From Henriciella mobilis (GTDB lineage Bacteria; Pseudomonadota; Alphaproteobacteria; Caulobacterales; Hyphomonadaceae): 64,000 nt of DNA. The notes beneath the pieces are model-generated. The model worked only from the letters and a program-made list of their open reading frames with translations. It was not told the origin of the DNA and searched no databases. Positions 1-64,000 of this stretch are shown here, in pieces. The first letter of the stretch is position 1, and each line of letters opens with the position of its first letter. Position numbers and translations under genes: made by a program. The stretch is taken from NCBI RefSeq assembly GCF_003576315.1, contig NZ_QWFZ01000033.1, positions 248,001-312,000 on the forward strand, read 5' to 3'.

Positions 1-762
1 GCACGAGACAAGACGGTCCAGCGCCTCGACAGCATTTTTGATACGATGATGGCCTGCATCGACCGCGGGCTGAACCAGACCGGCGTCCTGCCGGGCGGTC
101 TTGATGTCTCCCGCCGGGCGCCGGGCCTCTACCGCAAGCTCCGCGACAATCCCGGCTCGAATGAGCGCGAGCAGCTGTTCGACTGGCTGAATGTTTTCGC
201 CATGGCCGTGAATGAGGAGAACGCTGCGGGCGGGCGGGTCGTGACCGCACCAACCAATGGGGCTGCCGGCATCCTGCCATCGGTCATCCGTCACTACTGT
301 CATGATGATGGCAGGCTGGACCGGACCAAGGCGCGCCGGTTTCTCACCACCGCGGGCGGGATCGGCCTGCTCTACAAGCAGCGCGCCTCGATTTCCGGCG
401 CTGAGATGGGCTGTCAGGGCGAGGTCGGCGTCGCCTGCTCCATGGCAGCGGGCGGACTGGCCGCGGTCTGGGGCGCGGATGCCGAAGCGGTCTGCGTCGC
501 AGCCGAGATCGGGATGGAGCACAATCTCGGCCTGACCTGCGATCCGGTTGGCGGCCTCGTCCAGATCCCCTGTATCGAACGCAACGCGTTCGGCGCGGTG
601 AAGGCCGCCAATGCGGCGCGTCTGGCCCTGCACGGGACCGGCCAGCACAAGGTCAGCCTCGACCAGGTCATCGAGACGATGCGCCAGACCGGCATCGACA
701 TGTCGTCGAAGTACAAGGAGACCAGCAAGGGCGGCCTGGCGGTCAATGTGATTGCCTGTTGA
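1..762 (+). CDS. sdaA: L-serine dehydratase (L-serine ammonia-lyase), 3' part
   Basis: Converts L-serine to pyruvate and ammonia with a [4Fe-4S] cluster in the cytoplasm. The frame is open from base 1, so the N-terminal part lies outside the window; 253 residues remain. Visible family features are the AAGG-type glycine-rich stretches, [16 protein letters not shown] around residues 140-155, and the [11 protein letters not shown]...IPC block, whose cysteines fit the cluster ligands of single-chain bacterial serine dehydratases. The C-terminus ends in [13 protein letters not shown], a typical family ending. The next gene follows after about 60 bp. Identification is strong; the gene is cut by the window edge, not by mutation as far as visible. 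Confidence 0.95.
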
Positions 763-824
763 AACCAACAGCTTGACCCGCGGTCACGCTTGGAGGCGGT
801 TTTGCACCATGTCATTCTGCACGC

Positions 825-1889
825 ATGGATGGATTTCAGACCAAGACACCGGCCAGAGCAGGGCTGGATTACCCGATTGGCGACGTACCGGCGCCCGGCG
901 AGACGCTGGAGATCCTGCCCGGGCTGCACTGGGTTCGGATGCCGCTGCCGTTTTCCCTGAAATGGATCAATCTCTGGCTCATTGATGACGGCGAAGCCGG
1001 CTGGACGATCGTCGATACGGGCATGCCGCTCGACGATACCAAGAAGGCCTGGCGGAAAATCTTCGAGCAAAAGCTTGATGGCCGTCCCGTCTGGCGGATC
1101 ATCGTTACGCACATGCATCCTGACCATGTCGGCAATGCCGGCTGGCTGAGCCGGAAATTCCCGGGCGCTGAGCTGTGGATGTCGCAGCTGGAATACATCA
1201 CCTGCCGGATGCTGGTCGCCGATACGGGACGCGAAGCGCCGCAGGCCGGGATCGATTTCTACCGCGCCGCCGGCTGGAATGAAGACCAGATCAAGACCTA
1301 TTGCGACCGCTTCGGCGGGTTCGGGCGCGGCGTCAGCCAGATGCCGGACGCCTATCGCAGGCTCGTGGACGGGGAGACGATCCGCCTCGGCGGGCATGAC
1401 TGGCAGGTGATTGTGGGGCGGGGCCATTCGCCCGAGCATGCCTGCCTGTTCAACGCCGAACAAAATGTGATGATTTCAGGCGACCAGCTGCTGCCGCGTA
1501 TTTCGTCCAATGTCTCGGTCCACCCGACCGAGCCGCTGGCTAATCCGCTCAAGGACTGGCTGGACAGCTGTCGGAAGCTTCGCGGACACGTGCCGGAGGA
1601 TGCGCTCATCCTTCCCGCGCACAATGAGCCCTTCCGCGGCGCCCACAAGCGCCTCGATGATCTGATCCGCGGGCATGAGGTCGGGCTTCGCCGCCTGAAG
1701 CAGCGTCTTGGCCAGGCGCCCCGGCGCGTGATTGACGTATTCCCGTCCATCTTCGGCCGGGCGATCGGTGACGATGTCCTGTCCATGGCGACGGGAGAGG
1801 CCATCGCGCACCTGCGCTGCCTCATCGGGCGCGGCGAAGCGACTGTCAGCCGCGATGGCGACGGGGTGGACTGGTACACCGCAGCTTGA
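825..1889 (+). CDS. MBL-fold metallo-hydrolase
   Basis: A 354-residue metallo-beta-lactamase-fold hydrolase. The metal-binding motif THMHPDH (HxHxDH) sits near residue 100, a further His occurs in GRGHSPEH, and GDQLLP and LPAHNEPF supply the later Asp and His ligands. There is no signal peptide, so it is probably cytoplasmic. The substrate is unknown; the long C-terminal part after the last metal ligand resembles the helical tail of glyoxalase-II/hydrolase-like relatives that act on thioesters or esters. It lies between serine dehydratase and a small membrane protein, with no clear functional link. Confidence 0.85.
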   Translation: MDGFQTKTPARAGLDYPIGDVPAPGETLEILPGLHWVRMPLPFSLKWINLWLIDDGEAGWTIVDTGMPLDDTKKAWRKIFEQKLDGRPVWRIIVTHMHPDHVGNAGWLSRKFPGAELWMSQLEYITCRMLVADTGREAPQAGIDFYRAAGWNEDQIKTYCDRFGGFGRGVSQMPDAYRRLVDGETIRLGGHDWQVIVGRGHSPEHACLFNAEQNVMISGDQLLPRISSNVSVHPTEPLANPLKDWLDSCRKLRGHVPEDALILPAHNEPFRGAHKRLDDLIRGHEVGLRRLKQRLGQAPRRVIDVFPSIFGRAIGDDVLSMATGEAIAHLRCLIGRGEATVSRDGDGVDWYTAA

Positions 1890-1970
1890 GCCGTTCCCTG
1901 CGACAGAAATTGTGGGTCGCCATGGTTTCGCCATGACGCTAGTCTTCCTTCTGCACGAAGGGAGACGACC

Positions 1971-2237
1971 ATGAACGAACGCGGGCCGACAAGCTTCCTG
2001 TTTGTTATCGGCATAGGCCTGATTGTAGCGGGCGCTGCGATTTACGGCATCCTGACCGTGCTCGGCGTGAGCTTTGCCGTCGGCCAGGCCTCGGCTGAAA
2101 CCGGCATGCCGCTCTACATGATGTTCGCCCTGCCAGGGCTGGTCTTCCTCGGCCTGCTCCTGCTCTTCATCAAGGTCGTCGCCGACCGGCTGGGCAGCAA
2201 GGAAGACGACCACTATTCGAAAAATGTCGACAAGTAG
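1971..2237 (+). CDS. small two-helix membrane protein
   Basis: An 88-residue protein with two hydrophobic segments (about residues 10-30 and 48-68) and a charged C-terminus. A Shine-Dalgarno-like GGGAGA lies just before the ATG. I do not recognise a family. It is followed after 12 bp by the YbjQ-like gene and then by lepB overlapping by four bases, so the three probably form one operon. Function unknown. Confidence 0.7.
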   Translation: MNERGPTSFLFVIGIGLIVAGAAIYGILTVLGVSFAVGQASAETGMPLYMMFALPGLVFLGLLLLFIKVVADRLGSKEDDHYSKNVDK

Positions 2238-2249
2238 GAGACCACGCCC

Positions 2250-2564
2250 ATGATCGTGACCATGGCTGACAGCGTTCCCGGCCGGGAGGTTGCGGACGTC
2301 CTCGGGATCGTGCGCGGAAATGTCGTTCGCACGCGCTTTTTCGGTCGCGACATCATGGCCGGGCTGCGTAACCTGGTCGGCGGGGAAGTGCCCGAATACA
2401 CCAAGCTGATGGCAGAAGCGCGCGAACAGGCCCTTGACCGGATGCGAGACGACGCCCAAAGGCTTGGGGCCGACGCCATCGTCACGATGCGCATAACGAC
2501 ATCAATGATCATGGGCGGTTCTGCCGAGCTGCTCGCCTATGGAACAGCCGTCAGACTCAAATGA
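2250..2564 (+). CDS. YbjQ-like heavy-metal-binding domain protein (UPF0145)
   Basis: A 104-residue protein that matches the YbjQ/UPF0145 family throughout: an N-terminal GREVADVLGIVRGNVV strand region, a central helix with AREQALDRM, and the GADAIVTMRI strand followed by a SAELLAYGTAV ending. Members form beta-rich pentamer-like assemblies and are often named heavy-metal-binding, but the biological role is not established. Its TGA overlaps the ATG of lepB (ATGA), implying translational coupling with the signal peptidase. Confidence 0.85.
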   Translation: MIVTMADSVPGREVADVLGIVRGNVVRTRFFGRDIMAGLRNLVGGEVPEYTKLMAEAREQALDRMRDDAQRLGADAIVTMRITTSMIMGGSAELLAYGTAVRLK

Positions 2565-3433
2565 GCACCTCCTCCCAGACCCCGGATGCGCCTGAACAGA
2601 AACGGTCGCTGAAAGACAAGCTGCTGCATGAAGCGCGCGAATGGGCCGTTACGCTCGCGATCTTCATCCCCGCCTTCTACATCTTTTCCTTCCTGATCTA
2701 CGAGCAGCGGGTGATCCCGTCCGAGAGCATGGTGCCGAACCTGCAGGTCGGAGACCGGGTGGCGGTCAACAAGTTTGCTTATGGCTACAGCCGCTACAGC
2801 CTGCCCTGGGGTGCCTGGCGCCTGCTGCCCGAAGGCGATGGGCGCGTTTTCGGCGGCAAGCCAGAGCGCGGCGACGTCGCCGTGTTCATGCACCCGCATA
2901 CCGACCGCGTGATGATCAAGCGCATCATTGGCCTGCCTGGCGACCAGGTGCAGATGATCGACGAACAACTCTATCTCAACGGCAAGCCGATCGAGCGCGA
3001 CTTCGTGCGCCGCATCCGCTATGTCCCGCACACGCAGAGCTATGCCGAGACGGCGCGGGAATACCGCGAGACCATCAATGGCCAGTCCTGGCTGACGCAT
3101 CAGTGGCAGCAGGGCGACAACCAGATGCGCTCGCTCGACACGACACCGGTCTTCGAAGTGCCCGAGGGGCACTACCTCTTCATCGGTGACAATCGCGACA
3201 ATTCCGAGGATGGCCGCTCGACGACCGGTCACTGCCCGCCGAATGAACAGGGCGTGATTGACCGGGCCGGCTGCGAACCGCCCCGCGGCATCTCGCCGGA
3301 GGAGGCGTCTGTCGGATTTGTCCCGGCTGAAAACCTGATCGGGCGCGCCGACACGGTGCTCTTCTCGACCTATTCATGTGCAAAGGCACAAGCCGAGCCG
3401 TGCATGAAAAAGCGTCTCTGGCGCGGCCTATAG
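2561..3433 (+). CDS. lepB: signal peptidase I
   Basis: A 290-residue type I signal peptidase that removes signal peptides of exported proteins at the periplasmic face of the inner membrane. One N-terminal membrane segment (about residues 30-50) precedes the catalytic serine motif IPSESMVPNL, and the general-base lysine lies in VMIKRIIGLPGD. The family box GDNRDNSEDGR is present further on, interrupted as in many alphaproteobacteria by a Cys-containing insertion (GHCPPNEQGVIDRAGC), likely a periplasmic loop disulfide. The start overlaps the previous stop. Identification is firm. Confidence 0.96.
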   Translation: MSTSSQTPDAPEQKRSLKDKLLHEAREWAVTLAIFIPAFYIFSFLIYEQRVIPSESMVPNLQVGDRVAVNKFAYGYSRYSLPWGAWRLLPEGDGRVFGGKPERGDVAVFMHPHTDRVMIKRIIGLPGDQVQMIDEQLYLNGKPIERDFVRRIRYVPHTQSYAETAREYRETINGQSWLTHQWQQGDNQMRSLDTTPVFEVPEGHYLFIGDNRDNSEDGRSTTGHCPPNEQGVIDRAGCEPPRGISPEEASVGFVPAENLIGRADTVLFSTYSCAKAQAEPCMKKRLWRGL

Positions 3434-3508
3434 TTAAGTTTCTCCTAACAGGCGAATCTGGCGTGGCGCTTGCAGATCTGCGCCCTGAACACGATGGGGT
3501 GATCAGGG

Positions 3509-4678
3509 ATGGGACAGATGAAGTTCAGGCTGCTTCGACCAGCGCAGGTAAGTGAAGACCTCTGGGTCTCGTTTGCCGAACTCCGCAATGCGCGCGCAAT
3601 CTATGACGACCCCTTCTTCGATCCCATTTATGCGCGGCTTGTCGGCGGCCTGCGCGACGACACGCGGATCGCTGTGGCTGAAGAGGGCGGCGAGCCGGTC
3701 GGCTTCTGGGCGTTGCATCGCCGGCCGGGTGCCTGGGCCCGTCCTATCGGTGGCCCATTCTCGGACTGGCACGGCCCGGTCCTGTCTGCCTCGACGGACC
3801 TGACGCCCGCGGCCTTCCTGCGCGGGGTTGGCCTGCTTGGCATGTCGGCATTCGGATGGATGCCGCAGGATGCTGAAAGTGAGACGCATCTTGCGATCTC
3901 GGGCGCCAACATCACCCATGTCGGGGACGACTGGGACGCCTATCTCGAAGAACAGGCGCGACGCTGGCCGAAACATTTCAAGAAGATGCGGCGTCTCGAG
4001 CGCAATATCGAGCGGGATTTCTCCACTATGGAATTCCGGTTCGACGACACGAGCGATGAGACCTTTGAGCGCCTCATCCTGCTGAAGCAGGAGCAGTTCC
4101 GGCGCACCGGCCGCCATGATGTGCTGTCGCCTGACTGGGTGCGCGTCCTTCTGGAACAGCTGCGGGTCACGCAGGGCCCGCGTTTCCGAATGCGCCTTGT
4201 CAGCCTCCACTTCGATGGACAGCATGCCGCCAGCGAGCTGGTCCTGCAGTCCGACAAGGTTGTCCACGGCTGGATTACAGGGTTTGAGCCGGAATTCAGC
4301 CGGTATTCGCCAGGCAACGTGCTGGTGCAAAACATGCTGGAGAGGATGAGCAAGGACGGTCCGGCCATCTATGACGCCGGTCCCGGCATGGATCATTACA
4401 AGCGCCATTATGCGAACTACCAGCTGCCCATCGGATCGGGTGTGATCCGTGCACGGGAGCTGGCGATCCGGCCCGACCGGCTGCTCGGCCAGGCCTGGCG
4501 CAGTGGCGAAACCTACATTCCCGGCGGTGTGGCCAGGGTCATGACCCAGGCGCGCCGCCGGCTCGACCAGATATGTCTGGCGGAAACGGACACGATGGGG
4601 CGTATCCTCGGGCTTCGCGACGCCTTCTCCCGCACAAGAGCAGCCACGGAGCTTGCCGACTCCTACCAAGCCGACTAA
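3509..4678 (+). CDS. FemAB/CelD-like GNAT acyltransferase
   Basis: A 389-residue protein of the GNAT/FemAB-like superfamily often annotated as CelD/BcsL family acetyltransferase. The N-terminal part resembles the EEGGEPVGFWALHR beta region, and the C-terminal half has FRRTGRHDVL and the IYDAGPGMDHYKRHYAN motif characteristic of this group. No signal peptide is visible. Relatives are linked to cell-envelope polysaccharide or peptidoglycan modification, but the acceptor here cannot be inferred. A second ATG at 3518 has a better-spaced AGGG and may be the true start. The next gene follows after 76 bp. Confidence 0.75.
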   Translation: MGQMKFRLLRPAQVSEDLWVSFAELRNARAIYDDPFFDPIYARLVGGLRDDTRIAVAEEGGEPVGFWALHRRPGAWARPIGGPFSDWHGPVLSASTDLTPAAFLRGVGLLGMSAFGWMPQDAESETHLAISGANITHVGDDWDAYLEEQARRWPKHFKKMRRLERNIERDFSTMEFRFDDTSDETFERLILLKQEQFRRTGRHDVLSPDWVRVLLEQLRVTQGPRFRMRLVSLHFDGQHAASELVLQSDKVVHGWITGFEPEFSRYSPGNVLVQNMLERMSKDGPAIYDAGPGMDHYKRHYANYQLPIGSGVIRARELAIRPDRLLGQAWRSGETYIPGGVARVMTQARRRLDQICLAETDTMGRILGLRDAFSRTRAATELADSYQAD

Positions 4679-4754
4679 TCGCTGAACCTGTTGATGGTTC
4701 GCGTCCGGACAGGCATGGTCGGCTCGTCGGACGGGGTATGAGGCTTGATCAGGA

Positions 4755-5363
4755 ATGGCTGCCAGCAAGACTGACAGACAGAAAAGTTCCCGCGGGCCGA
4801 TTATCGTGTCCCGTCACGGACGCCCGGCGCTGGACCGCGCAGCCGGGCCGCGCCTGGACTGGCGGGAGTATCGCGACTGGTGGGATCAGTATGAGGCCGG
4901 CAGCCTGGCTCCGGGCCAGCTTGTGCCCGACAATCTGCGAGAGGCGGTGGCCGATGCTGACATCATCCTCAGCTCGACAGCGCCGCGTGCCATAGAGACG
5001 GCGCGCATGGCCAGCGACCGGGAGCCTGAAACCGATGAGGTTTTCTGCGAGGCGCCGCTACCGCCGCCCCGCTTCAAGAATCGCAAATACCTGCCGAAAA
5101 CCTGGAATGTGATCGCCCGGACGGCCTGGCTTTACGGGCATAGCCTTGATGGGGAAAGCAACCGGCAGGCGCGCGAGCGGGCCAGGGAAGCGGCCAGCCG
5201 CCTGCATGAGGCGGCCGCTAACGGCAAGGTCTACCTGGCCGCGCATGGCTGGTTCAACCGGATGTTGCGTCCGGCCATGGCCCGGCTTGGCTGGGTTTGT
5301 GTGCGCGACGGCGGTGACAAGTACTGGAGTTACCGGATTTACGAATATCGCGGCAAATCTTGA
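4755..5363 (+). CDS. histidine phosphatase (phosphoglycerate-mutase-like) family protein
   Basis: A 202-residue member of the histidine phosphatase superfamily. The catalytic RHG occurs in IIVSRHGRP near residue 20, a supporting region STAPRAIETARM follows, and the second catalytic His is in LAAHGWFNRMLR near residue 160. There is no signal peptide, which fits a cytoplasmic phosphatase. The natural substrate is unknown. It lies just upstream of the xseB-ispA-dxs block and may be a neighbour only. Confidence 0.8.
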   Translation: MAASKTDRQKSSRGPIIVSRHGRPALDRAAGPRLDWREYRDWWDQYEAGSLAPGQLVPDNLREAVADADIILSSTAPRAIETARMASDREPETDEVFCEAPLPPPRFKNRKYLPKTWNVIARTAWLYGHSLDGESNRQARERAREAASRLHEAAANGKVYLAAHGWFNRMLRPAMARLGWVCVRDGGDKYWSYRIYEYRGKS

Positions 5364-5435
5364 ATAGCCGCCATTGTGCAGCGCCCAACACCTGCTTAGG
5401 GTGCGCGCATTCTCTTAGTCCCGGGGAGCGAACGA

Positions 5436-5684
5436 ATGGCCGAAAAGCCAGCACAGGCAATCGAGAAAATGAGTTTCGAAGAAGCCCTCAAGGAACTTGA
5501 GGAAATCGTCCGAAAACTCGAATCCGGGAATGTCGAACTCGAGAAATCCATCGAGATCTATGAGCGGGGCGCCAAGCTGAAGGCGCACTGTGAGTCGCGT
5601 TTGAAATCAGCCGAACTGAAGATTGAGCAGATCGTGCAGGGCAGCGATGGCAAGCCCGGCACCGAGCCCGCCAGTTTCGACTGA
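5436..5684 (+). CDS. xseB: exodeoxyribonuclease VII small subunit
   Basis: An 82-residue all-helical small subunit of exonuclease VII, which with XseA degrades single-stranded DNA. The family core [34 protein letters not shown] is readily seen in pieces ([26 protein letters not shown]). A GGGGAG ribosome-binding site precedes the ATG. Its stop lies 10 bp before the ispA start. The arrangement xseB-ispA-dxs is a conserved bacterial operon, which supports both calls. Confidence 0.95.
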
Positions 5685-5694
5685 GGATGCCCGC

Positions 5695-6579
5695 ATGGAA
5701 TTCGAACAGCGCCTGACCGAAATCGCCGACAAGGTCACCGTGGCGCTCGATCAGCTCATTCCGCCCGCCCAGGGGCCGGAAGCGAACCTGATGAGAGCCA
5801 TGCGGCATGCAGCGCTCGCCAATGGCAAGCGGATGCGGCCTTTCTACGTCATCGAGACCGGTGCGCTATTCGATGCCGATGAGACCGCGCTCCTGCGCGC
5901 AGCGGCGGCTCTGGAATGCGTGCACACCTATTCCCTCGTTCATGACGACCTGCCGTGCATGGACGACGACGATCTGCGGCGCGGCCAGCCAACCGTCCAC
6001 AAGGCTTTCGACGAGGCGACAGCCGTGCTGGCGGGGGACGCGTTGCTGACGCTGGCCTTCAAGATCCTGTCGGGCGAGGACACGCACGGCGATCCCATGG
6101 TCCGTCTGCGGCTGATCGAGCGGCTCGCAGATGCGGCTGGCGCAAAGGGCATGGTCGGCGGCCAGATGATCGACATGCTTGAAGAGGAAAGCCCGCGCGA
6201 TCTCAACACGATTACACGGATGCAGCGCCTGAAGACGGGTGCGCTTATCTCCTATTCGGTCGAGGCTGCCGCAATTATCGGCGGAGCGAGCGAAAATTCC
6301 CGCCACGCGCTCGCCGGATTTGCCCAGGACCTCGGACTGGCCTACCAGATTGCCGATGACCTGCTCGATGCTGAAGGTGATCAGGACGTTGTCGGAAAGA
6401 CGCTGCGCCGGGATGAAAGCGCCGGGAAGGCCAATTTTGTTACAGTACTGGGCATTGAAGGCGCGCGCGAACGCGTGCGTCTCCTTGCCGCGCAAGCCAA
6501 GCAGCACCTCGCAATTTTTCGCGATAAGGCCAATATCCTGCTGCAATCAGTTGATTATGTTCTCGACAGGACGCGATAG
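5695..6579 (+). CDS. ispA: (2E,6E)-farnesyl diphosphate synthase
   Basis: A short-chain polyprenyl diphosphate synthase condensing isopentenyl and allylic diphosphates to farnesyl diphosphate. The first aspartate-rich motif HDDLPCMDDDDLRRG and the second ADDLLDAEGD are intact, and the KTGALI region is present. I chose ATG 5695 because a GAGGA lies 8 bases upstream and residues MEFEQRL begin the family homology; an in-frame start at 5623 would overlap xseB by 62 bp. It feeds the products of the Dxs pathway encoded next door into quinone, bactoprenol and hopanoid or carotenoid synthesis. Confidence 0.94.
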   Translation: MEFEQRLTEIADKVTVALDQLIPPAQGPEANLMRAMRHAALANGKRMRPFYVIETGALFDADETALLRAAAALECVHTYSLVHDDLPCMDDDDLRRGQPTVHKAFDEATAVLAGDALLTLAFKILSGEDTHGDPMVRLRLIERLADAAGAKGMVGGQMIDMLEEESPRDLNTITRMQRLKTGALISYSVEAAAIIGGASENSRHALAGFAQDLGLAYQIADDLLDAEGDQDVVGKTLRRDESAGKANFVTVLGIEGARERVRLLAAQAKQHLAIFRDKANILLQSVDYVLDRTR

Positions 6580-6622
6580 ACTCCGAATTTAATGAAAAGA
6601 GCCCGTCTCGAAGGACGAATAC

Positions 6623-8545
6623 ATGACGCTCCCCTCAAAGACCCGTCTTCTGGATACCGTATCCTTGCCCGCCGATCTGAAAGGCCGCTCCCGTGAGGAG
6701 CTGAAACAGATCGCTGACGAGCTGCGCGCGGAGGTGATCGATGCGGTCTCTGTCACGGGCGGCCACTTGGGTGCCGGGCTGGGCGTCGTCGAGCTGACGC
6801 TGGCGATCCATACCGTCTTTGATACGCCCGATGACAAGCTGATCTTTGATGTCGGCCACCAGTGCTACCCGCACAAGATCCTGACCGGCCGCAAGGACCA
6901 GATCCGCACGCTGCGCCAGGGCGGGGGCCTGTCGGGCTTTACCAAGCGGGCCGAGAGCGAGTTTGACCCGTTTGGTGCCGCGCACGCCTCGACCTCGATT
7001 TCCGCCGGTCTCGGCTTTGCCAAGGCGCGCGACCTGACGGGCAAGGACAACAAGGTGGTCTGCGTGATCGGCGACGGCGCCATGTCGGCCGGCATGGCCT
7101 ATGAGGCGATGAACAATGCCGGCTCCGACATGAGCCGCATGCTGGTCATCCTGAATGACAATGACATGTCCATCGCTCCGCCCGTCGGCGCGATGAGCCA
7201 CTATCTTTCCAAGCTCGTATCCTCGCGTTCCTATCGCGGGCTCCGCAAGTTCGCCAAGAGCGTCGTCAAGCCGATCGGCCTCGCCAATCCGGCGCGCAAG
7301 GCCGAGGAATACCTGCGCGGCTTCGCCATGGGCGGCACGATGTTCGAGGAGCTGGGCTTCTACTATGTCGGCCCGATTGACGGGCATGACCTGGATGTCC
7401 TTCTGCCGGTGCTGGAAAACTGCAAGGCGATGGAATCCGGCCCGGTCCTGCTGCATGTCGTGACGCAGAAGGGCAAGGGCTACGCGCCGGCCGAGAATTC
7501 CGCCGACAAGTATCACGGCGTTGCCAAGTTCAACGTTGTCACCGGCGAGCAGCAGAAATCGAAGTCCGGCCCGCCAAGCTACACCAAGGTGTTCGCGCAG
7601 AGCCTCGTTGCGGAAGCGCGCAAGGATGACCGTATCGTCGGCATTACGGCGGCCATGCCGGGCGGAACGGGCATGGACCTGTTCGAGAAGGAATTCCCCG
7701 ACCGCATGTTCGATGTCGGCATCGCCGAGCAGCATGCCGTGACCTTCGCCGCCGGTCTTGCCGCAGACGGCATGAAGCCCTTCGCGGCGATCTATTCGAC
7801 CTTCCTGCAGCGTGGCTATGACCAGGTTGTCCATGACGTTGCCATCCAGAAACTGCCAGTCCGCTTCGCGATTGACCGCGCCGGGCTGGTCGGCGCTGAC
7901 GGCCCGACCCATGCCGGCAGCTTTGACATCGGTTATCTCGGCGCGTTGCCGGACATGGTCTGCATGGCGGCTGCGGATGAGGCTGAGCTGGTTCACATGG
8001 TCCGCACGGCTGTCGAGATCGATGACCGGCCGAGCGCGTTCCGCTATCCGCGCGGCAATGGCACCGGGATTGACCTGCCGGAGGTCGGCCAGGCGCTCGA
8101 GATCGGCAAGGGCCGTATCCTGCGCGAAGGCACCAGCATTGCCATCCTGTCCTATGGTACGCGTCTCGCCGAGGCGATGAAGGCAGCCGACATGCTGGCT
8201 GCACAGGGCCTGTCCTGCACGGTCGCCGATGCGCGCTTTGCCAAGCCGCTGGACGAGGACCTGGTCAACCGTCTGGCCAAGGAACACGAAGTCCTGATCA
8301 CCATCGAAGAGGGCGCCCGTGGCGGCTTTGGCGCGTTCGTGCTGCAGCACCTTTCCGATGTCGGTGCCTTCGACACAGGCCTCAAGATCCGGACTATGTG
8401 CCTGCCCGACATCTTCCAGGACCAGGACAAGCCGGAGCTCATGTATGAGCAGGCCGGTCTCGACGCCCGCAGCATTGCCGCGCGCGCAATCGAGGCGCTC
8501 GGTCGCGGCAACATGCAGGCGATCGACCAGCTCGCCCGCGCCTGA
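6623..8545 (+). CDS. dxs: 1-deoxy-D-xylulose-5-phosphate synthase
   Basis: The thiamine-diphosphate enzyme that joins pyruvate and glyceraldehyde 3-phosphate, first step of the MEP isoprenoid pathway. At 640 residues it is the usual length. [13 protein letters not shown], the ThDP/metal motif [18 protein letters not shown] (split here for length) and the transketolase motif [15 protein letters not shown] are all present. An AAGGA precedes the ATG. It is 43 bp downstream of ispA, consistent with co-transcription. A GC-rich stem-loop follows the stop at 8557-8576 but lacks a T tract. Confidence 0.97.
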
Positions 8546-8698
8546 CGCCAGCACCTGCGGGCGATGGTCTGCCCGCCGGATCGGCAAAATTTGTCATAAA
8601 AGCTTTTCGCCTCTGAGGTGAATTCGTCAGGATTTTGTGGTGACCTCGCCGGGAGCGGGTGTTAACACCTGAGTGATCTGGCGTTCATGGGGTGGGCG

Positions 8699-9466
8699 AT
8701 GAAGACGTATTTGCTGGCGGCAGCCTGCGCTGTCATTCTTGGAACTGGCATGGCCGGTCCGGGGCCGTTTGCGGCAGTTGCCCAGTCGCCACAGACGCTG
8801 TCGGAAGCGGCCTATGAGGCGCTGCTCGCCGAGGCCAAGGCCCACGAGAACCCAGTTGATTATGATGCGGCCCTCACATCTATCCTGAACCGTAGTGACC
8901 TCAGCGACTACCAGCGCGGCAAGACGCTGTTCGAGCGGGCGACGCGGCGCTGGAAGGACGGCATGGACAAGCTCGGCGCCCTGGACGATTTCGAAGCCAT
9001 CCTCGCCATCGATGCCAACCATCCTTTTGCCAACAATGCGAAGATCGAGAAGGGTTGGGCGGAAGACGAGATCATCTGGATCGAGCAGCAGCATGAGGAC
9101 CTGCAGACCATCGCAGAATGGTTTGACGGCGTCTTTTCCCTGGGCCGCCATGACGAGGCGGTCGCCCGTTACCGAAAGTCCGGGATCAGTCCGACGCCGG
9201 TACAGGTTCAGACCATGATGGCCTTCGGCTATATCTGCGAGGACCGCCCCGATGCGCCGAAGCTGCATCAGTTCGGGCCCGAGCGGCCCGATCTCGCCAA
9301 TCTGCACTGGTGCGGGCCGGCAGCCGCTATGCCCGGGCCGGACAAGGCCCCGCGCCTGCTGACCGCTTCAGCGCCGGCCACCGGGTCACCCGCGCCGGGC
9401 GACGGCAAGAATGCCGCCGCGCGCAAGGATGAGGCCCAACCCGCAATTGCCGTTGCAGGGCCATAA
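8699..9466 (+). CDS. exported tetratricopeptide-like protein
   Basis: A 255-residue protein with a cleavable-looking signal peptide (MKTYLLAAACAVILGTGMAG). The mature part has helical repeats of the TPR kind (QRGKTLFERATRRWKDG, LDDFEAILAIDANHPFA) and a Pro/Ala-rich C-terminal tail. I started at 8699 because the signal peptide begins there; an ATG 12 bases upstream is possible. It is related in organisation to the next gene (TPR-like lipoprotein), suggesting a duplicated pair of periplasmic scaffolding proteins. Function unknown. Confidence 0.7.
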   Translation: MKTYLLAAACAVILGTGMAGPGPFAAVAQSPQTLSEAAYEALLAEAKAHENPVDYDAALTSILNRSDLSDYQRGKTLFERATRRWKDGMDKLGALDDFEAILAIDANHPFANNAKIEKGWAEDEIIWIEQQHEDLQTIAEWFDGVFSLGRHDEAVARYRKSGISPTPVQVQTMMAFGYICEDRPDAPKLHQFGPERPDLANLHWCGPAAAMPGPDKAPRLLTASAPATGSPAPGDGKNAAARKDEAQPAIAVAGP

Positions 9467-9535
9467 TGTTGCCTTGCCCCGCCGGTTAGAACCATGGCTC
9501 CAACGAGTTTTATCGGGATCGAACTGGAGCACATC

Positions 9536-10183
9536 ATGAAACGCCTGAGCGCGCTATTTTGCGGGGTCGCCATCGCGGCCTGTACCACCGCCCCTGACAC
9601 CGAGCCGGTAACCGTCAGCGAACCGCCAGCCGAAACGTCGATTGAGCAGACCAAGTACAGCCTCGCCATCGGCACGGTGAACTCGCTCGTCGAGGCGGGC
9701 AATGAGCAGATCGCCATCGACCGCCTGACCCAGCTCCTGGGCGATCCGGGCCTCAGCGAAGAGCAGTTTGCCAAAGTCCTCTTCAAGCGGGCAGAGCTGC
9801 GCTATGGTGGCGGCAGCGACCTGGAAGGCGCCATCGCTGACCTCAAGGAAATCAAGATCGGTCACGCCAACAGTGCGGTCGCCGCCGACGCAGCATCGCT
9901 GCTCGAGACGGCCGAGGCCGAATATTCGACGCTGACCGACATGCTCGCCTCCGGCGAAGTTTCGCCGATGGAGCGTTTCGAGATCCTGTTCCGTCTTGGC
10001 GGCCACCAGGAAGCAGCAGACCTGATGCTGGCCGGCGCCCTGGAGCCGGAGAATGAATATCTCGTCGACATGTACCAGATCGGCTATCTCTGCGACGGTG
10101 ACGAACTCGCAGGGCCGGTCTTCAGCATGACAGAACCGGACGGCACGGCGCGTAACGTCCAGTTCTGCGAGCTTGGAAAATAG
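9536..10183 (+). CDS. TPR-like lipoprotein
   Basis: A 215-residue lipoprotein: signal peptide MKRLSALFCGVAIAAC with a lipobox Cys, so it should be anchored to a membrane on the periplasmic side. The mature part repeats the pattern of the upstream protein (AIDRLTQLLGDPGLSEEQFAKVLFKRAELRYGG in segments), i.e. short TPR-like helices with a final GYLCDGDE/FCELGK Cys pair that parallels GYICEDR/LHWCG in the neighbour. The start at 9536 is set by the signal peptide. The two genes look like a tandem duplication. Function unknown. Confidence 0.72.
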   Translation: MKRLSALFCGVAIAACTTAPDTEPVTVSEPPAETSIEQTKYSLAIGTVNSLVEAGNEQIAIDRLTQLLGDPGLSEEQFAKVLFKRAELRYGGGSDLEGAIADLKEIKIGHANSAVAADAASLLETAEAEYSTLTDMLASGEVSPMERFEILFRLGGHQEAADLMLAGALEPENEYLVDMYQIGYLCDGDELAGPVFSMTEPDGTARNVQFCELGK

Positions 10184-10222
10184 AAAGCCTGCTATCGCGG
10201 TGCGATGGCATGCCGATTGCTG

Positions 10223-10250
10223 CCCCTCCTGGATCTTTGTCCAGGAGGGG
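10223..10250 (+). promoter_or_regulatory. perfect stem-loop enclosing a Shine-Dalgarno sequence
   Basis: An 11-bp perfect inverted repeat: CCCCTCCTGGA at 10223-10233, a six-base loop, TCCAGGAGGGG at 10240-10250. The right arm contains AGGAGG, the only ribosome-binding site of the small gene starting at 10257. In the folded RNA this site would be completely paired. No T tract follows, so a simple terminator is less likely. Translation control of the downstream peptide is inferred. Confidence 0.6.
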
Positions 10251-10256
10251 CATTTC

Positions 10257-10388
10257 ATGAAGGACGTCCTCACAATCTTTTTCGCAGCGCTGGCCTGCCT
10301 CGGTGTCCTGCTGCTCTGGCCGCCAGCGGGTGATACCGTTGCGGGCGAAACCATCGCAGCACCCGCGAAGACCCTGTCGGCGCGCTAG
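10257..10388 (+). CDS. small single-pass membrane peptide (43 aa)
   Basis: A 43-residue open frame MKDVLTIFFAALACLGVLLL... with one hydrophobic segment and a short polar tail. The AGGAGG ribosome-binding site lies 8 bases before the ATG, unusually strong, but is buried in the stem at 10223-10250. I recognise no family. It sits alone between the TPR-like lipoprotein and the acyl-CoA ligase. A real gene is likely but not certain. Confidence 0.5.
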   Translation: MKDVLTIFFAALACLGVLLLWPPAGDTVAGETIAAPAKTLSAR

Positions 10389-10505
10389 GGCGTCCGGCAC
10401 GAACTGTTTATGTTGCGGGGCTTTGCGCGCGGCCGTGCCACACTTCCCTTCGCCTGTTTCTCGTGATTGATTGCAGAATAAACGATCAATCTGGAGGAAG
10501 ACAGA

Positions 10506-12251
10506 ATGGCAGCGGATTCAGGATCGGCCTGGCCGGCACTTTCGATTGAGGATGCCAACCGGAAGCTCGCCGAACCGGGCACGCCGCTCGCGGTCAGCGA
10601 AGGGGTCATCGACGGCATATCGATGAAGTATTATCCCGAGGCGCCGCCGACCATCCGTTTCCTGGCCGAGGCGTCGGCCCTGCATGGTGACCGCGATTTC
10701 CTCGTCTACGAGCATGAGCGCGCATCCTTCCTGGCCCACCTGAAGGCCGTGTCGCATCTTGCGCATGCCCTCAAGGACCAGTTCGGGATCGCCAAGGGTG
10801 ATCGCGTCGCGATCATCATGCGCAACTATCCGCAATGGTCGGTCGCCTTTTTTGCGGCCCTCTCCGTCGGCGCCATCGCCACGCCAATGAATTCCTGGTG
10901 GACCGGGGAAGAGCTGGAATACGGCCTGCAGAATTCCGGCGCCAAGCTCGCCATCGTCGACCCGCAGATCTATGAGCGCATTCGCGAGCATGTCGACCAG
11001 CTGCCGGAGCTGGACTCCATCATCATCGCCCGCGAAACCGAAGAAGAGCGCAATCATCCCGGCGTCTACAATCTCGAGGACATCATCGGCGAGACGAATG
11101 ATTGGGCGGGGCTTGAGCCGCGCAGCCTGCCGGATGTCGAGATCGCGCCGGACGACGACGCCACGCTGATGTACACTTCCGGGACGACCGGCAAGCCGAA
11201 AGGCGCGCTGGCGACGCATCGCGCGGTGATCTCGAACTTCCTGAACTCGATGACCTGCCAGGCGCGGATGTATCTGCGCCGCGGCGAGGCGCTGCCCGAA
11301 CCGGACCCGGATGTGCAGCGCGCGACACTGCTGTCGATCCCGTTCTTTCATGCGACCGGGGCGTTCGCCATCCTGATCCCGACCCTGCTTCGCGGTGACA
11401 AGATCATCTGCATGTACAAGTGGGACGCGGACAAGGCGCTGCCGATCATCGAAAAGGAAAAGGTCACCACGATTGGCGGCGTGCCGGCGATCGCCTGGCA
11501 GGTGCTCGAACACCCTGACCGGGACAAGTACGACCTCTCCTCGATCGAGGTCGTTTCCTATGGCGGGGCCCCGTCGGCGCCTGAGCTCGTCTCGACCATC
11601 AAGAAGCGCTTTCCTGAAGCGGCACCCGGCAATGGCTGGGGCATGACGGAAACCTGCGCGACGGTCACCCTCAACATCGGTGAGGACTATGTCCACCGGC
11701 CGGACAGCGCCGGGGCGCCGCCTCTTGCCGTTGACCTCAAGATTGTCGGCCCGGATGGCAAGACGCTGCCGCCCGGCGAAGTCGGTGAACTGTGGTGCAA
11801 GAGCCCGTCAAACTGCAAGTCCTACTGGAACCGGCCCGATGCCACCGCCGAGACCTTTCGTGACGGCTGGGTCGTGACCGGGGACCTTGCGCGTCTGGAT
11901 GACGAGGGTTTCCTCTACCTGGTGGACCGGGCCAAGGACATGCTGATCCGCGGCGGCGAGAACATCTACTCCATTGAGGTGGAAAGCGCGCTCTACGACC
12001 ATCCTGCCGTCATGGATGCGGCGGTGGTCGGCATTCCGCACAAGGTACTGGGCGAGGAAGTCGGCGCGATCGTGCAGCTGAAGCCCGGCAAGACGGTGAG
12101 CGAGGACGAGCTGCGCGCGCATGTCGCCAGCCAGCTCGCGGCCTTCAAGGTGCCGGTGGAGATCAAGTTCCAGAGCGAGCCGCTGCCGCGCAACGCCAAT
12201 GGCAAGATCCTGAAGCCCGAGCTGCGAAACCGGTTCAAGCCGCGCAACTGA
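10506..12251 (+). CDS. long-chain-fatty-acid--CoA ligase family protein
   Basis: A 581-residue class I adenylate-forming enzyme that activates a carboxylic acid with ATP and joins it to CoA. The P-loop-like AMP motif LMYTSGTTGKPKGAL lies near residue 220, GWGMTETCA marks the A5 motif, TGDLARLDDEGFLYLVDR is A7/A8 and the catalytic lysine lies in PRNANGKILK near the C-terminus. A GGAGGA site precedes the ATG. It is followed 11 bp later by a DUF938 methyltransferase. The exact acid is not predictable. Confidence 0.88.
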   Translation: MAADSGSAWPALSIEDANRKLAEPGTPLAVSEGVIDGISMKYYPEAPPTIRFLAEASALHGDRDFLVYEHERASFLAHLKAVSHLAHALKDQFGIAKGDRVAIIMRNYPQWSVAFFAALSVGAIATPMNSWWTGEELEYGLQNSGAKLAIVDPQIYERIREHVDQLPELDSIIIARETEEERNHPGVYNLEDIIGETNDWAGLEPRSLPDVEIAPDDDATLMYTSGTTGKPKGALATHRAVISNFLNSMTCQARMYLRRGEALPEPDPDVQRATLLSIPFFHATGAFAILIPTLLRGDKIICMYKWDADKALPIIEKEKVTTIGGVPAIAWQVLEHPDRDKYDLSSIEVVSYGGAPSAPELVSTIKKRFPEAAPGNGWGMTETCATVTLNIGEDYVHRPDSAGAPPLAVDLKIVGPDGKTLPPGEVGELWCKSPSNCKSYWNRPDATAETFRDGWVVTGDLARLDDEGFLYLVDRAKDMLIRGGENIYSIEVESALYDHPAVMDAAVVGIPHKVLGEEVGAIVQLKPGKTVSEDELRAHVASQLAAFKVPVEIKFQSEPLPRNANGKILKPELRNRFKPRN

Positions 12252-12262
12252 CGGGAGCTCAA

Positions 12263-12946
12263 ATGAGCAAGGACCGCGATGATATCGGCAGCGCCGGCAA
12301 GTCGGTGGCGCTGGAACAGCGTGACACCGGCGAGGACGGGCGGCGCTATTCGCCTTCGGTCGCGCGAAACCGCGAGCCGATTGCAGACGTTTTCGAGCGT
12401 GTTATGCCGCTGGATGGCAGGGTGCTGGAAATCGCGTCCGGCACGGGTGAGCATGGTGCCTGGATGACGGAACGGTTCGACGCGCTGCGCTGGATCTATT
12501 CCGATCTTGATGAGATGAGCGCCGACAGCCAGCGCGCCTGGGTGCAGCTGGCACCGTCCGGCGAGCGTCTGACCGGGCCGTATACGATTGATGCGTCTGC
12601 AGACGATTGGGGAGAGGCTGAGGCGCTCGCGCCGCTCGATGGAATGTTCTGCGCGAACATGATCCATATCGCGCCCTTTGAGGCGGCAGAAGGTCTTTTG
12701 CGCGGGGCCGGCCGGCTGCTTCGGCCCGGCGGAAAACTGTTCCTCTACGGACCGTTTGCTCGCAATGGCGCGATTGCCGAGTCAAATGCCCGCTTCAGCG
12801 AAGACCTGAAGTGCCGGGATCCGGCCTGGGGCGTTCGTGATCTCGACATCGACTTGATGCCACTGGCAAATGCGGCCGGGCTCGCGCTGGAGGCTGTCAT
12901 CGACATGCCGGCCAATAATTCCAGCGTGATCTTCCGCCGCGCCTGA
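12263..12946 (+). CDS. DUF938 SAM-dependent methyltransferase
   Basis: A 227-residue protein of the DUF938 family. Family signatures are RRYSPSVARNREPI near the N-terminus and the SAM-binding glycine loop VLEIASGTGEHGAWM around residue 55, followed by GMFCANMIHIAPFEA and a LFLYGPF segment. The substrate is unknown. It lies 11 bp downstream of the acyl-CoA ligase, suggesting co-transcription, and is convergent with the ZntB gene three bases away. Confidence 0.85.
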   Translation: MSKDRDDIGSAGKSVALEQRDTGEDGRRYSPSVARNREPIADVFERVMPLDGRVLEIASGTGEHGAWMTERFDALRWIYSDLDEMSADSQRAWVQLAPSGERLTGPYTIDASADDWGEAEALAPLDGMFCANMIHIAPFEAAEGLLRGAGRLLRPGGKLFLYGPFARNGAIAESNARFSEDLKCRDPAWGVRDLDIDLMPLANAAGLALEAVIDMPANNSSVIFRRA

Positions 12947-12949
12947 CGG

Positions 12950-13936
12950 CTACAGCCAGCGCATCTTTCGGAAGAGGAAGATGAGGCCGGTCGACAGGGT
13001 CAGCATGCCGATGCAGAGCAGGGTGAAGGCCAGCGGGCTGTTGACGCCCGGCATGCCGCCGACATTCACGCCGAACAGGCCGGTGACGAAGCCAAGCGGC
13101 AGGAAGACGGCCGATATGATCGACAGCACGAATAGGCGCTGGTTCATCCGTTCGGCGCGCTGTTCGATGATCTGTTCCTGCAGCACCGTGGAGCGGTCGC
13201 GGATCGTGTCGAGTTCCTCTCCGATCCGGGTGACCCGGTCTGCAACCTCGCGAAGCTGCATGATCTGGGCGCGCGTAAACAGGCCTTCGCCCTCGCGGAT
13301 CATCTGTGCCAGCGCGTCACGCTGCGGGATGATGTAGCGGCGAAGCGTCAGGACCTTTCGCCGGAAACTCGATAGCGCGCTCCGCGGCAGCTTGTCATCC
13401 GACGTCAGGAGCGTTTCCTCGAAATCGTCGGCCTTTTCGTCGAGTTCCGAGATGACCGGTTCGATCCGCTCGGTCAGGCCATTGGCGAGAAACGTGATGA
13501 TGGCACCCGTATTCTCCGTGACACTGCCTGCCATGATCCGTTCGCTGAGGTCCTGCGCCGCCTTTATGTGAAACGCGCGCAACGATACAACGACGTCGGA
13601 CGTCATCCAGATGCGGATGGCGATCATGTCTTCCGGGTCGGAGCCCTCATTGAGGTTTACGCCGCGCAAATTGATCAGCAGACCGCCCTCATGGGCAAGG
13701 CAGCGTGGCCGTGTATCCTCCTGCAGCAGTGCCTGATCGATGACCTGGTCGATGCCGCTATCTCGCGTCAGCCAGGTCTGCACCGCTGGCGATAGCCGGT
13801 TGAGATGCAGCCACCGGCGAACACCCGGCCGCGCGGCCGGGCCGCTGGCGACGTCTTCCCAGGAAAGGCGGCGCGCATGGCCGGATTCGTCGAATTCATA
13901 GCCGAAGATAAGCGTGCTTTCGCTGCTGGTATTCAT
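12950..13936 (-). CDS. zntB: CorA-family zinc transporter (ZntB-like)
   Basis: A 328-residue CorA/ZntB-type metal transporter of the inner membrane. The long N-terminal cytoplasmic funnel is followed by two C-terminal membrane helices, with the pore motif seen as FGVNVGGMPG (GxN) between them, and the RKMRWL cytoplasmic end. The start at 13936 (MNTSSES) overlaps the stop of the upstream lipoprotein gene by four bases (ATGA), indicating coupling. A longer in-frame start at 14059 is rejected because it would run through that gene. Zinc versus magnesium specificity is inferred only from overall ZntB likeness. Confidence 0.85.
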   Translation of the reverse strand: MNTSSESTLIFGYEFDESGHARRLSWEDVASGPAARPGVRRWLHLNRLSPAVQTWLTRDSGIDQVIDQALLQEDTRPRCLAHEGGLLINLRGVNLNEGSDPEDMIAIRIWMTSDVVVSLRAFHIKAAQDLSERIMAGSVTENTGAIITFLANGLTERIEPVISELDEKADDFEETLLTSDDKLPRSALSSFRRKVLTLRRYIIPQRDALAQMIREGEGLFTRAQIMQLREVADRVTRIGEELDTIRDRSTVLQEQIIEQRAERMNQRLFVLSIISAVFLPLGFVTGLFGVNVGGMPGVNSPLAFTLLCIGMLTLSTGLIFLFRKMRWL

Positions 13937-14364
13937 GAGGTTTGTTGCATTTCGAGGAACACACCGAAGGCCTCGATCCAGTCGATCACGTCTTCGCCAA
14001 CGCCTTCCCGGCGCAGGAAGCCTGTGAAGGCGGGCACGAATTCCTGCGGACGCCCGCATTGCGCGATGGCATCATTCAGTTCCGGCATCACGATCTCGTT
14101 GAAGTCGCGCACCAGGTCCTTGGAGTCGGCAGCAAGGCTGGCGATCCGGATGGCCGTGAGAACGGACGGATTCTCGATCCTGCCCGACACCTCGCGCAGA
14201 TCGCGAACCGTGCCGCGATGCGCGTCGGCAAACCGGTCGAGGACCCGGTCGGTCTTCCACTCGACCCATTCAGGCGTGCACGGCTCCGGTTGGGTGACGC
14301 ATGCTGCCGCCATCGAACACAAGGCAAGCACAAGGGCAATCGGTCGCATCGCAGGCGCGCGCAT
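13933..14364 (-). CDS. putative lipoprotein upstream of zntB
   Basis: A 143-residue protein with a lipoprotein signal peptide (PIALVLALCSMAAAC) and a mature helical domain containing RVLDRFADAHRG and DWIEAFGVFLEM. No family is recognised. The ATG could be 14364 or 14349; both keep the lipobox. Its stop overlaps the zntB start, so it is probably the first gene of a two-gene unit and may assist or sense the metal transporter; that is inference only. Confidence 0.65.
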   Translation of the reverse strand: MRAPAMRPIALVLALCSMAAACVTQPEPCTPEWVEWKTDRVLDRFADAHRGTVRDLREVSGRIENPSVLTAIRIASLAADSKDLVRDFNEIVMPELNDAIAQCGRPQEFVPAFTGFLRREGVGEDVIDWIEAFGVFLEMQQTS

Positions 14365-14409
14365 ATGGAATCCTTCCGGTTTCGCGGCCAGCTTAACCGG
14401 GCAGGCGGG

Positions 14410-15918
14410 TCAGGCGAAGCGGAAAGTGTTGACCTCGTCTGCGGTCTCTGCCGTGACAGCAGCGCCGACAGGCGAGCTGTCCTCGCGCAACCGCTCCAGG
14501 GCGTCCGGCGTGGCCTTCGCGATAAAACGCTTGCCGTCCCCCGTGCGCGCGAAGATGACGCCATGCTCGGCGCCTTTGCGGCCGTGAACCACGGTGAATG
14601 TCTCGATCGTGCCCGTGGTTGGCGCGCTTTCAAGCTCCACCTTTTCTGTCGCCTTCACGGATGCGGCGGTCGGCTTGTACGCATCAGGCCGGGCCGTCGA
14701 CCAGACGCCGGCGGCCTCCTTGGTCATCCAGCCGCCATTGGCAAGGACAAGGCCGAAGCTGCCGGGGTCGGCACGCAGCGCGTCCGCCATGCTGGCGAGG
14801 CCGTGCATGGAGTAATTGTTGCCCGGGCCGCCGAAGAAGGGGAGGCCACCCGTCAGCGTCAGCGGACGTTTATCGGTAAACGGATTGATATCGAGGACTT
14901 GTGTCGATGAAAAGACCGCACAAGGAAAGCAGGAGTACAGATCAAAGTACTTCATGGTGCTGGAGTCCTTGCCGGCCTGGTCCAGCGCCTTGCCGATGGC
15001 CTGTTCCATGGCCCAGGACCCGTCGAGCATGGGGCGCTCGGAAATGAAGCTGTCGCTCGCCTCGCCGCCGCCATGCAGGTGAACGCGCTTCTCCTGCGGC
15101 ACGCCGAGGGCATCGGCCTTGTCTTCCGACATGATCAGGATGGCGGCACCCTGGTTCACGGCATCCTGTGCGATATGCCATTTGAGATAAGGGTCGGCGA
15201 ATTCGTAATTCTCCGGCGACGGCGTCTTCAGGAAGTCGACGCTGCGCTCGACGGGGAATTGGGAGTAGGGGTTCTGCGCCGCCCGGGCCGTGAAAGGCTG
15301 GAACAGTTTCGCCATGGCTTCGCGCTGGCCTGACCGCGAGCGGCCCTCCCGGGCGGCGATGGCGTTCTCGAACATGGCGTAGAAGAAGGCCGGTGCGATG
15401 AGGCCGTGCTTGATTTCCGGCCGGCTCAGCATCTGGCCGCCAAGGCCGCGATCCTCATAGGCCAGGTCACTATCATCGGCCCAGTCAATCTCGACGCCGT
15501 TCTTGCGTGCGCCCTTCGAGGCGCGATTGGCTTCGGAGCCAGCAACGAGGGCGACGTCGAACTCCCCGGCATGGATGCGGTTTGCCATCTCATTGGCAAG
15601 CGCCTGGGGGCTCTGCCCGCCGACATCGGAATAGATCAGCTTGGATGGCGAAGCGCCGAGGTCGCGGGCCAGCGTGCCGGGCAGGTTGGTGTTGTGGCCA
15701 TGCGGGTGCGGGGCGCTGGGCACCGAATCCTCGAAGATCCGGACAAAGGTCAGTGCGTCGATTTCTCCGGCGTCGACGCCAGCATCCTTCAGGGCCGCCT
15801 TCGAGGCATCGCAAGCGAGGCTGAGCGGGGAAGGGGCGCCGTCCGCGCCGGACTTGCCGTCCCACTGGCTCATCGATTGTCCCACGCCCACCAGGACGGG
15901 CATCGCGCCTTTGGCCAT
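14410..15918 (-). CDS. acetyl-CoA acetyltransferase-like (thiolase-fold) protein
   Basis: A 502-residue SCP2-type thiolase-like protein with an extra C-terminal OB-like domain (ETFTVVHGRKGAEHGVIFAR onward). The thiolase core shows DVGGQSPQALANEMA where the nucleophilic Cys is normally found, YFDLYSCFPCAVF in place of HDCFS, and GGLPFFGGPGNNY in place of the GGxKxxGHP block. The nucleophilic cysteine is not evident in the first motif, so classical thiolase chemistry is doubtful; other thiolase-like relatives act in sterol or fatty acid metabolism or as partners. It neighbours CoA-transferase genes on the same strand. Confidence 0.78.
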   Translation of the reverse strand: MAKGAMPVLVGVGQSMSQWDGKSGADGAPSPLSLACDASKAALKDAGVDAGEIDALTFVRIFEDSVPSAPHPHGHNTNLPGTLARDLGASPSKLIYSDVGGQSPQALANEMANRIHAGEFDVALVAGSEANRASKGARKNGVEIDWADDSDLAYEDRGLGGQMLSRPEIKHGLIAPAFFYAMFENAIAAREGRSRSGQREAMAKLFQPFTARAAQNPYSQFPVERSVDFLKTPSPENYEFADPYLKWHIAQDAVNQGAAILIMSEDKADALGVPQEKRVHLHGGGEASDSFISERPMLDGSWAMEQAIGKALDQAGKDSSTMKYFDLYSCFPCAVFSSTQVLDINPFTDKRPLTLTGGLPFFGGPGNNYSMHGLASMADALRADPGSFGLVLANGGWMTKEAAGVWSTARPDAYKPTAASVKATEKVELESAPTTGTIETFTVVHGRKGAEHGVIFARTGDGKRFIAKATPDALERLREDSSPVGAAVTAETADEVNTFRFA

Positions 15919-16018
15919 ATCGTCTTACTCCCTGTCTGTTGTCAGGGTCCGTGATAGGGGCGGCAGGGCAGTGTTCAATCCATGACGCTGCGGGAATGGC
16001 TGCGAAGGCAGATGCCAA

Positions 16019-16351
16019 TCAGGCCTTCTTCACGAACTCGGTCTTCAGGCCCATCTGCCCGATGCCGTCAATCTTGCAGTCGATGTCGTGGTCGCCCTCG
16101 ACAAGGCGGATGTTCTTGACGCGCGTGCCGACCTTCACGACCGATGAGGAGCCCTTGATCTTGAGGTCCTTGATCACGGTGACCGTGTCGCCATCCTGCA
16201 GCGTGTTGCCATTGGCATCTCGCCAGACTTTTGCGGACTCGGCATCGGCGGCGGGCGACCATTCATGGGCGCATTCCGGGCAGATGAGCAGCGCGCCGTC
16301 TTCATAGACGAAGGCGGACGCGCATTTCGGACAGGGTGGAAGCGTGCTCAA
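16019..16351 (-). CDS. YjdM/PhnA-family zinc-ribbon protein
   Basis: A 110-residue protein with an N-terminal zinc ribbon (CPKCAS...CPECAHEW) and the family domain [23 protein letters not shown]. It is the YjdM (formerly PhnA) family; despite the old name it is not a proven phosphonate hydrolase and its role is unclear. The start is TTG at 16351: the residues STLPPCPKC match the usual family N-terminus and the codon overlaps the stop of scoB, implying coupled translation. Confidence 0.85.
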
Positions 16352-16977
16352 TTGACGATCTTCGCGGCGGTCTTCTCGTAGATCTCGTCACGGGTGACGC
16401 CAGGCGCGATTTCCTTGATCTCGAGGCCGCCTTCGACGACGTCGAAGACGCCGAGGTCTGTGATGATCCGGTTGACGACGCCCTTGCCGGTCAGCGGCAG
16501 GGTGCATTCCTTGATCAGCTTCGGCTCGCCCGATTTCGACGTGTGGTCGGTGATCACCACGATGCGTTTGACGCCGGCGACGAGGTCCATCGCCCCGCCC
16601 ATACCCTTGACCAGCTTGCCGGGGATCATCCAGTTGGCGAGATCGCCATTTTCCGCCACTTCCATCGCGCCGAGGATCGCCATGTTGATCTTGCCGCCGC
16701 GGATCATCGCGAAGCTCATCGAGCTGTCGAAGAAGGCCGTGTGCGGAAGTTCCGTGATCGTCTGCTTGCCGGCATTGATGAGGTCGGCGTCTTCCTCGCC
16801 TTCATAGGGAAAGGGCCCCATGCCCAGCATGCCGTTTTCCGACTGCAGCGTCACCGAGACGCCATCCGGGATGTAGTTCGCCACCAGCGTCGGAATGCCG
16901 ATGCCGAGATTGACATACATCCCGTCTTCCAGCTCCTGCGCGGCGCGCTTGGCCATGTCGTCACGTGTCCAGGGCAT
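16348..16977 (-). CDS. scoB: 3-oxoacid CoA-transferase subunit B
   Basis: The beta subunit of succinyl-CoA:3-ketoacid CoA-transferase, 209 residues. The catalytic glutamate lies in the SENGMLGMG motif, and the typical [17 protein letters not shown]-terminal region and [12 protein letters not shown] are present. With ScoA it transfers CoA between acids such as succinate and acetoacetate. Unlike the usual scoAB order with abutting genes, a lipoprotein gene separates it from scoA; its ATG overlaps that gene's stop by one base. Confidence 0.93.
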
Positions 16978-17492
16978 TATTCGTCTCCTGTGGAATTGTT
17001 CGTCCGAGCTGGTTTGGCAGCGTCGCGGGTGGGGATAGAGCGGTGCAAGGCGGCGCGATTGCGCTCCTGCTCGAGTTTCAGTGCCAGTGCCCGTCCGACC
17101 GATTCATCCGGGACGCGGTAAATATCCTGAACGACACAAAGCTCACCGCGAACCCGCAACCAGTCGCGGCGGCAAATGTCCTCAATGTGCGGTGTCACGC
17201 CTCTTTGCGCTTTTCGACAGGTGTCGGAAAACTCGACGAGGTAGCCATTGTCGCGCCCGGTCCGCTTTGCGTAGATGTAGCGACCGTCGAAAACGTCTTC
17301 GACAAGCGCGGTGGTAAAGGTCGTCTTTGGCGTCTGCAACATGCAGGAACGTTCAAGCCTCATCGCGGCTGGGTCCGCAAGAGCCATCGCTGCCGCGTAA
17401 GCTTCAGCGTCATGATCCGAGGCTGTTCCGGTCGAGTTCTGGCACGCACAAACCAGGAGTGCCGAAAGCCCGGAGAGCAGATGCTTAATCAT
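16977..17492 (-). CDS. putative lipoprotein inserted between scoA and scoB
   Basis: A 171-residue protein with a lipoprotein-type signal ([17 protein letters not shown]) and a Cys/Arg-rich mature domain ([51 protein letters not shown]). No family recognised; paired cysteines suggest disulfides in the periplasm. It lies between scoA (48 bp upstream) and scoB (one-base overlap), which normally adjoin, so it may be a late insertion in the operon or a local addition. Function unknown. Confidence 0.65.
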
Positions 17493-17540
17493 GTATATCC
17501 AAACCTCTGATTTCAGACCGGTAGGCTGGTTGGGACGGCG

Positions 17541-18245
17541 TCAGCCCTCTTCGCGCTTCCGGGTCGTGCGCTGCTCGATGCGCTTCTCGAACTCGCCCTG
17601 CACCAGCCGGTGCACAAAGACACCCGGCAGGTGGATATGGTTCGGGTCCAGTTCGCCCGGCTCGACGATCTCTTCGACTTCCATGACGCAGACCTTGCCG
17701 CACATGGCGGCGGGCTCATTGAAGTTGCGCGCCGTCTTGCGAAAGATGGCATTGCCTGTCGTGTCCGCCTTCCAGGCCTTCACGATGGCGAGGTCGGCGA
17801 AGATGCCCTCTTCGAGGATGTAATGCTCGCCGTTGAAGACCTTCACTTCCTTGCCTTCGCCGATCTGCGTGCCATAGCCGGTCTTGGTGTAGAAGCCGGC
17901 AATGCCGGCCCCGCCGGCGCGCATCCTTTCGGCCAGCGTGCCCTGCGGATTGAATTCCAGCTCCAGTTCCCCGCCGAGATACTGGCGCATGAACTCCTTG
18001 TTCTCGCCGACATAGGACGAGCCCATCTTCTTCACCTGCTTGCTTTCCAGCAGCACGCCAAGGCCGAAGCCGTCGACGCCGGCATTGTTGGAGTAGATGG
18101 TCAGATCCTTCGTGCCAGCCGCGCGGATAGCAGCGATGGAAAGCTCGGGGATGCCGCAGAGACCAAAGCCTCCGGCGGCGATTGTCATGCCGTCGAAGAG
18201 CACGCCATCGAGCGCGTCTGCGGCTGTCTTGTAGATCTTGCTCAT
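17541..18245 (-). CDS. scoA: 3-oxoacid CoA-transferase subunit A
   Basis: The alpha subunit of the ketoacid CoA-transferase, 234 residues. The family shows [16 protein letters not shown] at the CoA-binding N-terminal region, [15 protein letters not shown], and the [17 protein letters not shown] stretch. It works with ScoB encoded downstream on the same strand. The start has an ATG with the normal family N-terminus ([12 protein letters not shown]). Confidence 0.93.
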
Positions 18246-18311
18246 GGCCGCGATCCTTACGCATGGTCAGTTGCGGATGCAACCCTCAACGCTTGTTGAA
18301 ATTCGAGAACC

Positions 18312-18929
18312 CTATTCCCGCATGAACTCGACTTCGATGATCAGCTCGACCTCATCAGACACGGGCCCGACAAACTTGCTGATGCCGAAGTCCGAGCGGT
18401 TGATCGTGGCGGTCGCGGAAAAGCCGGTGACATAGGCGCCGCGCAGCGTGTCATTCGCTCCGCCGTTAAAGGTCACTTCCAGCGAGACCGGATGGGTCTG
18501 CCCATGCAGGGTTAGATCGCCGGTCACCCGGCCGGTCGCCTCGCCCGTCACCTCGATGCCGGTCGAGCGAAAGATGGCTTGCGGGTAGGCCTCGGCGTCA
18601 AACCAGCCGGGCCCCATCAAGGTTGCGGCGAAATCCTTGTCCGGCAGGTTGAGGCTGGTCATGTCGACAATGGCTTCCAGGCGCGCGCTCTCTGGATTTT
18701 CAGCGTCGAAGTCGAGGCTGGCATCGAAGTCATCGAAACGGCCGATAAAGTCGGAAAAGCCCATATGGCCGATCTTGAAGACCAGCGCAGCATGCGCGGT
18801 GTCGAGTTCATAGGCGCCCGGGCGCAGGGCCTCTGGCGTCGCCTCGACATCAGGCGTGAGCAGCGCGGCGCAGCCGGCCAGGCTGAGCGCCAGGGCGGCG
18901 AAGGCTGATTTCATCAGGTGGCTGGGCAT
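18312..18929 (-). CDS. YceI-family lipoprotein
   Basis: A 205-residue exported YceI-family protein, lipocalin-like fold that binds isoprenoid-type lipids in characterised members. The N-terminus has a lipoprotein signal (ALALSLAGC). YceI features are YELDTAHAALVFKIGHMGFSDFIGRF in parts, DFAATLMGPGWFDAEAYPQAIFRS and the GQTHPVSLEVTFNG strand. I chose ATG 18929 because the signal peptide begins soon after; the frame is open further upstream but without signal-like sequence. Confidence 0.88.
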   Translation of the reverse strand: MPSHLMKSAFAALALSLAGCAALLTPDVEATPEALRPGAYELDTAHAALVFKIGHMGFSDFIGRFDDFDASLDFDAENPESARLEAIVDMTSLNLPDKDFAATLMGPGWFDAEAYPQAIFRSTGIEVTGEATGRVTGDLTLHGQTHPVSLEVTFNGGANDTLRGAYVTGFSATATINRSDFGISKFVGPVSDEVELIIEVEFMRE

Positions 18930-18987
18930 GGCGGGCTCCCTTGCTGACAGGTCCAATCTAGCCCGGCCGGCCCCGATTTCACGCATG

Positions 18988-19019
18988 AAAAAAAAGGGCG
19001 GCGCCGAAGCACCGCCCTT
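18988..19019 (-). terminator. Rho-independent terminator of groESL
   Basis: Read on the minus strand: a nine-pair GC-rich stem (GGGCGGTGC / GCGCCGCCC, one G-T pair) closed by a TTCG tetraloop and followed by eight T residues. It lies about 70 bp after the groEL stop, as expected for an operon-ending terminator. Confidence 0.88.
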
Positions 19020-19090
19020 GATTGGGTCTGGATGTTGGCCTTGGCAGCGCGCTTGGGGGCCGCCGCCGTCGCCGTCCAGGGAGGCCGGAC

Positions 19091-20755
<1,665 letters not shown>

Positions 20756-20799
20756 TCAGATTACGTCTTGGTCTCGGGATTGTTGGGGAAGGGGGTGCG

Positions 20800-21087
20800 T
20801 TACTCGACGATGCCGAGGATGTCGCTTTCCTTCATGATCAGGAGGTCCTGACCGTCGACTTTCACTTCCGTGCCGGACCATTTGCCGAACAGGATGCGGT
20901 CGCCAGCTTTGACTTCCAGTGGGATGACTTCATTGTCGTCACCGATGGCGCCTTTGCCGACGGCGATGACTTCGCCTTCCTGCGGCTTTTCCTTGGCGGT
21001 ATCGGGGATGATGATGCCGCCAGCGGTCTTTGCTTCTTCCTCGACGCGTTTGACGAGAACGCGGTCATGCAATGGACGGAACTTCAT
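20800..21087 (-). CDS. groES: co-chaperonin GroES (10 kDa)
   Basis: The 95-residue lid of the GroEL folding chamber. [18 protein letters not shown], the mobile-loop region [16 protein letters not shown] and the C-terminal [10 protein letters not shown] are typical. A good AGGTAGGA ribosome-binding site lies upstream of the ATG. It is the first gene of the groES-groEL operon, with a CIRCE operator about 50 bp upstream of its start. Confidence 0.99.
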
Positions 21088-21136
21088 GTGCTTTCCTACC
21101 TTTGACTGTTACCCTGACTGGGCAATGAAAACAGGA

Positions 21137-21163
21137 TTAGCACTCACCTGGGGTGACTGCTAA
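21137..21163 (-). promoter_or_regulatory. CIRCE operator (HrcA binding site)
   Basis: The inverted repeat TTAGCACTC-N9-GACTGCTAA matches the CIRCE consensus TTAGCACTC-N9-GAGTGCTAA with a single mismatch in the right arm. It lies 50-76 bp upstream of groES, the standard position for HrcA repression of groESL. HrcA itself is not in the window. Confidence 0.9.
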
Positions 21164-21380
21164 CGGCGTTGAATTAGGAAGCGCGCGCGCTGGCGTCAAC
21201 GGGGGAAAAGCTGAAATTTTTGCGATATTCGGGAAGGCTGTCCGAACCTGCCGGCCGGGCGTGCTGGCAGCCACGTTTAACGGCTGCTAACATATTGAAA
21301 TATATGTATTTCTTGACAGGCGCCGCGTCTCTGGCGCACTTCTGTATGCGGATCAACCGCATGACAGAAGGAATCACTGA

Positions 21381-21650
21381 ATGCAGCACGACGATTTCAG
21401 AAAACAGCTTTCCGGGGGCGGGCTTCTGACAGCTGAAATCATTTATTACAGGCCAGACTTTCCAAAACTCCTTCAGAGCTTCGTCTGGCAGACCGTGGAC
21501 ATGGCGCCGAAATTCCCGCGCCTCGCACAGTTTCTCGACCACTGGCGCCGCGAGATCGAGGCGGTTATCCACTCCATCAACATCGCGCATAACGACATGC
21601 TCCGTCCGGCGCAGGTGCGCTGGGTGGATGAGGAACTGAAGATCCAGTGA
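21381..21650 (+). CDS. usg: Usg-family protein
   Basis: An 89-residue protein of the alphaproteobacterial Usg family, first noted upstream of trp genes in Caulobacter. Matching features are LLTAEIIYYRPDFPKLLQSFVWQ, DMAPKFPRLAQFLDHWRREIEA and VIHSINIAHNDMLRPAQVRWVD (each a family block). AAGGA precedes the ATG by eight bases, and a TTGACA -35-like hexamer occurs at 21313-21318. No biochemical function is established, and here no trp gene adjoins it. Confidence 0.88.
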   Translation: MQHDDFRKQLSGGGLLTAEIIYYRPDFPKLLQSFVWQTVDMAPKFPRLAQFLDHWRREIEAVIHSINIAHNDMLRPAQVRWVDEELKIQ

Positions 21651-21724
21651 CCGCCAGTTATCAAAGGTTGATCCGCTTCTAAAGGGGGTTGTGTGAGAAG
21701 CGAACATCGCGTTCAACATCCAAA

Positions 21725-22552
21725 ATGTGGCGAAATCTGCTTACTTCTCTGATTGCCTTTGGACTGGCTGCAGGCGCGGTCGCCGACGAATCGGACATCA
21801 AGCTGAAGACCGGAGAGTCGATTGATGGACTTTCCTATGGCGTTTTCAGTCCGCTTTTCTCTGAGAAACAGTACTCGCTCACTGTTTCGTTTCTTGAGGA
21901 CGCTGACTCCGAATTAAGAGAGAAGTCGAGGAAGGAGCTCGTAACCCGCTTTCTTATTCCTTCTGCTGTTATTGCCGATTACAAGGCCGCCCGTCTTTCC
22001 GAGAGGCAACTTGGCGGCAAGCTCAGTGTGTTTTCGGCCACAGTTTCACAAGACTGGACGTTTCAACACGCTGACGACTGGCAATGGAAGCAGGTGAGCG
22101 GGCCGACGATCGATTGGAGTATAATCCAACAAGAATACGTAGAGTATTCCGACCGGCTCGATATCCCTTCGAGATTCCTTGTCACGACATTCAGTGATGG
22201 TCGTTTCAATTTAGTATTGAACGGCGTAGCCAAATCTGGGGTCAAACCGGAAGAAGCCTTGTTGGAAATCACACGCTTGGCGGATCAATACTTGCAATGC
22301 GACGAGTCTATTACTGCACGGCCCGACATCTTTTCCGACCCGCTTCTCAACGGCATATATTTCTACGCCTACCCAGCGAAACCGGTGGATGGGCTAACGG
22401 TCATGCCAAGGGTACATATCAGCATTGGGCCGACAGATGGTGAATGGCTTTGCTCGAAGCAGGAGATGGTGGACAGTATCGCTGCGATGGACTGGAGCGA
22501 CAAAGCGAACTGGGTTGATATCTGGACTACTGCGATCAAAGGCAGCCGCTAG
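21725..22552 (+). CDS. exported protein of unknown function, atypical composition
   Basis: A 275-residue protein with a signal peptide (MWRNLLTSLIAFGLAAGAVA) and no recognised domain. The mature protein is rich in Ser, Trp and acidic residues. Its DNA is visibly more AT-rich and uses codons such as TTA, AGA and ATA that are rare in the neighbours, so horizontal acquisition is likely. An in-frame TTG at 21689 is possible but its AAAGGGGG abuts it too closely; the ATG at 21725 lacks a clear ribosome-binding site, so the start is uncertain. Confidence 0.6.
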   Translation: MWRNLLTSLIAFGLAAGAVADESDIKLKTGESIDGLSYGVFSPLFSEKQYSLTVSFLEDADSELREKSRKELVTRFLIPSAVIADYKAARLSERQLGGKLSVFSATVSQDWTFQHADDWQWKQVSGPTIDWSIIQQEYVEYSDRLDIPSRFLVTTFSDGRFNLVLNGVAKSGVKPEEALLEITRLADQYLQCDESITARPDIFSDPLLNGIYFYAYPAKPVDGLTVMPRVHISIGPTDGEWLCSKQEMVDSIAAMDWSDKANWVDIWTTAIKGSR

Positions 22553-22599
22553 GGGCGGGTGGCCAGCCCGGCGCGCAGGCCAGGCTGGCCACAGACAGC

Positions 22600-24693
22600 C
22601 TAGCCCTTGAGCGACAGCCTTATGAAGGCGCCGCGCCCGGCGCCGGGCAGGCGTGTGCCGAGAGCGACATCGCCGAACCCGTTGCGGTTATAGCCGGCGA
22701 GATGGTCGCGATAGACATGGTCGAGCAGGTTCTCGATGCCCGCCGAGACTGTCACGCCGTCCTTCACCTGCCAGTCGCCATAGAGGTTGAGCACGACATA
22801 GCCGGGTGTCGGGGCCTCCTCATTAGTGACCGACACCTTGTCCTGCTCGGCGGCAGCCCGCGTTTCGAAGGTCGCCGACCAGCTGTCGGCCTCCCAGGTC
22901 AGGTCCAGCGTCAGGCTGGCCGGCGCGATCCGGTAGAGATTGTCGTCTATGTCGCGGCGTTCGCCCCGGACATAGCTCAGCACCCCATCCAGGCGCAGCG
23001 GCCCGTCAAAATCGTAGCCGGCATCCAGGTCGAAGCCATACAGCCGCGCATCGACATTGGCCCAGCGCAGCGGCGTCGGATCGCCATTCATGCTGGCGAT
23101 CATCTCGACCGGCGTGTCGGCGATGCCCGGTGTCGAATCATAGGGCACGCCCTGGATGTAATCGTCGATCTGGCGGACATAGACGGTTGGCCGCGCATAG
23201 AGCGCGGGCGCGGCATAATCGAACCCGGCTTCGGCAATCAGCGCCGTCTCCGGATCGACCCCGAGATCGCCGACATAGATGTTGCCGTCGGCGAGGCCGC
23301 CGCTGGCGCTGATGGGCAACCAGCCAAAGCGCTGGATGTAGCCCGGCATGGCCTGCTTGCGGGCAAGCGTTGCGCGCCAGGACAGGCCGTTGCGCTCCGG
23401 CGTCCAGATGCGCGCGACCGCATCCACGGTAGTGTCCTCCGTGCTGCGGCCGCTGGCGTTGAAGGCAGCGGCCAGCATCTGCGCGGGCGGGGGCAGCATG
23501 GCGGCCAGCGACGCGTCGCCCGCATCGTGATCATGCCAGTCGGCCCGAACGCCCAGCTCGCTTTCCACCGGGCCGATGGTGCCGGTCCATTGTGCAAAGG
23601 CGCCCGTCCGGTCGATCGTCACATCCGGGAAGGGCGTCACGAAGAAGGCCGCCATATTCGGGTTGGTGATGATTGCGTCATGCTCGGCGCGGGCCGTGTC
23701 GGTGCCGACCTCCAGCTCGCCGCCCTGCCAGTCGAAGCTGGCACTGAGTTCAGCGCCGCGCGTGGTCGCCTCGGTAAAGGTTGCCCGGGTCTGCATCGGG
23801 GCGGGCGAGGGCCGCAGGCTGAAATTGTCCATCAGGTGGTCGACATCGGTGTAGTTGACCGACGCGTTCACCGTGACGCCGTCCAGATCCGCCTTGTACG
23901 ACAGCTTGGCGAAGTCGGTATCGACATACTGGATATCCATCGGGAAGGGCGGGTTGCCCGACGGGTCCGCCTCGTGACGGCGAAGATCGAGACCGACCTC
24001 ACCGATGCCGAGCTTCGCCCCGGCCGACAGGCCATAGACACTCCGCTGGAAGGACGATCCGCCAATCGTGCCATCGCCATAGTCGGTGTCACTGGCATCC
24101 TCATAGGCGCCGAGGAGGTTGAAGCGCCAGCGGTCCGTCGAGGCGCCGGCCATGCCGCCGACCGAGAGGCCGTCATTTACCGAGCGCGCGCTGGCGGTGA
24201 GGTCGTAGCCGAAGTCGGCGTCCGGCCCGTCTGCAAAGTCCTGTCGCTTGAAGACGGCGTCCGCGCCCCCGGCGAGGCCCGGGCCTTCCGAAACCGGGCT
24301 GACGCCCCGGTCGATGATCACCGCGCTGACGAGCGGGGCGGGGGCATAATGGAACACCGGGTCCATCAGGTTCGGACCGCCCGAGGCAAAGCGCTGACCG
24401 TCGACGCGCAGGTTCAGGCGTTCGCCTGCGAGGCCGCGATAGGCCATCTGGCCGGACAGCTCCCCGTTCGAGAGCCGGGCGCCGCCGGGTGTGCGCGCGG
24501 CCAGCCGGGTGATGTCGGCCCCGTCGAGCGGGCTGGCATCGGGGGCGATACCGGTCTGGGTCGCGGTGTCGTACCTGGAGCCGGTGACGATGATGACGTC
24601 CTGAAGGGCAGGCGCCGATTCCTGCGCCGACGCGGCCTGAACGGCTGCGCCAAGCGCCAGCAGGCTCGCGCCTGCGACGAGTTTGTAAGTCAT
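22600..24693 (-). CDS. TonB-dependent outer-membrane receptor (possibly copper)
   Basis: A 697-residue TonB-dependent receptor: signal peptide MTYKLVAGASLLALGAAVQAASAQ, an N-terminal plug (DVIIVTGSRYD, then LRVDGQRFASGG and IIDRGVSPVSEGPGLAGG), and a 22-strand-type barrel ending in GAGRGAFIRLSLKG. ATG 24693 is fixed by the signal peptide. Just upstream on the same strand is a His/Met-rich DUF2946 protein, a pairing known near copper-type receptors, so copper or a copper chelate is a reasonable but unproven substrate. Confidence 0.88.
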   Translation of the reverse strand: MTYKLVAGASLLALGAAVQAASAQESAPALQDVIIVTGSRYDTATQTGIAPDASPLDGADITRLAARTPGGARLSNGELSGQMAYRGLAGERLNLRVDGQRFASGGPNLMDPVFHYAPAPLVSAVIIDRGVSPVSEGPGLAGGADAVFKRQDFADGPDADFGYDLTASARSVNDGLSVGGMAGASTDRWRFNLLGAYEDASDTDYGDGTIGGSSFQRSVYGLSAGAKLGIGEVGLDLRRHEADPSGNPPFPMDIQYVDTDFAKLSYKADLDGVTVNASVNYTDVDHLMDNFSLRPSPAPMQTRATFTEATTRGAELSASFDWQGGELEVGTDTARAEHDAIITNPNMAAFFVTPFPDVTIDRTGAFAQWTGTIGPVESELGVRADWHDHDAGDASLAAMLPPPAQMLAAAFNASGRSTEDTTVDAVARIWTPERNGLSWRATLARKQAMPGYIQRFGWLPISASGGLADGNIYVGDLGVDPETALIAEAGFDYAAPALYARPTVYVRQIDDYIQGVPYDSTPGIADTPVEMIASMNGDPTPLRWANVDARLYGFDLDAGYDFDGPLRLDGVLSYVRGERRDIDDNLYRIAPASLTLDLTWEADSWSATFETRAAAEQDKVSVTNEEAPTPGYVVLNLYGDWQVKDGVTVSAGIENLLDHVYRDHLAGYNRNGFGDVALGTRLPGAGRGAFIRLSLKG

Positions 24694-24760
24694 GATATAT
24701 CCTGAAGGCCCGCACGGGCGTGCAGGCTGTCTGTTCGTTGAAATGGAATTCTGGAAACGA

Positions 24761-25252
24761 TCAGACGGCGGCAGGCGGGCTTCGCGGCGGCATGGGCGGG
24801 CGCGCGGAGGGGCGCACAGCCGGCCGGGTATAAGGTTTGCCGCCAAGCATCGGCTGGCGGATGGCGATCATCGCCGGCAGGGCCGGCGCAGCGGCCGTAT
24901 CCATCAGGGAGGAGAGGGCAAACGGGCACATGGCGCCTTGCTGCTCATGCTCGGGCATGTCGCCCGGCTGGCCGTCCGTCATGCCATCTGGTTCGGCCTC
25001 CCCGGTTGGCATGGATGCGCCGTGAGCCTGATGATCATGCATCTGGTGACTGGTATGTCCGCCGGTCGCGGGCGCTGCCGCTGGGCCGCGATCCATCTCA
25101 TGCAGCCCGCCGCAGATACGCAGGACGATGGCGCCGGTCTCCGGCGAGCGGTCGAGCATATAGCCATCCGGCACGAGCCCGCGCAGCGTGATCAATGCCA
25201 CGAAGGCAAAGGTCAGCAGCTGGACCGCGCGAAGAGGAGCCGGGCACGTCAT
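24761..25252 (-). CDS. DUF2946 protein, His/Met-rich
   Basis: A 163-residue membrane or exported protein of the DUF2946 type: hydrophobic N-terminus (AVQLLTFAFVALITLRGLVPDGYML), ICGG and CPFA motifs typical of the family, and between them a stretch rich in His and Met (HTSHQMHDHQAHG) suited to binding copper. ATG 25252 follows family practice; the frame is open farther upstream across a region with no homology. It precedes the TonB receptor gene by 67 bp on the same strand and is probably co-transcribed. Confidence 0.78.
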   Translation of the reverse strand: MTCPAPLRAVQLLTFAFVALITLRGLVPDGYMLDRSPETGAIVLRICGGLHEMDRGPAAAPATGGHTSHQMHDHQAHGASMPTGEAEPDGMTDGQPGDMPEHEQQGAMCPFALSSLMDTAAAPALPAMIAIRQPMLGGKPYTRPAVRPSARPPMPPRSPPAAV

Positions 25253-25424
25253 CCGCGTTTCGTAGTCTCTTGCGCGGCCTCGATCCACTGGCTCCGGGCA
25301 GCGCAAATTGCCACACAAGCGGCAGGCTTGCGTGCACATTGCCGGACTGCCGCCTAGCCCGTATAGCCCATACCAGAAACAGAGCCCGGAGATATCCGGG
25401 CCGCACAAGGAGTGGAGGAAACAC

Positions 25425-26885
25425 GTGGCGAATATTTCCCTGTCGCGCATCCTGGCGCATTGGGCCGAGATCCAGCCGGACCGGGTCGCGGTAGACCATG
25501 AAGGCGACCAGCGCACCTGGCGTGAGCTCGAAGCGCGGACAAACCGGCTGGCCCGCGCCTATGCTGCCCTCGGGGTCGGTGAGAACGATTTCGTCACCAT
25601 CGCGCTGCCGAACGGCGTCGAATTCTTCGAGGCCGCCTTCGCAGCCTGGAAGCTCGGCGCGACACCGCAGCCCATCTCCGCGAAGCTGCCGAAGTTCGAG
25701 CGCGACCAGATCATTGAGCTCGGCAAGCCGAAACTCGTCGTCGGTGTCCCGGCGGGCGAGTATCCCGACATGGCTTCGGTCGATCCGGGCTTCGAACCCG
25801 ATGCCAGCCTGTCGGATGCGCCCCTGCCGGAGAAGACCGCCGACTCCTTCAAGGCGATGACGTCCGGCGGGTCGACGGGGCGGCCGAAACTGATCGTGTC
25901 GCGCCAGCCCGCCGCCTGGGATCCCGATCCCGACTTCCTGGAAATCCGCAAGCAGGGATCGATGCTGGTGCCCGGCCCGCTTTACCATAACGGCCCCTTC
26001 CTCTGGGCGATGATCGCGCTGTTCAAGGGCGCCACGGTTGCCGTGACGACGCGCTTCGACGCGGAGCAGACGCTGCAGCTGATCGACCGCCTCAAGCTGG
26101 AGACGGCCTATATGGTGCCGACCATGATGCGCCGGATCTGGGCCCTGCCGCCGGAGGTCCGCGCGCGCTATGACCTCTCCAGCCTGAAGGCGCTCTGGCA
26201 TCTTGCCGCGCCCTGTCCGCCCTGGCTCAAGCAGGCCTTCATCGACTGGCTCGGCCCGGAAGTGATTTGGGAACTTTATGGCGGCACTGAGGGGCAGGGA
26301 TCCACGACCATCCAGGGCACCGAATGGCTGACTCACAAGGGTTCCGTCGGCCGGCCCGTCGAGACCTGCGAGATGAAGATCGTCGATGAGGACGGGAACC
26401 CCGTCGCCCCCGGCGAAGTGGGGGAGGTGTTCATGCGTCCGCTCGCCGGGCCCGGGACGAGCTATTACTATCTCGGCGCCGAACCCAAGGCGATCGAGGG
26501 CGGTTGGGAGAGCCTCGGCGACATGGGCTGGATGGATGAGGAGGGTTATCTCTATCTCAGCGACCGGCGTTCCGACATGATCGTCGTTGGCGGCGCGAAC
26601 ATCTATCCGGCGGAGGTCGAAGCGGCGATCGATTCGTGGCCCGGCGTGCGCAGTTCCGCCGTCATCGGACTGCCGGACGAGGATATGGGCGCACGCCTGC
26701 ACGCCATTGTCGATGTACCGGGCGGTACGCTGGATGAGGACGCCTTCATGGCCCACCTCGCCGAGCGGCTGGTGCGCTACAAGCTGCCTCGGTCCATCGA
26801 AGTGGTGACCGAGCCGCTGCGCGACGATGCCGGCAAGTCCCGGCGCAGCGCACTCCGCCAGGCGCGGCTCAGCCAAACGGCATGA
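25425..26885 (+). CDS. acyl-CoA synthetase (AMP-binding)
   Basis: A 486-residue adenylate-forming enzyme. The AMP motif is AMTSGGSTGRPKLIV, the A5 region WELYGGTEGQG, the A7/A8 region MGWMDEEGYLYLSDRRSDM and the catalytic lysine in DDAGKSRRS near the end. The start is GTG 25425 with GGAGG six to seven bases upstream; residues ANISLSRILAHWAE begin the homology. Related proteins activate bile-acid, steroid or fatty acids. It is divergent from the DUF2946/TonB pair. Confidence 0.85.
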   Translation: MANISLSRILAHWAEIQPDRVAVDHEGDQRTWRELEARTNRLARAYAALGVGENDFVTIALPNGVEFFEAAFAAWKLGATPQPISAKLPKFERDQIIELGKPKLVVGVPAGEYPDMASVDPGFEPDASLSDAPLPEKTADSFKAMTSGGSTGRPKLIVSRQPAAWDPDPDFLEIRKQGSMLVPGPLYHNGPFLWAMIALFKGATVAVTTRFDAEQTLQLIDRLKLETAYMVPTMMRRIWALPPEVRARYDLSSLKALWHLAAPCPPWLKQAFIDWLGPEVIWELYGGTEGQGSTTIQGTEWLTHKGSVGRPVETCEMKIVDEDGNPVAPGEVGEVFMRPLAGPGTSYYYLGAEPKAIEGGWESLGDMGWMDEEGYLYLSDRRSDMIVVGGANIYPAEVEAAIDSWPGVRSSAVIGLPDEDMGARLHAIVDVPGGTLDEDAFMAHLAERLVRYKLPRSIEVVTEPLRDDAGKSRRSALRQARLSQTA

Positions 26886-26917
26886 TCAGGCCGAGAGGAA
26901 CCGCCGGACCGCGCTGA

Positions 26918-27076
26918 CTTTTCCCCTCTCCCCGGGGAGAGGAGTTGGGGAGAGGGGATGCAGGCCTGTCTGCCGGGCGCGATCCTTTCCAAGCCAGTCC
27001 CCCTCATCCCCGTGATCCGGCGCATCGACATGCGATGCTTCTCCCTGCGCCCTCTCCCGAGGGAGCAGGGGGAGTG
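26918..27076. repeat. intergenic GC-rich repeat block with CCCTCTCCC/GGGAGAGGG palindromes
   Basis: Two palindromic cores, CCCCTCTCCCCGGGGAGAGG near 26925-26944 with a further TTGGGGAGAGGGG arm, and CCCTCTCCCGAGGGAG near 27051-27066, separated by about 100 bp containing CCCCTCATCCCC. This composition is typical of dispersed extragenic elements that recur in GC-rich proteobacterial genomes. No gene is supported in 26886-27121. Confidence 0.55.
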
Positions 27077-27121
27077 ACCAATTCATCCCACCCCTCTGAA
27101 ACATGTGCTCCAATTCCAGGC

Positions 27122-27496
27122 ATGCTGACCCGCGCCTGGATTCTTGAAACGCTGGCCTTGCTGCCGCTCTATTACTGGCCGGTCTTCTTCCTCGAAGTCT
27201 GGCGGTTCGAGCGGTACTATCGCGCTTACCGGGCTGCGAACCCGGTCGGCATGCTCGGCGTCGCTGTGCTGCCCAATGGGCGGCTGGTGATCACGCTTCA
27301 GCTTGCCGGCGACCGGCCGGACCCGGACGACTGGACGAATTTCGCGCCGCGCGCGCCGTGGGTGCGGCTTGCGCCGGGCGGGTTTCTGGCAGCTTTGGGC
27401 GCCGGACTGGAATCATACCGGAATTGGACTGTTCCCGTACCGGAATCGGACCCGAATTGTACTGCCGCTGGACCGGCCTTTCTGGATTCGAGCTGA
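27122..27496 (+). CDS. small membrane-associated hypothetical protein
   Basis: A 124-residue frame starting MLTRAWILETLALLPLYYWPVFFLEVWRFE (read in two parts), with one hydrophobic segment near the N-terminus and a globular middle (GMLGVAVLPNGRLVITLQLAGD). The last 30 codons run through imperfect 22-bp tandem repeats (GGACTGGAATC..., GGACTGTTCCC..., GGACCCGAATT... around 27407-27470), so the C-terminus may be a recent extension or misread. No family recognised; the upstream in-frame start at 26945 would read through the repeat block and is rejected. Confidence 0.5.
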   Translation: MLTRAWILETLALLPLYYWPVFFLEVWRFERYYRAYRAANPVGMLGVAVLPNGRLVITLQLAGDRPDPDDWTNFAPRAPWVRLAPGGFLAALGAGLESYRNWTVPVPESDPNCTAAGPAFLDSS

Positions 27497-27551
27497 CCTC
27501 CCGTCCGCGTGGTTCGACTTCGCTCACCATGCAGACTGATGTTTCAAACAG

Positions 27552-27690
27552 CCCTGAGCCCGATCCATCGCGAAGCGGGGATCAAAAGAAAAGACAGCCC
27601 TGAGCCCGATCCATCGCGAAGCGGGGATCAAAACCAAAGACTCCCTGAGCCCGATCCATCGCGAAGGCGAAGCCGCAGCGGGGATCAAAA
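27552..27690. repeat. three tandem REP-like units
   Basis: Three copies of a 35-36-base unit starting CCCTGAGCCCGATCC and ending GGGGATCAAAA, at 27552-27586, 27598-27633 and 27643-27690 (the last with an 11-base internal insertion). Each unit can fold as a hairpin GATCC..CGC-GAA-GCG..GGATC. Period 45-46 bp. They fill the gap between the hypothetical gene and the downstream thioesterase; no gene is supported in 27497-27747. Confidence 0.85.
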
Positions 27691-27747
27691 ACCAGAAAGC
27701 CGCACGTCCCAACGGACGCTGCGGGCGCTGGTGCTGGCGCCACTTCA

Positions 27748-28242
27748 TCAGCCGGACGGGCGTTGGCCGTGTATCGCTTCGATGGACCGGATCGCTTTCC
27801 AGGCCAGGATTTTTGCGGCCAGCTTTCCATCCGGCAGGCGCCACTCGGCTTCGACATAACCGGTTGTGCGCGAGCGATTGATAAGGTGCGCCTCGATGGT
27901 GATGTCGCCCAGGGAGACAGGGCGGAACAGCTTGATCTGCAGGTCCTGCGTGGTGAAGGCCTCGCCCTCGGTGAGCCCGGAGAACATGCAGATGGAGACC
28001 ACATGGTCCGACAGCGCGCCGACCCAGCCACCGAAGGTACGGCCCGGCTGGATGTCGTGAGAGCCGTCATTCGGCCAGACATAGCGCACATGGCCGGGCT
28101 CGATATGCTTCAGCCAGTGCTCCGGCATGATGCCGAGCTTTTGCAGGCCCTTGGGCTTGTTCGGCCAGTCGCCGCTGAGAAGGCCTTCCAGGAAGGGCTG
28201 GAAGTGCGGTGAAAACTGGCTGGTATCGACATCAAGGCTCAT
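27748..28242 (-). CDS. PaaI-family (hotdog) thioesterase
   Basis: A 164-residue hotdog-fold protein. The segment FGGWVGALSDHVVSICMFS matches the central helix region of PaaI-like thioesterases, followed by strands AFTTQDLQIKLFRPVSLGDITIEA (in pieces) and GYVEAEWRLPDGKLAA. It probably hydrolyses an acyl-CoA. The ATG overlaps the stop of csaA by four bases (ATGA), so the two are translationally coupled. Confidence 0.8.
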   Translation of the reverse strand: MSLDVDTSQFSPHFQPFLEGLLSGDWPNKPKGLQKLGIMPEHWLKHIEPGHVRYVWPNDGSHDIQPGRTFGGWVGALSDHVVSICMFSGLTEGEAFTTQDLQIKLFRPVSLGDITIEAHLINRSRTTGYVEAEWRLPDGKLAAKILAWKAIRSIEAIHGQRPSG

Positions 28243-28610
28243 GCGAGGCGGGCTCCGTTCGGGACCGGTGTATCCGGCGAGAAAAGGACGATTGCGCCGT
28301 CAGTGTCGGGAAAGCCGAGCGTGAGGACCTCGGACATGAACTTGCCGATCTGGCGCGGCGGGAAGTTCACGACGGCGGCAACCTGGCGTCCGACAAGCTG
28401 TTCGGGCGTGTAGTGATCGGTGATCTGGGCCGAGCTCTTCTTCTTGCCCACGCCTTCGCCGAAATCGATGAGCAGGCGAATGGCCGGCTTGCGGGCGCCC
28501 TCGAGCGGGGCGGCTTCGAGGATCGTGCCCATGCGGATATCGACCCGCCTGAACGTGTCGAAATCGGTTTCGGCTTCCGGCGGGTTTCCGGGAAGGTCAG
28601 TTTTGTGCAT
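28239..28610 (-). CDS. csaA: CsaA-like tRNA-binding domain protein
   Basis: A 123-residue single-domain OB-fold protein of the CsaA/Arc1p/EMAP-II tRNA-binding family: FRRVDIRMGTILEA at the N-terminus, AIRLLIDFGEG, SAQITDHYTPEQLVGRQVAAVVNFPPRQIGKFMSEVL in segments. CsaA has tRNA-binding and chaperone-like activity. It ends overlapping the thioesterase start. Confidence 0.9.
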   Translation of the reverse strand: MHKTDLPGNPPEAETDFDTFRRVDIRMGTILEAAPLEGARKPAIRLLIDFGEGVGKKKSSAQITDHYTPEQLVGRQVAAVVNFPPRQIGKFMSEVLTLGFPDTDGAIVLFSPDTPVPNGARLA

Positions 28611-28615
28611 GGCGA

Positions 28616-29386
28616 TCAGACGATGACCGAGCCGCCATCGACGACGATCATCTGGCCGGCCATGTATTTGCCGGCATCGGACGCCAGGAAGATCGCCGCG
28701 CCGGCAATGTCGACCGGGTCACCGATCCGGCGCATCGGGGTGCCTTGCTCGACGCGTTTCGCATTCTCCGGGTTTTCCCAGAGGGCGCGGGCAAAATCGG
28801 TCTTGATCAGGCCTGGGGCGACGCAGTTGACGCGGATATTGTGGGGGCCGAGTTCGATAGCGTAGTTGCGAGCCAGCTGAAAGTCGGCGGCCTTGGAGAT
28901 GTTGTAGGCGCCGATGACCGGGGAGCCCTTGAGGCCGCCGATCGAGGAAATGATGACGATGGCGCCGTCCTTGCGCTCCCTCATCTCTGGCGCAACCAGC
29001 TGGATCAGCCAGTGATTGGAAATAATGTTGTTGGACAGGATCTTCTCGAACTGCTCGTCGCCGATCTCTTCCATCGGGCCGTAATAGGGGTTCGAGGCAG
29101 CGTTGCAGACCAGAACATCGATCTTGCCGAATGCCTTGCGGGTCTCGTCGACAAGGTTGGTGAGGTCTTCCTTGGAGGAAATATTGGCGGGCACGGCGAT
29201 GGCTGTTCCCTCGCCATGCTTCTCGTTCAGCTCGCCAGCAACCTCCTGACAGGGGCCGGGCTTGCGCGACGAGATGACGACCTTGGCGCCCTGTTCGGCC
29301 ATCTGCTCGGCAATTGCCTTGCCGATTCCGCGCGAGGAGCCCGTTATGACGGCGACCTTCCCGCTCATGTCGAAGAGACTGGCCAT
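28616..29386 (-). CDS. SDR-family oxidoreductase
   Basis: A 256-residue classical short-chain dehydrogenase/reductase. Cofactor loop TGSSRGIGK near residue 14, NAAS (NNAG-like) motif, catalytic Ser in IISSIGG and YNISK (YxxxK). It ends with the MAGQMIVVDGG signature. ATG 29386 is supported by GGAGG six bases upstream. The substrate is unknown; neighbours suggest acyl or lipid metabolism. Confidence 0.9.
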   Translation of the reverse strand: MASLFDMSGKVAVITGSSRGIGKAIAEQMAEQGAKVVISSRKPGPCQEVAGELNEKHGEGTAIAVPANISSKEDLTNLVDETRKAFGKIDVLVCNAASNPYYGPMEEIGDEQFEKILSNNIISNHWLIQLVAPEMRERKDGAIVIISSIGGLKGSPVIGAYNISKAADFQLARNYAIELGPHNIRVNCVAPGLIKTDFARALWENPENAKRVEQGTPMRRIGDPVDIAGAAIFLASDAGKYMAGQMIVVDGGSVIV

Positions 29387-29531
29387 GATTTCCTCCATTT
29401 ATTTCACGTGTGTAGTATCGCCGGCACCTTATTCAAAACACGCGTCCTGCCAATCCCCGGCAGGAGGGTGCGCCTGGAAAATCTGCGATGCATCTGCAAG
29501 AAGGGGCGCGGACGGCTGGTGATGCAAGCGG

Positions 29532-29936
29532 TCAGCTGTCCAGGTCGCGGCCGATACGGCTGATCTGATCGAGCACAGCACTCCACGATGTTTCAGCGGC
29601 TGGCGTCCAGTCGTCAGCCAGCACGTCACGGAAGACGTCTCGAATGATCTCGAACATCTCGTCGATATCGCCGCTCCCCAGGCCATAGCCTTCATGGTGC
29701 AGCCGGGCCGCTTCCAGTTCGAGCCGCGGTGTTTCGCTGCCTTCGGCGACCCCGAGTAGGCAGTTCAGGCTTGTCGTGAGCATATTCGCGCGAATGCCGC
29801 CATCCGTGTCCATGGCGAAGAGGTCTTCGAAATGCGGATGGCGTTCGAAAAGGCGGGCATAAATCAGGTCATGCGGATCGCCTGCGCGGGCTGCGACCTT
29901 CTCGAATGTGTCGATGACAATCTCGGCCTGGTCCAT
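29532..29936 (-). CDS. globin-like protein
   Basis: A 134-residue single-domain globin-like protein. It begins MDQAEIVIDTFEKVAARAGDP, has FERHPHFEDLFAMD (the CD-region pattern of globins) and RLHHEGYGLGSGDIDEMFEII, where one of the paired His residues is the likely proximal haem ligand. AAGGTG precedes the ATG. Its role may be oxygen or nitric-oxide handling; haem binding is inferred from pattern only. Confidence 0.75.
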   Translation of the reverse strand: MDQAEIVIDTFEKVAARAGDPHDLIYARLFERHPHFEDLFAMDTDGGIRANMLTTSLNCLLGVAEGSETPRLELEAARLHHEGYGLGSGDIDEMFEIIRDVFRDVLADDWTPAAETSWSAVLDQISRIGRDLDS

Positions 29937-29993
29937 GGTTTTCACCTTATATGTTCGCACGCCCTCTAGAAAGCTAACCAGACCGGTGAAGCG

Positions 29994-30353
29994 TCAGGCA
30001 GACCGCAAAACGCCTACCAGGACGAGCGCCCACCCGGCCAGTAATGCCAGGCCGCCAACAGGCGTGATGGCACCAAACCACCGCGGTGCGCCCAAGGCGA
30101 GGAAGTAGAGCGTCGAGGAGAAGATCGCCGAGCCTATGATCATGGCCCAGCCACCTGCCAGGACCTCGTCCTTCCTGCCGGTCAGGCCGATCACAAGCGC
30201 GGCGACAGCGTGGACAAGAAGGTAGAATGTTCCCGTGTCCCACCAGGCTTCGGCCTGGGGCGTGAACTGGCCCTTCAGCCCATGTGCGCCGAACGCACCC
30301 AGTGCGACACCGACAAACCCGAACAGGGCGGCGAAGAAGGAAAGAGGCGGCAT
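29994..30353 (-). CDS. DUF423 membrane protein
   Basis: A 119-residue integral membrane protein of the DUF423 (YgdD-like) family with four hydrophobic segments. Family features are FGFVGVALGAFGAHGLKG near the N-terminus, YLLVHAVAAL, GSAIFSSTLYFLALGAPRW and TPVGGLALLAGWALV. Function unknown. Confidence 0.9.
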   Translation of the reverse strand: MPPLSFFAALFGFVGVALGAFGAHGLKGQFTPQAEAWWDTGTFYLLVHAVAALVIGLTGRKDEVLAGGWAMIIGSAIFSSTLYFLALGAPRWFGAITPVGGLALLAGWALVLVGVLRSA

Positions 30354-30420
30354 GCAGGAATCCTTTCTGTCCGCCTCTTACCGTGTGTTTGCCGATGCGC
30401 CTATGCGGCGAAGCTTCATC

Positions 30421-31935
30421 TCAGGCGGCATCGGCCTTGTGCGTGTCGATGATGTGGCCCTGGGCATCGGAGTATTCGAAGACATCTCCATCGAGATCGA
30501 TTTCCGGCAGGTCATCCTTCTCGTGCCAGTAGTCCTGGGTATGCTGCCACTCGGGATGGTCGGCCCGCTTCGGCATCAGGTGTTCGCCGCGCTTGAGGTA
30601 ACCGGGGTTGAAGTCGTCCGGATTCATCCAGCTGAGGCGTTCCTTTGCCTGGACGCCGGCTGGAACCTTCGGGCAGACTTCAACGGCGCCGACCTCGTCC
30701 ATATGCTTCAGCAACCGGACCATGAAGTCACCAAGCAGGTCGACACGAAGTGTCCAGCTGGCGCGGAAATATCCGAACACAAACAGCATGTTGGGGACAT
30801 CCTCGATCATCATGCCACGCCAGGTCAGCCGATCGTTCCAGGCGACGGGCTTGCCGTCCACCTCGAACGGGATGTTGCCAAGGAATTTCAGATTGAAGCC
30901 TGTTGCGGTGATGATCACATCGGCTTCGAGCACATCCCCCGATGTCAGCCTGATTCCTTCCGGCACGAACCGGTCGATATGGTCGGTGACGATGCTGGCC
31001 TTGCCACTGGCGATGCCCTGGAAGATGTCCCCATCAGGGACGAAGGCGATGCGTTGCTGCCAGGGCCGGTAATGCGGCGTGAAGTGGCTCATATCGAAGT
31101 CTTCGCCGAGAAAGGCCTGCACGCCCGCCAGCAATTCATCTTTCACCGATTCAGACTCGTCCTTGGCCCGCTGTGTGAATTCGTGCTGGTCGACAAGAAC
31201 CTTCTTGCGGATGATCGTATGGATCCAGTCCTCATCGATCTCCAGACGCCGCAGCTCGTCGGCGAGCTCGTTTACGTTGCGGCCCGGTACGAAATAGGTC
31301 GGTGAACGCTGGAGAAGCGTCACATGTTCGCATTGGTCGGCAATGTTCGGCACTAGGGTCGCCGCCGTGGCGCCTGATCCGATGACGAGAACCTTCTTGC
31401 CGGAAAGGTCGATATCGTCCGGCCAGTTCTGCGGATGAACGATCTCACCCTTGAAGTCGTCCATCCCATCCCAGTCAGGCGTGTAGCCTTTGTCGAGGTC
31501 GTAATAACCCTGACACATCCACATGAACCGGGTCTGGACGGTGTGTGCGCCGTCCGGCGTTTCGTAAGTGACGGTCCAGAGCTTGTCTTCGGATGACCAG
31601 GCGGCCTTGGTGATCTTGTGATTGTAATGGATCAGCGGACCGAGGTCGTTCTCCTCGATAAACTCGCCCATATAGGCGAGAATCTCATCGGCAGTGGCGA
31701 TCGGCGGGCCGGTCCAGGGCTTGTCGCGATACCCGAACGTGTAGAGGTCGCTGTCGGAACGAATACCCGGATAGGTGTGGACTTTCCAAGTGCCGCCGAA
31801 GCTGTCGAGCGCTTCGAAGACGGCGACCTTCTTGCCGGGACAGCGCGTGCGCAAATGATAGGCCGCACCAACGCCCGATATTCCTGCGCCAACAATGAGG
31901 ACGTCCAGGATGTCGGTCCCTTTTCCAGTAGGCAT
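30421..31935 (-). CDS. flavin-containing (Baeyer-Villiger type) monooxygenase
   Basis: A 504-residue FAD- and NADPH-dependent monooxygenase. FAD-binding VGAGISGVGAAYHL is at the N-terminus, the NADPH loop is VIGSGATAATL, and FKGEIVHPQNWPDD fits the FxGxxxHxxxWP fingerprint of Baeyer-Villiger monooxygenases, resembling EthA. ATG 31935 has GGAGG at proper spacing; a longer in-frame start lacks homology. Such enzymes oxygenate ketones, including steroid and aliphatic substrates. Confidence 0.9.
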   Translation of the reverse strand: MPTGKGTDILDVLIVGAGISGVGAAYHLRTRCPGKKVAVFEALDSFGGTWKVHTYPGIRSDSDLYTFGYRDKPWTGPPIATADEILAYMGEFIEENDLGPLIHYNHKITKAAWSSEDKLWTVTYETPDGAHTVQTRFMWMCQGYYDLDKGYTPDWDGMDDFKGEIVHPQNWPDDIDLSGKKVLVIGSGATAATLVPNIADQCEHVTLLQRSPTYFVPGRNVNELADELRRLEIDEDWIHTIIRKKVLVDQHEFTQRAKDESESVKDELLAGVQAFLGEDFDMSHFTPHYRPWQQRIAFVPDGDIFQGIASGKASIVTDHIDRFVPEGIRLTSGDVLEADVIITATGFNLKFLGNIPFEVDGKPVAWNDRLTWRGMMIEDVPNMLFVFGYFRASWTLRVDLLGDFMVRLLKHMDEVGAVEVCPKVPAGVQAKERLSWMNPDDFNPGYLKRGEHLMPKRADHPEWQHTQDYWHEKDDLPEIDLDGDVFEYSDAQGHIIDTHKADAA

Positions 31936-32045
31936 GTAATTCCCTCCGCGATCTGTTCTGTTTTCACGACAGGCTACCTCATGAAGACGACAGTCCAATA
32001 GGTAATCGCCCGGATGACGTGGCGTCAGTCGGTTTCCGGTGCTGT

Positions 32046-32462
32046 TCAGGCGGTTGGAATTGAATAAGTCACGATTGCATGGCTCGCGACCTTGCTGGAG
32101 CCTTCAGCCCGTATTTCAACCTCGGCCACGGCCAGTGTCCGTCCCAGTTTCATGAGTTTTGCTTCGGCGATGACGGCCTCACCGATACAGGGTCGCAGGA
32201 AGTTGATGTTCAGATTGCTCGTCACTGTCATTGGTGTGATCCCGAGCTTTGTGAAGATTGCCATATAGGTCACGCTGTCGGCCATGGTCATCTGCGTCGG
32301 GCCAGAGATATAGCCGCCGGGGCGCAAGTTCTCCGGACCGGCTTTCAGATGCATGACCGCGTGGCCGTCCTCCATCAGCATGACTTCGGAGCGGTTCTGC
32401 GCGCCGCTGAAAGCCTCGTGCAGGAACGAGTTTGCCTCATCGACAGAGACCTTTGTTGGCAT
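32046..32462 (-). CDS. PaaI-family thioesterase
   Basis: A 138-residue hotdog-fold thioesterase. GGYISGPTQMTMADSVTYMAIF is the central helix block containing the likely catalytic acidic residue, followed by TSNLNINFLRP and TLAVAEVEIRAEGS. It is probably an acyl-CoA thioesterase. It is the second PaaI-like gene of the region and is divergent from the gene at 32573. Confidence 0.82.
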   Translation of the reverse strand: MPTKVSVDEANSFLHEAFSGAQNRSEVMLMEDGHAVMHLKAGPENLRPGGYISGPTQMTMADSVTYMAIFTKLGITPMTVTSNLNINFLRPCIGEAVIAEAKLMKLGRTLAVAEVEIRAEGSSKVASHAIVTYSIPTA

Positions 32463-32572
32463 TGGCGTTTTCCTTTTCCCTGACGTCAGCGATTGATCCG
32501 CTTGTCCGCTTTGGCCAGTCTAGGAGAGAGAACTGGCCCGCCAAGAGGTCACGCAAGGGAGGTTAGAACCGC

Positions 32573-33676
32573 ATGCTCACCTGGGGCGACGAATATCCAA
32601 TTCACCAGACACCGGAGCCCGTCTGGGTGGCTGGGTCAGACCGGAACTTTTACGACCGGTACTTCTTCAATGGCTATTCCAAGGATGGCTCGGTGTTCTT
32701 CGGCGCCGCTTTCGGGGTGTACCCGCACCTCAACATCATGGATGGCGCCTTCTCTGTCCTCAAGGATGGCGTCCAGAAGTCGGTCCATCTGTCGCGCATC
32801 CTGAATTTCGAGCGGATGGATACGCGTGTTGGCCCGATGAGCATTGAGGTGTTCCAGCCGCTCCAGTCTGTCCGCATCAAGCTGGACGATGCCGAGGGCA
32901 TTTCCGCGGACCTAACTTTCGAGGGGCGTCATTTCCCGGTTGAGGAACCGCGCTTCACCAGGCGCAATGGCTCGCGCATGATGATGGATGTCACGCGCAT
33001 GACGCAGAATGGCCGCTGGTCTGGGAGCATTACGGTCGATGGCGAGACCATAGAGATTTCGAGCGATAATTTCTGGGGTACGCGGGATCGCAGCTGGGGT
33101 GTCCGCCCGCTTGGCGCGCAGGATCCGCAACCCGTCGTGCCGCAGCAGCTGCCGCAGTTCTACTGGATCTGGACGCCGATGAACTTCCCGAATGCCTCGG
33201 TCTATTTCCACGTCAATGAAGACCAGCATGGTGACCGCTGGAACACCCGGTCAGTGTTTGCCATGGACGGGGCGGGGGCAGACGGGCTGATGCATCTTGC
33301 CAATCCCGTCATCAAACCGGAATTCGAATCCGGAACGCGGCGGGTTCGTTCGGCGGTCCTGACGGCGAGCGATGCCCATGGGCGCGAGCACAGGATTACG
33401 TACGAGCCCATCGCGACCTTCCAGATGAAGGGCATCGGCTATGGCCATCCCGAATGGGGCCATGCGGCCTGGAAAGGCGAATACGCCATTGGCCGGGAAG
33501 ACTTCAAACCGCTGGCCATGCCGTGGAAGCAGCCGGACAATCTTCACATTCAGGCGATTTCCAAGGTCCGTCACGAAGGTCCGGACGGGCAGGGCTCGGA
33601 AGGCATCGGCGCCCTCGAGCAGCTCTTTATCGGTCCGCATGATGCATCGGGCTGGAAGGACATGCTGGATGCCTGA
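32573..33676 (+). CDS. conserved hypothetical protein of a phosphotransferase cluster
   Basis: A 367-residue soluble, Trp- and Arg-rich beta-type protein. Distinct segments are WVAGSDRNFYDRYFFNGY, DNFWGTRDRSWGVRP and YGHPEWGHAAWKGEYAIG. Proteins of this type sit beside APH-like phosphotransferases in other actinobacterial and proteobacterial lipid-metabolism loci and resemble the DUF7064/7065 groups, but I am not certain of the family. The next gene starts eight bases before its stop, indicating strong coupling. Confidence 0.7.
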   Translation: MLTWGDEYPIHQTPEPVWVAGSDRNFYDRYFFNGYSKDGSVFFGAAFGVYPHLNIMDGAFSVLKDGVQKSVHLSRILNFERMDTRVGPMSIEVFQPLQSVRIKLDDAEGISADLTFEGRHFPVEEPRFTRRNGSRMMMDVTRMTQNGRWSGSITVDGETIEISSDNFWGTRDRSWGVRPLGAQDPQPVVPQQLPQFYWIWTPMNFPNASVYFHVNEDQHGDRWNTRSVFAMDGAGADGLMHLANPVIKPEFESGTRRVRSAVLTASDAHGREHRITYEPIATFQMKGIGYGHPEWGHAAWKGEYAIGREDFKPLAMPWKQPDNLHIQAISKVRHEGPDGQGSEGIGALEQLFIGPHDASGWKDMLDA

Positions 33677-34730
33677 GGTGGTCATCGACAATCCGGAGCT
33701 TGCCCGCCAGTTCGAACCCTATGCTGAGGCTCATATCCCCGGCGCCAGAAACCTCCGTGTGGTCCAGATGCGCCGGATCCACGGCGGGGCCAGTCGTCAG
33801 ACCTATTCGGTCGACATCGCCTATGAAGATGCCACCGGTCCCAAGACGAAAGGGGTCATTCTGCGACGTGACCCGGCGGACAGTCTGATCGATACCGAGC
33901 GGCGGGTGGAGTTTGCCGCGATCCGGACAGCGCATGGGAAGGCCGGTATTCCGGCGCCTGAAGCGCTGTTTCTCGAGACCGATACCGGGCCGCTTGGTGC
34001 GCCTTTCTTTGTGATGGGGCGGATCGAGGGCGGCATGCCGCTCAACCCGTTCCAGATCGATGCGGTGGAACCCCATAGGGCCGAGGTCGGCCGGGAATTC
34101 TTCCGCCATCTGGGGGCCATCGCGTCCCTCGAGATCGACGGCACGCCGATTGCCGAAGAGATCGAGACGCCGGCTCCAGACCAGTGCTGGAAGCGCGAGC
34201 TCGACTATTGGGCCAATGAAATCCGCACCAATGCGCGCGAGCCGCAACCCGTGGCCGAAGCAGCGATCCGCTATCTTGCCGCCAATCCGCCGCCGCCCGC
34301 GCAGAAGCTGTCGCTCGTGCATGGCGATTTCCGCTCGGGGAATTTCCTGCATGACGGGCAGGGCCGGATCAACGCCGTCCTCGACTGGGAGATGGCGCAT
34401 ATTGGCGACCCTTATGAAGACCTTGCCTGGGCAACAGACCTGCTCTGGTGCGGCAACGACCAGGAACGCGCGGCCGGGTTCATCCCCTGGCCTGACGCGA
34501 TTGCAGTCTGGCAGGAGGCGTCGGGCTGCAGTTTCGATCCGGCGGCATTTGAGTGGTGGAGCCTGTTTGCTCACCTCAAAGGCCTCGGAATCTGGATCAC
34601 ATCGGCGCGCGCGTTTGCTGACGGCAAGAATGACGATCCGATCCTGGCCTGGTCTGGATGGTTTACCCACGCCGCCCACGAACTGATGCTGGCCAGCCGC
34701 CTGGCGCCGAAATTCGGAGTGAAGCTATGA
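33669..34730 (+). CDS. APH-family phosphotransferase
   Basis: A 353-residue aminoglycoside-phosphotransferase-fold kinase. The catalytic loop LVHGDFRSGNFL and the metal motif VLDWEMAHIGDP are intact, as is the nucleotide region RRIHGGASRQTYSVD. The start at 33669 overlaps the previous gene by eight bases and gives the usual N-terminus. Relatives near acyl-CoA dehydrogenases are thought to phosphorylate hydroxy-acyl or other small hydroxyl substrates; antibiotic resistance is unlikely here. Confidence 0.85.
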   Translation: MPEVVIDNPELARQFEPYAEAHIPGARNLRVVQMRRIHGGASRQTYSVDIAYEDATGPKTKGVILRRDPADSLIDTERRVEFAAIRTAHGKAGIPAPEALFLETDTGPLGAPFFVMGRIEGGMPLNPFQIDAVEPHRAEVGREFFRHLGAIASLEIDGTPIAEEIETPAPDQCWKRELDYWANEIRTNAREPQPVAEAAIRYLAANPPPPAQKLSLVHGDFRSGNFLHDGQGRINAVLDWEMAHIGDPYEDLAWATDLLWCGNDQERAAGFIPWPDAIAVWQEASGCSFDPAAFEWWSLFAHLKGLGIWITSARAFADGKNDDPILAWSGWFTHAAHELMLASRLAPKFGVKL

Positions 34731-35158
34731 GCGATGTCGGCATGATCCTGCAGAGGCTGGGTGCGACGCTGGTCAATGAAGTCGCCCCGAAACTCGAGGG
34801 CGACTATTCAGGCGGCCATGCCAGCATGGCGGGGCTCATGGCAGTTATGGCGGGCGAGATGTGGGAAAAGGAGGCAGACCTTCTCGTCAATGAGATCGGT
34901 CGCATGAAGGCGCTTCTCGCCGCAGCCGGCATTGGTGAAGCCGAACCGCATATCGAGTCATTCCTGATTTCGGACCTGAAAGCCATGCGGAACGAGCTCG
35001 CGATGCAACTGATCGAGCTCCAGGCCTCGCTTGAGGCGAAGGACGACGAGGGATCGAAAGCGCTCAACACGCAGATCTGGGGCCATCTTCTCGCAACATG
35101 TGCAGGGCGCATGCCAAGCCCGCCCGCTTTTGGCGCGGCGGGGGAGGGCGAGGGCTGA
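34727..35158 (+). CDS. helical hypothetical protein, third gene of the phosphotransferase cluster
   Basis: A 143-residue protein predicted mostly helical (MILQRLGATLVNEVAPKLEG, DLKAMRNELAMQLIELQASLEA). No catalytic motif is visible and no family is recognised. The ATG overlaps the phosphotransferase stop (ATGA), so it belongs to the same translational unit and may be an accessory subunit. Confidence 0.7.
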   Translation: MSDVGMILQRLGATLVNEVAPKLEGDYSGGHASMAGLMAVMAGEMWEKEADLLVNEIGRMKALLAAAGIGEAEPHIESFLISDLKAMRNELAMQLIELQASLEAKDDEGSKALNTQIWGHLLATCAGRMPSPPAFGAAGEGEG

Positions 35159-35241
35159 CATAGGATATATGCCACGACTTGACGTTCTGCCTGCGGCGCG
35201 GGTGCCCATCTGCTGGGGCGATGCCAACAAAGGAGAATGTC

Positions 35242-35988
35242 ATGGCACGCTTTGAGAACAAGACGGTCCTGGTCACCGGCGGGACGTCCGGTATTGGACT
35301 TGCGACCGTGGAAAGATTGGCGGGAGAGGGCGCCCGGCTCGTCGTGACCGGGTCGAATGAGGCGCGTCTGGCAGACCTGCGTCGCCGGTTTCCCGGTATA
35401 TTGACAATCCAGGCGGACAATCGTGATCCAGCGAGCGCCGACACGATTGCCAATGCCGTTACCGCAGCCGGCCTGACACTGGACGCGATCTTTCTGAATG
35501 CCGGTTTTGGCCGCTTTGTCGCGCTCGATCAGACCGACGCGGACGAAATCGATGAGCAATTCGCGATCAACGTCCGCGCGCCAATTCTTCAGGTCCGTGC
35601 ACTTGCGAGCCTTCTTCGTGACGGCGGGAAGATCGTCTTCAACACATCTGTTGCCCGCAATGCGGGCTTGCCAGGCGCTACGGTCTACAGCTCGACCAAA
35701 GGGGCGCTACGAACGGTTGTCCGCGGGATTGCGCGTGAATTTGCGCCAAGAGCGATCAATGTGAATGCCGTCAGCCCTGGGCCAATCGGCACGGACTTCT
35801 TCAACCGCAGCGGCTTGAGCGAGGAGGAAAGCAAAGCGCTTTCAGAGCAAATCGTGACAGGCGTGCCGCTCGGCAGGTTTGGCGAGCCGAAAGAAGTTGC
35901 CTCGGTCGCGACCTTTCTCCTGTCAGACGATGCGAGTTTCGTGACCGGCTCGGAATACGTGGTCGACGGCGGTCTGAGTGAACTCTAG
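35242..35988 (+). CDS. SDR-family oxidoreductase
   Basis: A 248-residue short-chain dehydrogenase. TGGTSGIGLATVERL is the cofactor loop, LNAGFGRF the NNAG-like element, NTSVARN holds the catalytic Ser and YSSTKGA the YxxxK pair; it ends with SEYVVDGG. ATG 35242 has AAAGGAG upstream. It is convergent with the epimerase gene eight bases away. Confidence 0.9.
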   Translation: MARFENKTVLVTGGTSGIGLATVERLAGEGARLVVTGSNEARLADLRRRFPGILTIQADNRDPASADTIANAVTAAGLTLDAIFLNAGFGRFVALDQTDADEIDEQFAINVRAPILQVRALASLLRDGGKIVFNTSVARNAGLPGATVYSSTKGALRTVVRGIAREFAPRAINVNAVSPGPIGTDFFNRSGLSEEESKALSEQIVTGVPLGRFGEPKEVASVATFLLSDDASFVTGSEYVVDGGLSEL

Positions 35989-35996
35989 GTCCGTGT

Positions 35997-36974
35997 CTAA
36001 CCCCAAAGCTGGGACGAGGGTGGGAAGACCTTCCCACCCTCGTACTTAAGACCGTGCTCGACATCATGGGCGAGCCATAGCGGGCCATCGAGATCCACCG
36101 CATCGGCCAGCATGCCGAGCAGGACAGCCGGTGCCATGCTGATCGAGCCGGCGACCATGCAGCCAACCATCACGCCAAGGCCCGCAGCTTTCGCCTCACG
36201 GGCGGCTGCAAGGGCTTCGGTCAGCCCGCCGGTCTTGTCGAGCTTGATGTTCACGACGTCGTAGAGCCGCGCGAGATCCTGGATATCTTTCGATGTGTGC
36301 ATGCTCTCGTCGGCACAAATCGCCACTTCCGGTGGACGTTTGAGAAGGTATCCATCCTCGCCGGCCGGAAAGGGCTGTTCGATCATGACAACGCCGAGTT
36401 CGGCCGCAGAACGGACGATCCCGGGAAACAGGCCGGCATCAAGTCCTTCGTTGGCATCGAGGATGAGCTTCGCGTCCGGACGGGCATCATGCACCGCTTT
36501 TACACGTTCAATATCCTGCGCGCCCCCAAGCTTCAGCTTCAGGATGGGACCGGCGGTTTCAGCGGCGGCGTTTGCCATCTCCTCGGCCGGCGCCAGGCTG
36601 ATTGTGACGGCGGTCGCCAGTGGCTGCGGCTCAGGGAGCCCGGCGAGTTCCCAGGCAGGCTTGCCGGACAGTTTGGCTTCAAGGTCCCAGAAGGCGCAGT
36701 CGACAGCACAACGGGCTGCGCCGGGGGGAAGGGCATCCTGCAGGGCAAGCCGGTCCATGCCATCGGCAAGTGCGCTGCGCATGGTTTCAATCTGCTGTGC
36801 GACGGAGTCTGTGGTTTCACCATAGCGGCCATAGGGAACGCATTCGCCGACGCCCACCTTGCCATCACGCTTCAGGCTGACCCGGATCGTTTCTGCGCTG
36901 GTCTTCGCGCCGCGTGAAATTGCGAAACTCTTGCGGAGCGGCGAGGAAACGGGCTGAAGCTCAAGTTTGGTCAT
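35997..36974 (-). CDS. dipeptide epimerase (enolase superfamily)
   Basis: A 325-residue enolase-superfamily enzyme of the L-Ala-D/L-Glu epimerase type, involved in recycling of murein peptides in characterised members. Catalytic lysine motif LKLKLGG, metal ligands in LILDANEG, MIEQPF and ICADESMH, and the second lysine in NIKLDKTGG are all present. N-terminal PVSSPLRKSFAISRG is typical. The 3' end encodes a 14-bp perfect palindrome (36014-36043). Confidence 0.88.
   Translation of the reverse strand: MTKLELQPVSSPLRKSFAISRGAKTSAETIRVSLKRDGKVGVGECVPYGRYGETTDSVAQQIETMRSALADGMDRLALQDALPPGAARCAVDCAFWDLEAKLSGKPAWELAGLPEPQPLATAVTISLAPAEEMANAAAETAGPILKLKLGGAQDIERVKAVHDARPDAKLILDANEGLDAGLFPGIVRSAAELGVVMIEQPFPAGEDGYLLKRPPEVAICADESMHTSKDIQDLARLYDVVNIKLDKTGGLTEALAAAREAKAAGLGVMVGCMVAGSISMAPAVLLGMLADAVDLDGPLWLAHDVEHGLKYEGGKVFPPSSQLWG
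36014..36043. terminator. 14-bp palindrome at the convergent gene ends
   Basis: Arms ACGAGGGTGGGAAG (36014-36027) and CTTCCCACCCTCGT (36030-36043) are perfectly complementary with a two-base spacer. It lies inside the last codons of the minus-strand epimerase and 26 bp past the stop of the plus-strand SDR gene. It could serve as a terminator for the SDR transcript; no T tract is present, so the role is uncertain. Confidence 0.5.
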
Positions 36975-37077
36975 GCATTAGCAGTCTGACAAAAATAGAT
37001 TTAATTTCACAGTCTGCCCTGCGGCATCCTTAAATTCCGACTGTTAGGGTAAACAGCAAACCAGCCACAAGTGAATT

Positions 37078-38208
37078 ATGCCGACCGCGCCGCGCTACCA
37101 TTTAAATGTCACCGACCACCGGGCGAAACTGGTGATTGAAGGCGACTGGACGGTGCATACGCTGTCGGCGGTCCAGCCCGAGCTATCGCATCTGGAAGCG
37201 GCCGACGTTCAGGCGCTGGAAGTTGATCTGACCGGCGTAGGGCGGTTCGACACCGCGGCTGCCTTTCTTATCGACCGGTTCGCCTGCGTTCAAGGGATCG
37301 ACGCCATTGAAGTAGAGGGTGGTTCGGACGGCATGCGCCAGCTGTTGACGCAGGCAGCATCCCTTCGTCCCAAGCCCCAGGAAGAAACACCGCACGAAGA
37401 ACCGCACGGCCTGGTGGATTTGCTGGAGCGCACCGGGCGCACGACGTCCAGCCTGGTGAATGAAGTCGTCGATACGCTAGCCTTTTTTGGCGAAACGCTG
37501 ATGTCGATGTTCATGGCGCTGGTCCGGCCTACGCGGATGCGTTGGACCGCGCTTGTGGCCGTGATGGAGGACAGCGGTCTCGACGCTGTTCCGATCGTGG
37601 CGTTCCTCTCCTTTTTTGTCGGCATGGTCATCGCCTTTATCGGTGCAAGCACCCTGTCCGAATTCGGCGCGACCATCTTCACGGTCGAGTTGGTCGGGAT
37701 CGCCGTGCTGCGGGAATTCGGCGTCGTCCTGACCGCGGTGATCCTGGCGGGGCGGACGAATTCAGCGTTCACCGCGCAGATTGGTGCCATGCGCATGCGT
37801 CAGGAAGTCGATGCGATGACAACACTCGGGCTTGATCCCATGGACGTGCTTGTCGTTCCGCGCGCCTTTGCCATGCTGATCATGACCCCGGTCCTGACGC
37901 TTGTCGCCATGCTCTTCGGCATTGGCGGCGGCGCATTCGTCAGCTGGGTCGCGCTTGATATCAACCCGACCGTTTTCTTGAACCGTATCCAGGAATTCGT
38001 ACCGATCGAGAATTTCTGGGTCGGTATGTCGAAGGCACCCGTCTTTGGCATGATCGTGGCGCTTGTTGGCTGCCGGCAGGGGCTGCTCGTAGGGGGCAGC
38101 GTGCAGTCGCTGGGCCGCTCGACGACCAAGTCGGTGGTGCAGGCGCTCTTCTCGGTGATCGTCATCGATGCGCTGTTTGCCGTCTTCTACATGGAGCTCG
38201 GCTGGTAA
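37078..38208 (+). CDS. mlaE: Mla-type lipid ABC transporter permease with N-terminal STAS-like domain
   Basis: A 376-residue fusion. Residues about 1-95 resemble an MlaB-like STAS domain (AKLVIEGDWTVHTL, LEVDLTGVGRFDTAAAFLIDRF), and the rest is an MlaE permease (LSFFVGMVIAFIGASTLSEFG, ELVGIAVLREFGVVLTAVILAGRTNSAFTAQ in parts, MTTLGLDPMDVLVVPR). The inner-membrane complex moves phospholipids between membranes. Stop TAA and next ATG share bases (TAATG), so the operon continues directly. Confidence 0.92.
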   Translation: MPTAPRYHLNVTDHRAKLVIEGDWTVHTLSAVQPELSHLEAADVQALEVDLTGVGRFDTAAAFLIDRFACVQGIDAIEVEGGSDGMRQLLTQAASLRPKPQEETPHEEPHGLVDLLERTGRTTSSLVNEVVDTLAFFGETLMSMFMALVRPTRMRWTALVAVMEDSGLDAVPIVAFLSFFVGMVIAFIGASTLSEFGATIFTVELVGIAVLREFGVVLTAVILAGRTNSAFTAQIGAMRMRQEVDAMTTLGLDPMDVLVVPRAFAMLIMTPVLTLVAMLFGIGGGAFVSWVALDINPTVFLNRIQEFVPIENFWVGMSKAPVFGMIVALVGCRQGLLVGGSVQSLGRSTTKSVVQALFSVIVIDALFAVFYMELGW

Positions 38209-38975
38209 TGGCGAAGGTGGCGATCAAGGTCCGCGATCTCAGGACGTCCTACAGTTCGCATGTCGTGCATGAGCATCTCGATATGGATGTCTATGAGGGC
38301 GAGATCGTCGGTGTCATTGGCCCGTCGGGATCAGGCAAGTCGGTCCTGCTGAGGGCGATTGTCGGCCTGAAGAAGCCGGACTGTGGTACTGTCGAGGTGT
38401 ATGGCGAGAACGTAACGGGGCTTGAGGGCGACGAATTGCGCGAAGTGCAGACGCTCTGGGGGATCATGTTTCAGGATGGCGCGCTGTTTTCCAACTTGAC
38501 CGTTCGAGAGAACGTCATGGCGCCCATGCGCGAGCATACCGACCTGTCCAAGCCTTTCATGCGCCAGCTGGCCGACCAGAAGATCCGGATGGCGGGGCTG
38601 GAAACCTCCGCTGGCGACAAGTTCCCGTCGGACCTGTCTGGCGGCATGCGCAAGCGCGCCGCCCTGGCGCGGGCGCTGGCGCTCGACCCGCCGATCCTGT
38701 TCCTCGACGAGCCGACAGCTGGACTTGATCCCATCACCGCCGGCGCCTTCGACAAACTGGTTCGCGACTTGCAGCAATCGCTCTCGCTCACCGTGTTCCT
38801 TGTTACGCACGATCTCGATACGCTGGCGGCCACGTGCGATCGGATCGTGGCGCTGGGCGACAAGCGGGTGGTTGCGGCCGGGACGATGGATGAGCTGCGT
38901 GCGATGGACCAGCCATGGCTGCAGGAGTATTTCGGTGGCCCACGGGGTCGCGCCGCTGCGGCAGGAGTGAAGTGA
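38208..38975 (+). CDS. mlaF: Mla-type ABC transporter ATP-binding protein
   Basis: A 255-residue ATPase. Walker A GPSGSGKSVLLRAI, Q-loop MFQDGALF, signature LSGGMRKRAALARALAL, Walker B PILFLDEPTAGLDP and H-loop THDLDT are complete. It powers the MlaE permease encoded just upstream with a TAATG junction and overlaps the next gene by one base. Confidence 0.95.
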   Translation: MAKVAIKVRDLRTSYSSHVVHEHLDMDVYEGEIVGVIGPSGSGKSVLLRAIVGLKKPDCGTVEVYGENVTGLEGDELREVQTLWGIMFQDGALFSNLTVRENVMAPMREHTDLSKPFMRQLADQKIRMAGLETSAGDKFPSDLSGGMRKRAALARALALDPPILFLDEPTAGLDPITAGAFDKLVRDLQQSLSLTVFLVTHDLDTLAATCDRIVALGDKRVVAAGTMDELRAMDQPWLQEYFGGPRGRAAAAGVK

Positions 38976-39934
38976 TGGAAACACGTGCCAATTACGCGAT
39001 GATCGGCGCGTTCGTGATATTCGCCGTGATTGCCGGCCTCGGCTTCATCCTTTGGCTGGGGCAGTCGCAGTTCAATCAGGAATACGATCTCTATGACGTC
39101 GTCTTCGACGGCCCGGTCAGTCTCGAGGAAGGGGCGTCTGTGCGCTATATCGGGATCAAGGTCGGCGAGGTGGACCGTATCGGGATTGATCGAAACGACG
39201 CCTCGAAGGTCCGCGCGCGTATCCGCATCGACTCCGAGACCCCGGTCAAGACCGACTCCACGGCCAGCATCGAACTGGCAGGGATCACCGGTGTGACCTT
39301 CGTCCAGATCAATGCGGGCTCGCCCGATGCTCCAAGACTGACGGTCGGCCCTTACCAGGAAGTGCCGGTCATCCGGTCCATCACCAGCCCCTTCGCCGAG
39401 CTTTTTTCCGGCGGTACGGAAGTCATGGGGCGGGCCAATGTCGCGCTGGAACGCTTCGACGCACTGCTCAGCGAAGAAAACATCGAGTCCGTCAGCAACA
39501 TTCTGGACAATATCGAAGCGGTGACCGACCTGCTGTCGGGTGATGAGGCAATGACCGAAGATGTTGCATCCACGCTCGCAGCCGTGAAGGAAGCGGCCGA
39601 CAGCATCAATGAAGCTTCCCGGGCCTTCGAGACGCTCAGCCGCAACACCGACGGCGAAGTCGTGCGCGTCGGCCAGGAAATCTCTACCCTGATCGGCGAG
39701 CTTGAAACCATGTCGGAAGGCGCCCGCAAGAGCATCGAGGCCAGCCAGGGCGCGATCACGGCTGCAACGGACGTTATCGAAGGGCCGGCGACCGAGGCGA
39801 TCACCGATTTCCGCCTGATTGCGCAGGACCTGCGGGTCCTGATCCGGCGGCTCGACCGGGTCACGCGGGAGCTTGAGCAGAACCCTCAGGGCTTGCTGCG
39901 CAGTGAGCCGCTGCCCTATGAAGGAGACCGCTAG
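38975..39934 (+). CDS. mlaD: MlaD-type substrate-binding protein (MCE domain)
   Basis: A 319-residue protein anchored by one N-terminal helix (YAMIGAFVIFAVIAGLGFIL). The MCE domain is seen in VVFDGPVSLEEGASVRYIGIKVGEV in parts and ELAGITGVTFVQINAG; the remainder is a long helical region with coiled-coil character. ATG 38975 overlaps the mlaF stop (TGATG). It is the periplasmic lipid-binding component of the transporter. Confidence 0.92.
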   Translation: METRANYAMIGAFVIFAVIAGLGFILWLGQSQFNQEYDLYDVVFDGPVSLEEGASVRYIGIKVGEVDRIGIDRNDASKVRARIRIDSETPVKTDSTASIELAGITGVTFVQINAGSPDAPRLTVGPYQEVPVIRSITSPFAELFSGGTEVMGRANVALERFDALLSEENIESVSNILDNIEAVTDLLSGDEAMTEDVASTLAAVKEAADSINEASRAFETLSRNTDGEVVRVGQEISTLIGELETMSEGARKSIEASQGAITAATDVIEGPATEAITDFRLIAQDLRVLIRRLDRVTRELEQNPQGLLRSEPLPYEGDR

Positions 39935-40536
39935 TGACTGCGAAGAGATCTTTCCGATTGGCTATGGCCCTTGCCGGGCTCGCAGGTCTTGCTGCCTGCG
40001 TGAGCGTTCTGCCGGAACAACCGACGCCGGAGGCCGTGTTCCGGTTTGCCCAACCTTCTGACCAGCTTCCTTTGCCAGCGATTCTCGTCGTGCGCGAACC
40101 GGAAGCGTCTCGCCTCCTGGCTGGACGCCAGGTTGCCGTTGAAGGCGCCAATTCCGGTCTGAAGGTTCTGCGCGGTGTCGCCTGGGCGGACCGTGCCACG
40201 CGCCAGTTCCAGGTTGCCATGACCGACAGTTTCAGTGGCGGTGCCGGATATGCCATGGATGATTCCGCCGGGATTAGCGGCGACTATGAGCTCTATTGGC
40301 GTGTCGCCGACTTCACGCTGAACGGGGACACCGGTACCTGCAAACTCCGCCTGACCTTGCTTGATGGCGGGTCACGTACACCGCTGGTGCAATGGAGCGC
40401 GCAAGCGTCATCAACCGCGGCCAGTAGCAATGCGCAGGCTCGTGTGCGGGCGCTGGCCGAAGCGGGCGACCTGTGCGTGGCAGAGGCGGCGCAAAGGGTT
40501 TCCAGCGAGGTTGCAGCGCTCGAGGCTGACGACTAG
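39934..40536 (+). CDS. ABC-type transport auxiliary lipoprotein
   Basis: A 200-residue lipoprotein with signal peptide and lipobox (GLAGLAAC) and the domain of ABC-transport auxiliary (PqiC-like) lipoproteins: EAVFRFAQPSDQLPLPAILVV, VAWADRATRQFQVAM, YELYWRVADFTLN. Starts with GTG overlapping the mlaD stop by one base. It is the outer-membrane-facing partner of the four-gene transporter. Its 3' end overlaps the convergent kinase gene by four bases. Confidence 0.88.
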   Translation: MTAKRSFRLAMALAGLAGLAACVSVLPEQPTPEAVFRFAQPSDQLPLPAILVVREPEASRLLAGRQVAVEGANSGLKVLRGVAWADRATRQFQVAMTDSFSGGAGYAMDDSAGISGDYELYWRVADFTLNGDTGTCKLRLTLLDGGSRTPLVQWSAQASSTAASSNAQARVRALAEAGDLCVAEAAQRVSSEVAALEADD

Positions 40537-42920
40537 GCGACGAACCGGTCTTCGCCCGGCTCTTCCTTGGCAACGGGCAGATAGAAACAGACCAGCGTTC
40601 CCTTGCCTGGCTCGCTTGCGATCGTGAGCTTTCCGCCGTGCATTTCGGCGAAGGACTTTGTAAGCGCAAGACCAAGCCCTGTGCCCTCAAAGTTGCGTTC
40701 GCGCGTGTCCTGGACCTGTTCAAAAGGCTTGGCGAGACGTGGCAGGTGTTCTTTCGGAATGCCAATGCCGGTATCGCGGACAGCAACCCGGATAAATGCG
40801 TCGCGGTGCTGGACGCTGACCGTGATCTTGCCGCCCGCATCGGTAAACTTGATTGCATTGGACAGCAGGTTGAGCACCATCTGGCGGATGGCGCGGTGGT
40901 CGGCATCGGTCTTTGGCAGGCTGTCTTCTGCCTGCAGGATGACTTTCACACCCTTGTCTTCCGCCTTGCGGCGGATCATCCGCACGGCGGCGTCCACCGG
41001 ATCGACAAGATCAATCGGCTTCGGATCGATGGTCATCTTGCCGGCCTCGATCTTCGCGATGTCCAGGATGTCATTGATCATGTCGAGCAGGTGCTGGCCC
41101 GATGTGAGAATGTCGGTCGCGTAGCCCTTGTAGCGCTCATCACCGAGCGGGCCGTACATTTCATTGACAAGAATTTCCGAGAAGCCGTTGATCGCGTTCA
41201 GCGGCGTGCGCAGCTCGTGGCTCATATTGGCGAGGAAGGCAGCCTTTGAGTCGGCGGATCGTTCGGCCTTGGCCTTCTCTTCATTGTACTTTCGAGCCAG
41301 CTCCGACTTGTGCCCTTCGGAACGTTCCAGCTCCTGAACAAGGGTTTTCAGCTTTTTCTTCTGCTGCTGGAGTTGCTCTTCATTGCGCACGTCATTGGTA
41401 ACATCGAGGCCAAAGCTGATCAGCGTTCCGCTGGTCGTCGCACGCTCGACCAACTTGATCCAGATACCATTTCTGAGACCAAGCAGGATCGTGCCGGCCT
41501 CTTCGGGACTGGTTTTCTCGCTGATGACATTGCCGCTGCGCGCGACCATCACTGTTTCGTGGCTGACGCCGGGCCGCAGCACGTCCGACAGGTCGAACAT
41601 TGTCTCGAAGGCCCGGTTCCAGAAGGCCAGCCGTCTGTTGCTGTCCCAAAGCGCAAACGGGCAGGGGAAGCTTTCGATCGCGCCACGAAGGCGGGCTTCG
41701 GCTGTCTTCTGGCGCTCGCGGCGACGCACTGCTTCGGTGACGTCGAACATCACGCCGCTGATGATCGCGGTATCGGTTCCCACATCGAAGACCTGACAGC
41801 CGCGTAGCTCCAGCCACGTTTCGCCAACCGATGTGGACGTCGCGGCGTCAATGCTGAAGGCGTGGCTGGGCCTTGCATCATCGATCGCTTCAGACAGGTT
41901 GTCGCGATGGGCAGCGTGGAATGCTTCGATGAATTCCGCCTGGCTGATGGCGCCCGCGCTCTGTCGTCCGAGCAGGCGGGCGGCCTCATCATTGATCCAG
42001 CCCGATCCGTCGCCCGGCCGGATGTCCCAGAGGCCGATGCCGGCATTGGCCGTCGCAAGTTCTGCCTTTGAAATTTCCGTGGTCTCACCACGCCCATGGC
42101 GATGTTCGGCCTCGTTGGCGCGATCGCGTTTTGACTGGTTGTAGAGGCCAATGATCGCAAGAGCGGGCGCAGACACGAGAAGGATGTTTAGGAGTAGGGA
42201 AAGGAGAGAATCCAGCGTCAGGAGCGGACTTGACCGCGACAGGCACATGGAGAAGCTTGCGCCCTTGATGTCGATGCAGGCCAATGCAGAGCGGTTTTGG
42301 ATGCCCTCCAGGCGGAAGCCGGTGCCAGCATCCCTGATGGCCCGGTTTGCCGGCAGGATGCCGCTATCGCCCAAAGACACGGTTGCATCGCCGTAAAGCA
42401 CGAGACGTAGACCGTCATTCAGCTCAGGGATCCAGCGGGGCGCATCCACAATTCCAACGACCGTGCCGCCAACAGTTGGCACATGACTGAGGACCAGCTT
42501 GCCGTCGTCCAGCAGGCCGATACTGTTTCCGGAGCTGGCAAGATTGGCGGCGAGTTTGCCGGCCTGCGCCAAGGTTGGATCATCCGATGCCAAGGCAGCG
42601 TCGATATTGTGAATGGAATCTAGGCCGATATAGGCCGGATCAATCGAGGACAGGCGAACGCCGGCGCGAAGCTCATTTTCCAGCCGGTCGGAAGCGCGAT
42701 CTGCGTTTCGGATGAAACGCTCCCCAACCAGTAGGGCATCGCGCTTCAGTACCTTCAGTTCCTGCCCGTTCCGGGCCTGGTGGCTGTTCCAGATCATGAG
42801 GCCCAGCGCAGCGCTGAGGACCATGAGCGTCAGAACCAGAATCGCTTTCAGCGATCCAGCTGATCGTGCCTGGGGCCCGCTAACCTCATCCTTGCTATTT
42901 GCCCGGCCAAAAGATGCCAA
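40533..42920 (-). CDS. PleC-like membrane sensor histidine kinase
   Basis: A 795-residue kinase. A membrane helix near residues 25-45 and another near 240-260 bracket a periplasmic sensor domain; two PAS domains and a coiled coil follow; the phospho-acceptor is H568 in FLANMSHELRTPLNAINGF; the ATPase domain shows NLLSNAIKFT, DTGIGIPKEHL and GTGLGLALTKSFAEMHGG. The HisKA region, including MYGPLGDERYKGYA, closely resembles Caulobacter PleC, a kinase/phosphatase of polarity regulator DivK. No receiver domain is present. The start is TTG at 42920 and uncertain. Confidence 0.85.
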   Translation of the reverse strand: MASFGRANSKDEVSGPQARSAGSLKAILVLTLMVLSAALGLMIWNSHQARNGQELKVLKRDALLVGERFIRNADRASDRLENELRAGVRLSSIDPAYIGLDSIHNIDAALASDDPTLAQAGKLAANLASSGNSIGLLDDGKLVLSHVPTVGGTVVGIVDAPRWIPELNDGLRLVLYGDATVSLGDSGILPANRAIRDAGTGFRLEGIQNRSALACIDIKGASFSMCLSRSSPLLTLDSLLSLLLNILLVSAPALAIIGLYNQSKRDRANEAEHRHGRGETTEISKAELATANAGIGLWDIRPGDGSGWINDEAARLLGRQSAGAISQAEFIEAFHAAHRDNLSEAIDDARPSHAFSIDAATSTSVGETWLELRGCQVFDVGTDTAIISGVMFDVTEAVRRRERQKTAEARLRGAIESFPCPFALWDSNRRLAFWNRAFETMFDLSDVLRPGVSHETVMVARSGNVISEKTSPEEAGTILLGLRNGIWIKLVERATTSGTLISFGLDVTNDVRNEEQLQQQKKKLKTLVQELERSEGHKSELARKYNEEKAKAERSADSKAAFLANMSHELRTPLNAINGFSEILVNEMYGPLGDERYKGYATDILTSGQHLLDMINDILDIAKIEAGKMTIDPKPIDLVDPVDAAVRMIRRKAEDKGVKVILQAEDSLPKTDADHRAIRQMVLNLLSNAIKFTDAGGKITVSVQHRDAFIRVAVRDTGIGIPKEHLPRLAKPFEQVQDTRERNFEGTGLGLALTKSFAEMHGGKLTIASEPGKGTLVCFYLPVAKEEPGEDRFVA

Positions 42921-43005
42921 CGACTCGGTTCCCGACGCAGATTCAAACGATCCCGGACAATCCGGTCAAATGCTTGCACCCGCGTTAATGAAGCCGAGTC
43001 GGTTG

Positions 43006-45600
43006 TTAATCCAAAGCCCGGGACACAATATCCATGGCGTTCTTGGACAGGCCGGCCTCCTGGAGGCGCTCGAGCACGGTCTTGGCACTGGCGCGGGCTT
43101 TCGGTTCAAGCTTTTTCCATTGCTCGAAACTGGTCAGCAGGCGCGCAGCCAGGGCGGGATTGAGCTTGTCGGCGCGCTGGATGATGTCCGCAATGACCTC
43201 ATGGCCCTTGCCGTCAGGTGCGTGAAACGCGGCGAGGTTGGTCATCGAGAAGGCTGCCGCCACGGAGCGTACGCGGTTCGGGTTCGACATGTCGAAATCG
43301 GGATGTTCAGACAGGCGCCTGGCATCCTCGGCTGTGCCCTGACCCGCCTGCACGGCGAACCATTTGTCGATGACAAGCGGATTGTCCTTCCAGCGCGCGT
43401 AGAAGGTTTCGATTGCTTCGTCCCGCGCCTTGCCGGGCAGGGGAATGAGAGAGCGCAGGCAGGCAAGACTTTCGGTCATGTTGCTCGCCGAGTCGAAATG
43501 GCTTTTCAGCTGGCTCGCGGCCTCCGGCGTGCCAAGGGCGCCCGTCAGGCCGATCATGGCGCCGCGAAGCGCCCTGGTGCCGGCTTGCTCTGCACTGGGC
43601 TTGAATGGGGTGGGCGACGGTTGCTCGAGGATCCGGGTGATGTCGCCTGCGAGCGCTTCGGCGAATGCCTTGCGCAGGCGTTTGCGGGCAGAATCCAGCC
43701 CCGCCGGGTCGGCAGGCTCCCTGTCCTGGAACAGTTCGCCGACGTCTGGAAGCACGGTCAGAAGAGCCGCAAAGGCCGGATCGCTCTCATTCAGCCGAAC
43801 CGCATCGGCCATCGCGGACACGAGGGCGTCGTCCGGCGGCGACTGGGGTTCGTCGAGCAGGCGGAAGATCTCGGTCTTGGCGAGGGACTGGAAACAGTCC
43901 CAGATGTTGAACGGATCGGTTTCGGCAGCGGCCAGTTTGAGCAAGCCTGCCTTGTCGAGATCGCGGCGGACGCGCACAGGCGCGCTGAATTCGCGGTTGA
44001 TGGACAGGAGCGGCCGGGCGCTGCCTTTGGCGAGGTTTACCTTCACGGTCTTCTCGGCTTCATCGAGGACGATCACGGTCTCACCATCTTGCCAGCCCCC
44101 AGCCTCGACATGGCCGCCCTTGCCATCAAGCAAGGACGCACGCAGTGGAATCGGGACCGGCTTCTTCGTGTCCTGTTTCGGCGTAGGCGGCGTTTTCTGG
44201 CTGAGCGTCAGCGTCAGCTCGCTTTTGGCCTCGTCCCATTCCTCCACGACTGTCACTTCGGGCGTACCGGCTTGCGCATACCAGAGGCGGAACTGGCTGA
44301 GATCCTGGCCGGAGGCTTTTTCGAAACAGGAATAGAAGTCCTCGATGGTCGAGGCTGTGCCGTCATACTCATCGAAATAGATCTGCATACCCTTGTTGAA
44401 GGCATCATCGCCGATCAGCACCGTAAGTGCCCGGATCAGTTCGGCGCCTTTTTCATAGACGGTCGCGGTGTAGAGGTTATCGATCGAGCCGTAGGCCTGC
44501 GGGCGAACCGGGTGCGCGAGCGGGCCTCCGTCTTCGGCGAACTGGCGCGCGCGAAGCCGCATGACGTCCTTGATCCGCTGGACCGGCCGGGAGCGCAGGT
44601 CGGACGAAAATTCCTGGTCGCGGAAGACGGTCAGGCCTTCCTTCAGGCAGAGCTGGAACCAGTCGCGGCAGGTGATGCGGTTGCCCGTCCAGTTGTGAAA
44701 GTACTCGTGACCGACAATGCTTTCGATGGCCTCGAAATCCGCATCGGTCGCGCTGTCCGGGCTTGCAAGCACATAGGCCGAGTTGAAGATGTTGAGACCC
44801 TTGTTCTCCATGGCGCCGAAATTGAAGTCGCGGACGGCCACGATGTTGAACACGCCAAGGTCATAGGCGCGCCCGAAGCGTTCCTCGTCCCACTTCATGG
44901 ACGCCTTCAGACTCTCCATCGCCCATTCGGCGCGGTCTGCCTGACCCTTGTCGACATAGACACCGAGGTCGACATGGTCGCCATTCATCGTGGTGAAGCT
45001 GTCTCTCCAGACGTCATAATCGCCAGCACAGAGGGCAAAGAGATAGGACGGCTTGGGATGTGGATCGTCCCATTCTGCGAAATGACGTCCGCCCGGCAGG
45101 TCGCCCGCCTTGCCGGGGGTGCCGTTCGACAAAAGGATCGGATAGGTGGCCTTGTCGGCGTCGATACGGACATGGAACCGGCTCATCACGTCCGGACGGT
45201 CGGGCCAGTAGGTGATCCGGCGAAATCCTGTGGCCTCGCACTGGCTGCAAAAACGTCCGGCGGAAACATAGAGACCTGACAGTGCGGTATTTGCCTTGGG
45301 ATTGATCGTCACATCCGTTTCGAGCGTGAATGTGTCGGGGACGTCCGCGATGGTCAGCTTGCTGTCGGCGATCTTGTAGTCCGAGACCTGCAACGGGGTT
45401 CCGTCGATGGAGATATCATTCAGGGTCAGCCCCTCGCCATCGAGAACGAACTCACCAGGACGCACGCGCCGTACCGACATCTTCGTGCGCACGCGCGTCG
45501 CTTCCAGCTCGAGCGAGAAGTCGAGCGAAACCGAGTCAATTTCGAACGGGTAGGGTGTGTAGTCTTCGAGCTTGACCGAAACCGGCGTTTCCGTGCGCAT
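43006..45600 (-). CDS. pepN: aminopeptidase N (M1 family)
   Basis: An 864-residue zinc aminopeptidase. The substrate-binding GAMENKGLNIFN and zinc motif VGHEYFHNW (HExxH) with the downstream Glu in CLKEGLTVFRDQEF are present, and the length is normal for proteobacterial PepN. ATG 45600 gives the usual start MRTETPVSVKLEDY; a start nine codons upstream is possible. It is a cytoplasmic peptidase of general protein turnover. Confidence 0.96.
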   Translation of the reverse strand: MRTETPVSVKLEDYTPYPFEIDSVSLDFSLELEATRVRTKMSVRRVRPGEFVLDGEGLTLNDISIDGTPLQVSDYKIADSKLTIADVPDTFTLETDVTINPKANTALSGLYVSAGRFCSQCEATGFRRITYWPDRPDVMSRFHVRIDADKATYPILLSNGTPGKAGDLPGGRHFAEWDDPHPKPSYLFALCAGDYDVWRDSFTTMNGDHVDLGVYVDKGQADRAEWAMESLKASMKWDEERFGRAYDLGVFNIVAVRDFNFGAMENKGLNIFNSAYVLASPDSATDADFEAIESIVGHEYFHNWTGNRITCRDWFQLCLKEGLTVFRDQEFSSDLRSRPVQRIKDVMRLRARQFAEDGGPLAHPVRPQAYGSIDNLYTATVYEKGAELIRALTVLIGDDAFNKGMQIYFDEYDGTASTIEDFYSCFEKASGQDLSQFRLWYAQAGTPEVTVVEEWDEAKSELTLTLSQKTPPTPKQDTKKPVPIPLRASLLDGKGGHVEAGGWQDGETVIVLDEAEKTVKVNLAKGSARPLLSINREFSAPVRVRRDLDKAGLLKLAAAETDPFNIWDCFQSLAKTEIFRLLDEPQSPPDDALVSAMADAVRLNESDPAFAALLTVLPDVGELFQDREPADPAGLDSARKRLRKAFAEALAGDITRILEQPSPTPFKPSAEQAGTRALRGAMIGLTGALGTPEAASQLKSHFDSASNMTESLACLRSLIPLPGKARDEAIETFYARWKDNPLVIDKWFAVQAGQGTAEDARRLSEHPDFDMSNPNRVRSVAAAFSMTNLAAFHAPDGKGHEVIADIIQRADKLNPALAARLLTSFEQWKKLEPKARASAKTVLERLQEAGLSKNAMDIVSRALD

Positions 45601-45693
45601 GGCGTATCCTGTCCTGTCTCTTGGCAAATGTCGTTGCGCTAGAGATAGGACGGTGCGCCGCCAGCCACAATCGCGGCCAGCCTCTGAATGCAG

Positions 45694-46269
45694 TTATTCA
45701 GCCGCGATTTTGGGGGAGTCGCCGACCTCATACACGTGCCGCAGGATGCCCTGGCAATTGCGCACGGCTTTCTGCAGCTCTTCGGGAAGCTCGCCGGAAT
45801 GGCGCGAGGCGTATTCCGACAGCTGTCGGCAGACCTTCAGCATGCGCGGCGCATTCATGATCAGGCGGGCCTGATACTCGATTTTCGACGGGTCGCGGTC
45901 GTATTCCGATCCGGGGACGCGCCATCCGCCCCAATCATTCTCATCGGTCATCACGACCGGAAAGGTGCCGGGATAAGGGTGCGATGCAACTTCATCGCCG
46001 TCCTGCCAGCGGTTCTTGGCGCGGTAAATCCGCCAGTTCTCGAGCTCGACAGCATCGTCGGCGGAATTACCGCCCTCTCGCCGGCGCATCACTTCTTCGG
46101 ATACGAGTTCGCCGGCGGTGAATTCGCGGCCAAGGCCGACATCATAGGTCACCCGCAGCGGTTCTTCGACGTCCTTCACCCAGTGCGGCAGGACTTTCTC
46201 TACCAGAGCCCATGTGCCGACAGGCTTCACATAGACGCGTTGCGATTTGTGAAAGAGCGCTTTCGCCAT
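45694..46269 (-). CDS. conserved hypothetical protein
   Basis: A 191-residue soluble protein starting MAKALFHKSQRVYVKPVGTWA. Features include LRVTYDVGLGREFTAGEL, YPGTFPVVMTDENDWGGWRV and a helical C-terminus. Similar uncharacterised proteins are known to me from Caulobacterales and Sphingomonadales, but no function is established. The frame stays open upstream into the acyl-CoA dehydrogenase gene, antisense, which is not coding. Confidence 0.75.
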   Translation of the reverse strand: MAKALFHKSQRVYVKPVGTWALVEKVLPHWVKDVEEPLRVTYDVGLGREFTAGELVSEEVMRRREGGNSADDAVELENWRIYRAKNRWQDGDEVASHPYPGTFPVVMTDENDWGGWRVPGSEYDRDPSKIEYQARLIMNAPRMLKVCRQLSEYASRHSGELPEELQKAVRNCQGILRHVYEVGDSPKIAAE

Positions 46270-46464
46270 GACCAATCTCCGAAGTTGGTGTCTTTTGGCA
46301 CGTCTCGTTTGAGAGCCAGTGAAGCCGGTCTGCAAAATTTGATACTTCTCGCATGAAATTGCCGGGGCGACGCTAGGTCCTTCCCCTGCGAGACGGCTTT
46401 TAGTCGACACCGGGCGCGCTATTGTCTGGTCAGAACAACCGATAAACCAGGGAGACGAAGTCGT

Positions 46465-47580
46465 ATGAATTTCGACTTTTCCGAGGACCAGAAATTTCTT
46501 GCGGGCGAAGCACGCAAATTTCTCAGCGCCCAATGTACGACGGCCCATGTGAGGGAAGTACTGAACGACAAGGCGAAATCCCATCATGAAGGCGTCTGGA
46601 AGCAGGTCGTCGAGATGGGCTGGCTCGGCACGGCGATTCCGGAAGAATATGGCGGGCTTGGGCTCGGTATGCTGGAAATGTGTGTCATTGCCGAAGAGAT
46701 GGGCCGGGCGCTTGCGCCGGTGCCGTTCGCATCCACTGCCTACTTCTTTGCGGAAGCCCTGAAGATCGCCGGATCGGAAGCGCAGAAAAGCGACATCCTG
46801 CCCAAGGTCGTCTCCGGCGAAGTCGTCGGCTGCTATGCGTCCAGCGAAGGTCCGGGCAATCCCGACCCGGCCAAACTGTCCACCAGCTTCGACGGTTCGA
46901 AGGTTTCGGGCACGAAAATCCCGGTGACGGATGGCGACATTGCCACGCATGCCATTGTGCTTGCCAAGGAAGGTGCTGGTGCCAGTCTCGTCCTGGTGGA
47001 CCTGAACGGTCCCGGCGTCACCCGCACTCCGGTCGAAACGCTTGAGCCCACACGCAGCCATGCGGAGATCAAGTTCGACGGCGCTCCCGGTCAGAGGATC
47101 GGTGAAGCAGGTGCCGGCGGCGATCTGCACGACGCGCTGCTGAACCGCGCGGCTGTCCTTCTTGCTTTCGAACAGCTGGGCGGCGCAGACCGCTGCCTCG
47201 AAATGGCGACCGATTTCGCTAAGGAGCGTTATGCCTTTGGCCGTCCGATTGGTGGCAACCAGGCGATCAAGCACAAACTCGCCGAGATGTATGTGAAGAA
47301 CCAGGTTGCCCGGTCCAACTGCTATTACGGCGCCTGGGCCCTTTCCACCGATGCGGCTGAATTGCCGGAAGCCGCAGCTGCCTCACGCCTCGCCGCGAGC
47401 GAGGCCTACTGGTTCGCTTCGAAAGAGAATATCCAGACACATGGGGGCATGGGATTCACCTGGGAGGTGGACTGCCATCTTTTCTACCGCCGCGCCAAGC
47501 TGCTTGCCGTGCAGGCCGGCTCACCTAAAGTCTGGAAAGAGAAACTTGTCAGCGCTCTTGAGCGCAAGAACGCCGCTTAA
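46465..47580 (+). CDS. acyl-CoA dehydrogenase family protein
   Basis: A 371-residue flavoprotein. N-terminal helical domain MNFDFSEDQKFLAGEARKFL, YGGLGLGMLEMCVIAEEMG, and C-terminal GRPIGGNQAIKHKLAEMYV plus QTHGGMGFTWEVDCHLFYRRAK are typical of acyl-CoA dehydrogenases. It is followed 12 bp later by a second family member; such pairs can form heteromeric enzymes for CoA esters of steroid side chains or unusual acids. Confidence 0.92.
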   Translation: MNFDFSEDQKFLAGEARKFLSAQCTTAHVREVLNDKAKSHHEGVWKQVVEMGWLGTAIPEEYGGLGLGMLEMCVIAEEMGRALAPVPFASTAYFFAEALKIAGSEAQKSDILPKVVSGEVVGCYASSEGPGNPDPAKLSTSFDGSKVSGTKIPVTDGDIATHAIVLAKEGAGASLVLVDLNGPGVTRTPVETLEPTRSHAEIKFDGAPGQRIGEAGAGGDLHDALLNRAAVLLAFEQLGGADRCLEMATDFAKERYAFGRPIGGNQAIKHKLAEMYVKNQVARSNCYYGAWALSTDAAELPEAAAASRLAASEAYWFASKENIQTHGGMGFTWEVDCHLFYRRAKLLAVQAGSPKVWKEKLVSALERKNAA

Positions 47581-47592
47581 GGAGGAAAAGTC

Positions 47593-48795
47593 ATGGACTT
47601 TAACGATACCCCTGAAGAAGCAGAATTCCGCAAGGAAGCCCGCGCTTTCCTTGAAAAACACCTGAAGCTCAAGGACGGGGCTGGTGGCCGTCACCGTTCC
47701 TCCGATGACTTCCTGAAACGCGCCAAGGCGTGGCAGAAGACGAAAGCCGAAGGTGGCTTTGCCCAGATCACCTGGCCCAAGGAATGGGGCGGGCGTGGCG
47801 GCACGGCCATGCAGCAGGTCATCTGGAACCAGGAAGAAGCCAAGTTTGATGCGCCGGTTGGTCCGTTCGCCATCGGTCTCGGCATGTGTGTGCCGACCGT
47901 GATCGCCTTCGGCTCGGATGAGCACAAGAAGCGCTACGTTGAAAAGGCGCTGCGCGGCGAGGAAATCTGGTGCCAGCTCTTCTCCGAGCCAGCCGCCGGT
48001 TCTGACGTTGCGGGTGTTAAGACTCGCGCCATCAAGGACGGCGATGAATGGGTGATCAATGGCCAGAAGGTCTGGACCACCGGTGCCCACTTCTCCGATT
48101 ACGGGATCCTGCTGACCCGCACGGACCCGAAAGCGCCCAAGCACAAGGGCCTGACCATGTTCATCGTGGACATGCATCAGAAAGGTGTCGAGGCAAAGCC
48201 GATCCACCAGGCATCCGGCGGCAGGGAATTCAACGAGGTGTACTTCACCGATGTACGCATTCCCGACTCCGATCGCCTTGGTGAAGTCGGTGCCGGCTGG
48301 AAGGTCGCGCTCGTCACGCTGATGAATGAACGCTTGGCCGTCGGCGGTTCGCCCGGCCCGGACTGGAAGGAAATCATGGACTACGCCCGTGGGACGGGCT
48401 CGCTCACGGACCAGGCCTTCCGCGAGAAACTCGCCGACTGGTACGTTGCTGCACAGGGTTACAACCTGACGAAGTTCCGGACCCAGACAGCACTTTCGCG
48501 CGGCGAGACGCCCGGCCCGGAGAACTCCATCGGCAAGATCATCACAGCGAACCAGTTGCAGGATATCTGTAACTCGGCGATCGAGATGCAGGACCATTTC
48601 GGGATCATGACCGACTCGGAAACCATGCCGTCCAATGCCCTGTTCCAGCAGAGCTTCATGTGGGCGCCGGGCCTTCGCATTGCCGGCGGTACCGATGAGA
48701 TTCTTAAGAATATCATCGCCGAACGTGTGCTTGGCCTGCCGCAGGATGTGCGCGTCGACAAGGACGTGCCGTTCGAGTCCCTGAAGCAAGGTTAA
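47593..48795 (+). CDS. acyl-CoA dehydrogenase family protein
   Basis: A 400-residue acyl-CoA dehydrogenase. LFSEPAAGSDVAGVKTRA, the FAD/substrate region GQKVWTTGAHFSDYGIL and the C-terminal IAGGTDEILKNIIAERVLGLP are present. The ATG has GGAGGAAAAG upstream. It is adjacent to and codirectional with the shorter paralogue and probably forms a two-subunit enzyme with it. The substrate is unknown. Confidence 0.92.
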   Translation: MDFNDTPEEAEFRKEARAFLEKHLKLKDGAGGRHRSSDDFLKRAKAWQKTKAEGGFAQITWPKEWGGRGGTAMQQVIWNQEEAKFDAPVGPFAIGLGMCVPTVIAFGSDEHKKRYVEKALRGEEIWCQLFSEPAAGSDVAGVKTRAIKDGDEWVINGQKVWTTGAHFSDYGILLTRTDPKAPKHKGLTMFIVDMHQKGVEAKPIHQASGGREFNEVYFTDVRIPDSDRLGEVGAGWKVALVTLMNERLAVGGSPGPDWKEIMDYARGTGSLTDQAFREKLADWYVAAQGYNLTKFRTQTALSRGETPGPENSIGKIITANQLQDICNSAIEMQDHFGIMTDSETMPSNALFQQSFMWAPGLRIAGGTDEILKNIIAERVLGLPQDVRVDKDVPFESLKQG

Positions 48796-48866
48796 CAGGC
48801 GTTTTCTTGTGCCGCCCGGCCGGGATCCCTAGACTCGGCCGGGAGCAATCCACAAGGAGACTGCCT

Positions 48867-49565
48867 TTGTTTAAATCAATCATGACCTGCGCCGGCCTGG
48901 CCGCTTTCGGCGCAATGGGCCTTGCTGCGACGGCGCAGCAGGCCCCTCAGGCCGAGCCAGCCCAGCAGCAGCAGCAGATTCCGCCAGCCATCGTCGGTGC
49001 GCTTGGAGGCTTGCACGTTGCTGTCCTTCAGGACGCGGAAGGCGGCGTCGTCACGGTGCAGAACCCGCAGGGCGAGAATGCTGTTGTGCTGTTCCTTGAA
49101 CCGGGAGCAGCGGAAGAGGCAATGCAGAACCCCGCGATTGCCGATATGTCCGTTGCGACCATTCCGCTGTTGCAGATGATGGGGAGCTGGCAAGGTCCCG
49201 TCGTGTTCGAGGCAAGCAGCGAAGAAATCAGTTACGCGAACGGCCTGAATGCCGATGATGCGGATTACGGCGCACCTGTCTTCTTTGTCCTGATCGACGG
49301 GAAGGAAGCCCAGATCGAGGCTGGTGCCGGGCCGATCACGCCCATTCTTCTCAGCTCCGGTGACGCTGCCGACATGGCGGCGCAGGTCTCTGCACAGGGC
49401 GTTGAGGCCAGCAATGTAGAAGTCATGCCGATCGAATTCGGGGCCGTGATCAGCCAACTCGCATCCATGCAGCAGGATCAGGGCTACCGCGTGTTTACCC
49501 ATCCCGATACGGCTGCGCTCATCCAGTCCGCCCAGTCCGGCACAGAAGGAAACAGTCAGCAATGA
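48867..49565 (+). CDS. exported protein, possibly Tic22-like
   Basis: A 232-residue protein with a signal peptide MFKSIMTCAGLAAFGAMGLAATA and a Gln-rich linker. The mature part has two similar halves (VAVLQDAEGGVVTVQN... and APVFFVLIDGKEAQIEAG...) as in Tic22-like folds, but this is a weak resemblance. The start is TTG 48867 with AAGGAG seven bases upstream, better than the internal ATG at 48882. It overlaps the next gene's ATG by four bases. Confidence 0.6.
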   Translation: MFKSIMTCAGLAAFGAMGLAATAQQAPQAEPAQQQQQIPPAIVGALGGLHVAVLQDAEGGVVTVQNPQGENAVVLFLEPGAAEEAMQNPAIADMSVATIPLLQMMGSWQGPVVFEASSEEISYANGLNADDADYGAPVFFVLIDGKEAQIEAGAGPITPILLSSGDAADMAAQVSAQGVEASNVEVMPIEFGAVISQLASMQQDQGYRVFTHPDTAALIQSAQSGTEGNSQQ

Positions 49566-50527
49566 ATCCGGAATTCCGTGACGTGGAGACGAATGGCGTC
49601 AAGCTAAGGGTCGCCATCGCTGGCCAGGGGCCACTTGTTCTCTTCGTCCACGGATTTCCGGAAAGCTGGTACTCCTGGCGCCATCAGCTGGAAGCGGTCT
49701 CGGCGGCGGGCTTCACCGCAGCGGCCATTGATGTACGTGGCTATGGCGGGTCGGACAAGCCGCATCCCGTCGAAGCCTATTCGATGGAAAACCTGACGGC
49801 CGACATTGCAGGCGTTGCAAAGGCTTTGCAGCCGGAAGCGCCGGCAATTGTCGTTGGACATGACTGGGGCGCTCCGCTCGCCTGGAACTCGGCCTTGCTG
49901 TTCCCGGACCAGTTTCGCGCCGTTGCCGGGCTGTCGGTTCCCTACATTCCGCCTGGCGACAAACCGGCGATTCAGGTCTTCCGTGAGTTCTTTACTGCGC
50001 GCGGGATGTTCTTCTACCAGGTCTATTTCCAGGATGAGGGCCCGCCGGAGGCCGAGCTCGAAGCCGATCCGGCAGCGACGATCCGCCGGTTCTACTACGC
50101 GATCAGCGGCGATGCGCCCGACGGGACCTGGCCCATCGACAAAAAGCATGGCGACACGTTGCTTCATCGCCTGCCCGAGCCGGACATGCCGTTGCCATGG
50201 CTCAGCAAGGAAGACGTTGATTATTACGCCTCGCAATTTGCCCAGTCCGGCTTTCGCGGCCCGCTCAACCGCTACCGCAATCATGAGCGCGACCATGCTT
50301 TTCTGACGGCGCTGGACGATCACAAGATCTATCAGCCTAGCCTTTTTATCGGCGGTACCCGGGATCTCGTGCTGAAGATGTTTCCCGGCGATCCAGTCGA
50401 GATGATGAAGCCGAACCTTCCGGGCCTGCGAGGCGCACGTCTCCTCGAAGGGTGTGGTCACTGGACACAGCAGGAACGCCCGAATGAAGTGAACAGGCTC
50501 CTCGTCGACTGGCTCGCGACGCTTTAG
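49562..50527 (+). CDS. alpha/beta hydrolase, epoxide-hydrolase type
   Basis: A 321-residue alpha/beta hydrolase. FVHGFPESWYSWRHQ is the oxyanion region, the nucleophile Asp lies in VVGHDWGAPLAW, ring-opening Tyr candidates are in the cap, and the catalytic His is in LEGCGHWTQQE. The Asp nucleophile and the HGFPESW motif mark soluble epoxide hydrolases. It is translationally coupled to the upstream exported protein (ATGA). Confidence 0.88.
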   Translation: MNPEFRDVETNGVKLRVAIAGQGPLVLFVHGFPESWYSWRHQLEAVSAAGFTAAAIDVRGYGGSDKPHPVEAYSMENLTADIAGVAKALQPEAPAIVVGHDWGAPLAWNSALLFPDQFRAVAGLSVPYIPPGDKPAIQVFREFFTARGMFFYQVYFQDEGPPEAELEADPAATIRRFYYAISGDAPDGTWPIDKKHGDTLLHRLPEPDMPLPWLSKEDVDYYASQFAQSGFRGPLNRYRNHERDHAFLTALDDHKIYQPSLFIGGTRDLVLKMFPGDPVEMMKPNLPGLRGARLLEGCGHWTQQERPNEVNRLLVDWLATL

Positions 50528-50536
50528 CGGTTGGCA

Positions 50537-51901
50537 TCACCCATCATTGAACAGCGCCATCGCAGCCGCTGTCATGGATTTCACGCCCGTCTCGATAGTC
50601 GGGGCAGCGTCAGGCGCGAAGAAGGGAGAGTGCAGCGAGGGAAGGCTGGTCTCGCCATTCCGGGCCTGTTCATAGGTCTCGGGCGATATGGCGCCGAGCC
50701 AGAAGATCAGGCCCGGCACGTCTTCCTGCGTACGGCCGAACTGGGAAAAGTCCTCGCCGCCCATAACGGGTGTGACCTCAGTCACGTTGTCCTCGCCGAT
50801 CGCGCCGCTAATCGCGGCCATGGCGGTACTGGTGAGTGCGGGATCATTGTAGGTCGACGGCGTGTAGTCGGAATCGATTGAAATTTCCGGTTCTGGGGCG
50901 CCGAACGCTTCGGCTTCAGCCTTCGCAATACGCTTGATACCATCGAGCAGAAGCTGGCGTGTGGCATCATCATAGGAGCGAACGGTCAGCAGCAATTCGG
51001 CCGAGTCCGAGATGATGTTGTGCTTGGCGCCGGCGGTGAACGCGCCGACTGTCACCACAGCCGGCTTCTGGGGGTCGACATTGCGCGAGACCAGCGTCTG
51101 GAGCGCCATCACGATGGCCGAGCCGACCACGATAGGGTCCTTGGTGGTGTGAGGGTAGGCCCCATGACCGCCGACCCCCTTCACGTGGATATCGACGCTG
51201 TCGACATTGGCCAGTGCATAGCCGGATGAGTAGGCTACTGTGCCGGCGGGCGCAGAGGCCGACACGTGAAGAGCAAGATTATAGTCCGGCAGCGGGAAAT
51301 CATCATACAGCCCGTCCTCGATCATCGCCTTGGCGCCCAGGCCGAGTTCCTCTGCCGGCTGGGCGATCATCACCAGCGTGCCTGACCAGTCATCCTTGTT
51401 CTCGATCAGCTTGCGGGCTGTGCCGATCCAGCTGGTCATGTGGATATCATGGCCGCAGGCATGCATCACCGGGCTTTCAACGCCCGTCCAGGTCACGCTG
51501 GTCACCTTGGAAGCGTATTCGAGCCCGGTCTGCTCGGGCACCGGCAGGGCATCCATGTCAGCGCGGATCAGGACGGTCGGGCCGTCGCCATTCTCATAGA
51601 CGCCAACGACGCCGTAACCGCCGACGTCGTCTCGCACAGTGCCTTCGTCGCGCATCGATTTCTGGCGAACCCAGTCCTCGCCGATCCGGGTCGAGACGCT
51701 GAAACCGAGCGCTTCAAGCTCGGCAGCCATGATCGAGGCTGATGTTGATTCCTTGAAGGAAAGCTCCGGATTGCTGTGTAGCCAGGTGTAGACGTCGATC
51801 AGCTCGGTGTCCGGGGTTGGTTTCGATTGCTGGGCTGAAACGGGCAGCGCGGTTGCGATTGCAAGTGCGGAGAGCGAAATGGCGAGACGGCTGAACTTCA
51901 T
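50537..51901 (-). CDS. exported M20-family amidohydrolase
   Basis: A 454-residue M20 metallopeptidase/amidohydrolase with a signal peptide (LAISLSALAIATALPVSAQ). Metal ligands lie in HACGHDIHMTSW, AQPAEELGLGAKAM and the C-terminal VMGGEDFSQFG; the dimerisation domain contains GGHGAYPH. It should act in the periplasm on N-acyl amino acids or peptides. Convergent with the epoxide hydrolase gene. Confidence 0.92.
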   Translation of the reverse strand: MKFSRLAISLSALAIATALPVSAQQSKPTPDTELIDVYTWLHSNPELSFKESTSASIMAAELEALGFSVSTRIGEDWVRQKSMRDEGTVRDDVGGYGVVGVYENGDGPTVLIRADMDALPVPEQTGLEYASKVTSVTWTGVESPVMHACGHDIHMTSWIGTARKLIENKDDWSGTLVMIAQPAEELGLGAKAMIEDGLYDDFPLPDYNLALHVSASAPAGTVAYSSGYALANVDSVDIHVKGVGGHGAYPHTTKDPIVVGSAIVMALQTLVSRNVDPQKPAVVTVGAFTAGAKHNIISDSAELLLTVRSYDDATRQLLLDGIKRIAKAEAEAFGAPEPEISIDSDYTPSTYNDPALTSTAMAAISGAIGEDNVTEVTPVMGGEDFSQFGRTQEDVPGLIFWLGAISPETYEQARNGETSLPSLHSPFFAPDAAPTIETGVKSMTAAAMALFNDG

Positions 51902-52060
51902 CCTGGCATCCTTCCATACGGGTTGGCTTGCGCCACCCTAACAGATGCGGGGCATACGGCCAGCGGTGCTTTGGGCGCGCCGCAGGAAATCTCGAAAAGC
52001 TTTTGCGCCATGCGGCCCCTCGGCTACACTGTCCACCAGACGCCACAGTGAGGGGACGCC

Positions 52061-52831
52061 ATGAGCGACACAACACCGCCGTCACCGCCGCCGCCAGACA
52101 AGCCGCCGGAGCAGCCATCAGCCGCGGTCAGCCACTCGGCTGCAAAGACGCCCCAGCCGAGCAAGGGTGAGCTTCTGGACCGGAACCTCCTGCAGCCGAT
52201 GAAGGTCTATACGCACTCGCCCATCCTTTACTGGTGGCCGATCTGGCTGCTTGGCTTTGTCTTCTATTTCCTTCAGGCGACGGGAATCGTGGGGGAGCTG
52301 ACCAATCAGAAAGTGCTTGGCCTGATTTTCGTTTTCACGCTGGCCTTCGTCATCTTCTCGACAACGGTCAGGCTGCGCGGGGCCAATTCCGTCATATTCG
52401 GCCTGATCCTGGTGATTGGGTTTATCCTGCTGACCTTCGCCAACCTCTCTGGCCCGATCGCGGATTTCCTCGCCCAGCTTGATATCCGGATGAGCAACAT
52501 GTTCTACCTGGTGACGGCCGTGCTGATCTTCGTACAGTGGGCGCTAATGATCTTCGGCTTCGACAAGGTCCGCTACTGGGAGATCGTGCCCGGACAGCTG
52601 CATGAGCGCGTCTTCTGGGGCAGCGGGGACAGGGCCGAAAGCGGCGCAAATGCCCGGTGCCGCTACCGTTCGGACGATTTCCTGCGTCACCGTATTCTCG
52701 GTCTTGTCGTGACAGGTGATATTGAAGTCACGCTCGGTGATGGCGAGGTCTGGCACATGCACAACGTTCTCTTCGCCAAACAGCGCACGCGCCGCATGAA
52801 TGAGCTGATCGTCACGCGGCCAGTTGATTGA
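52061..52831 (+). CDS. integral membrane protein of unknown function
   Basis: A 256-residue protein: a Pro-rich N-terminus, four hydrophobic segments (about residues 55-75, 85-105, 112-130 and 148-168) and a soluble C-terminal domain (RYWEIVPGQLHERVFWGSGDRA, IEVTLGDGEVWHMHNVLF) that looks like a small beta domain. No family recognised. Its 3' end overlaps the convergent gene by 20 bases. Confidence 0.7.
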   Translation: MSDTTPPSPPPPDKPPEQPSAAVSHSAAKTPQPSKGELLDRNLLQPMKVYTHSPILYWWPIWLLGFVFYFLQATGIVGELTNQKVLGLIFVFTLAFVIFSTTVRLRGANSVIFGLILVIGFILLTFANLSGPIADFLAQLDIRMSNMFYLVTAVLIFVQWALMIFGFDKVRYWEIVPGQLHERVFWGSGDRAESGANARCRYRSDDFLRHRILGLVVTGDIEVTLGDGEVWHMHNVLFAKQRTRRMNELIVTRPVD

Positions 52832-53444
52832 AGCTCGGGTGAAGTTTCGGCAAGTAACCACCTCTTAGCGCTTCAAGCGATGCCGATGGTGTCAGGCATC
52901 CAACGTGATCGGAAGGCAGGTCGGATACGGCCTGGTATCCGCCAAATGACCATAAAAGCGCTCTGTCCTGCCATTTCAGCCAGGCGCGAGCGTCATGTTC
53001 GAACATCGCGCCGTCCGGCAGCCAATTTGCCGTGCAGCGAAGAAGTGGTAATTTTTCCTGGCGGCGCGCCTGGACCTCGCCGGCGATCAGCGCATCAAGT
53101 TCACTCGCTGAAGGTGTCTCATCGAAAACTTTTCGAGAAATCAGTGCAGCGCGGAAGGCGAGGGCATCGCCGCGCCGGCATTCGAAGCATGGCCTGTGAC
53201 CGGCCGCGAGCGCCGTCACCTCATCCAAAAAGAACAATTCGGTGTACTGGCCCGGCTGCATGAGTTTGCGGCGCCGCCCCTTGAACGCCAGCAAGCAGGT
53301 TATCCAGTGCCGGCTTGCCCAGTGTGTGGGTTTCAGCGTCTGGTCATCTCGGTGGAAACATCCACCGCGATTGCCCATGAACATGCCTCTTTCCGGCGCA
53401 GCGTGCACTTCACCAAACGGATCAACGCGGTTCTGAAGGACCAT
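52812..53444 (-). CDS. conserved hypothetical protein with Ada-like Cys motif
   Basis: A 210-residue protein: LQNRVDPFGEVHAAPERG, MGNRGGCFH, ITCLLAFKGRRRKLM, YTELFFLDEVTALAAGHRPCFECRRGDA and a helical C-terminal part. The GHRPCFECRR segment resembles the zinc-binding GYRPCxRC motif of Ada, but the rest is unlike Ada. Similar proteins are widespread in alphaproteobacteria without known function. Confidence in the gene is good; function is unknown. Confidence 0.78.
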   Translation of the reverse strand: MVLQNRVDPFGEVHAAPERGMFMGNRGGCFHRDDQTLKPTHWASRHWITCLLAFKGRRRKLMQPGQYTELFFLDEVTALAAGHRPCFECRRGDALAFRAALISRKVFDETPSASELDALIAGEVQARRQEKLPLLRCTANWLPDGAMFEHDARAWLKWQDRALLWSFGGYQAVSDLPSDHVGCLTPSASLEALRGGYLPKLHPSFNQLAA

Positions 53445-53525
53445 GGCTGAAGCCTTAAGGTCGCCAATAACCCTGATCCGATACCGCTGTTCGGTGTCGA
53501 GATTACGACAGCTGACAATCCAGAC

Positions 53526-55274
53526 TCAGCTCTCCCCGCCGAACTGCTCGGTCCAGGCGGTCACCTGATCGTCTTCGATCTTGCGGAAGAGAACGTCTGG
53601 CGGGGTGATAGCGAGGCCGTGCGGCAGCGCATCGAGCAGGCCGCCATATCCATCCCGCCCGATCCGGTCGGCGCGCAGGGTCCGGTTGTCCTCAGGGATG
53701 CCGAGAGCATCGAGGATCATCCTGGCGGCTTTCGGAATGATCGGCTGGGCGATGATGCCGAACAAGGCAGCGAGGTTCAGGCCAGTCCGGACACCGACTG
53801 CGGCTGCGTCGACGTCGCTCTTGTACTTTACCCAGGGCTCGGCCTTGGTGAGGTATTCATTGCCCGCCGCCCAGATCGCCCGCGTCTCGGCGGCAGCCTT
53901 CCGGAAGTCCATGTTCTCGTAATGCTCGAAGAGCTGCGGCAGCCGCGTTTCCAGTTCCGAGACCATCCAGGCTTCCGCCTCGCCAGTCTCGCCCGCCGAC
54001 GGCACCTGTCCGTCGAATTTCGAGGCGCAGTACTTCGTGATCCGGTTGACGAAATTGCCGAGCACATTGGCAAGATCGGAATTGATCGAGGCCTGGAAGC
54101 CCTCCCAGGTAAAGGCCGCGTCGGAGCCTTCGGGCGCATTTGCCGTCAGGTACCAACGCCAGTAGTCGGCCGGAAGCAGGTCCAGCGCCTGGTCCATGAA
54201 GACGCCGCGCTTGTTCGAGGTCGAGAACTTGCCGCCATACCAGGTGACCCAGTTGAAGGCCTTGAGCTGGTCGACCAGCTTCCAGGGTTCTTTCGACCCG
54301 ATAATGGTTACCGGGAAGGAGACCGTGTGGAACGCGACATTGTCCTTGCCCATGAACTGGATGTATTCGACATTGTCGGCCCCTTCATCCGTCCGCCACC
54401 AGTTGCGCCAGGCGTCGGGTTGGCCGGTGGCTTTGGACCATTCTTCGGTTGCGCCAATATATTCAACCGGAGCATCAAACCAGACATAGAAGACCTTTTT
54501 TTCAAAGCCTTCCCGGATCGATCCGTCCGGGTTTGTGACGGGCACGCCCCATGACAGGTCGCGCGTGATGGCGCGGTCGCGCAGGCCTTCATCCAGCCAT
54601 TTCAGGGCGATCGAGCGGGCAAGCTGCGGCCAGTCCTTTGACTGCTCGACCCATTGCCGGATCGTGTCCTGCATCTTTGACTGCAAGAGGAAGAGGTGGC
54701 GCGTCTCGCGGACCTCGACATTCTTCGATCCGGAGACCGCAGAATAGGGATCAATCAGGTCGACCGGGTCGAGCAGGCGCCCGCAATTGTCGCACTGGTC
54801 GCCGCGGGCCTTCTCGAAGTCGCAATGCGGGCAGGTGCCTTCGACATAGCGGTCCGGCAGGAAACGCCCGTCATCGATGGAGTAGACCTGTTCCATCACC
54901 CGCTCTTCGATCAGGCCTTCGGCCTCGAGCACATGTGCGAAATGCTGGGTGAGGCGGGCATTCTCCTCGCCCGAGGACCGGCCGAAATAATCGTAGGAGA
55001 GCTCAAAGCCTTCACCAGCCTTCTTCTGGATCTCGTGTTGCTCGTCGCAATAGGCGCGAACCGACATGCCGGCCGCCTGTGCGGCGAGTTCGGCAGGCGT
55101 GCCGTGTTCGTCCGTCGCGCAGATATACAGGACATCGTGTCCGCGAAGGCGCTGGAAGCGCGCATAGACATCAGCCGGCAGCATCGATCCTGCGAGATTG
55201 CCGAGATGCTTGACCCCATTGATGTAGGGCAGGGCGGACGTAACGAGAATGCGGCGTTGGCCTGGTGTCGTCAT
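53526..55274 (-). CDS. metG: methionyl-tRNA synthetase
   Basis: A 582-residue class I synthetase charging tRNA-Met. The HIGH-type motif is seen in INGVKHLGNLAGS, the zinc knuckle in CPHCDFEKARGDQCDNCG, and the KMSKS-type signature in GGKFSTSNKRGVF, as in the variant MetG lineage. The anticodon-binding C-terminal helical domain follows; no C-terminal tRNA-binding extension is present. Confidence 0.96.
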   Translation of the reverse strand: MTTPGQRRILVTSALPYINGVKHLGNLAGSMLPADVYARFQRLRGHDVLYICATDEHGTPAELAAQAAGMSVRAYCDEQHEIQKKAGEGFELSYDYFGRSSGEENARLTQHFAHVLEAEGLIEERVMEQVYSIDDGRFLPDRYVEGTCPHCDFEKARGDQCDNCGRLLDPVDLIDPYSAVSGSKNVEVRETRHLFLLQSKMQDTIRQWVEQSKDWPQLARSIALKWLDEGLRDRAITRDLSWGVPVTNPDGSIREGFEKKVFYVWFDAPVEYIGATEEWSKATGQPDAWRNWWRTDEGADNVEYIQFMGKDNVAFHTVSFPVTIIGSKEPWKLVDQLKAFNWVTWYGGKFSTSNKRGVFMDQALDLLPADYWRWYLTANAPEGSDAAFTWEGFQASINSDLANVLGNFVNRITKYCASKFDGQVPSAGETGEAEAWMVSELETRLPQLFEHYENMDFRKAAAETRAIWAAGNEYLTKAEPWVKYKSDVDAAAVGVRTGLNLAALFGIIAQPIIPKAARMILDALGIPEDNRTLRADRIGRDGYGGLLDALPHGLAITPPDVLFRKIEDDQVTAWTEQFGGES

Positions 55275-55385
55275 GGTGTCTTCCGTCGATCAGCGATTGA
55301 GGGCAAGCTGCATGCCCCGCGCGGGTGGGCGACACTCATAGCGCGGTGAATACAAAATGAAACGGGGCAAGGGAGGATCATGCAC

Positions 55386-55847
55386 ATGCCACGTCTGGCG
55401 AATGTAAACCTGTTGGGCGTCCTGCTCGCGGCAATCGCAATCTATTTTGTCGGCTTCCTATGGTACGGACTATTGTTTTCCGAAGCCTACATGAACGGCA
55501 TCGGCGTTTTTTTCAATGAGGCCGGAGACACGGTCCGCTGGCTTGAGGCGGACGGGATCAGCACGCGCACCGGCATGGGCGAGGAGGGGGCCTGGATGGC
55601 CGCCGGCTTCCTGATTCCGCTCGTGCTTTCCTTCGGACTGGGCTATTTTCTGAAGACACAGGCTATTTCTTCGATCGGGGGCGCTGCGGGCTTTGGCCTT
55701 GTTCTGTCACTTCTGATTGGAGTGCCGCTGATGGCCTACGGGCTGGTCTATTCACCCTGGCATTCCTGGCCGGCGTTCCTGGTCGATGCGTCTCACACAG
55801 TCGTAAGCTTCGTTGCAGGCTGTATCGTGCTGTCATTCTTCGACTGA
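55386..55847 (+). CDS. DUF1761 membrane protein
   Basis: A 153-residue membrane protein of the DUF1761 type with four hydrophobic segments; the start VNLLGVLLAAIAIYFVGFLWYGLLFSE in parts and the C-terminal HTVVSFVAGCIVLSFFD fit that family. ATG 55386 has GGGAGG nine bases upstream; the ATG at 55380 is too close to it. Function unknown. A strong hairpin follows the stop. Confidence 0.8.
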   Translation: MPRLANVNLLGVLLAAIAIYFVGFLWYGLLFSEAYMNGIGVFFNEAGDTVRWLEADGISTRTGMGEEGAWMAAGFLIPLVLSFGLGYFLKTQAISSIGGAAGFGLVLSLLIGVPLMAYGLVYSPWHSWPAFLVDASHTVVSFVAGCIVLSFFD

Positions 55848-55852
55848 TGCGA

Positions 55853-55885
55853 AAGGCCCGCCGCTGCTCAGGCAGGGCGGGCCTT
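55853..55885. terminator. bidirectional stem-loop between convergent genes
   Basis: A perfect 10-bp stem AAGGCCCGCC (55853-55862) and GGCGGGCCTT (55876-55885) with a 13-base loop, between the convergent DUF1761 and OmpA-like genes. Short T runs occur on either side (CTT/CTTT), so it probably ends transcription in both directions. Confidence 0.65.
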
Positions 55886-55911
55886 GTCCGGACTATCCTT
55901 GTTGGGCGGGT

Positions 55912-56364
55912 CTAGCCGACCTGGGCGGGTGTTGCCTGCAGGGTCAGCTTGACGTTCCGTGCCATGACGGCGTCCTGCGGGGCCGCAGAGACGTCCATTT
56001 TGAGATTGGCGTTAACGGCGCGAATGCCGTGGGAATCGAGCGCCTCGACAATGGCGGCGCGGCGGGCCGCGGCGAGCGTCAGCTTGTCAGCTTCCGCTTC
56101 GGCATCGTTGGCGCTGGCAAGGCCGGTGATCGACGTCACGGCGCAACCGCTCAGCTGATCATGGGTCTCGCGGATGACACCGCGGGCAAAGGGTGTGAGC
56201 TCGGCCTGGCCGGGTTCGAAATAGATCGTCAGGTCTATGTCGTCGCAGGCCTGTGCGGCTGGCGCGAAGTACGGGTCGGAGGGAGGTGTGCGCGCATCGT
56301 CGGCCAGGGCCGGCATCGTGAAGACAGAAATCGCAGCGCAGGCAGTGATGATCGACTTGCTCAT
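55912..56364 (-). CDS. exported OmpA-C-like protein
   Basis: A 150-residue exported protein with signal peptide (SIITACAAISVFTMPALA) and a region like the OmpA C-terminal peptidoglycan-binding fold: LTIYFEPGQAELTPFARGVI, GLASANDAEAEADKLTLAAARRAAIVEAL in parts. The usual NxxLSxxRA motif is modified (KLTLAAARRAA). A C-terminal strand VMARNVKLTLQA closes it. Function unknown, possibly envelope-associated. Confidence 0.7.
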   Translation of the reverse strand: MSKSIITACAAISVFTMPALADDARTPPSDPYFAPAAQACDDIDLTIYFEPGQAELTPFARGVIRETHDQLSGCAVTSITGLASANDAEAEADKLTLAAARRAAIVEALDSHGIRAVNANLKMDVSAAPQDAVMARNVKLTLQATPAQVG

Positions 56365-56505
56365 TTTATTGCTCCTTCTTGCGATACTGAAGGAACAACG
56401 CAGCGGCGGCGAAAAAGTGCCGCAAACCGGGTCAAATGTGGCAATGCGGTGATCTTACAAAGGAATCTTGCCCTCCAGCGCCGCGCGCCTTAAACGGACT
56501 GCGTC

Positions 56506-56581
56506 GCCGGTATAGCTCAGCTGGTAGAGCACCTGATTTGTAATCAGGGGGTCGGGGGTTCAAGTCCCTCTGCCGGCACCA
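56506..56581 (+). tRNA. tRNA-Thr (anticodon TGT), CCA encoded
   Basis: A full cloverleaf: acceptor GCCGGTA / TGCCGGC, D arm with AGCTCAGCTGGTAGAGC, anticodon stem CCTGA/TCAGG around the loop TTTGTAA with anticodon TGT at 56539-56541, T arm with GGGTTCAAGTCCC, discriminator A578 and genomic CCA 56579-56581. Its 3' 46 bases are repeated exactly at 58198-58243. Confidence 0.97.
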
Positions 56582-56582
56582 C
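56537..56582 (+). repeat. attL-type core, 46-bp direct repeat in tRNA-Thr
   Basis: The anticodon loop through the CCA end plus one base of the tRNA gene, identical over 46 bases to 58198-58243. Repeats of a tRNA 3' end flanking a segment are the mark of tyrosine-recombinase integration. Confidence 0.9.
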
Positions 56583-56619
56583 TGTCACCATTGCAGTTTC
56601 AGCGATTTGTGAGCGGTTT

Positions 56620-56655
56620 CATTCCGACTCTCATTCCGACTCGCATTCCGACTCC
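56620..56655 (+). repeat. three 12-bp tandem repeats, candidate arm-type sites
   Basis: CATTCCGACTCT (56620-56631), CATTCCGACTCG (56632-56643) and CATTCCGACTCC (56644-56655), 38 bp inside the left core repeat. The same 12-mer recurs at 58104-58115 near the right end, so these may be recombinase or accessory-protein binding sites. Confidence 0.7.
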
Positions 56656-56700
56656 TGTTCTAGTTAGGTGCTCAGAAGAGAGCGGATGGGGAAAGGCGGG

Positions 56701-57036
56701 ATGGTCGAATCTGAGCAAAAAGAGGGAAACAGACCGCAGTTTAAGGCGTGGAGGCAATATGCTGGTCTGACGCAAGGGCAAGTTGCGGAAAAAATCAATT
56801 TTACAAGGAGCTACGTTGCCAAACTCGAAGGAGGCGACCGAAATGTGTCGCTTGGCTATCTCGTGGCCTTTGCTCAAGCTGTCTGTGCACCCTCGGTGCA
56901 CGCGCTTTTTTTGCTACCGCATAATGTGACTGGCGAGGCAGGACGTCTGACCGAGTGCTATCTTGGTTTGCCTCAACACAAACAATTGTTACTCGTCGGC
57001 TTGGCTGAGGCTCTGTCGGACAACGGCTCTGACTAG
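56701..57036 (+). CDS. XRE-family helix-turn-helix regulator
   Basis: A 111-residue protein with a Cro/CI-type helix-turn-helix: FKAWRQYAGLTQGQVAEKINFTRSYVAKLEGGDRN in parts near residues 15-50, followed by a helical C-terminal region. Starts at 56668 and 56686 are also in frame; 56701 has AAAGG upstream. It lies in the tRNA islet, convergent with the membrane protein gene with which it shares three bases at the stop codons. It probably regulates islet genes; targets are unknown. Confidence 0.8.
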   Translation: MVESEQKEGNRPQFKAWRQYAGLTQGQVAEKINFTRSYVAKLEGGDRNVSLGYLVAFAQAVCAPSVHALFLLPHNVTGEAGRLTECYLGLPQHKQLLLVGLAEALSDNGSD

Positions 57037-57971
57037 CTGTCGCAATCAAGCACGCCTTCTTCCATGACAAACCAGCACAGTTCACGACCGTTGCTCACTT
57101 CAGAGTATTCCTGAGGTTTGAAGTCGACCAGGTCTGCCTCGATAACGCTGCGAACAGCCGCTGCTGTCTCGGCCTTAGTACGTGGGCGCGTTCCTGCTTC
57201 AGTCTCGACGTGTATAAGAACAAGCGCGCGCTGCTTTCGGTCTGCTTTGGCGTCGTCTGCCTTTTTCTCATTAAAACCCAGACCGATTCCAGCGAGCAAC
57301 GGAGCGTCATCCAGCTTTTTCATTTGTGCGGCGACTTCTGCACAAAGAATCCGAGCTCGCTTATCAGACATCATTCTCAGTTTCTCATCTCTATCGGGAT
57401 CGAGTCGCAGACTCGGCTGCATCCGGCTCGAGACCAGACCAACACATACAATTGCGTCAGCCTCCGAGAGTGCGCGTTGATAGTCAGAACTTTCAAAGAA
57501 CTCCCGGAGCCGAGTTTCGTTAAATTTGTAATCGCCGCTGTGCCACGACGGTTCTTTCCATATCGTCCAGACTTTCGCGCGGCCACCTAATGGAGAGGCG
57601 TCGTCTACAATCTGGCGGCTGCTTTTCATTTCAGTGGTATCCGAGGTCACTACGTAAATTTGCTCGGCATTGAAGTTGTGTGTGACGTTGTCCCGCCCGG
57701 CTACGTTGGTTTCGCCTAGAACTTCTGTTTCCATCTGCTGAAAATTCACGGCGCTCGATTGCGAGTCTTTCTCCTGAGAAACAGTAGGATTGTTTTCGAT
57801 TGTTCTTGCGTTGCCAGCAGAAGCCGGGCCGTCTTTTCCGAGCCGATTCAGCGCGACACCGAGCGATGCCCAAAACACGATGCCGGACACAACAACAGTT
57901 GCTATCAGAGGCGCGCCGACTTTTCCTGCCATCTCCCCAAGGTCTCCCACCCAGTTCACCCAGTCGCTCAT
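57033..57971 (-). CDS. membrane-anchored protein with GRDN linker motif, islet cargo
   Basis: A 312-residue protein. One N-terminal membrane helix (about 18-38, IATVVVSGIVFWASLGVAL) is followed by a polar linker containing ETNVAGRDNVTHNF; short GRDxx(T/N) motifs of this kind occur in linkers of bacterial sensor/effector and conflict-system proteins. The soluble domain (residues about 130-312: KVWTIWKEPSWHSGDYKFNE, ADAIVCVGLVSSRMQPS, VLIHVETEAGTRPRT) is of unknown fold with alternating beta/alpha pattern. Its codon use is less GC-biased than the neighbours. A defence or regulatory role is speculation. Confidence 0.7.
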   Translation of the reverse strand: MSDWVNWVGDLGEMAGKVGAPLIATVVVSGIVFWASLGVALNRLGKDGPASAGNARTIENNPTVSQEKDSQSSAVNFQQMETEVLGETNVAGRDNVTHNFNAEQIYVVTSDTTEMKSSRQIVDDASPLGGRAKVWTIWKEPSWHSGDYKFNETRLREFFESSDYQRALSEADAIVCVGLVSSRMQPSLRLDPDRDEKLRMMSDKRARILCAEVAAQMKKLDDAPLLAGIGLGFNEKKADDAKADRKQRALVLIHVETEAGTRPRTKAETAAAVRSVIEADLVDFKPQEYSEVSNGRELCWFVMEEGVLDCDS

Positions 57972-58197
57972 CTAGGTTCTCTCCGCACTCAGTTTGAACG
58001 AGTCTACTCTGAGTTGGCTATCCTTAACAAACGCGCGCCGGGGCGCCGCTGGCTTTCGCGTTCAGAAAGTATATGAGAGTAGGTCTGCCGAAACTAAGGT
58101 TTCCATTCCGACTCGAAAAAAATCCTAAGTGTTTTCAATGGAGAACAAAGAAGCAATTGTCGGAATAGGCCTACAGTTTTCGCCCTTTTAAGCACGC
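57972..58197. other. non-coding right arm of the islet
   Basis: No supported gene. It holds the 12-mer CATTCCGACTCG at 58104-58115, an inverted eight-base copy of its core (GTCGGAAT, 58159-58166), and probably the promoter of the minus-strand membrane protein. AT-rich compared with the flanks. Confidence 0.6.
58104..58115 (+). repeat. right-end copy of the 12-bp repeat
   Basis: CATTCCGACTCG, identical to the second left-end unit (56632-56643) and in the same orientation, 82 bp before the right core repeat. Confidence 0.75.
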
Positions 58198-58243
58198 TTT
58201 GTAATCAGGGGGTCGGGGGTTCAAGTCCCTCTGCCGGCACCAC
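58198..58243 (+). repeat. attR-type core: partial tRNA-Thr copy
   Basis: Exact 46-base copy of the tRNA-Thr 3' part (56537-56582). It lacks the acceptor 5' strand, D arm and 5' anticodon stem, so it is not a functional tRNA; it marks the far boundary of the integrated segment. Confidence 0.92.
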
Positions 58244-58321
58244 CCAGACCTTGAAGAATGGACCCTGCTTGTCCCAGGAAAGGCTATCCTGGCAATCGCG
58301 CGCCAAGGCGGGCAGGCTGGT

Positions 58322-59113
58322 TCAGTGCGAACGGGCGATGCTCGAATCGACAGGCCGGCAGTCATTTGCGTGACGCAGGCGGCTGGCCCCCTCAACAGCG
58401 CTCGTCCGGCTGCGCCCGGCAAGGCCAGGCATGCGGGCGGGCCTTGGCTCGACCCATCGTTGCGCCGACTGCTTGCCGGCCAGTTTCGCAAGCGCTTGCC
58501 AGTCTAGAACCTTGAACCGGTCCGGTTTGGGCAGGTCAATCACGCCGAGGTCTTTCATACGATGCAACATCCGGCTGACGGTTTCGAAGGTCAGCCCGAG
58601 ATAGTCTGCAATGTCGCTGCGGCTCATGCGGATCACGATGTAGGCGCCAGGCGCGCGAGCGGGTGATTTCTCGTACAGAAAGCAGAGGAAGGACGCCGTG
58701 CGTTCGAGCGCGGATTTGCAGCCGAGCAGGGCGGCCTGTTCCTGCGCCGCAAGGAGGCTTTCGGTGAGATAGCTGAAAATCGCGCGACGGAAGTCGGCGT
58801 CGCGCTGAAGGGCCTGTTCGAAGGAGGTGCGTTCATAGACCTCGACCGATACCTCGGTAATGGCCTCAGCGTAATGGCGATATGTATGGCCAAGGTCGAG
58901 GGCGAGAAAGTCGCCCTGAGTCGCAAAGGAATAAATCTGGCGGCGACCATCGGGGAGCAGGCGGTAGACGATGACAACGCCTGACGTGACACGAAAAACC
59001 GAGTGGGCCGGGTCGCCGTCGAGATAGAGTGACTGATGGGGTCTGTATCGGACCTCGTGCTCGCTTTTAATGTCGCTGGCAAGTCTGCGGGACGTAAGCT
59101 CCATCATATGCAC
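58322..59113 (-). CDS. FixK/FNR-type Crp-family regulator
   Basis: A 263-residue Crp/Fnr regulator: cyclic-nucleotide-type beta barrel (YLDGDPAHSVFRVTSGVVIVY), long dimer helix and helix-turn-helix MSRSDIADYLGLTFETVSRMLH with the ExxSR recognition signature of FNR/FixK, which reads TTGAT-N4-ATCAA. The N-terminal iron-sulfur cysteines of FNR are absent, so it is FixK-like. I chose GTG 59113 because GGAGAG lies six bases upstream; ATGs at 59107 or 59104 are alternatives. An unusual basic C-terminal tail of about 45 residues follows the normal domain end. Confidence 0.85.
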   Translation of the reverse strand: MHMMELTSRRLASDIKSEHEVRYRPHQSLYLDGDPAHSVFRVTSGVVIVYRLLPDGRRQIYSFATQGDFLALDLGHTYRHYAEAITEVSVEVYERTSFEQALQRDADFRRAIFSYLTESLLAAQEQAALLGCKSALERTASFLCFLYEKSPARAPGAYIVIRMSRSDIADYLGLTFETVSRMLHRMKDLGVIDLPKPDRFKVLDWQALAKLAGKQSAQRWVEPRPARMPGLAGRSRTSAVEGASRLRHANDCRPVDSSIARSH

Positions 59114-59416
59114 GTCTTTCTCTCCGAACGAAGTCGTTCCTCCCACCTCGCGAGAAATGTGCGCACTTGCGGCCAATTGGTTAATTCGGAAAACTACCTA
59201 ACCGTTTCTTGCGGTCTCCGGCCGGCCGCACCGTGACCCGAACACAGGCCCGAATCCGGCACATCCTGGATTCCTGTGGTGGACCCGGCGGTGTTTGCGA
59301 ACAGAAATATTCGTTTCAGGTCGCGAACATGCTTTGATCGGCGTCAACTCTGGCACGATGTGGGTTCGATACAAAAGAGCCTGGACCCGTGATGCCGATC
59401 AGGAAGAGGACACCGC
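59114..59416. other. divergent intergenic region with degenerate FixK box
   Basis: No gene is supported. It separates the regulator from the host attachment gene and contains TTGAT-CGGC-GTCAA at 59334-59347, one mismatch from the FNR/FixK consensus and centred about 76 bp upstream of the start at 59417. Confidence 0.6.
59334..59347. promoter_or_regulatory. FNR/FixK-type box (one mismatch)
   Basis: TTGAT-CGGC-GTCAA against consensus TTGAT-N4-ATCAA. With the usual -41.5 position, transcription would begin near 59382, 35 bases before the host attachment gene. Confidence 0.65.
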
Positions 59417-59863
59417 ATGAAACTGCCCAACAAGACAATCGTTGCGCTCGCCGACGGCGGCCGGCAATTGCTTCTCGTCAATCAGGGCGACGAGCAGATC
59501 ATTGACTTGCGCCATGTCGATCATGACGAGCTGGATAATCCGCCGGCGCGGGAGCAGGGACGTTCGAAGCCGGGTCAGTTTCAGGCAAGCGGCCATGCTG
59601 GCGGCGGGCCCGAGGGGCCTGACAAGCATGAACGTGCAGAACGCCGTTTTGCCGAAAGGATGGTCGAAAAGCTGTCGAGCCTTGCGGCCAGCGGGACGTT
59701 GAAAAACCTCGTCATTGCGGCGGATCCAAAGACGCTCGGCGAGTTGAGGAGCTGTTATACAGATCCGGTAAGAGCGGCTCTCAAACATGAGATTCCAAAG
59801 GATCTGACAAAATTGCCCATAAAGGATATCGAGCAGGCCATAACAGCCTGGACCGCCGACTAA
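59417..59863 (+). CDS. host attachment family protein
   Basis: A 148-residue protein of the Host_attach (bacterial release-factor-like eRF1 domain) family: IVALADGGRQLLLVNQG at the N-terminus, HERAERRFAERMVEKL in the middle, and LVIAADPKTLGELRSCYTD followed by a DLTKLPIKDIEQAI end. The name comes from an Agrobacterium attachment phenotype; the biochemical function is not established. A FixK-type box lies upstream, so low-oxygen control is likely. Confidence 0.88.
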   Translation: MKLPNKTIVALADGGRQLLLVNQGDEQIIDLRHVDHDELDNPPAREQGRSKPGQFQASGHAGGGPEGPDKHERAERRFAERMVEKLSSLAASGTLKNLVIAADPKTLGELRSCYTDPVRAALKHEIPKDLTKLPIKDIEQAITAWTAD

Positions 59864-59879
59864 GACGGGGCGCGCCCGT

Positions 59880-60401
59880 TTATTCTCCGCCCACGCAGGA
59901 TGCGAGATAATCCAGGGTCTCCTGCGTCCGGAAAACCTGCGCATCATCCGCCCCCGCTGGCGCGGGACCCAGCTTGATGTCGATATATGCCTCGAAACGC
60001 GTCGCGGGCGATGGGTCGTCAACAACCGCTTCCGCGTCGGGGTAGAAGACAAACTGGGAGAAATCTGCCGGAGAATAATGACAGACGGTGGTTTCCAGAC
60101 GGCTTTCGATGAACGTCGACGGCTCGGTGTTGCGGAGCACGGTGAATGTATCGGCCTGATGCTCATGGGCCACTTCGGCTGCCCTGTAGAGGAGATAGTC
60201 CTCAACGGTCTTGTAGGACGTTACCGCATTGCCTTCGAAGCTTATCCGGTAAATGCCTTCCCCTAGGCTTGTTTCGCTATACCCGGCGCCGGACTCTCTG
60301 GCTTGATAGGGGGTTGGCTCTATTGTCTGACATGCTGCGACCGCAAGCGAAGCTGCCAGTGCAAGACTTTTGGGCAGATGTACGAGATTGGTCCGACGCA
60401 T
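59880..60401 (-). CDS. CC0125/CC1285-family lipoprotein
   Basis: A 173-residue lipoprotein with lipobox LAVAAC. The mature domain is GIYRISFEGNAVTSYKTVEDYLLYRAAEVA in parts, then an HYS-containing segment and EAYIDIKLG. It is paralogous to the protein at 62541: both share the YR(I/V)xFxGNxxT...VExxLLYRAAE pattern. ATG 60401 places the signal peptide correctly. The perfect FixK box at 60495-60508 lies about 100 bp upstream and may serve this gene as well as the divergent DUF2267 gene. Confidence 0.8.
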   Translation of the reverse strand: MRRTNLVHLPKSLALAASLAVAACQTIEPTPYQARESGAGYSETSLGEGIYRISFEGNAVTSYKTVEDYLLYRAAEVAHEHQADTFTVLRNTEPSTFIESRLETTVCHYSPADFSQFVFYPDAEAVVDDPSPATRFEAYIDIKLGPAPAGADDAQVFRTQETLDYLASCVGGE

Positions 60402-60494
60402 TGACACTTTTCCTGCTCTCTTTGGAATACACATAGGCGGCCCCACCCGGCCTGCGGAACGCATTCGAATGTGCCTGATTGCCATCATGCGGCT

Positions 60495-60508
60495 TTGATC
60501 TTGATCAA
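60495..60508. promoter_or_regulatory. perfect FNR/FixK box
   Basis: TTGATCTTGATCAA, an exact match to TTGAT-N4-ATCAA, between divergent genes at 60401 (minus) and 60573 (plus). Its centre is 71 bp from the DUF2267 start, suiting a class II promoter with transcription starting near 60543. Confidence 0.88.
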
Positions 60509-60572
60509 GGCGCGGTGACCGGCTCGCCGTAACCTTCAGCCATCAGAAGTCTTCTCCGAAAGGATGACCGCC

Positions 60573-61016
60573 ATGAGTGAGGCTCTTCCCGTTTTCGCGC
60601 AAACGCAGACTGAGACGTATGAGTTCATCGACCGTGTGGCCGAGGAACTTCAGCTGAATGACCGTCATCATGGCTACGCGGCACTGCGGGCGGTCCTGCA
60701 TGCGCTTCGCGATCGTTTGCCGCCGGCTGCGGCTGTGCATCTGAGCGCGCAGATGCCGATGCTGCTTCGGGGTATATTCTTCGAAAGCTGGAAATTTTCG
60801 GAGTCGCCGACAAAGGAACGAAGCGCCGACGATTTCGTGGGCCGTGTGGATGACCGGTTGCCACCTGGCTATCCCCTTGATTCCTGGCCAACCACGCGGG
60901 GCGTCTTCGCCGTGTTGTGGGAGCGAATGGATCCAGGCGAAATCGATAATGTCATCGCGACCTTGCCCGAGGCGATCAAGCGCCTCTGGCCGCAGAAGTA
61001 CGTGGCCGGCCTTTGA
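60573..61016 (+). CDS. DUF2267 protein
   Basis: A 147-residue all-helical DUF2267 protein: FIDRVAEELQLNDRHHGYAALRAVLHALRDRLPPAAAVHLSAQMPMLLRGIFFE in parts, WERMDPGEIDNVIATLPEAIKRLW. The family is common in stress or low-oxygen loci; function unknown. I chose ATG 60573 because AAGGATG precedes it; the ATG at 60564 sits within that site. It probably heads an operon with the next gene, 22 bp downstream. Confidence 0.88.
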   Translation: MSEALPVFAQTQTETYEFIDRVAEELQLNDRHHGYAALRAVLHALRDRLPPAAAVHLSAQMPMLLRGIFFESWKFSESPTKERSADDFVGRVDDRLPPGYPLDSWPTTRGVFAVLWERMDPGEIDNVIATLPEAIKRLWPQKYVAGL

Positions 61017-61038
61017 GAGGATTGGGAAAGCAGACGCA

Positions 61039-61470
61039 ATGACACAGAGATCTTTCGACCTGACAATCGATCCGGCCGTGGCTTACCGGATCGCGGAACT
61101 CGCACGTGAGTTTACGGCCGAGGATTACGGCCCGCAGCCTGATGATGATGAGCGCGAAAGTGATCCGGTCCAGTACGACGAGGCGGAGCTCGACGAGGAT
61201 GTGAATGCAGGGCCAGTCGACCCGGTTCATGCCGAGCTAACAGGCGTGATCGAAGCGCTTGATATTGACGAGTTGCGTGACCTGCTCGCACTGATCTGGC
61301 TCGGCCGGGGCGATTTCGATGGCCGTTGGGACGCCGCCCGGCGACAGGCGCGCGAAACCGAAAGCCTCCACCTCATTTCCTATCTCGAACAGACCCCGCT
61401 GGCGGACGAGTATCTAAGCCAGGCGCTCGACCAGTTGGGCTATCCAGCCGAGGAATACGGCCAGCAATAG
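61039..61470 (+). CDS. DUF3775 protein
   Basis: A 143-residue acidic protein of the DUF3775 type: AYRIAELAREFTAEDYG, a Glu/Asp-rich linker, ELTGVIEALDIDELRDLLALIWLGRGDFD in parts and YLEQTPLADEYLSQALDQLGY. Function unknown. It follows the DUF2267 gene and should share its FixK-type promoter. Confidence 0.85.
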   Translation: MTQRSFDLTIDPAVAYRIAELAREFTAEDYGPQPDDDERESDPVQYDEAELDEDVNAGPVDPVHAELTGVIEALDIDELRDLLALIWLGRGDFDGRWDAARRQARETESLHLISYLEQTPLADEYLSQALDQLGYPAEEYGQQ

Positions 61471-61496
61471 CGGCGGAGTGGCGAACGCCGTCCGGA

Positions 61497-62321
61497 TCAC
61501 CGCGGGCCGGATGGCGGACGGGTCCTTGGTTCAGGGGCATATTCGACGCTCTGGCCCATCCGCGTCGGCTGGGGATACATCGTCATCAGATCGAGAACCG
61601 ATGAGGGCATATCCAGGGAGATGTTGAGACCGAGGGCGGAGGCTTCCTCAGCTGAAATCGGATAGTCATGCGTCCAGTGCCCGCTGCTGAGCGCGTCAAC
61701 CAGGGCGGATCGCTTGCCCGGATCGACATCGGGAGACAGAAGCGCTTCTACCGTTTTGCGCAGCTGATCGAGTGCCTTGCGGGCGACATCGGCCTGGATC
61801 AGCGTTTCATCGTCGATTTCGGCAACCGGCTTTCGGGCAACCACGTCGAGGATGGACACGGCCGGGTACTGGTTGATCTGCGGATCGACGGGCCCGAGCA
61901 CCGAATGCGGTGACATGACGATCTCGTCCGCCGCCAGGGCGATCAGCGTTCCACCGGACATGGCCATATGGGGAATGTAGACGGTGACCTTGGCGGGATG
62001 TGCGCGGATAGCCCTTGCAATCTGGGTCGAAGCGAGGACCAGCCCGCCCGGTGTATGGAGGATCAGGTCGATCGGGACATTGTTCCCCGTCATCTGGATG
62101 GCCCGAAGGACGGCTTCGGAATCCTGCATGTCGATGTAGCGCATGACCGGAAATCCCAGCAGCCGCATGGTTTCCTGCCGGTGGATGAGCGCGATTGCCC
62201 GGGAACCATTGGCCCGTTCGATCTGCGATAACTTCCCGCGCCGGGACCATTCCATGACGCGAGTGCTTATGATCGGCTGGAGCGCGAAGACGAGAAATAG
62301 GATCCATATCAGGTCAGTCAT
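61497..62321 (-). CDS. SDH-family Clp-fold serine proteinase
   Basis: A 274-residue membrane-anchored protease-like protein of the serine-dehydrogenase-proteinase (Clp fold, SppA-related) family. One N-terminal helix is followed by LILHTPGGLVLASTQIA, the nucleophile Ser in HMAMSGGTLIALAADEI and the HSVLGPVDPQI block. It may process or clear membrane proteins. It sits among FixK-type genes, but no FixK box was seen directly upstream of it. Confidence 0.9.
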   Translation of the reverse strand: MTDLIWILFLVFALQPIISTRVMEWSRRGKLSQIERANGSRAIALIHRQETMRLLGFPVMRYIDMQDSEAVLRAIQMTGNNVPIDLILHTPGGLVLASTQIARAIRAHPAKVTVYIPHMAMSGGTLIALAADEIVMSPHSVLGPVDPQINQYPAVSILDVVARKPVAEIDDETLIQADVARKALDQLRKTVEALLSPDVDPGKRSALVDALSSGHWTHDYPISAEEASALGLNISLDMPSSVLDLMTMYPQPTRMGQSVEYAPEPRTRPPSGPR

Positions 62322-62465
62322 GTCGTTGCGTTTTCTCTCCGGTTTAGCCCATCGCCGTCACTGTATTCAGTTGTCGCCCGGAAGCCATGCCTTCAATAGC
62401 GCAGCAAAGCGCCGAAATTTCGGTTCAGGTCACCTCGCTTATGGTCATTGCGGCGCAGGCCGGAT

Positions 62466-62479
62466 TTGACATTGCGCAA
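62466..62479. promoter_or_regulatory. degenerate FixK-type box
   Basis: TTGA-CATTGC-GCAA fits the relaxed FixK pattern TTGA-N6-GCAA and the TTG-N8-CAA core, but differs at three positions from the strict FNR box. It is centred 68 bp upstream of the lipoprotein start at 62541, the same geometry as the perfect box at 60495. Confidence 0.5.
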
Positions 62480-62540
62480 GGCGCCCGCTTCGCAGCTGCG
62501 CCAATGTCCAGCGGCAATCAGGCCGAGGAGGACCAGTTTC

Positions 62541-63065
62541 ATGCGTATTGCACTTCTGACCGCACTTGTTTCCGCTACGCTGCTTGCCGCCTGCCAGACG
62601 GCAACACCCTACGGGCCAATGGACGGACAGTATGGCTACAGCGACCAGCAGATCGAGAGCGATCGCTATCAGGTCGCGTTCCGGGGCAACAGCGCCACGC
62701 CGAGGGAAACCGTAGAGGCTTTCCTGCTTTATCGGGCCGCTGAGCTCACCGTGGCGAATGGTGCCGACTATTTCATGGTCGTCGAGCGCGCGACCGATAC
62801 GAGCTCAACCTGGCGCGCCGCCGGCCATACACCCGCAGTATACGGATATTATCCCTATGCGCGCCACCGCTTCCCATACTATTCCTATGGCTATCCTTGG
62901 GCATACGATGCCACCTACCGTGAAAGCCGCCGCTACGAGGCACATGCCTATATAAAGCTATTTAGCGGCGATAAGCCGGAAGATGGCGCAAACGTTTATG
63001 ATGCGCGTGAAGTGTTGGCTAATCTCGAGCCGATGATCCTGAGTTCGCAGGCCAGTAGCGGCTAG
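62541..63065 (+). CDS. CC0125/CC1285-family lipoprotein
   Basis: A 174-residue lipoprotein (TLLAAC lipobox) paralogous to the one at 59880. Shared features are DRYQVAFRGNSATPRETVEAFLLYRAAELT in parts and EAHAYIKLFSGDKPEDGANVYDAREVL; it also has a Tyr/Pro-rich insert (YGYYPYARHRFPYYSYGYPWAYD). ATG 62541 has GAGGAGGA upstream. Function unknown. Confidence 0.85.
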   Translation: MRIALLTALVSATLLAACQTATPYGPMDGQYGYSDQQIESDRYQVAFRGNSATPRETVEAFLLYRAAELTVANGADYFMVVERATDTSSTWRAAGHTPAVYGYYPYARHRFPYYSYGYPWAYDATYRESRRYEAHAYIKLFSGDKPEDGANVYDAREVLANLEPMILSSQASSG

Positions 63066-63128
63066 AAAACCGGCCCGCGTGTTGGCGTCGTTGGCCTCGG
63101 TCTGCTAAGTCTGCCGGCAGGGGACAAC

Positions 63129-63893
63129 ATGTATCTGATTGCGCAGGTCATACATTTCGTGATCCAGCCCTGGCACCTTTGCCTTGGTCTGGTCGGGCTC
63201 GGGCTCGCCATGCTGGCCCTCGATTACCGCCGGCTGGCCAAATACAGCTTCTGGGCGTCCGGGGGGCTTGTGGCCCTGATCTCCCTCACCCCTTTTGCAG
63301 ACTGGCTAGCCTGGTCGCTCGAGGACCGCATAGAGCCGGCCGCATATGACATCGATGAGATCCAAGGCGCCATCGTCCTCGGTGGTTCGACCGGCTCGGG
63401 AGAACTGACGGATCTGCGCGGCGTCTACCTTCTCACCGGCTCGGGTGAGCGGCTGGCGGCCATTCCTTCCCTGCGTCGCCATCGCCCGGACCTGCCAATC
63501 ATCGTCACGGGCAATCCCGATGAGGCGAGGATTACACGCGCTTTCCTCGCCGATGTCGGCGTCGATCCGGAGACGATTATCTTTGAGGACGAGTCGCGAA
63601 ACACGCATGAAAATGCGATGTTTTCAGCCGACATGCTGCCGGATCCGGCCGGCCAGTATCTTCTCATTACCTCGGCGCGTCACATGCCTCGTTCGGTCGG
63701 AACGTTCCGGCAGGCCGGCGTGGACGTTATTCCGTACCCGGTCGATTACAGGGCATTGCCACCATCCTGGGCGGTGAGCCGCATGAATCCGACCACACGG
63801 TTCGAACTGCTGGATGACGTCGTCGATGAGTGGGTCGGCCTCGTTTCCTACCGACTGCTCGGGCGGACGGACGCGCTCTATCCCGACGATTGA
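63129..63893 (+). CDS. YdcF/ElyC-like DUF218 membrane protein
   Basis: A 254-residue protein with two N-terminal membrane segments (about 5-25 and 40-60) and a DUF218 domain: GAIVLGGSTGSGELTDLRG, IIVTGNPDEARITRAFLADVGV, FEDESRNTHENAMFS and YLLITSARHMPRSVGTFRQAG. Relatives such as ElyC act in envelope biogenesis. It is 64 bp downstream of the lipoprotein. Confidence 0.9.
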   Translation: MYLIAQVIHFVIQPWHLCLGLVGLGLAMLALDYRRLAKYSFWASGGLVALISLTPFADWLAWSLEDRIEPAAYDIDEIQGAIVLGGSTGSGELTDLRGVYLLTGSGERLAAIPSLRRHRPDLPIIVTGNPDEARITRAFLADVGVDPETIIFEDESRNTHENAMFSADMLPDPAGQYLLITSARHMPRSVGTFRQAGVDVIPYPVDYRALPPSWAVSRMNPTTRFELLDDVVDEWVGLVSYRLLGRTDALYPDD

Positions 63894-63906
63894 CACCGTC
63901 CCTGCA

Positions 63907-63999
63907 TCACCTGAGGTCCTGCGTTCCGGAGGTGCCGGCGCGGTCGGGGGGTGGGGCGTCAGAAATGGCTTCATAGACCGGGTCGAACCAGCCGATCCT
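63907..63999 (-). CDS. 3' end of a minus-strand gene running off the window
   Basis: Read from the window edge on the minus strand, a frame is open for about 30 codons (IGWFDPVYEAISDAPPPDRAG...) and stops at TGA 63907-63909. The residue mix looks coding and the position, convergent with the YdcF gene, is sensible, but the family cannot be told from so short a piece. Confidence 0.35.
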   Translation of the reverse strand, partial: RIGWFDPVYEAISDAPPPDRAGTSGTQDLR

Positions 64000-64000
64000 G

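Follow-up and report, generated by a model that had tools for sequence, protein, structure and literature searches.

What does the FixK-type regulator encoded in the marine bacterium Henriciella mobilis control, and to which signal would it answer? The regulator gene lies among mostly uncharacterized genes in the final part of the window, the 64,000-nucleotide stretch of DNA that was analysed (Table 1). Judged from sequence, the locus is probably a peripheral branch of a low-oxygen cascade of the FixL-FixJ-FixK type. In the mechanism that we propose, falling oxygen would cause FixL to phosphorylate FixJ, FixJ would raise the level of FixK, and FixK would bind the boxes and activate HAT, DUF2267-DUF3775 and LIPb. 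The output of this branch would be protective rather than respiratory: HAT, a putative eRF1/Balon-like domain that stands alone and lacks GGQ, may sit on idle ribosomes or shield them, and the lipoproteins and the DUF2267-DUF3775 pair may serve envelope or stress functions.

Table 1. Genes and candidate regulatory sites of the locus, in window positions.
Feature	Coordinates	Strand	Sequence or family evidence	Position
FixK-type CRP/FNR regulator	58322..59107	-	Pfam cNMP_binding and HTH_Crp_2	
FixJ-type site	59188..59197	-	GTAGTTTTCC; one mismatch to GTAGTTTCCC	90 bp upstream of regulator start
FixK box	59334..59347	+	TTGATCGGCGTCAA	precedes HAT
HAT, 'host attachment' / baeRF family 12 protein	59417..59863	+	PF18856 (8.8e-33), PF10116 (6e-28)	
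LIPa, CC0125/CC1285-family lipoprotein	59880..60401	-	NF047637	divergent from perfect box, 93 bp
Perfect FixK box	60495..60508	+	TTGATCTTGATCAA	among three perfect sites genome-wide
DUF2267 protein	60564..61016	+	PF10025 (3.4e-31)	likelier start 60573
DUF3775 protein	61039..61470	+	PF12616 (7e-18)	
SDH-family ClpP-fold serine protease	61497..62321	-	PF01972, NF047768	divergent from third box
Degenerate FixK box	62466..62479	+	TTGACATTGCGCAA	precedes LIPb
LIPb, CC0125/CC1285-family lipoprotein	62541..63065	+	NF047637 (5.7e-52)	

The regulator and its boxes

The original prediction placed a FixK-like regulator with an ExxSR recognition helix beside the boxes, and this is borne out by the two domains of the protein and by its residues E175, S178 and R179, which are unchanged across 11 aligned sequences; a helix of this kind reads TTGA. 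Its top PDB match is FixK2 (4i2o, E 7e-32). Caulobacter FixK (NF050806) is its top NCBIfam match, yet the score of 141 bits falls below the equivalog cut-off of 300, and we therefore call the protein FixK-type rather than a Caulobacter FixK ortholog by that rule. Among the eight HTH_Crp_2 matches in the genome, E..SR occurs in this regulator only; the helix of another CRP-like protein reads VHVSR, and the remaining six are Lrp- or ArsR-like as judged by eye. In Caulobacter, a FixJ site precedes fixK, and FixK is reported as the sole FNR/FixK-type regulator (PMC4999443); both features are matched here.

All three predicted boxes are present, the third being degenerate as claimed, and their placement 68-77 bp before a start codon is correct when measured from the box centre: 76.5 bp for HAT (ATG 59417), 71.5 bp for DUF2267 (ATG 60573; 62.5 bp from ATG 60564) and 68.5 bp for LIPb (ATG 62541). 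Measured against TTGAYN4RTCAA, the third box deviates at two positions, and it agrees with the published FixK2 consensus TTGA/C-N6-T/GCAA (PMC9104804).

Such boxes could be chance TTGA-N6-TCAA-like sequences near start codons, devoid of regulatory meaning, and the genome scan that had been proposed as a check found the motif barely more often than chance would give. In the 3,973,091-base genome, 0.7 perfect boxes are expected from base composition and 3 are present; for TTGAYN4RTCAA the numbers are 4.8 and 8. A count this close to chance is weak evidence by itself and was rejected as proof of a regulon. Two-mismatch matches are common as well: the window holds 24 against 17 expected, and since 6 of 100 shuffles reach that number, degenerate matches alone carry no weight. 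Against chance stands the clustering at the locus, where two of the eight TTGAYN4RTCAA sites lie within 4.7 kb (Poisson P 4.5e-5, for a stretch chosen for its boxes), and above all the conservation of boxes at similar distances before HAT and LIPb orthologs, as compared with the permuted and far-region controls described below. We regard a chance origin as highly improbable.

Conservation in related genomes

In the Henriciella-type genus, a box with at most one mismatch lies upstream of all nine HAT genes that pass the Pfam cut-off; a tenth match, in G010, is weak, under the cut-off and outside this count. Regulator orthologs (>150 bits) and HAT (over the cut-off) occur in the identical 9 of 29 genus genomes, with a probability of 1 in 10 million if genomes are assumed independent. 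The 150-bit line was drawn after the gap had been seen (lowest kept 167, next in the genus 91), and part of the co-occurrence may be due to the genes having been inherited or transferred together as a unit.

For a wider comparison, upstream regions of homologs that shared the same final 60 bp were counted once and short ones were removed, which reduced 78 HAT matches to 54 rows in one comparison and 53 in the other. The exact box precedes 10/53 HAT genes and a box with at most one mismatch 23/53, leaving 30/53 without; 59 permuted palindromes gave means of 0.03 and 1.14 on the same upstreams, and the far-upstream region had a box in 1/53. Two permuted controls that overlap the real box scored 19/53 and 17/53. 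One HAT gene (G073) is in the set twice with different starts, and a box precedes neither. Three of the four plasmid HAT genes opened, from 91 records matched, lack a nearby box. Linkage of regulator and HAT beyond the genus was looked for at 80 named loci; two contain a HAT gene with 120 bp or more of upstream sequence, both in Henriciella-like genomes.

Exact boxes are concentrated where the regulator is: 16 in 150 kb at 11 regulator loci (106 per Mb) versus none in 126.6 kb at 34 cco/FixJ loci, the corresponding densities at up to one mismatch being 299 and 111 per Mb. The upstreams of regulator genes themselves have a box as often near as in the far control (5/42 each).

Conservation is strongest before HAT and LIPb. 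All three other regulator-linked LIPb orthologs examined have counterparts of the third box (TTGACATTGCTCAA, TTGACTTGGCTCAA and TTGACTTCGCTCAA). Two other regulator-linked LIPa-type genes were seen, one with a one-mismatch box and one without. DUF2267 upstreams have a box in 5/14 cases and the far control stretch in 3/14; for DUF3775 the count is 4/23, and one unrelated permutation likewise gave 4. From its 22-bp gap, DUF3775 is probably co-transcribed with DUF2267. The perfect box also faces LIPa and the third box faces the SDH protease, so that the target list may be longer. Membership of the protease is uncertain, and it was unmatched in the regulator-linked loci of relatives that were scanned. 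The DUF2267 protein has a PDB relative, 2ysk, itself a hypothetical protein. In the open-access literature, nothing was found joining DUF2267 to hypoxia, no paper on DUF2267 or DUF3775 concerned regulation by title and abstract, and none of the matches listed named Henriciella.

The conserved boxes and the co-occurrence of regulator and HAT, together with the FixJ-type site and the FixL and FixJ genes considered next, support the original reading of the locus as a local FixK regulon.

The oxygen signal

The regulator has cysteines only at positions 129, 141 and 249 (counted from the second Met), and a check of these positions found the N-terminal iron-sulphur cysteine cluster of FNR to be absent; where FixK2 of Bradyrhizobium has its redox Cys183, the protein has a serine. 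The suggestion that oxygen limitation is a lead to the roles of these genes consequently depends on the FixL-FixJ link, and through that link it stands as a prediction.

Two published FixJ motifs were scored on 11 regulator upstreams, that of the window and 10 others, and shuffles did equally well in 1/300 and 0/300 cases. The FixJ-type site is clear in 8 of the 11, weaker in G019 and indistinct in both G022 copies. A FixL homolog (a PAS histidine kinase) and FixJ are encoded near the cbb3 operon and divergent to it, and this FixL keeps a histidine at the position aligned with the heme histidine. The identity of that residue is partly our presumption: alignment positions 74 and 88 are taken to be the alanine mutants R206A and R220A, and once these are matched, His200 falls on the conserved H68 of the query. 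We had considered that an arginine replaces the heme histidine, and this alignment led us to reject it. The FixL stretch is seen at 23 of 26 FixJ loci of the genus (the count is identical with and without a row filter for HD or RY), and the histidine is kept in every one. A search of the open-access literature found no paper on a FixL lacking the proximal heme histidine in its PAS domain.

The cbb3 oxidase is the usual FixK target, although a box before it is not a defining trait of FixK. In Bradyrhizobium, the fixNOQP (cbb3) promoter is activated by FixK2 (PMC9104804), whereas here the 500 bp around the ccoN match contain no box, even with one mismatch allowed, in any of the seven regulator-bearing genomes that hold cbb3. 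G003 has a one-mismatch site 795 bp before ccoN. At 795-797 bp, G026 also has one mismatch, and G016, G028, G024 and G011 have two; this recurrence suggests conserved coding sequence. In two genomes without the regulator (loci L203 and L206), the best box match has two or three mismatches. Separately, a FixJ-like TACGTAG lies upstream of the window genome's own ccoN and was not seen in the ccoN upstreams of the seven relatives read.

The boxes might thus be real and read by the regulator while FixJ and FixK convey redox state, nutrient limitation or another signal in place of oxygen. Such a reading would suit a regulator that has neither the FNR cysteines nor Cys183, a cbb3 operon with no FixK box near it, and targets and neighbours that resemble general stress genes. 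It is nevertheless unlikely in our judgement, given the histidine retained in FixL, the position of FixL near cbb3 and FixJ, and the induction by microoxia of Bradyrhizobium genes with the same annotation (PMC9104804). Low-oxygen control of the locus is, as a prediction from sequence, well supported.

Comparison with known FixK systems

The FixLJ-FixK2 system of Bradyrhizobium diazoefficiens uses the same box. There bll4645, likened to HAT by annotation alone, has the box TTGATCGGGATCAA and drops 10.6-fold without fixK2 (PMC9104804, Table 2), so this kind of regulation is already known for a host attachment gene; genes so annotated are also induced by microoxia (PMC9104804). Table 2 of that paper includes Hsp20, a universal stress protein and an MBL-thymidine phosphorylase operon, gene types that are again found close to boxes or to the regulator among the relatives studied here; it does not name DUF2267 or DUF3775, and it also has unnamed hypothetical proteins. 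In Caulobacter, cco, cyd, hemN and further redox genes are reported to be under FixK control (PMC4999443); in the present case, by contrast, cco is without a box close by, and the targets that can be discerned resemble stress genes.

The host attachment protein

HAT is a single-domain protein of 148 residues that exceeds the Pfam gathering scores (114 and 98 bits against 27.7 and 26.7). Its predicted model, built on 3 sequences, matches Balon at Z 12.9 and the middle domain of eRF1 at up to 11.8, against 7.9 at most for structures outside the eRF1/Balon/Pelota superfamily; Balon heads both structural lists. An eRF1-like middle-domain fold without GGQ, a motif missing from 51 of 52 HAT sequences, is thus common to Balon and HAT, whereas Balon has three domains and HAT is without the N- and C-terminal ones. 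The mycobacterial Balons Msmeg1130 and Rv2629, ribosome hibernation factors, are induced by hypoxia, and Balon genes frequently adjoin RaiA or Hsp20 genes, in a survey that excluded sequences shorter than 300 residues (PMC10901736).

From the predicted fold we infer that HAT may act in dormancy. At this last step only, HAT could instead be a rescue factor of the peptidyl-tRNA hydrolase type or have a surface or attachment role: its fold is common to eRF1 and Pelota, the Z score of eRF1 is nearly equal, and the Pfam family is named Host_attach. The missing GGQ and the first rank of Balon tell against this alternative, which we consider less likely than not.

Two features differ from known FixK regulation, namely the cbb3 operon without a nearby box and the predicted Balon-like fold of HAT. 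Returning to the dormancy reading, we suggest, tentatively, that the misnamed baeRF12 'host attachment' proteins might be single-domain Balon-like hibernation factors, induced by FixK at oxygen exhaustion, and that the regulon of Henriciella-type genomes might be an accessory dormancy module uncoupled from cbb3 and converging with the hypoxia-induced mycobacterial Balon. For a widespread family, this would supply a regulator, low oxygen as the condition and ribosome parking as a predicted biochemical role, and a likely condition would be offered for DUF2267, DUF3775 and CC0125-type lipoproteins. If true, hypoxia would be tied to an eRF1-family ribosome factor in two distant bacterial groups via unrelated regulators.

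Box sites elsewhere in the genome

Two further boxes in promoter position occur elsewhere in the genome. Exact sites in C33 (trpC-like), in C14 (multicopper-oxidase-like) and at C23:890448 were rejected as regulatory; they look like chance, as they apparently lie within coding frames by eye. The site at C23:778164 lies 222 bp before the next start.

Locus organisation and box placement

Genes surrounding a FixK-like regulator were originally predicted to form a local FixK regulon, preceded by one perfect and two degenerate boxes. All three boxes were confirmed in the sequence, and the predicted distances of 68-77 bp hold if counted from the middle of each box to the start codon. That reading was right, and its main idea is now better supported than the sequence alone could show, through box conservation, a FixJ-type site and FixL/FixJ homologs. 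Next to the locus, the 3' end of a tRNA-Thr gene is repeated perfectly over 46 bp, with the second copy 1,661 bp downstream of the one in the tRNA itself. The two copies resemble att sites flanking a small insert whose end directly adjoins the regulator gene; by eye, the insert holds an HTH gene and a gene for a 312-aa protein.

Features of the locus, with positions in the window
Feature	Position	Strand	Placement	Basis
tRNA-Thr and 46-bp repeat	56506-56581 and 58198-58243			
CRP/FNR regulator	58322-59107	-	leftmost of locus	gene calls and family matches
Box before HAT	59334-59347			sequence check
HAT (baeRF12/Host_attach)			right of regulator	family matches
LIPa, CC0125-type lipoprotein		-	right of HAT	family matches
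Box before DUF2267 (perfect)	60495-60508			sequence check
DUF2267-DUF3775 tandem			right of LIPa	family matches
SDH-type protease		-	right of DUF2267-DUF3775	family matches
Box before LIPb (degenerate)	62466-62479			sequence check
LIPb, second CC0125-type lipoprotein			right of SDH-type protease	family matches

A genome scan had been proposed as a test, and by that test the result would be a warning, as the total number of boxes in the 3.97-Mb genome is close to chance: the perfect box occurs three times and TTGAYN4RTCAA eight times, against 0.7 and 4.8 predicted from base composition, while TTGA-N6-TCAA occurs 27 times. Position was more telling. Two of the eight TTGAYN4RTCAA sites fall in the locus (P 4.5e-5, post hoc), and two others lie at promoter distance elsewhere. 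The first of these is 62 bp ahead of a small lipoprotein-like gene, with a cytochrome c gene and a metal P-type ATPase gene after it. The second is 77 bp ahead of an EF-hand gene, which stands after a row of three consecutive genes (metallo-beta-lactamase, thymidine phosphorylase and PRPP synthetase; 1011-4768 of L068, C26:59000-69000). Metallo-beta-lactamase and thymidine phosphorylase belong to a gene class controlled by FixK2 in B. diazoefficiens (PMC9104804 Table 2). In one relative (G019), the same row directly adjoins LIPa, HAT and the regulator.

Conservation in relatives

HAT was present in 45 of the 101 related genomes searched. Its upstream regions carried an exact box in 10 of 53 cases and, when up to one mismatch is allowed, a box in 23, compared with means of 0.03 and 1.14 for 59 permuted palindromes. 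Two permutations that overlap the box reached 19 and 17 of the 53, the next best reached 4, and a control stretch farther upstream held a box in one. Within the genus (29 Henriciella-type genomes), the box precedes all nine HAT genes over the cut-off, 50-85 bp from the start, and the nine genomes with such a gene coincide with the set that has a regulator ortholog of more than 150 bits. DUF2267 was found in six of these nine and is absent from the remaining 20 (P 1.8e-4), and DUF3775 in three of the nine and none of the 20 (P 0.02). Exact boxes occur at 106 per Mb over 11 regulator loci versus none over 34 cco/FixJ loci. When all relatives are pooled, the case is weaker for DUF2267 (box in 5 of 14 upstream regions, but also in 3 of 14 far controls) and for DUF3775 (4 of 23, a count that one unrelated permutation also reaches). 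The degenerate third box is not noise: counterparts precede all three other regulator-linked LIPb orthologs examined (TTGACATTGCTCAA, TTGACTTGGCTCAA and TTGACTTCGCTCAA), and the published FixK2 consensus permits GCAA as the right half (PMC9104804).

A second regulator locus in one relative (L054, G022:C16:42000-57000) repeats the set: genes for a lipoprotein, DUF2267, DUF3775 and a homolog of ribosome hibernation-promoting factor (HPF), the DUF2267 gene being preceded by a one-mismatch box. The HPF homolog has a cold-shock domain; this second FixK-type regulator adjoins genes that by eye look like those of an F-type ATPase, and an exact box marks the outer end of this gene group.

The regulator and its predicted upstream control

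The nearest solved relative of the regulator is FixK2, and the regulator itself lacks both the N-terminal cysteines of FNR and Cys183. As the sole E..SR protein among the eight HTH_Crp_2 matches of the genome, it is likely the reader of the boxes. Its own gene has GTAGTTTTCC at -90. Two FixJ-type motifs are described in PMC4999443, GTAGTTTCCC from SELEX and TAAGTAATTTCCCTTA from S. meliloti. Over 11 regulator upstream regions, just 1 of 300 shuffles equalled the fit of the first motif and 0 of 300 that of the second, and the FixJ-type site is clear in eight. The genome encodes FixL and FixJ homologs near the cbb3 operon and divergent to it. The FixL PAS domain aligns with that of Bradyrhizobium FixL (E 1.5e-37), and keeps the histidine aligned with what is taken to be the heme residue His200. 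This FixL homolog (L228:4607-5734), which adjoins FixJ, combines PAS, HisKA and HATPase domains, and inspection by eye shows no membrane part.

Visible targets and apparent separation from cbb3

FixK is reported to drive cco in Caulobacterales (PMC4999443) and fixNOQP in B. diazoefficiens (PMC9104804), whereas regulator-bearing genomes here have no nearby ccoN box. In six of the seven with ccoN, the 959-3,163 bp searched before the ccoN match contain no box even when one mismatch is allowed, and in the seventh (G003) the sole such box is 795 bp away; no ccoN match was found in the two remaining genomes. A boxless cbb3 does not prove cbb3 free of FixK control. The regulon is apparently set apart from cbb3. 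Its visible targets, like their neighbours, have the look of stress genes: HAT, DUF2267-DUF3775 and the lipoproteins, with Hsp20 and universal stress proteins (USP) in relatives. The system is a variant of the known FixK type, and its interest lies in HAT as a target and in this apparent separation.

Links of FixK or microoxia to proteins annotated like HAT exist already. B. diazoefficiens bll4645, annotated as a host attachment protein, is preceded by a FixK2 box and drops 10.6-fold without fixK2 (PMC9104804 Table 2), and two proteins so named appear within a microoxia-induced set (PMC6515984); all three are likened to HAT by annotated name. In S. fredii, an exact box lies ahead of an Hsp20-USP-HAT row. 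A HAT match occurs in 91 plasmid records; in three of the four examined (Dinoroseobacter, Qingshengfaniella and Sphingomonas), no box was found near HAT, so the HAT-box link is lineage-dependent.

Fold and possible function of HAT

An AlphaFold model of HAT (three sequences, pLDDT 78, poor loop 42-66) matched Balon best (Foldseek E 8.7e-6; Z 12.9 over 127 residues, rmsd 3.0), followed by eRF1 (Z up to 11.8) and Pelota, with a top Z of 7.9 outside that superfamily. In this model the gap between Balon and eRF1 is small. GGQ was not found in 51 of 52 HAT homologs. On the predicted fold, the name "host attachment" is probably misleading. Burroughs and Aravind (PMC6514570) noted that baeRF-1 families adjoin HPF and proposed a tie to translational shutdown. 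According to the Balon paper (PMC10901736), mycobacterial Balons are induced by hypoxia, and sequences shorter than 300 residues were excluded there. Set beside Balon, HAT would be a smaller relative, with one domain, that is controlled by low oxygen.
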